Virus record (IMG/VR): IMGVR_UViG_3300042888_001607
Location: 1-20,130 of that record
Reading direction: 5' to 3' (one strand)
DNA: 20,130 nt
From: a virus
The position numbers and the translations under genes are program-made. Under the pieces are notes generated by a model. The model searched no databases. It saw only the letters and a program-made list of their open reading frames with translations, and was not told where the DNA came from. Within the stretch, counting starts at the first letter, position 1. Every line of letters starts with the position of its first letter. Of this stretch, positions 1 to 20,130 are shown piece by piece.

Positions 1-36
1 CAGCACCTTGTTGGCCTGTGCCTTTGTTATTTTCAT
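1..36 (-). CDS. Partial CDS, N-terminus of unknown protein
   Basis: Twelve codons are visible before the window ends, reading MKITKAQANKVL. The ATG overlaps the stop of the upstream gene as ATGA (positions 36-33), a usual translational coupling arrangement in phage operons. The stretch is too short for a functional call. Its place after the small-terminase-like gene suggests it belongs to the packaging or head operon. The start is supported by the overlap and by the Lys-rich N-terminus, but nothing else can be said. Confidence 0.5.
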   Translation of the reverse strand, partial: MKITKAQANKVL

Positions 37-260
37 GCTTGCTCCTTGGTGGTAGTTGCGAATTGGAAGCGGGGGTTGAGTAGGCGTACCGGCTCGTCGA
101 CCTTCCAGTAGAAGGTGTGGAAGCCCGTCCGTGTGTATACCTTGACGGCGAACCAGCCGTGGCTGGATGGGTAGCAGTCGAATATTTCGTTGCCGCCTGA
201 AAGGAAGTCGCCGCCTTTGAGGTCTTGCACGGGGCGTTCTATGTATTTGGGTTGTTCCAT
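33..260 (-). CDS. Small hypothetical phage protein (75 aa)
   Basis: The protein begins MEQPKYIERPVQDL and ends TTTKEQA. I do not recognise the family. It is rich in aromatic residues (WFAVKVYTR, GFHTFYWKVD), which suggests a small compact beta-rich fold. The ATG at 260 is preceded by GGTGG on the transcribed strand. The frame stays open further upstream to 428, but that part is Gly/Arg/Pro-rich low-complexity translation of a C-rich noncoding stretch, so the later start is preferred. It is coupled to the next gene by an ATGA overlap and follows the small-terminase-like gene after a 281-base gap. Confidence 0.65.
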   Translation of the reverse strand: MEQPKYIERPVQDLKGGDFLSGGNEIFDCYPSSHGWFAVKVYTRTGFHTFYWKVDEPVRLLNPRFQFATTTKEQA

Positions 261-331
261 GTATCCACCATAGCACACCCTGTAGCCGATGATGCAACAC
301 GGCGGGGGTTTATTAATACGCCCGACACAAA

Positions 332-360
332 CCCCGGACACCCGGCCCGACCCGGACCCC
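332..360 (-). other. Potential G-quadruplex-forming motif
   Basis: Read on the minus strand, the five G-tracts GGGG, GGG, GGG, GGG and GGGG are separated by 3, 2, 2 and 5 bases. This fits the usual G3+N1-7 pattern with one tract to spare. It lies in the gene-free stretch and would be in the leftward transcript. Formation in vivo is not shown. Confidence 0.5.
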
Positions 361-365
361 GGACC

Positions 366-395
366 TCGGACCGAACCCCCACCCTCTCGGTCCGA
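366..395. repeat. 9-bp perfect inverted repeat
   Basis: TCGGACCGA (366-374) and TCGGTCCGA (387-395) are perfect inverted copies with a 12-base C-rich loop. No T-run follows on the minus strand, so it is not a standard intrinsic terminator for the gene upstream. It could be a protein-binding site or an RNA hairpin. Confidence 0.6.
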
Positions 396-541
396 AGAGA
401 CACACCCCGGACCAAATAGCAAACCCAAACCCGCCTTACCCGCCCGTGGCCAACCCCCACTTCACCCAACAACGGCGCGGATTTCCAAAACCAACCACCA
501 CCAAAACACCCCAAAACACCACCCAACCAAATAACAAACCC

Positions 542-1039
542 CTACTCCAACTCCACCGCAGCCGCCTCAATCGCACGCCGCCGCCCCTCCAACTTCAAAG
601 CCAAACCCTCAATCGCAGTCAAATCCACCCCCAAAGAAACCCGCATATCAACAGGACCACCATCCGCACCAGTCAACTCAATCTTCGACGCATCCCTACG
701 CCCCCAACGCTCAGGGTTCTTACGCTCCCGAATCCAAGCAGCCGCCTGCCACTGCCCATCCTGCGCGCTACGGCGGATCAGAGCGATGTCCGCTACCTCT
801 GCGTCGGCTTCGGCTTTTTCTACTGCGCACAAAAATTCCATGTATTCGGGTGGGGCTTCAGGATTTTCGGCTTGTTTCAGCCAGTTTCGTAGTGTTTGGT
901 TGCTGATGCCTGCGTATTTGCACGCGACTTCCCTGTAGTTCCCTCCTCGTAGTGCGGTGATTATTTTGTCGCAGCGTTCTGGGTTGAACTTTGTGGGCCT
1001 GCCGGGGTGGTCGTAACTCGCTACAGGGGTCGTTGACAT
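542..1039 (-). CDS. terS: Small terminase subunit-like helix-turn-helix protein
   Basis: The 165-residue protein probably recognises phage DNA for packaging together with a large terminase subunit, which lies outside the window. The N-terminal third contains GRPTKF, then REVACKYAGISNQTLRNWLK, a clear helix-turn-helix. It is followed by an acidic helical region (VEKAEADAEVADIALIRRSA) and QAAAWIRERKNPERWGRRD, a pattern seen in many phage terS-like proteins. The ATG at 1039 lies 10 bases after AAGGAG. The ATG at 1048 is also in frame but only one base separates it from the same site. The start lies inside the end of the upstream ParB-like gene (17-base overlap). A transcription regulator of the same HTH class is the main alternative. 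Confidence 0.7.
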   Translation of the reverse strand: MSTTPVASYDHPGRPTKFNPERCDKIITALRGGNYREVACKYAGISNQTLRNWLKQAENPEAPPEYMEFLCAVEKAEADAEVADIALIRRSAQDGQWQAAAWIRERKNPERWGRRDASKIELTGADGGPVDMRVSLGVDLTAIEGLALKLEGRRRAIEAAAVELE

Positions 1040-1512
1040 GACGGGCATACTCCTTCGCCGGGTTTGCTGTTGTCTTCTTCTGGGGGTTGGAACCCTGCGG
1101 GCTGGTCTGTTGATTCGAGGAGCGCGTCGATGTCGTCTGTGCTGAAAGAGGTGGCGGCGAGGAGGGTCGCGTCGGCGGTGCGGACTTCTGCGAGCATCGC
1201 GAGGAGTTCTTTGTTGTCCCAACGGGAGAGATCGGAGGTGTGGTTGTCGGCTAGAGCGAACGCGAGCGCTTCGGCGTGGGTTGCTTCGACTTTGACGGCG
1301 GCTATTTCTGTCCAGCCGAGTTGGACGGCGGCGGCGTGGGTGTGGTTCCCCGCGATGATCTCCCCGTCTTGGTTTACGACTAGCGGTTTGAGTTGACCAA
1401 ACTGGGTGAGGCTCGCTTTGATCGCGTTGACGTTGCCGCGCCGCGGGTTTCTTTCCAACGGGCTGAGGCTATCGATGGGGACGAGTAGCGGTTGCAGATC
1501 TTCGGTGATCAT
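1021..1512 (-). CDS. ParB-like nuclease-fold protein with C-terminal CxxC
   Basis: The 163-residue protein has a single ParB N-terminal fold: NPRRGNV at residues 22-28, FGQLKPLVV, and IIAGNHTHAAAVQLGW with GNHT at 55-58, then ALADNHTSDLSRWD. GNHT replaces the GERR-type box of chromosomal ParB, so canonical CTP binding is doubtful. The C-terminus ends in CPSCQRPL, half of a zinc-ribbon-like site. ParB-like genes often sit directly before small terminase genes in actinobacterial phages, as here, but their role is unsettled. It is a paralogue of the rightward ParB modules at 1614 and 4275, and its promoter region is shared divergently with them. Confidence 0.85.
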   Translation of the reverse strand: MITEDLQPLLVPIDSLSPLERNPRRGNVNAIKASLTQFGQLKPLVVNQDGEIIAGNHTHAAAVQLGWTEIAAVKVEATHAEALAFALADNHTSDLSRWDNKELLAMLAEVRTADATLLAATSFSTDDIDALLESTDQPAGFQPPEEDNSKPGEGVCPSCQRPL

Positions 1513-1528
1513 CGGTGCGGCTTCTTTC

Positions 1529-1541
1529 CGGTTTTCAACCG
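1529..1541. promoter_or_regulatory. Short palindrome in divergent promoter region
   Basis: CGGTT and AACCG flank a three-base centre, TTC. The site lies between the proposed leftward -10 element and the leftward start codon, a position that would suit an operator. It is only 5 bp per arm, so it may be chance. Confidence 0.25.
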
Positions 1542-1554
1542 TTTATGTCCCCTG

Positions 1555-1563
1555 ATTCTACCA
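1555..1563 (-). promoter_or_regulatory. Candidate leftward extended -10 promoter
   Basis: The minus strand reads TGGTAGAAT: a TGn extension followed by TAGAAT, five of six matches to TATAAT. No good -35 is visible, as is tolerated by extended -10 promoters. It lies about 43 bases before the leftward ParB start and would drive the ParB and terS-like genes. Confidence 0.4.
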
Positions 1564-1567
1564 TACT

Positions 1568-1576
1568 TGGCATAAT
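1568..1576 (+). promoter_or_regulatory. Candidate rightward extended -10 promoter
   Basis: The sequence TGGCATAAT has the TGn extension and CATAAT, five of six matches to TATAAT. It is back to back with the leftward element, four bases away, and about 38 bases before the GTG start at 1614. No -35 is evident. It could drive the whole rightward ParB-methyltransferase block. Confidence 0.4.
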
Positions 1577-1613
1577 TATTTGGGGTAACGTGGAGTCTTC
1601 TTTGGAGGTATTT

Positions 1614-2315
1614 GTGTCTGGTGTTGTCCCGCAGTTGAAATCGTTATCTGTGCCGCTAACGGATCTGAAAACGTTAGAAGGCAATCCTCGTTTGGGGGAT
1701 GTTGAAGCGGTGATGCGTTCGCTTGAGAAGTTTGGGCAGCGTAAACCGATAGTCGCGCGTGAAAGTACTGGCGAGGTCATCGCTGGTAACCACACGTTTA
1801 TGGCAGCGGGGCGGCTCGGCTGGGACGAGATAGCTGTTGTCTGGGTTGACGACGATGACGCTACGGCTAAGGCGTTCGCTCTGGCTGATAACAGGACTTC
1901 AGAACTTGGCAGCTACGACAACGAGTTGCTTGCTGCGATGATCGCTGAGGTTATGGCTGACGACGAGGAGTTGCTTGCCGCCGCGTCCTACTCTGAAGCG
2001 GACCTTGCGGCTTTGCTGGAAGAAACGCTGGGCGATACCGCTGACGAGTTCAAACCGTTTGACGGGACGTATGACGGCTTCTCTGGCGACGGCGAGAAAA
2101 CGATGCCGATGAACGACGGGGAGTCAACGGCGGGGACTTGGGTCCAGCTACGCATCTCAGATGTCAAAGTTCATATCCTCGCTACCGTCTGGGTTGACTA
2201 CTACGACAAACTTTTACGCGAAGCGGGCGGCGACGGGGCGAAGGCTAAACACATATTGGCAACTCGGATGGGTTTTGAGGAGGGTGACTACGATGCAAGA
2301 AAGAACGCAAATTGA
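1614..2315 (+). CDS. ParB-like nuclease-fold protein
   Basis: The 233-residue protein starts at GTG 1614, five bases after GGAGG (1604-1608). The frame is open further upstream, but only this start has a ribosome site. The ParB fold spans about residues 10-100: EGNPRLGDV, FGQRKPIVA, EVIAGNHTFMAAGRLGWDE (GNHT 58-61) and FALADNRTSELGSYD. A helical acidic segment and a linker follow, then a C-terminal module (WVQLRISDVKVHI ... RMGFEE) of the kind that follows ParB domains in other phage proteins. There is no methyltransferase motif. Its first 130 residues closely match the ParB part of the DPPY methyltransferase at 4275, including a 27-base stretch with two mismatches. It overlaps the next gene by 23 bases. 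Confidence 0.85.
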   Translation: MSGVVPQLKSLSVPLTDLKTLEGNPRLGDVEAVMRSLEKFGQRKPIVARESTGEVIAGNHTFMAAGRLGWDEIAVVWVDDDDATAKAFALADNRTSELGSYDNELLAAMIAEVMADDEELLAAASYSEADLAALLEETLGDTADEFKPFDGTYDGFSGDGEKTMPMNDGESTAGTWVQLRISDVKVHILATVWVDYYDKLLREAGGDGAKAKHILATRMGFEEGDYDARKNAN

Positions 2316-3825
2316 AATCGTCGCAGTTGAAGATTTGCAACCCGATCCTATCAACCCTCGTGAACGTATAACGGAACGTGCTGCCGCTCTGGATATGTCG
2401 CTGTCGAAGTTTGGGCACGTCCTGCCTATCGTCGCTGACGTAGAAGGCACAATTGTTTCAGGCCACCAGCGGCACACCTCGCTGCTGAACCTTGGGGCCA
2501 CTATTTGCCCCGTGATCCGCGTGCCGTTACCGATGGACGAAATTCATCGCGGCGCGAGACTGATGTTGTTCAACTTGGCCTCTGCGGATATAGGCGACCG
2601 TGTACACCACGACCCGTCTGCGGACGAGGAGAAGTTTGCGGAGGTTATGGGACGGCTCGCGATGCGCGGCGAGATCGATTTAGACGACCCGAGCAACTGG
2701 CCGTGCATGAATACTGAGAACCGTTCCCTCAAAGATTTGCTAGAAGCGAACCCGCAGATCAAATTAGGTGCGGACTCCAAAGCCGACGGCACTATCACCC
2801 TCGCCCGCTACCCCTACAAGGTCAAACTCCCGATACTCGTAAACAAAGAAGGCAAAGTCGTATTTGGAAACCAGCGGTTTGCCGCCGCTGTTATGACTAA
2901 CGCTGAGTCGTGGCCGGTTGTAACGGTCAAAGACGACCCGCTACTAGCGGACACGTTGAACGTCATCGCGATGGGTTACGCCGCGGCTCCTATGAAAGAC
3001 GTTATGCGCGCCTCGGTGTGGCTTGGCCCGTCTTGGCGACGCAAAATACTGGGTCGTGGTTTCATTTTCTACACCGACCCAGTGAGCAAAACGTTTGAGT
3101 TCAACTTTGCGAAACGTAAAGACGAATGGATCGCACGCCACGGGACGTACATAGCTGATATTGGTGCTGGCGGGTTTGGCGAAGCGTCAATTCTTAACGG
3201 TGCTGGTATCCGTTCCGTCGCGTTTGAACCGTTTGCTTTACCGATGGGCGGCGATAGACCAGACCTAGAATTCACCCGCAAAATGGCGAGGGTATTCCTT
3301 GACGAGATCGCTCTTGGCAAACCGTTCGATTCTGTATTCGCTTCAGCGGTCCTGAATCAGGTGCCGTTCGAAGAGGACCGCTTCAGAGTTATCAGCCTCC
3401 TCCACGCTTTATGCGGGCCAAAGACAAAAGCGTTCTTCTCTTGCCTCGGCACTCAAGGAGCGGGCTGCAAAGCTTTCATGTCAGGTATGCCTACGCCTAC
3501 CAAGGGCCTGTCAGATGTGCGGGTTGGCGGCTTCGAACCGTACACGCAGATCACTTCGTTAGGGCAGGGGCGAGTCATGGTTCAAAAGTGGCACTCCAAA
3601 GAAGAACTGCTACACCTCGGCCACCAACTATTCAACGAGGTTCACATAGGCGAGTCCGCGACCTCGTATTTTGTGAGCGCGTCGAAACCTAAACCGATGA
3701 AGGCGGGGAACGTCCGCAAAGCGGTTGAGCATGAATTCGATTTGCCGTGGCCTGACGGACAACGCTTCGGTTTAGTCGACGAGGCTAAGGCTGCTTTCTC
3801 AAAACGGTTAGGCATGAAACTCTAA
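2293..3825 (+). CDS. Double ParB-like / class I SAM methyltransferase fusion
   Basis: The 510-residue protein starts at ATG 2293, eight bases after AGGAGGG. Residues 10-80 form a ParB-like module (DPINPRER, KFGHVLPIV, SGHQRHTSLL at 56-65). Residues about 168-240 form a second one (PYKVKLPILV, VFGNQRFAAAV at 190-200). Unlike the neighbouring GNHT proteins, both keep the arginine of the GxxR box. Residues about 280-460 are a class I methyltransferase: DIGAGGFG at 289-296, the acidic end of strand 2 at E312, and DSVFASAVLNQVP at 346-358. No (D/N/S)PPY or cytosine-C5 motif is seen, so a simple adenine or cytosine DNA methyltransferase is unlikely. The substrate is unknown. The ParB modules and the neighbouring DNA methyltransferase point to DNA or a DNA-bound partner. 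That is inference. Confidence 0.75.
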   Translation: MQERTQIEIVAVEDLQPDPINPRERITERAAALDMSLSKFGHVLPIVADVEGTIVSGHQRHTSLLNLGATICPVIRVPLPMDEIHRGARLMLFNLASADIGDRVHHDPSADEEKFAEVMGRLAMRGEIDLDDPSNWPCMNTENRSLKDLLEANPQIKLGADSKADGTITLARYPYKVKLPILVNKEGKVVFGNQRFAAAVMTNAESWPVVTVKDDPLLADTLNVIAMGYAAAPMKDVMRASVWLGPSWRRKILGRGFIFYTDPVSKTFEFNFAKRKDEWIARHGTYIADIGAGGFGEASILNGAGIRSVAFEPFALPMGGDRPDLEFTRKMARVFLDEIALGKPFDSVFASAVLNQVPFEEDRFRVISLLHALCGPKTKAFFSCLGTQGAGCKAFMSGMPTPTKGLSDVRVGGFEPYTQITSLGQGRVMVQKWHSKEELLHLGHQLFNEVHIGESATSYFVSASKPKPMKAGNVRKAVEHEFDLPWPDGQRFGLVDEAKAAFSKRLGMKL

Positions 3826-3832
3826 CCGGTCC

Positions 3833-4222
3833 ATGCAGCGCAGTATCGTGTGCGACATGAGTCAAATATTTTCTGGTGAATGGCCACGAACGCAGCGTCC
3901 ACCGTTTTACGATAAGCACCCCGCTCCTGCCGGTGTACCAGTCCTGTCTGTATCGGGGCTGATACGAGGAATCACTCTTAGCGGCGGCGCGGCTTGCCCG
4001 TCTAAATCTTGCGACGGCCACGTTATTGCTATCGACTGGGAAACGGGTCAACTGACTTTCCCATGTAGTAAAGGGTGGGAGCAGCGTGATGGCCACATCC
4101 GGCTAGTCGCTGGCGGCGAAATCACTGGACGGGTCATCAACCGAGTTGACCCGATTCCAAAATCGGAGTGGCCGACCAGAATTCTTACCGAGCAGATTCA
4201 GTGGCCCCAACTGGACGAATAA
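3833..4222 (+). CDS. Hypothetical Cys-containing small protein (129 aa)
   Basis: I do not recognise this protein. It follows the double-ParB methyltransferase after 7 bases. The middle reads GGAACPSKSCDGHVIAIDW, and a further FPCSKGWEQRDGH follows. The three cysteines and two histidines could form a metal site or simply a small Cys-containing fold. No ribosome site stands before ATG 3833 or the in-frame ATG at 3857 (MSQIFSGEW), so the start is uncertain. The gene lies between two methyltransferase genes, so it may be co-expressed with them as an accessory factor. Confidence 0.6.
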   Translation: MQRSIVCDMSQIFSGEWPRTQRPPFYDKHPAPAGVPVLSVSGLIRGITLSGGAACPSKSCDGHVIAIDWETGQLTFPCSKGWEQRDGHIRLVAGGEITGRVINRVDPIPKSEWPTRILTEQIQWPQLDE

Positions 4223-4274
4223 TCGGTTTGCGGATCGTTCGAAGCTGTTACGATGGCGGCAACGAAAGGCTCCC

Positions 4275-5498
4275 ATGATTTCAGAAGACCTGCTTAATCT
4301 CGCGACCCCGGTGAAGAACCTCAAACTGCTAGAAGGCAACCCTCGAAAAGGTGACGTCGCGGCTGTTGCGAAGAGCCTTGACACGTTTGGGCAACGTAAA
4401 CCAATAGTCGCGTTGCGGGACGGGACGGTTATAGCAGGGAACCACACGCTGCAAGCTGCCGTTTCGCTCGGTTGGGACGAGATCGCTGTCGTGTACACGG
4501 ACGACGATCCCGTTACCGCTAAGGCTTACGCTCTAGCGGATAACCGGACGGCTGAACTTGGCGGCTACGACGATGAAGCGTTGGCCGCTTTGATGTCTGA
4601 AGTCGCTGAAGCCGATCTGGAATTGTTTGCCGCTACAGCTTGGACGATTGACGATCTCGAATCGTTACTTGCCGACGCTGAAGAAGCTCTACCGTTGCCA
4701 GAAGACATCGATGACGTTCCCGAGCCGCCGCCAGCCGTTTCTAAAGTTGGCGACATGTGGATACTTGGAGACCACCGTGTTATCTGCGGCGACTCTACCG
4801 ACGCTGCAACCGTTTCCAAACTTATGGATTCAGATATTGCCGACATGGTTTGGACCGATCCACCTTACGGTGTGTCTTACGCTGGCGTGTCTGGTACTCC
4901 ACGAATCGAAATCGAAAACGACAACTTGGGATCGGACGACCTGTACAACTTCCTGAAGGCAGCGTTCGGCAACGCCGCCGCACATTGCAAACAGGGTGGT
5001 GCGTGGTTTGTTGCCGCCCCAGCAGGTCCAGCGATGTTTGCTTTCTCCCGGATTCTTTTTGAGATGGAGATATGGCGGCAGTCAATTGTCTGGTTGAAAG
5101 ATTCAATCGTTATGGGCCACTCCGATTACCACTACAAGCACGAACAGATCTTCTATGGGTGGTTACCGGGCGCGGCTCATCAAGACCCGCCAGATAGAAA
5201 ACAGGACAGCGTGTGGGAGATCGCCCGTCCTAAACGGTCGGCTGACCATCCAACGATGAAACCAGTGGCCTTGATAGAAAAGTCGTTACTGAACCACACG
5301 AAACGTGGTGCAATCGTTCTGGATACTTTCGGTGGGAGCGGTTCAACTATGGCGGCGTGCGAAGCGACGAAACGTAAAGCCCGTCTCGTTGAGTTTGAAC
5401 CCCACTACGTTGACGTCATTTGTAAACGCTACCAACTGCTGTCGAAGCAGATGCCTGTAAACGCCGAGACGGGCGAAGCGTACAACTTCGACGTTTGA
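4275..5498 (+). CDS. ParB-like / DNA methyltransferase fusion (DPPY type)
   Basis: The 407-residue enzyme should transfer a methyl group from SAM to an exocyclic amino group in DNA, most likely adenine N6. It starts at ATG 4275 after GAAAGG. Residues 10-105 are a ParB-like domain (EGNPRKGDV, FGQRKPIVA, GNHT at 55-58, ALADNRTAELGGYD). An acidic Pro-rich linker covers about 134-155. The methyltransferase follows: WILGDHRVICGDST at 162-175, catalytic TDPPYG at 194-199, HPTMKP at 325-330 and the SAM-binding DTFGGSGST at 350-358. The order DPPY then FGGSG is that of beta-class amino-methyltransferases. No restriction endonuclease is nearby, so protection of phage DNA from host restriction is the likely role. 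The recognition sequence cannot be read from the protein. Confidence 0.92.
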   Translation: MISEDLLNLATPVKNLKLLEGNPRKGDVAAVAKSLDTFGQRKPIVALRDGTVIAGNHTLQAAVSLGWDEIAVVYTDDDPVTAKAYALADNRTAELGGYDDEALAALMSEVAEADLELFAATAWTIDDLESLLADAEEALPLPEDIDDVPEPPPAVSKVGDMWILGDHRVICGDSTDAATVSKLMDSDIADMVWTDPPYGVSYAGVSGTPRIEIENDNLGSDDLYNFLKAAFGNAAAHCKQGGAWFVAAPAGPAMFAFSRILFEMEIWRQSIVWLKDSIVMGHSDYHYKHEQIFYGWLPGAAHQDPPDRKQDSVWEIARPKRSADHPTMKPVALIEKSLLNHTKRGAIVLDTFGGSGSTMAACEATKRKARLVEFEPHYVDVICKRYQLLSKQMPVNAETGEAYNFDV

Positions 5499-5542
5499 GT
5501 CGGGGCCACTGAAGCGTCTACGCCGCATCGTATTGTGGCCGC

Positions 5543-6019
5543 ATGTCAGACCACTACGATCCGAGAACAGCCCGTCCCGCTAGGCACGTCGATCCACGCG
5601 CACGAAATATACGGACTAGGGATAACGGCGAAGCGATGCTCCCCGAGCTTCCATCGCTAGGCGAGGTAGAGCGGCGCATCATGCGGGTTGACGACGAGCT
5701 ATCCGATCTGGTTGAGCAGCACTACTCCGCTGCGGAGCAGGCTGCTGAAGCGGAGGCGGATTGGAAACGCCATCGGGACCGTGTGCTTGTAGCGATTGCT
5801 GACCGTGGCGATAAAGAGGCTGCGGATATTCGTGAGGCTCGGGCGAAGCGCGCTCGGGTCGATCCTTCTGATCCTGAATCCGCTATAGGCGATGACCTCT
5901 ATCGGCTGTACAAAATATTTGAGGCTCGGGAGAAGTCGATTGATCGGCATATTCGTGCGGTGCAGACACGAGCGACGGCTTTGATGTCTGTTGCTAAAGG
6001 CATCCGTGGGGTTACTTGA
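5543..6019 (+). CDS. Helical hypothetical phage protein (158 aa)
   Basis: The protein begins MSDHYDPRTARPARHVD with a basic N-terminal tail. From about residue 32 (LPELPSLGEVERRIMRVDDELSDLVEQHYSAAEQ) it is almost entirely charged helix, likely coiled coil, to AVQTRATALMSVAKGIRG at the end. Proteins of this shape (ADWKRHRDRV, DIREARAKRA) occur in actinobacterial phages without known function. No strong ribosome site precedes ATG 5543. The ATG at 5636 is an alternative that would remove the basic tail. It lies 44 bases after the DPPY methyltransferase, so it is probably in the same operon, and its stop overlaps the first of four inverted repeats. Confidence 0.7.
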   Translation: MSDHYDPRTARPARHVDPRARNIRTRDNGEAMLPELPSLGEVERRIMRVDDELSDLVEQHYSAAEQAAEAEADWKRHRDRVLVAIADRGDKEAADIREARAKRARVDPSDPESAIGDDLYRLYKIFEAREKSIDRHIRAVQTRATALMSVAKGIRGVT

Positions 6020-6036
6020 TAGACGATGCCGTCTAT
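6019..6036. repeat. 7-bp inverted repeat at stop of helical protein gene
   Basis: ATAGACG (6019-6025) and CGTCTAT (6030-6036) pair across a four-base loop and can extend by two G-U pairs. The right side is followed by a pyrimidine-rich run (TTGCTTGCTCTACTC), so it could be a weak terminator for the rightward operon. Confidence 0.5.
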
Positions 6037-6051
6037 TGCTTGCTCTACTCT

Positions 6052-6064
6052 GTTCTTCAAGAAC
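6052..6064. repeat. Perfect 13-base palindrome
   Basis: GTTCTT-C-AAGAAC is a perfect palindrome around a single central base. With no loop it is better suited to binding a dimeric protein than to forming an RNA hairpin. It lies between two hairpins in the gap after the helical protein gene. Confidence 0.5.
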
Positions 6065-6066
6065 GC

Positions 6067-6089
6067 CCCGCTCCTCATAACTGAGCGGG
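6067..6089. repeat. 7-bp GC-rich hairpin
   Basis: CCCGCTC (6067-6073) and GAGCGGG (6083-6089) form a stable stem with a nine-base loop. There is no T-run on the right. Read leftward it is followed by GCGTTCTTG, only weakly terminator-like. Confidence 0.5.
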
Positions 6090-6095
6090 ACTAGT

Positions 6096-6154
6096 CCTCG
6101 GCACCACCTCTCCTTTCCATCTCCACCTCGTGGTGCCGGGGCATCCTTCTTTTC
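6096..6154 (+). terminator. Probable intrinsic terminator of the rightward operon
   Basis: CCTCGGCACCAC (6096-6107) pairs with GTGGTGCCGGGG (6130-6141) as a 12-bp stem with one G-U pair, across a 22-base pyrimidine-rich loop. CATCCTTCTTTTC follows, so it resembles a rho-independent terminator with an imperfect T-run. It separates the ParB-methyltransferase block from the lipoprotein gene. Confidence 0.6.
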
Positions 6155-6203
6155 AAGTCCACCCCATGTGGCAACCTGTACAAACTCAACGAGGGAGCAA
6201 ACA

Positions 6204-6629
6204 ATGAATATGAAAACGGTTCTAATCGCTGGCGTACTGATCGCCGCTACAGGATGCGGTTCTACAATCGCGAGCGAGGAACCCTACGCTCCTGCGCCGC
6301 AAAGCATGAAGGAATACTTCAACGCTGAACCAGAGTTCATGGATGACCTAAGCGGAGTCCAAGCAGACATGAGCGGGGTTAGCGCCGCTACAAAGACCGG
6401 CAACGTGGGAGTCGTTGACATAGCTTGCGAAAACCTGAGCGAGTCCGCATCTGAAGCGCTCGCCAAGTACAGTGACGCACCGGTGCAGCCGATGCTTGAC
6501 GCATTCCAAAACCTTGTTGACTCAGCAGCAGCGTGCATGGCAGGCGACTACGATAGCGCCACCACCTACGTCAACCAAGCAAGTGACAACTTCACAGCGG
6601 CCACCGCTCAGATCAACGCCGCCGGTTAG
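6204..6629 (+). CDS. Predicted secreted lipoprotein
   Basis: The 141-residue protein starts at ATG 6204, six bases after GAGGGAG (6191-6197). The N-terminus MNMKTVLIAGVLIAATGC has a basic residue, a hydrophobic core and a lipobox-like AATGC, so C18 should be lipidated and the protein anchored outside the cell membrane. The mature part is acidic and helical, with two further cysteines (C75, C111) that could form a disulfide. It resembles small host-type actinobacterial lipoproteins in composition, but I do not recognise a family. It stands alone between a terminator-like hairpin and the convergent tail operon, which suggests a moron gene. Superinfection exclusion or altered host surface are possible roles by analogy with other phage lipoproteins. 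No promoter was recognised. Confidence 0.75.
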   Translation: MNMKTVLIAGVLIAATGCGSTIASEEPYAPAPQSMKEYFNAEPEFMDDLSGVQADMSGVSAATKTGNVGVVDIACENLSESASEALAKYSDAPVQPMLDAFQNLVDSAAACMAGDYDSATTYVNQASDNFTAATAQINAAG

Positions 6630-6817
6630 ACAGGTTGCAACCAGCCCGCTTGTATCATGCCGGGAACGTGCGAACCACGCACCCAAGTAAGTTCCCCCGC
6701 CCGAGCGCCTAGCACCGCGACAGTGGCCCTAACGTGTTGTGTGTCGCCAACGTCATCACCGAGGATCGACGGGTTCGCTTCAGTAGCGGCTTTGCCTTGG
6801 TTGCATGAACAGGCCAT
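6626..6817 (-). CDS. Small hypothetical protein, last gene of the tail operon
   Basis: The 63-residue protein starts MACSCNQGK and ends GMIQAGWLQPV. I do not recognise a family, although short Cys-starting proteins of this kind are common in actinobacterial phages. The ATG overlaps the stop of the upstream gene as TGATG, which supports real, coupled translation. Its TAA stop (6628-6626) overlaps the TAG of the convergent lipoprotein gene (6627-6629). Supporting evidence is position and start overlap only, so a spurious frame is not excluded. Confidence 0.6.
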   Translation of the reverse strand: MACSCNQGKAATEANPSILGDDVGDTQHVRATVAVLGARAGELTWVRGSHVPGMIQAGWLQPV

Positions 6818-7200
6818 CAGTCAGACAGGTTCCAAGAAGTCATCACCGACGAGGGGGCTTCAATCGTCATCGTGTCAGGCTGGGCAGGCGTGGCGGCGGT
6901 TTCGTCTGAACCCTCAACCTGTACTTGAAGGTTAGGGTTAGGAGTCTCAACCTGTGGTTCAGGCTTTTTGCGTGCAGCACGTTTCTTAGGAGCAGGCGCA
7001 GCTTCAACCGGAGCAGCTTCCACAGGTGCCTTCACAGGCGCTTCAGTGGCCCATACAGGCGTTGTTTCGCCCGCCGGGGTAACGGCTACCAGCATCCCCG
7101 ACTTCACCCGCTGGGCGACCACAGGGTCCGCAGGGTCAAGGTCTTGAACTGTGCCGAACGGATGCTTGGGAAGACTGAACAGCGCTTTATAGAGAGTCAT
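6817..7200 (-). CDS. Hypothetical protein with Ala/Pro/Lys linker (127 aa)
   Basis: The first 45 residues (MTLYKALFSLPKHPFG ... RVKSGMLVAVTPAG) look like a small folded domain of the kind seen in short phage structural or accessory proteins. Residues about 54-90 are an Ala/Pro/Glu/Lys-rich linker with a basic patch (PKKRAARKKP), and the rest is low-complexity acidic. ATG 7200 is preceded by AGGA with seven bases of spacing. The function is unknown. It lies at the distal end of the tail operon, where host-interaction or small tail accessory genes are common. Confidence 0.75.
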   Translation of the reverse strand: MTLYKALFSLPKHPFGTVQDLDPADPVVAQRVKSGMLVAVTPAGETTPVWATEAPVKAPVEAAPVEAAPAPKKRAARKKPEPQVETPNPNLQVQVEGSDETAATPAQPDTMTIEAPSSVMTSWNLSD

Positions 7201-7208
7201 GTTGCGTC

Positions 7209-7697
7209 CTAGAGGATGATGTTGACGAGGTTGCCGTTGATTGTTTGCACACCCGGTGTGAGCGTAGCCACATATGCTACCGCCTCGGGTTGCACAAAGA
7301 CGAGTTGCGCGCAGATCGTGTCGCAGTCAGCTTGCGACCAGCCGACACCAAGAATCCACTCTCGGGTTGACCACTCAGGATATGCGAAGCGTTCCAAATA
7401 GAATCCGACAGCGAGGTCTACGGGTTTGATCGGGGCGAGAATGTCAGGGTCTAAGCCGAGTGATTCTATTGCCGCGCGTTGTGCAAGATATTCAGGACTT
7501 GGCAGTAACGCAGGGTTTGGATTGTTCACATACTGTTCCAACACTTGCGCCATGTCGGTTGGTTCACTCGGCGGGGAAACAGATGCGTCTGACCAAGTTT
7601 TGATTCTAGCCGTGAAGAATGCGACAACATCGGAAATGGTTTCAGGCAACGGTTCCCAATCTTGCGACTCTGCAATTTGAGGTGTGGTGTCAGTCAT
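7209..7697 (-). CDS. Hypothetical tail-operon protein (162 aa)
   Basis: I do not recognise the family. The N-terminus (MTDTTPQIAESQDWEPLPE) is acidic. The body is mixed (DVVAFFTARIKTWSD, VNNPNPALLPSPEYLAQRAAIESLGLDPDILAPIKPVD), followed by an aromatic segment (YLERFAYPEWSTREWILGVGW). ATG 7697 has GGAG eight bases upstream. An in-frame ATG at 7721 overlaps the upstream stop as ATGA but has no ribosome site, so either start is possible. The position after two adhesin-like minor tail genes suggests a tail accessory or fibre-associated protein. Confidence 0.75.
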   Translation of the reverse strand: MTDTTPQIAESQDWEPLPETISDVVAFFTARIKTWSDASVSPPSEPTDMAQVLEQYVNNPNPALLPSPEYLAQRAAIESLGLDPDILAPIKPVDLAVGFYLERFAYPEWSTREWILGVGWSQADCDTICAQLVFVQPEAVAYVATLTPGVQTINGNLVNIIL

Positions 7698-7717
7698 TGG
7701 TTCATCTCCATTCACGC

Positions 7718-8701
7718 TCATATCAAAGTCATTTGTGTAAAACCAAAGTTTAGGAGCGATGTGTAGCTTGCATACCACGGGGGATCATAAAGAGGGGGCG
7801 GTCCGGGGTTTATAATGTATGGTGAAGCCGCGCCTGTCACGGCATTGAGTCGGAAAGTTGCTCTTACAGATTCTCCGGGTTGAAGTATCACATAGTGGCC
7901 GACTGTTCCCAATTCTGTGATTGCAGCAACAAGCCCGTGACCACCACCCGACAAGTAGTCTGCTCCCGTGCTTGATGCTGTAATCCAACCGGAACCAAGC
8001 CCCGATACACCGCCACCATAAGGATATGAAAACGGATAACCCGGTGAAGCGAGGCTGTTGCTTGCATCATCAGGGTCGTAAGCAAACGGAACATGACTGA
8101 TTTGGGTGCCATACAACGCGGTCCATGCTCCAACAGGACCGCCAGTCGGATATATGTTGTAGAAAACTTCGCCGACGAGTTCACACCACGCGGATTGCAG
8201 AGTTACATAATCTTGAATCCGTGGGTATGTAGCTTGTATCTGAACACGACGGGCAATCGGTGAAGTATTACTCATGGTAACTATGCCTGTGTTTACGTCG
8301 ATCAGCGTAAAGTTCTGCCGTCTATTGAAAGGTATTGAAAGATAAGCCGCGCTCCACCAAATAGCGTGACGATCACCGTAAGGCCCTGTTTGATATTGCC
8401 AGAAAGGTGGTTGCAGAGGAGTTCTTGTTTGTCCCACTGCCGCCATGTTGTGATTCGTGCAGGACTCAGGGCGCGCCCACACCTTGCACTTAGCGGCATC
8501 CCAGTAGAGTCCGTTGCCGTTTGGCGAAGCAGCGTCAATGTTCGCCGGGGCAGCAAAGAACGTCCTCGCAGGAACCTGTGTAGACATCCCCGGTTCAACC
8601 CAAAACTTGTTCGTCGTGTCATCCCAATGCAAACCGTTATTGAGGTCAACATCACCACACGCAAACGGCCACGCCGCTGTTGGTACACCACACTGAGCCA
8701 T
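7718..8701 (-). CDS. Minor tail protein, adhesin-like
   Basis: The 327-residue protein probably belongs to the tail tip and contacts the host. The N-terminal part has a duplicated motif: LNNGLHWDDTTNKFWVEP at about 20-37 and GNGLYWDAAKCKVWARP at about 62-78, a pattern like short carbohydrate- or tip-binding repeats. The rest is Gly/Ser/Tyr/Pro-rich with many beta-type segments (YPFSYPYGGGVSGLGSGW), as in receptor-binding tail proteins. ATG 8701 is preceded by GAGG seven bases away. It follows another minor tail protein and resembles it in small-domain repeats and its Cys-containing start. The receptor is unknown. Confidence 0.75.
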   Translation of the reverse strand: MAQCGVPTAAWPFACGDVDLNNGLHWDDTTNKFWVEPGMSTQVPARTFFAAPANIDAASPNGNGLYWDAAKCKVWARPESCTNHNMAAVGQTRTPLQPPFWQYQTGPYGDRHAIWWSAAYLSIPFNRRQNFTLIDVNTGIVTMSNTSPIARRVQIQATYPRIQDYVTLQSAWCELVGEVFYNIYPTGGPVGAWTALYGTQISHVPFAYDPDDASNSLASPGYPFSYPYGGGVSGLGSGWITASSTGADYLSGGGHGLVAAITELGTVGHYVILQPGESVRATFRLNAVTGAASPYIINPGPPPLYDPPWYASYTSLLNFGFTQMTLI

Positions 8702-8712
8702 TCAGAATCCTC

Positions 8713-9270
8713 TCAAGGAAGCGTCGCAAGATAAGTAACAGAAGCAGCGTTTATCTGAGCCACGTTTGCCGCAACACTCAAAGCCGTAACCCATGTCTTG
8801 AACGCAGGCCCACCGGCGATCAAACCAGTTACAGTACAAGTCAAAATGTTCCCTGTCGAAAACGGGACAACAGGTTGCGCAAGTAGCGGATTAGCAATAG
8901 TCCCATCGCCGCTCAGTTGAATGCACTGAGTGTCACCAACGCCCGCAACAGGAACGTTTGACCCATCAACAAACAAGCCCGCGATACCGCATTCCAAAAT
9001 GTTGTCTAAGTCAGGGTCGATCACAGGAGTAATGAAATACGGGTCAGCCTCGGTTCCCAACCCGCCAACCTCAATGCAGGAAGTGTTATCAACTACAAGC
9101 GGCACCGCCAACAAACCATCAGGACCACAAGTCAACGTGTTACTAACCACAGGGTCAATGATCGGTGCGAGTACAAACGGTGCGCCCGTCGAACCATTAC
9201 CAGAAACAGTAATGCAAGCTGAAGGACTAATACTGCAAACACAAGTAGAGGAACAACCGCAACGTGCCAT
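8713..9270 (-). CDS. Cys-rich repeat minor tail protein
   Basis: The 185-residue protein starts MARCGCSSTCVCSISPSACI, a Cys-rich opening seen in minor tail proteins of actinobacterial phages. Three imperfect repeats follow, each Cys-Ile, then V-x-G-x-G-T-like, a Pro-rich link, a hydrophobic segment, then Asn-x-Leu-x-Cys ... Gly-Leu. They start near C19, C65 and C116, a period of about 46-51 residues. The two cysteines per repeat could form disulfides. The C-terminal 30 residues (WVTALSVAANVAQINAASVTY) are helical. ATG 9270 follows AGGA at eight bases. Confidence 0.8.
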   Translation of the reverse strand: MARCGCSSTCVCSISPSACITVSGNGSTGAPFVLAPIIDPVVSNTLTCGPDGLLAVPLVVDNTSCIEVGGLGTEADPYFITPVIDPDLDNILECGIAGLFVDGSNVPVAGVGDTQCIQLSGDGTIANPLLAQPVVPFSTGNILTCTVTGLIAGGPAFKTWVTALSVAANVAQINAASVTYLATLP

Positions 9271-9284
9271 ATCAGAATCCTAAC

Positions 9285-9473
9285 TCATTGACTACCAATA
9301 ATCGGTCCGTACACCCCAGTTGGGACGTACAGGTATTTGAGGTCCGTGCCGACCTGAGCGAGAATCCAACCTCTGTCAGGCGGCAACGCTCCCGGCTGTT
9401 CTAGCGCACGAACACGCGCTTCCAATACTTCGATCCGGTGACCAAGATTGCGTTCATCATCACGAAAAGACAT
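9285..9473 (-). CDS. Small coiled-coil tail protein (62 aa)
   Basis: The protein begins MSFRDDERNLGHRIEVLEARVRALEQ, a leucine-spaced amphipathic helix of about 25 residues typical of a short trimeric coiled coil, followed by a small beta-like tail (ILAQVGTDLKYLYVP). It starts with a TGATG overlap on the end of the hub-like gene. I do not recognise a family. Short proteins of this type in tail operons often join the tail tip to fibres, but that role is inference. Confidence 0.7.
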   Translation of the reverse strand: MSFRDDERNLGHRIEVLEARVRALEQPGALPPDRGWILAQVGTDLKYLYVPTGVYGPIIGSQ

Positions 9474-11413
9474 CAGGTGCCAACCGTTCCAAGAGGTTGC
9501 AAGTCGATAGACACGCTACCATCAAACCCGACTTTCACAGACTTCAACCGGAAGTCCGCTACGACTTGACGGCATGAAGCACTGCTGTCAACTCGCACTC
9601 TGATTCCCGGTATCAACTCCGGCAACGTGATCGGCGCTGTTGGTTTCAGGCCACCGCCAGAACCAGAGTCAATGTATAACTGGTCTTGCAGTAGAGCGAG
9701 TCGTGTGTTTGCCGCAGCTTGCGCAGACGCAACATCTTCAATTTCTGTTTCGCTGAAGGTTCGCACGAGGAGGCCGTAGAAGTCCGTATAAGCCGTGCCA
9801 GCAGTCGCAATACCTGTAACGCCTTTCCCTAGAACGATCACCTGTGTGGCTTGATCGTTGCCTCTAGCGCTGATCGTGGGTGGCTGAACCCAGAACTCGT
9901 CCGTCAGAACAACGTATGGATCGGCGGGGACTTGCTCGCCGCCGCAAAGAATGGTGCGCCCGTATGCCGAGTAGTCAATTCCTGTCTTAGCTAGTTCAGA
10001 TAAAAGATCAGACGCATACTTGTAATCTGTTTGTAAATAGGTTCTTGTGCCGAGGATGCCTGTCGGGGTTGTCGTGATACTGAAGTTCGCAACCGGATCA
10101 GTAGACATCGCAGAAGTAACAACAGACTCAAAGATCGTCGCAAGGTCCACGTTCACAAAGTTCAGATCGGCAGGCAACACACGCCTATCCCACCACGCGG
10201 TAAGATCAGCAGCAGTAACCTTGACCGTCCCGTACCCAAACTCCACGCCCGTCACTGGGCCGCACCACGCGTCTCGCCCGTCACGGTAAACGATGATCTC
10301 GGTATTCCACGGGTACACTTCTTCCCAATTATCGCAGCAGGATTCTCCGAGCAGACCAGAAGTTACGCCGGTCATTTCTAGGGTTGAGGTTGCGTCAACG
10401 TCGCGGGTGAAGGAACCGGATACGGGGTTGAGTTCTGCGATGACACTTCCGCCGCCGCGAGTCATTAGTAGGACTTGTAGGTCGTCGCCTACGCCGAGTG
10501 TTGCACCGGGCAGACAGGTCGGGGTGAGAACAGATTGAGAAGTTGGGTCCAACGCGCCCGAAATCGAAATTGATTCTACCCCCGGACCATTTTCGCTTCC
10601 AAAGAAAACTACGAGACTGTGTACCGGATAAACAGTTGGAATTGTTCCAGAAAAAACGATGGTTTCCCCTGCGGCGATTGGGCTGTCATTTGACCATCCG
10701 AACCCCTCGGGGACCGGACCAAGTGAAGTGAAACTTGAAGCCGTGCTAAAGATCGTCACCGCTAGTGACGGGCTGGAAATCTGAGAAGCTTGCGTCCAAG
10801 GTGGTACTGCGTCACCGGAAGTTGATATTCCAAATGCAGCAAAACTTGATCCTTCTACAAGCGGCACCTCTAGAGTTGCTGTTGTTTGTAGAAACATGCC
10901 GCCCGGTACAACCGAAGCTGTTGTCTCAAAGAATATACCGTCTGTCCATATGGATGATTCCCAATGGTATGGGAAATTGCTACAAGAGAAACAAGGCCCG
11001 TAGCACCCGAATGATGGTGAGTACTGTGCCGGTACACCAGACTGCATCACACCGTTTAGTGGAACACCTAAAGATGCAACGGGAGATGGAACTAACCCCG
11101 TGAACACATCTTGAGGCTGTGTTCGGATAACCGAGTAGCCGTCAGCGTCGAAGCATTCGTATATGTTTCCGAGCGAGTCCTCTATGTAAACACTGAGGGA
11201 CTGACAAACATTACATCCACCGCCGCCGTAAGCCGTAATTTGAGCGGGTGTCGCATCGAACTTAGTTACCAAACCGGGGCTGAAATAATAAAGCCATTTG
11301 ACGATTGGGTTAGTGCTAACAATGTTTACAACTGAAATATCTAAGACTTGCGCCGGGTAAGCCACACAGACTCCGGGGTCGTAACCGATAAGCAGTTCCC
11401 CGTAGATAGCCAC
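9473..11413 (-). CDS. Minor tail protein, hub-like (Gp37-like C-terminus)
   Basis: With start GTG 11413 the protein is 646 residues. That start lies two bases after the upstream stop and reads MAIYGELLIGYDPG. The alternative GTG 11464 would overlap the upstream gene by 49 bases without a ribosome site. The N-terminal half is Gly/Ser/Thr/Val-rich beta structure with several cysteines (GGGGCNVCQS). The C-terminal half has WEEVYPWNTEIIVYRDGRDAW followed by GVEFGYGTVKVTAADLTAW, DRRVLPADLNF and LLSELAKTGIDYSAYGRTI. This pattern is seen in siphovirus baseplate-hub or Gp37-like minor tail proteins of actinobacterial phages. It is expected at the tail tip, downstream of the distal-tail-like protein. 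Confidence 0.78.
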   Translation of the reverse strand: MAIYGELLIGYDPGVCVAYPAQVLDISVVNIVSTNPIVKWLYYFSPGLVTKFDATPAQITAYGGGGCNVCQSLSVYIEDSLGNIYECFDADGYSVIRTQPQDVFTGLVPSPVASLGVPLNGVMQSGVPAQYSPSFGCYGPCFSCSNFPYHWESSIWTDGIFFETTASVVPGGMFLQTTATLEVPLVEGSSFAAFGISTSGDAVPPWTQASQISSPSLAVTIFSTASSFTSLGPVPEGFGWSNDSPIAAGETIVFSGTIPTVYPVHSLVVFFGSENGPGVESISISGALDPTSQSVLTPTCLPGATLGVGDDLQVLLMTRGGGSVIAELNPVSGSFTRDVDATSTLEMTGVTSGLLGESCCDNWEEVYPWNTEIIVYRDGRDAWCGPVTGVEFGYGTVKVTAADLTAWWDRRVLPADLNFVNVDLATIFESVVTSAMSTDPVANFSITTTPTGILGTRTYLQTDYKYASDLLSELAKTGIDYSAYGRTILCGGEQVPADPYVVLTDEFWVQPPTISARGNDQATQVIVLGKGVTGIATAGTAYTDFYGLLVRTFSETEIEDVASAQAAANTRLALLQDQLYIDSGSGGGLKPTAPITLPELIPGIRVRVDSSASCRQVVADFRLKSVKVGFDGSVSIDLQPLGTVGT

Positions 11414-11415
11414 GG

Positions 11416-13332
11416 TCAGCCGCCCGATGCGAGGAACTTGCCCGCCGCACCAATCGTCACCCACGCACTATCAGACACGCGTGCATCAACCGAAATAATG
11501 AAACACAACGTCGCGCACTGCGGCAGATCAAACCACTGAAACCCTGCGAACCCCGCCGACCCAACAATGCCCTGACCAGAAGTGTAAGTACCGCCCGCAA
11601 GTTCCAACGAAACAATCCGGGTACGAGAGTCAATCGTGAGCGTCGAACCCGACGGGAGTTGCGAAACGGTTAGCTCCTGACACGGGACAATACATTTCCA
11701 ATATTCATCGTCTGCGATAATTCCACAAGGGCAAGGAATAGGCGGATCAAGATCAGCACGAGGATTCTCGTAAGCCGAGATTTTGAGGTTCCGCAGATCG
11801 GTAGCGCCCGCAAAAATTTGGATGAAAGAAGTTGCACTATTCCAGTCGGCAACATTTGTGTAAGACGCGCATATCTGTTTCGTTACCCACGGCTCGCACC
11901 AACAATCATCGTCAGGAATGAACGGCAACGGCGGCGGGGTACGAACTACACCGCAGTCAGGTTCAAACGAAATCGGTTCAATCTCAGGGCAGTCAATGCA
12001 GTCAGTAAAACACTTTTCATAAAGTTCAGCAGGGAACGGTTCCTCAAACACAGGGAACGTCAGATCAGAAAAGATGTACGGCAACTCAGAAGCAATCGTG
12101 AACTGAACCTTCAACGTCGTGTACCCGCACTGATCGCAGCAAGTACCGAACTTGTCCACGACCTTAGGACCGTCAACTAGCCCTGTGCGGTGCAGGACAC
12201 GACCGTAGTCCAACGGGTCAGCCTCAGCGGGTGGGCAGCACTTCAACATGAAGAAGTCACCCAACGCGCAATCAAAGCACCCAGTGGCACCGATCAGCGC
12301 CTCGTTGAGCCAGTGCAGCCCGTACTCTGAACCACAACAAGTCTTTGCAAACAGGTAACCCGTGACGGTGAGTGTTCGTGGCCCCAACTTTAGTGGCCCC
12401 AAACTCCCACCATAGATAGACGCAGGAGCTAGATCGCGTTGCACAACAGAATCAAAACCGGTTATGTCTTCAACAAACAGACCGTAGAAGTCACCTGACT
12501 CAGGCACCTCTGGATCGAACCACGCAGGGCTATCAACGCCGCCTGTCAGATCAAGTTCGTATATTCCCGACGGCCCGGTTACTTCCCATATCCAAGTCCA
12601 CCCCGTTGCAGAGATGCTCACAGGGGCGATACCGCCGCCGAAATCAAAGCAAACAAAACTCACTGCCGGAAACGATGCACCCACGATAGGTGTGTCCCAC
12701 CTGAACTCAACATCAACCGCGCCCGCAGGTTGAGACACAACTTGCGACGCTGTTCCAGCAGGAAAGAAGTTCCAGCCCGCAGAACCAGTACCAGTCACAG
12801 ATGTTGAACCCGGCAGCGGGTTAGTAAAATCGTCAACCGACCACAAGTACATCCCTGAATCTGCTGAAGTCCACAAACCCGTGTCAACGGTGATGCAACT
12901 GATTCTGCAACCAACAAGAACCGCTCCCGGCACAGGTGGAACTACCGGCATCGGAACACCCGCACCCATAAAATCTGAAGCAAAAGGCAGAGGAAACGTA
13001 TCGAACAGCAAATTGAGTGAAGCAGGATTCAAGCTCGAACCGGGCAGCAGCGGGATACCACCAAAAAGTCCTGCGTCGATCAAGTCGTCCGTCTGCTCAA
13101 CTTCAATCTCAGTCGTAGCGACCCCGTTAGGCTGGTCGCAAAACATCGCGGAAGCCGGAGAACACGGAACCTTGTTCACCGCATAGGGTCCAAGGTTGCC
13201 CGCTACGCCTGCTGCGTACCCGCCGAGAACTGTTGCCGCGTCAACCCCGTAAGGATTGCCACGCAAATAGTCAAGGGTCCGCTGGTTGTTCCATAGCTCA
13301 GTCTGGTTGCCGTAACAGTAAGCCTGATACAT
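11416..13332 (-). CDS. Cys-rich minor tail protein, distal-tail-like
   Basis: This 638-residue protein is the first gene after the tape measure, the usual place of the distal tail protein (Dit). It starts with a TGATG overlap. The C-terminal 150 residues (DWNSATSFIQIFAGATDLRNL, LTIDSRTRIVSLELAGG, ARVSDSAWVTIGAAG) look like the beta-sandwich end of such proteins. The central part contains RTLTVTGYLFAKTCCGSEYG. There are about 28 cysteines, several in CC or CxxC pairs (KTCC, LKCC, GTCCDQC, CWC, CPC), unusual for a tail protein and suggestive of disulfide or metal cross-linking outside the cell. The N-terminal 300 residues (about 1-300) are a large insertion relative to a typical Dit. The Dit assignment rests mainly on position. 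Confidence 0.75.
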   Translation of the reverse strand: MYQAYCYGNQTELWNNQRTLDYLRGNPYGVDAATVLGGYAAGVAGNLGPYAVNKVPCSPASAMFCDQPNGVATTEIEVEQTDDLIDAGLFGGIPLLPGSSLNPASLNLLFDTFPLPFASDFMGAGVPMPVVPPVPGAVLVGCRISCITVDTGLWTSADSGMYLWSVDDFTNPLPGSTSVTGTGSAGWNFFPAGTASQVVSQPAGAVDVEFRWDTPIVGASFPAVSFVCFDFGGGIAPVSISATGWTWIWEVTGPSGIYELDLTGGVDSPAWFDPEVPESGDFYGLFVEDITGFDSVVQRDLAPASIYGGSLGPLKLGPRTLTVTGYLFAKTCCGSEYGLHWLNEALIGATGCFDCALGDFFMLKCCPPAEADPLDYGRVLHRTGLVDGPKVVDKFGTCCDQCGYTTLKVQFTIASELPYIFSDLTFPVFEEPFPAELYEKCFTDCIDCPEIEPISFEPDCGVVRTPPPLPFIPDDDCWCEPWVTKQICASYTNVADWNSATSFIQIFAGATDLRNLKISAYENPRADLDPPIPCPCGIIADDEYWKCIVPCQELTVSQLPSGSTLTIDSRTRIVSLELAGGTYTSGQGIVGSAGFAGFQWFDLPQCATLCFIISVDARVSDSAWVTIGAAGKFLASGG

Positions 13333-16300
13333 CAGCGCCTCGTAAAGTTGACACGGGTCGAAGCCTGCTCACGAGCCTCAATCTCAGCAATTACTTGAGC
13401 CATACTGATCCCGTAGATGTTGTAGGTGTTGCCCTGACCGGGGAACAAACCCTGAACCTCAACACTACCCGCCGCTCCTGCCCCTACAGGGATGGCCCCT
13501 GTGTCGCCTTGTGTGGCCGCACGTTGGCCCGCCGCCTGCGACAGTACGCCTAGCAGCCCGGACTGCTCTGCGAGCTGTAACGCCCGCATAGGGCGCGTCA
13601 GGGGGATAACTACTTCAGGACCAGCCTCGCCAAGCATCGCCGTCATCCGGCTCCGCACATAAGCGCCGTTAGCTAGACCAGCGTGAACGTGGTCGTGGTG
13701 ATCCGCAGCGGTAATCGGGTTGCGAACAAACCCGCCGCCCGGACCCGAATAAATTAGCTCTTGGAGAATGCCACGCACCGGCTCGAACGCCCGATAAATT
13801 CTCAGCAACTCCGGTGAATCCCGGCTAGGCCGCAACCCTGCAAAGTCAACCGCCCGCCCTGAAGCGTGCAGCGAAGCGCGCGCGCCGCCAGAACCACGAG
13901 TTGTAGCACCGGGACGCACCGTCGAAACAGCACGGAACGGGACACCCGTCGCGTTCATGTAATCGATGAGCGCCCGATAGTTGCCGGGGCGACCAGCAAC
14001 CTGCCGCAACCTCTCAACCGCAGCAGGCAACCCGATAGGAACACCGCCGGGGAACGCAGTGCCAACACCGCCCATAGCATCCGCAGTTGCCTTATTAGCT
14101 TCCTCAATTTTCTGACCAACGAATCCAAGGCCACCCATCGCAGCAGAAGAAGTAATAGCACCCAAGTACTTAGGCGCATAGAAAGCTTGCTCAGTCAAGC
14201 TCTTAGCCTCAGCGAACGTAACCTTGAGAGCGTCTTTCAACCCTTCCAGAATTGACGAAGGTAACGAAGCAAACGAGTCTCCACTCGGCGGTGGCATCGG
14301 TGCAGCGGGCGCACCCATCTGCGGCAAGAACCGTTGGGTCATGGCCTTATCTGCACGAGGGTCACGTTCGCCAAAATCACCTCGCCGGATAGTTTCGAAC
14401 TCGGCAGGGGTCATTGCTTTCATAACGCTCGCAGGGATAACACCCTCGCCGCGTTGCATCTTCACGAGCATCTCAGAAGACTCAAACGGCCCACCTGTTT
14501 CAGGTAACCGGCCACCAATCACACCACCGGAGTGTGCTGTCGGGAAAGACAACGACGGAATGTTTATGTTCGCCGTGGCTGGTATCTGATCCAACGCCCC
14601 TGTCAAAGTCGTGGCAAACGGATTCCAAATTCCTGTTGCGAAACTGCGGAACGGTGCAGCAACCGCAGTCGTGATCTGACCAGCTACGCCGCCCATGAAC
14701 GCAGGCAACGCGCCAAATCCTGCTTCTAAGCCGGTCTTCCAAGTCGTGACGTACACGCTCAGGTCAGCAAAGACGGCTTTGAACGAAGAAGCAAACACGC
14801 CCATCCCGCCCGCCATACTCAACCAGATCAACCCACCCGTGTTTGCAAGCAACGCACTGATCGTCATCGGCCACAGCGCGATGTACGCAGTCAAACTTTC
14901 AAGCAACATCAATATTTGCGTAGCGAGGAACTGGAACGTGACTTGAACTCCAGCCCACACGGTTTCCCCGAAGGTCTTGAGCGAGTCAATAGCAAACGTT
15001 GAGAGTGTCGCAAACCAATCTTTGATCGGTTGCAAAGCAACTATTGCAGAGTCAACAACAGACGACATCGCTGTCGTGACCGTGGCCGCTACCCCGCTTG
15101 CATCAGGCGTGGCCGGTGGCGCTGACATCGCGATGCCGGGTGAACCGCTAGAGATCAGATTCATCAAACCAGACTGAACGAGTAGTTCTTTAGCCCGCTC
15201 AGGTTTGGTCAACGGGATAACAACCTCAGCGCCGTCTTCACCGATCAAAGCGTTTGTTGCCGTGGTAATGATTCCACCTTGAGCAAGGGGAATATCAGGA
15301 ACCTCTGGAAGCCCTGAGAATGGTTTAGCGCCGAACACCGAAATGTTACGCAACTTGTTTATCAACTTGTCGTTTATGAAACCACGCAACGCATTGAAAA
15401 TCTTGGCAGCAAAATTGAACGCACCCGTAGCCGCACCACCAAGAGCGTCAACAAGTTTGCCGGGGATACCTTTGAAGAAATCAACCAAGCCCGTGAGAAG
15501 CTCAGGGCCTTTCTCTTTGACCAGATCAAACCCTGCTTTAGCCCAAGTGAACAGTTGCTCACCGATAGCACCAAGACCACCAATCAGCATCCCCGGAATA
15601 CCAGTCACCCACCCAAGCACGGTAGCGAGAACCTCCGGCCCCTTCTCCACAATAAAGTTGAACGCGATCTTCACCCCATCGAACAGCAAACCGCCGAGTG
15701 TCAGCAGCCCGTCAACGAGCATCCTTGGAATCGTCAGAATCCAACCCAGCAACGTCGCGAGGATGCCCGGCCCGTTCTCCACCAACCAGTTGAACGCCGC
15801 TGTCAACCAGCCCAACAGCATCCCACCAAGATTGCCAAGCAACCCGAGGAGCATTCCCGGTATACCTGAAATCCAACCCCACAGAGTTGCGAGGATACCG
15901 GGACCGTTTTCGACCAACCAGTTGAACGCTGTTGTGAGCCAACCTAAGAGCATCCCGCCAAGGTCACCGAGTAACCCGATGAGCGAACTGCCGATCCCCG
16001 AAATCCAACCCCAAAGTGTCGCAAGTATCATCGGTCCGTTTTCAACAATGAAGTTGAACGCAAGTTTCAGACCATCAAACAAAAGTTGTCCAAGCCCGAG
16101 AAGCATTCCCGGCAGCATCTTCAACCCATCCCAAATGAACCCGAGAAGCATCGGGATACCCTCAGTGAACAACCACGACCCGACCGATGCGAGAGCAGGC
16201 ATGAGCGCACCGATCAGCGTCCCCGCCAAATCGCCTATCTTGCCGAACGTCTCACCGAGGTTGCTAAACAGGTTTTTGATGCCTTCTAGCGCGCCTTTGA

Positions 16301-19300
16301 AATCGCCGGTGAACAACTTCTTCAGCGTGTTGAAAGCGTCGATCAACGGTTGCAGATACAACCCCTTGATGATGTCGAACCACTTCTGGAAGATCGGCCA
16401 GATCGCGTCCACGGCAGTCATCAACGCGCCGCCAATGATGTCCGCAATTTTCTTGATAGCAGGCCACAGAGTGTTCTGAAAGAAGTCGCCTATCTTGTCA
16501 ACGATGTCTCTGAACGGTTTGAAGTTCTTGTAAGCGATAACTACGCCTGCGACGAGAGCAGCAATCGCAACAACGATTAGACCAATCGGGTTAGCGTTTA
16601 GCGCAGCGTTCAGTAACCATTGCGCACCCGTCCAAACAGCCGTTGCTACTTTCGCGGCTTTCATCAGCCCGCTATAGATAGTGATTGCCACGTTCTGTGC
16701 AGCGAACAACGCGGCAGCAGCACCATTAGCAATGTTCCCTAGAAGTTGTGCGGCAGCATACGCCGCAAGCGCCCCGACGATCAGATAAAGCAGAGGCTCA
16801 AACTCCAACAGCTTCGCAACCAAACCAACAATCGGCGGGAGCAACACAATCGCTTGAACAGCCATCTCAGCAAGCTGAGGAATAATAGGAATAATAGCGT
16901 TCAACAGATTTATCATTATGTCCACAAGCGGCATCAACGACGGCAACATCTCAATCACCGCTAACGCAACCTGAAGCATCGCATCCGCAAGAATAGGAAT
17001 GAACGGTGTGATCGCCTCAAACACATCACCAACCGCCGTAATCAACGGTTTGATGCCATCTAACACAGGAGCAAGCCCTGTAGCAAATGCTGTTACAAGT
17101 TCGATGATGACGGGCAAAATAGCCATGATCGCTTCTAAGAAGTTCGCACCGATGTTCGTAACGAGTTCAACAATCGTTGGCAACAGAGGAAGCAACGCTG
17201 TTAGCAAAGTCCCGAACGCTTCAGCCATTGACTGCAACAACGGAACCAGCACCGGCAAGAAGCCGGTAATCATTTCAGCAAAAGTTGAAACCAGTGTTTG
17301 CAGAAACGGGGCCACGACAGTCAGTGCGGTAGCAAGCGCCCCGCCAAGCACCTCAGCAATAGTCAAGAACGGTGGCGCTAACGCAAGAACCACATCTAAC
17401 AACACGTCACCAAGTTGAGAAACAAGTTGAGCGATCAACGGTCCAAGAACTGCAAGAACAGGACCAAGAACATTGCCAATCACATCGCCTATCACATACA
17501 ACGCTTGAGCGAGTACCGGCAAAATTGCTTCAGCAAAGTTTCCTAATATGCCGATGATAGGAGTGAAGATAGGTAACAGGTCACCAATGACCGCTCCAAT
17601 CGTTGTGAACGTTTCAGTTATAACCGGGCCAAGCGTTGCGAACGTTTCAGCGAACGCACCCGCTAACGCTTCTAACCCCGGCGTGATCCCTTCTAGCAAA
17701 CCTGCGAACGACCCGCCTAGCGTCACAAGAATAGGACCAACAGCCTCCATCAGCGGGGCAAGCGCCCCGCCGAGTGCCGTGCCAACCTCTTGCAATACTG
17801 GGCCGAGTGTTTCAGCGAGCTTAGAAAACACATCAGCGAACACCGTTACAATAGGCAGCAGCCCTGCGCCGAACGATTCCTTCAAGTTGTCAACAACGGT
17901 TTTCAACCGTTCCATCGGGTTAGCCGCAGCCGCAGCCGCACCACCCATCTGACCTTCGACCTCACCGAGAATAAGTTTCTGCGCGCTTAGTAGATCGCCT
18001 GCTTCGACTAGCCCCTTGATCGTTTCCTTCTGCTCCGCAGTGAACTGGATACCAGATTTGCCAAGAGCAGTCATGCCCTTGATCGGGTCGTTGAGCGCCT
18101 TGCCGAGCATCACCGATGACCCGGCGAAGTCCTTACCAAGAACGGTTGAAACGTCAAGGACTGCTTTCTGAGTCCTAGCAAAGATGTCGTTGCCTTCGCC
18201 CATCTGGTCTTTAATATTCTTGAACGTCAACAGCACATTCGACGAGGACTTGATTGCCTCATCGTCGATACCAGTCTTGTTAGACAACGACACGGCAAGA
18301 TCGTCAATTTGTTTCGCTGAAAGGTTTGCCGCCCCGCCGGTGGCCGCAATGACAGCTTCAGTGATCCGCCCGATACGAGCAGACTCGTTAGCCGCCTCAA
18401 CCGATTCCTTGATCGCGCCGCCGAGAACATAGAACCCGGCAGTCGCGATACCAATACCAATAGCCGCCTTACCAAACCCGCCCATCCCCGTCTTACCAGC
18501 CTGATCAACTTGCTGCATTGCGCGTTCAGACTCGCGCGCCGATTCCTTAAACTCCCCGGTTATCCTCTCGCCCGCAGCTTTGGCCGCCGCCAACAAACCC
18601 TGAAAAGTAGAACTGTCACCAATAGCCCGCAGCGCCGCCTGCCCCTGACGACCCGCTTCCTTAAACGCCCCCGTGACTTTCTCCCCGGCGCTCGAAGCCG
18701 CCGCCGCCAAACCCGTGAACGCTGAACCATCGGCCACGCTCCGCAACGCCGTCGAAGCTTGCCGACCCGCTTCCTTGAACGCGCCTGTAACCTTCTCCCC
18801 AACAGCAGACGCAGCAGCAGCCAGACCTTGAAACGCACCCGCCTGAGAAACCGTGTCTAGCGCCGCAGATGACTGCCGTGCAGATTCCTTGAACGCAGCC
18901 GTGACCTTCTCGCCTGTCCCATACGCCGCCGTCATCAACTTCTGAAAGTTGACTGCCTTATCAACGGTGTCAAACGCAGCAGAAGATTTGCGCGCCGATT
19001 CCTGCATCGAAGAAGAAACCTTGTCGCCCGCACTATAAGCAGCGGTCATCAACTTCTGAAAGTCAACGGCCTTATCAACGCTCTCAAACGCCGCCGACGA
19101 TTTACGAGCGGAGTCCTGCAACGACGAAGAAACCTTCTCCCCCGCCTTGCTCGCATCCGCAGCGACCTCGGTGAACGCTTTACCAGTGGCCGCTAATAGG
19201 TTATCGCTGGCTTTCTTTCCCGCCTCGCCAAACGACTTAGCAAGCGGTGCAGCAACATCAGACTTAGCTAACTGCTGGGCCATCTCACGCGTCAAAGCCT

Positions 19301-19382
19301 GAATCGTTTGAGACATCTCTTTACGGAACAGAGAGAAGTCAGGAACGATCTCAATGACCGCGCGCCCTATGACGTCAGCCAT
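13332..19382 (-). CDS. Tape measure protein with M15-like peptidase domain
   Basis: At 2016 residues this is a very long tape measure protein, which sets tail length. ATG 19382 overlaps the upstream stop as TGATG; a TTG one codon earlier is less likely. In order: an N-terminal MADVIGRAVIEIVPDFS segment; about six 38-residue helical repeats (about 70-295); a long hydrophobic region (about 470-1000) containing LNANPIGLIVVAIAALVAG, a classic tape measure motif; about four full 44-residue repeats rich in Trp/Gly/Leu (about 1090-1310); a GEDGAEVVIPLT box near 1385; and a peptidase domain near 1800-1905 with SLHASGRAVDF and HDHVHAG, the SxHxxGxAxD and HxH metal-site motifs of M15/LAS peptidases. 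A second GEAGPEVVIPLT box follows. The peptidase probably opens the cell wall during DNA entry. Confidence 0.95.
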   Translation of the reverse strand: MADVIGRAVIEIVPDFSLFRKEMSQTIQALTREMAQQLAKSDVAAPLAKSFGEAGKKASDNLLAATGKAFTEVAADASKAGEKVSSSLQDSARKSSAAFESVDKAVDFQKLMTAAYSAGDKVSSSMQESARKSSAAFDTVDKAVNFQKLMTAAYGTGEKVTAAFKESARQSSAALDTVSQAGAFQGLAAAASAVGEKVTGAFKEAGRQASTALRSVADGSAFTGLAAAASSAGEKVTGAFKEAGRQGQAALRAIGDSSTFQGLLAAAKAAGERITGEFKESARESERAMQQVDQAGKTGMGGFGKAAIGIGIATAGFYVLGGAIKESVEAANESARIGRITEAVIAATGGAANLSAKQIDDLAVSLSNKTGIDDEAIKSSSNVLLTFKNIKDQMGEGNDIFARTQKAVLDVSTVLGKDFAGSSVMLGKALNDPIKGMTALGKSGIQFTAEQKETIKGLVEAGDLLSAQKLILGEVEGQMGGAAAAAANPMERLKTVVDNLKESFGAGLLPIVTVFADVFSKLAETLGPVLQEVGTALGGALAPLMEAVGPILVTLGGSFAGLLEGITPGLEALAGAFAETFATLGPVITETFTTIGAVIGDLLPIFTPIIGILGNFAEAILPVLAQALYVIGDVIGNVLGPVLAVLGPLIAQLVSQLGDVLLDVVLALAPPFLTIAEVLGGALATALTVVAPFLQTLVSTFAEMITGFLPVLVPLLQSMAEAFGTLLTALLPLLPTIVELVTNIGANFLEAIMAILPVIIELVTAFATGLAPVLDGIKPLITAVGDVFEAITPFIPILADAMLQVALAVIEMLPSLMPLVDIMINLLNAIIPIIPQLAEMAVQAIVLLPPIVGLVAKLLEFEPLLYLIVGALAAYAAAQLLGNIANGAAAALFAAQNVAITIYSGLMKAAKVATAVWTGAQWLLNAALNANPIGLIVVAIAALVAGVVIAYKNFKPFRDIVDKIGDFFQNTLWPAIKKIADIIGGALMTAVDAIWPIFQKWFDIIKGLYLQPLIDAFNTLKKLFTGDFKGALEGIKNLFSNLGETFGKIGDLAGTLIGALMPALASVGSWLFTEGIPMLLGFIWDGLKMLPGMLLGLGQLLFDGLKLAFNFIVENGPMILATLWGWISGIGSSLIGLLGDLGGMLLGWLTTAFNWLVENGPGILATLWGWISGIPGMLLGLLGNLGGMLLGWLTAAFNWLVENGPGILATLLGWILTIPRMLVDGLLTLGGLLFDGVKIAFNFIVEKGPEVLATVLGWVTGIPGMLIGGLGAIGEQLFTWAKAGFDLVKEKGPELLTGLVDFFKGIPGKLVDALGGAATGAFNFAAKIFNALRGFINDKLINKLRNISVFGAKPFSGLPEVPDIPLAQGGIITTATNALIGEDGAEVVIPLTKPERAKELLVQSGLMNLISSGSPGIAMSAPPATPDASGVAATVTTAMSSVVDSAIVALQPIKDWFATLSTFAIDSLKTFGETVWAGVQVTFQFLATQILMLLESLTAYIALWPMTISALLANTGGLIWLSMAGGMGVFASSFKAVFADLSVYVTTWKTGLEAGFGALPAFMGGVAGQITTAVAAPFRSFATGIWNPFATTLTGALDQIPATANINIPSLSFPTAHSGGVIGGRLPETGGPFESSEMLVKMQRGEGVIPASVMKAMTPAEFETIRRGDFGERDPRADKAMTQRFLPQMGAPAAPMPPPSGDSFASLPSSILEGLKDALKVTFAEAKSLTEQAFYAPKYLGAITSSAAMGGLGFVGQKIEEANKATADAMGGVGTAFPGGVPIGLPAAVERLRQVAGRPGNYRALIDYMNATGVPFRAVSTVRPGATTRGSGGARASLHASGRAVDFAGLRPSRDSPELLRIYRAFEPVRGILQELIYSGPGGGFVRNPITAADHHDHVHAGLANGAYVRSRMTAMLGEAGPEVVIPLTRPMRALQLAEQSGLLGVLSQAAGQRAATQGDTGAIPVGAGAAGSVEVQGLFPGQGNTYNIYGISMAQVIAEIEAREQASTRVNFTRR
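13680..13990 (-). other. M15/LAS peptidase domain within tape measure protein
   Basis: The domain contains RAVSTVRPG, then SLHASGRAVDF (His and Asp metal ligands), then DHHDHVHAG (the second His pair). Both are the conserved metal-binding motifs of M15 D-Ala-D-Ala carboxypeptidase-like enzymes. It is flanked by a tape-measure GEAGPEVVIPLT box. No separate endolysin is visible in the window. Confidence 0.75.
15440..16150 (-). repeat. 132-bp tandem repeats in tape measure gene
   Basis: The protein repeats every 44 residues, each unit holding a G-W-(I/V) pair, an IPGMLLGLLG-like stretch, a hydrophobic L-rich segment, then an AFNWLVENGP-like end. Four full units and two partial ones are seen. 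The DNA copies are 132 bases apart: the ACCAACCAGTTGAACGC motif occurs near 15780 and again 132 bases later. They probably arose by tandem duplication. Confidence 0.8.
18500..19190 (-). repeat. 114-bp tandem repeats in 5' part of tape measure gene
   Basis: About six units of 38 residues follow the pattern F-x-x-L-x-x-A-A-x-x-x-G-(E/D)-K-V ... E-(S/A)-(A/G)-R ... A-(A/L)-x-x-V. The DNA copies are 114 bases apart: GTCATCAACTTCTGAAAGT starts at 18931 and at 19045. The predicted structure is amphipathic helix. Copy number changes would change tail length. Confidence 0.8.
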
Positions 19383-19684
19383 CAACGCACCCCGTGGAAC
19401 TGTGTATCAGAGTCAGCAAGCGTGTGCTGATCCGCGAAAGCATCATGGTCACTATTCCACCACGCCGGAGCCTCTTTGCCCTGCATACTTGCAGGCAACA
19501 TCGGATCGTCGATGATCTCGCCGCCGTGTTCACCGAGCCGTCCTGCCAGAGCGAGGTTCACTTTCTTTCTGCCTTCCTCGTCAGCGTCAGCAACAAGATG
19601 CGAGTAAGCAAAGTTCAGCATCTGTATTAACGACAGGTCGGTCAGCCGTAAACCTTTGCCGACCAACACGCCGTCAACTTCCAA
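19382..19684 (-). CDS. Tail assembly chaperone, second part (frameshift product)
   Basis: The frame encodes MEVDGVLVGKGLRLTDL ... FAYSHLVADADEEGRKKVN. Its only internal start before the folded part is a TTG at 19684 with no ribosome site. The frame is open upstream to 19747, inside the preceding gene, and lies in the -1 frame relative to it. This is the standard G/GT arrangement of tail chaperones, where a -1 slip near the end of the first gene makes a fused product. The fused region would read through SSWCAANALEVDG. A slip in the overlap 19720-19747 is required; the best site is CCCTTCC, without a classic X-XXY-YYZ heptamer. It overlaps the tape measure start by TGATG. Confidence 0.7.
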   Translation of the reverse strand: MEVDGVLVGKGLRLTDLSLIQMLNFAYSHLVADADEEGRKKVNLALAGRLGEHGGEIIDDPMLPASMQGKEAPAWWNSDHDAFADQHTLADSDTQFHGVR

Positions 19685-19716
19685 AGCGTTAGCGGCACAC
19701 CATGAGGAGAGAAGGG

Positions 19717-20061
19717 TTACGGCTCGGAAGGGCGCGCAGCGATAACCTCAGTGGCCCGCTCAAGAATTTTGTTCAACTCCTCGAAGTCGATGATCGGGTC
19801 AGCGTCTTCAAGGAACTCGTTGAACCTATCGCGGTCATCTGGGATGACTGCGTGTTCCAGAAAGTTAGCAATCGCTGTCATCTGGCGGGCCGGTGGGGTC
19901 TTGGGGTCGCCCGCCGCTGATAGCCGCAACATAACGATTGCAGGGATCTCCGGTGCTAAACCAAACACCTCGTCACGGACTTTCAATTCAAGCGTCGTGC
20001 CTGCGGCTTCAGCCGCAAGAGATTCCAATACGTCACTCGTGGCAACTACTTCATCAGCCAT
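19717..20061 (-). CDS. Tail assembly chaperone, first part (gpG-like)
   Basis: The 114-residue protein starts at ATG 20061, five bases after GGAG. It is acidic and helical (TTLELKVRDEVFGLAPEIP, MLRLSAAGDPKTPPARQMT, FLEHAVIPDDRDRFNEFLED), with the length and position of gpG-type tail assembly chaperones, which coat the tape measure protein during tail assembly. It ends ATEVIAARPSEP with TAA at 19719-19717. It lies directly upstream of the out-of-frame second chaperone part and the tape measure gene. The sequence is divergent, and the call rests on context, size and the overlapping -1 frame. Confidence 0.8.
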   Translation of the reverse strand: MADEVVATSDVLESLAAEAAGTTLELKVRDEVFGLAPEIPAIVMLRLSAAGDPKTPPARQMTAIANFLEHAVIPDDRDRFNEFLEDADPIIDFEELNKILERATEVIAARPSEP

Positions 20062-20082
20062 GTTTGCTCCATGTTTGCTAGT

Positions 20083-20102
20083 GGTAACACGATGATGTTA
20101 CC
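20083..20102. repeat. 7-bp inverted repeat before the chaperone gene
   Basis: GGTAACA (20083-20089) and TGTTACC (20096-20102) are perfect inverted copies with a six-base loop. A stop codon of the upstream frame lies inside. No T-run follows leftward. It could be a stem that tunes expression between the upstream gene and the chaperone, or chance. Confidence 0.45.
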
Positions 20103-20130
20103 TGATAACAGCGAGCATTGCGTTGAGCAT
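20098..20130 (-). CDS. Partial CDS, C-terminal end of upstream gene
   Basis: The minus strand reads an open frame from the edge, ending LNAMLAVIR then TAA at 20100-20098. In siphoviruses the gene before the tail chaperones is often the major tail protein, so this may be its end. Only ten codons are visible and the frame is not proved. Confidence 0.35.
   Translation of the reverse strand: MLNAMLAVIR

Follow-up and report, generated by a model that had tools for sequence, protein, structure and literature searches.

A stretch of viral DNA of 20,130 nucleotides (IMG/VR record IMGVR_UViG_3300042888_001607, positions 1 to 20,130, here called the window in its whole length) carries a gene for a protein that joins two ParB-like modules to a methyltransferase-like domain, and the question raised by this locus is which group the enzyme transfers, from which donor, and onto which target. 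An earlier note, made from the sequence alone, placed the peculiarity of the protein in its acceptor and named an already modified base, a nucleotide, or a protein. It had missed a tie between the protein family and CmoA, and with that tie the unusual feature is more likely to be the donor, carboxy-SAM, than the acceptor. The reading that we favor, with moderate confidence, is a DNA-directed phage alkyltransferase whose CmoA-linked relatives carboxymethylate phage DNA, while the branch to which the window protein belongs methylates from SAM. Functional statements in this report rest on sequence, predicted structure, and gene order.

The open reading frame encodes 510 amino acids (aa), with an ATG at 2293 and a stop codon ending at 3825; an alternative in-frame ATG lies 5′ of it at 2161, and the relatives start near 2293. 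The protein is a full-length member of PHROG 5475 (E value, 6.6e-58; residues 10 to 507 against profile positions 6 to 457 of 458), and because relatives match along its whole length at 26 to 47% identity, the frame is not a chance one. PHROG 5475 is a widespread, unstudied family of unknown function, and no NCBIfam model fits it. A scan of viral contigs with the window protein as a single sequence returned no relatives; alignment-based scans succeeded and matched 328 stretches in IMG/VR, many of the member-bearing contigs being fragments. The assembled set holds 92 distinct members, and residue conservation was counted in 91 relatives. Full-length relatives at about 30% identity are found in Aeromonas phage HJ05, Gordonia phage Evaa, and twelve Pseudomonas phage records. 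A protein of a 48-kb Escherichia coli phage-plasmid (L040, positions 11275 to 12648) was rejected as a full member and is a distant cousin: it is shorter, with one clear ParB module, a transferase domain, and a piecewise profile match. Such cousins matched in 57 Escherichia plasmids and in some of Salmonella and Klebsiella, and CmoA was absent from the plasmid examined.

The domain layout read earlier from the letters (two ParB modules that keep an arginine, then a class I SAM-type domain without PPY) was borne out, with AF2 giving a model of the full protein at a pLDDT of 84.2 and a pTM of 0.78. The ParB-CTPase fold (PF02195) was recognized in module 1 by structure and in module 2 by profile. 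On module 1, PF02195 matched residues 6 to 75 below the Pfam cutoff (E value, 0.0014; score, 19 against 26.3), and the fold predicted there (model of residues 1 to 246; pLDDT, 84.9) is that of the ParB-CDP structure 6sdk (Z, 9.2; rmsd, 1.6 Å; 95 residues). Profile-profile alignment of module 2 with module 1 (HHalign) gave 97.8% probability (E value, 7.7e-13; 48 columns), and the AF2 secondary structure elements follow in equal order (module 1/module 2 residues, 27-40/160-171, 46-49/181-183, 53-56/189-191, 58-66/193-201, 71-77/206-211, and 86-97/216-225). Module 2 is a shortened, degenerate copy of module 1. SGHQR and GNQR both conform to the GxxR pattern of the P motif, and, as the earlier note had remarked, their arginine is missing from the neighboring ParB-like genes, all three of which read GNHT; the P-motif arginines R60 and R195 are invariant in 91/91 relatives, as are G57, H58, Q59, and G192, and N191, invariant elsewhere in the family, is F in the window protein. 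At least module 1 probably binds a nucleotide and helps to hold DNA.

The transferase domain has a class I SAM-type fold, with METTL6 as its best match (VIA-align; Z, 13.6; rmsd, 3.4; 192 aa) and glycine N-methyltransferase, CcbJ, CypM, and small-molecule methyltransferases as the nearest folds otherwise (VIA-align listing and Foldseek); the CmoB fold was not among the matches listed. Both stretches from which the fold had been proposed, DIGAGGFG and SAVLNQVPF (the latter at residues 351 to 359), lie within it, and N355, P358, and F359 are present in 91/91 relatives. The domain contains no PPY, PCQ, or SPPC motif, and the sole PC of the protein stands in WPCM at about residue 138, between domains. 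There is no PF01555 match in the protein, whose motif IV region is NQVPF, and hence no sign of an N6/N4 amino methyltransferase; nor is it of CmoX type, with no PF00145 match in the window and no SPPC in the protein. PF08003 (Methyltransf_9, CmoB) matched neither the window nor the other phage records searched. The claim that the transferase is by motif neither an amino- nor a C5-methyltransferase thus held, and the evidence is consistent with a target that differs from that of standard DNA methyltransferases.

Table 1. Features of the window at and around the ParB-ParB transferase gene
Feature	Coordinates	Strand	Evidence
Terminase small subunit	542..1048	-	phrog_4102 (6.2e-33)
Third separate ParB-like gene (GNHT)	1021..1512	-	PF02195 (1.5e-6), phrog_620
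Separate ParB-like gene (GNHT), directly upstream, overlapping the 2293 start	1641..2315	+	PF02195, phrog_723
Putative ParB-ParB-class I alkyltransferase, PHROG 5475 family	2293..3825	+	Open reading frame, phrog_5475 profile, full-length relatives
ParB module 1, residues 6-100, P motif SGHQR (56-60)	2308..2592	+	PF02195, 6sdk fold match
ParB module 2, degenerate, residues 160-226, P motif GNQR (192-195)	2770..2970	+	HHalign, secondary structure
Class I SAM-type transferase domain, residues 228-470	2974..3702	+	VIA-align METTL6
Residues 244-245, Arg-Arg in relatives, Leu-Gly in window	3022..3027	+	Conservation count
Motif I DIGAGGFG, residues 289-296	3157..3180	+	Inside class I SAM-type fold
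Motif IV region NQVPF, residues 355-359	3355..3369	+	NSVPF or NSIPF in relatives
Residue 429, Lys in relatives, Met in window branch	3577..3579	+	Conservation count
129-aa Cys-containing protein, CPSKSCDG and FPCSKGW	3833..4222	+	Orthologue adjoining gene in L126
ParB (GNHT) fused to ordinary N6/N4 DNA methyltransferase (TDPPYG)	4275..5498	+	PF01555 (1.6e-21), phrog_498 (2.4e-120)

The 129-aa protein that follows the gene (Table 1) matched no Pfam or PHROG family. The minor tail protein of the window matches those of actinobacteriophages, so the host of this phage, judged by sequence similarity, is probably an actinobacterium. A very long tape-measure-like protein (13332 to 19385, minus strand) carries near its end HASGRAVDF...HHDHVH, which resembles a metal peptidase domain.

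CmoA is the enzyme that forms carboxy-SAM, using SAM and prephenate (PMC12783734). Among the 72 distinct members whose downstream sequence reaches at least 3 kb, 69 have a CmoA homologue on the same strand, at most 3 kb downstream (median gap, 407 bp; overlapping or within 10 bp in 13/69). Over 1.23 Mb of family loci, all 86 CmoA matches lie downstream of the family gene and on its strand, with none upstream or elsewhere. As for the three exceptions, two genomes (L022 and L039) have a CmoA match farther off, and the third locus (L082) extends only 3.06 kb downstream. TIGR00740 (CmoA) matched 31 of 37 records. In HJ05, Evaa, the Pseudomonas phages, and a Rhizobium plasmid, CmoA is the next gene after the enzyme or nearly so, and these homologues (TIGR00740 E values, 6e-26 to 3e-37; PDB matches, YecO 1im8 and E. 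coli CmoA 4gek) score under the NCBIfam equivalog cutoff. All 14 phage records with a full-length member carry CmoA, against 59 of 50,697 phage records matched by one CmoA query. A separate ParB-like gene lies just upstream in 62 of the 72 family loci with room for one.

The residue at the position of E. coli CmoA Arg199 was considered as a test of carboxy-SAM synthesis and set aside as uninformative: in the CmoA alignments and L043 (1441 to 2166), the experimentally active CmoA of Synechococcus phage S-B43 has Glu there, and the phage homologues have R, K, N, S, T, A, or E, many without Arg, so Arg199 is no reliable sign of carboxy-SAM synthesis.

No CmoX with an SPPC motif was present at any family locus, although CmoX may sit elsewhere in the genomes of fragmentary contigs. 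Searches of the HJ05, Evaa, PA_L9, SM1, G014, G016, and Rhizobium plasmid p7 records gave no C5-methyltransferase match; nothing of CmoB type turned up in the phage records searched, and most long records had no N6/N4 methyltransferase. Evaa has the ParB-ParB enzyme and CmoA as its only annotated methyltransferases. In Pseudomonas phage PaBG, the genes run ParB, CmoX, CmoA, hypothetical protein, and asparagine synthase; the operon order is that of HJ05, with CmoX where the ParB-ParB enzyme stands in HJ05. The C5-methyltransferases of S-B43 and PaBG have SPPC, whereas the few in family loci do not: those near L007, L047, L059, L061, L013, and L097 were tried as CmoX and rejected, none with SPPC and most with PCQ. 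Asparagine-synthetase-like (CmoY-type) genes occur in HJ05, p7, G014, G016, and a Nostoc genome, and several long records (Evaa, PA_L9, and SM1) lack ligase genes.

Further genes were noted around the family loci. At L022 (6811 to 10825), two asparagine-synthetase-like genes abut the enzyme gene, one on each side; in Nostoc linckia (L039, near 8000), similarly sized genes take the same places, with asparagine synthase matches in that genome stretch. On Rhizobium plasmid p7 (L041, 1212 to 6114), ribonucleotide reductase, an asparagine-synthase-like gene, and SAM decarboxylase lie a few kilobases before the ParB, methyltransferase, and CmoA genes, and this decarboxylase could supply an amine for ligation. 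A HAD-like gene with a DLNxT motif (137 to 150 aa) often lies between the enzyme and CmoA (e.g., L007, 8621 to 9073, and L009, 4151 to 4564); by a loose pattern the motif occurs in 48 of 64 enzyme-CmoA gaps, with no Pfam match, and gene 4 of Evaa, in its place, is annotated as a phosphatase. The thymidylate synthase/hydroxymethylase family was rejected as the source of a pre-modified base, being present in only 2/11 records. None of the needed genes lies in the first 50 kb of S-B43.

The window protein forms a long branch (SH-aLRT, 100) with two other members, L125 (46% identity, partial) and L126 (47% identity, full length, with an orthologue of the 129-aa neighbor and ParB genes around it); two further scans for this branch found no close relatives beyond these. 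Adjoining the member at L125, a protein combines an N6/N4-methyltransferase stretch with a PLP-dependent enzyme domain (1008 to 2603, minus strand). No CmoA lies beside the transferase in the 16.3 kb downstream or in the whole 20.1 kb of the window, a fragmentary record, nor was one found in L126 (11.5 kb) or L125; the rest of the window phage genome may hold a CmoA. Against the 91 other members, all three proteins share the substitutions F243W, R244L, R245G/N, S356Q, D422S, P428V, and K429M, and the two that cover the positions share N90L, R95L, D127E, and N191F/C. Residues 244 and 245 read Leu-Gly in the window protein and Leu-Asn in L126 and L125, with R244 present in 88/91 relatives and R245 in 91/91; S356, present in 91/91, is Q in the branch; and K429 is present in 89/91, the other two having gaps.

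Since the CmoA link disappears along with two arginines and a lysine, the carboxylate of carboxy-SAM may be held by R244, R245, and K429, and the window branch more likely uses ordinary SAM and transfers a plain methyl group. A single evolutionary step on a long branch makes this argument only suggestive: the CmoA link and the arginines may have been lost in one event with no causal tie between them. As a branch that seems to have lost CmoA, it offers a natural comparison for the residues that select carboxy-SAM over SAM.

For the family as a whole, the carboxymethyltransferase role is best supported because of the CmoA linkage, the lack of another candidate transferase in the records searched, the gene order of PaBG, and the asparagine-synthetase-like genes. 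In the mechanism that we propose, the two ParB-fold modules are fused to the class I SAM-type domain, carboxy-SAM would be made from SAM and prephenate by the CmoA that almost every relative has downstream, and its carboxymethyl group would be moved by the ParB-ParB enzyme onto a base in phage DNA. The enzyme would play the part of S-B43 CmoX, although its domain is unrelated and lacks the catalytic SPPC cysteine, and the family would be a second kind of phage DNA carboxymethyltransferase. Ligases of the CmoY type, similar to asparagine synthetase, would then probably extend the carboxyl group in some phages. In the window branch, with no CmoA found and two Arg and a Lys replaced, a plain methyl group would come from SAM. 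No report of an assay of any family member was found in the open-access literature. A bolder form of this reading, which we regard as possible but doubtful, would make the CmoA-linked members a second, independently evolved class of carboxy-SAM DNA carboxymethyltransferases that act at a position other than C5 of cytosine. Their ParB modules would serve as a DNA clamp gated by a nucleotide, and the window branch would be a natural reversion to methyl transfer, having lost the residues for the extra carboxylate, with R244, R245, and K429 as candidates.

Three other accounts were weighed against carboxymethylation of DNA. That the family consists of ordinary SAM-dependent DNA methyltransferases with an unusual active site, CmoA being linked incidentally or serving SAM depletion or tRNA modification, would agree with the class I SAM fold and its motif I and with the ParB modules common in phage DNA methyltransferases (PMC12704722), and it describes the most likely state of the window branch, with no CmoA nearby. 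For the family we consider it unlikely, since a link seen in 69/72 members, always downstream on the same strand, is hard to call incidental, and CmoX is exchanged for the enzyme at the same operon position in PaBG. We give still less weight to a CmoM-like capping role, in which another enzyme would transfer the carboxymethyl group and the family would modify the carboxymethylated base with SAM; CmoM does methylate a carboxylate with SAM in the tRNA pathway (PMC12783734), and the fold is of the general SAM-methyltransferase type. However, the CmoA-bearing records searched held no other candidate transferase (neither SPPC-type CmoX nor CmoB), and Evaa has no third annotated methyltransferase.

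The transferase fold resembles those of small-molecule, tRNA, and protein methyltransferases, and because of that resemblance (nearest folds METTL6, glycine N-methyltransferase, CcbJ, and CypM) the substrate may be a protein or a nucleotide, as the earlier note had allowed, or a small molecule, rather than DNA. We hold this to be improbable, given the ParB modules, the frequent upstream ParB-like gene, the packaging-gene neighborhood, and a place in the operon that CmoX, a DNA enzyme, can fill. Carboxymethylation of phage DNA from carboxy-SAM remains our preferred reading for the CmoA-linked family; the earlier interpretation was right about the architecture and the motifs and less well supported in calling such a domain order poorly described.

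Among known systems, fusions of ParB and SAM-dependent methyltransferases in phages are surveyed in PMC12704722, so the claim that such a domain order is poorly described has lost ground. The family belongs to the same general architecture class as the ParB-CTPase fold fusions treated there and keeps the GxxR arginine in both modules; ATP binding was shown there for one bacterial fusion, and nucleotide binding was lost on R-to-A changes in GxxR. The available part of that survey describes neither the tandem ParB arrangement nor the CmoA link. The ParB-N6/N4 DNA methyltransferases of phrog_498 likewise fuse a ParB module to a transferase, but the window copy has one ParB module and PF01555 with DPPY, whereas the family protein has two modules and neither of the latter. 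CmoB (PF08003; PMC4482062) shares the class I SAM-type fold and, for the family presumably, the use of carboxy-SAM; it differs in that the family has no PF08003 sequence match, carries ParB modules, and is expected to act on DNA rather than tRNA.

The closest parallel is the CmoA-CmoX-CmoY system of S-B43. Carboxy-SAM modification of phage DNA was described only in December 2025 (PMC12783734), with one transferase type, CmoX, a C5-cytosine enzyme in S-B43 with SPPC and a carboxylate-binding Arg; ParB-domain genes near CmoX were noted there, and a preliminary search gave no adenine N6- or cytosine N4-carboxymethyltransferase candidates associated with CmoA. Neither that source nor PMC12704722, in their available open-access parts, describes the present family beside CmoA. 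Both systems have CmoA in the operon adjoining an alkyltransferase, a ParB-domain gene nearby in many contigs, and, in some genomes, an asparagine-synthetase-like ligase; the family differs from S-B43 CmoX in its class I domain, its two ParB modules, and its lack of the SPPC cysteine. It provides a concrete candidate for a carboxymethyltransferase of non-C5 type, and cultured Pseudomonas, Aeromonas, and Gordonia phages carry members.
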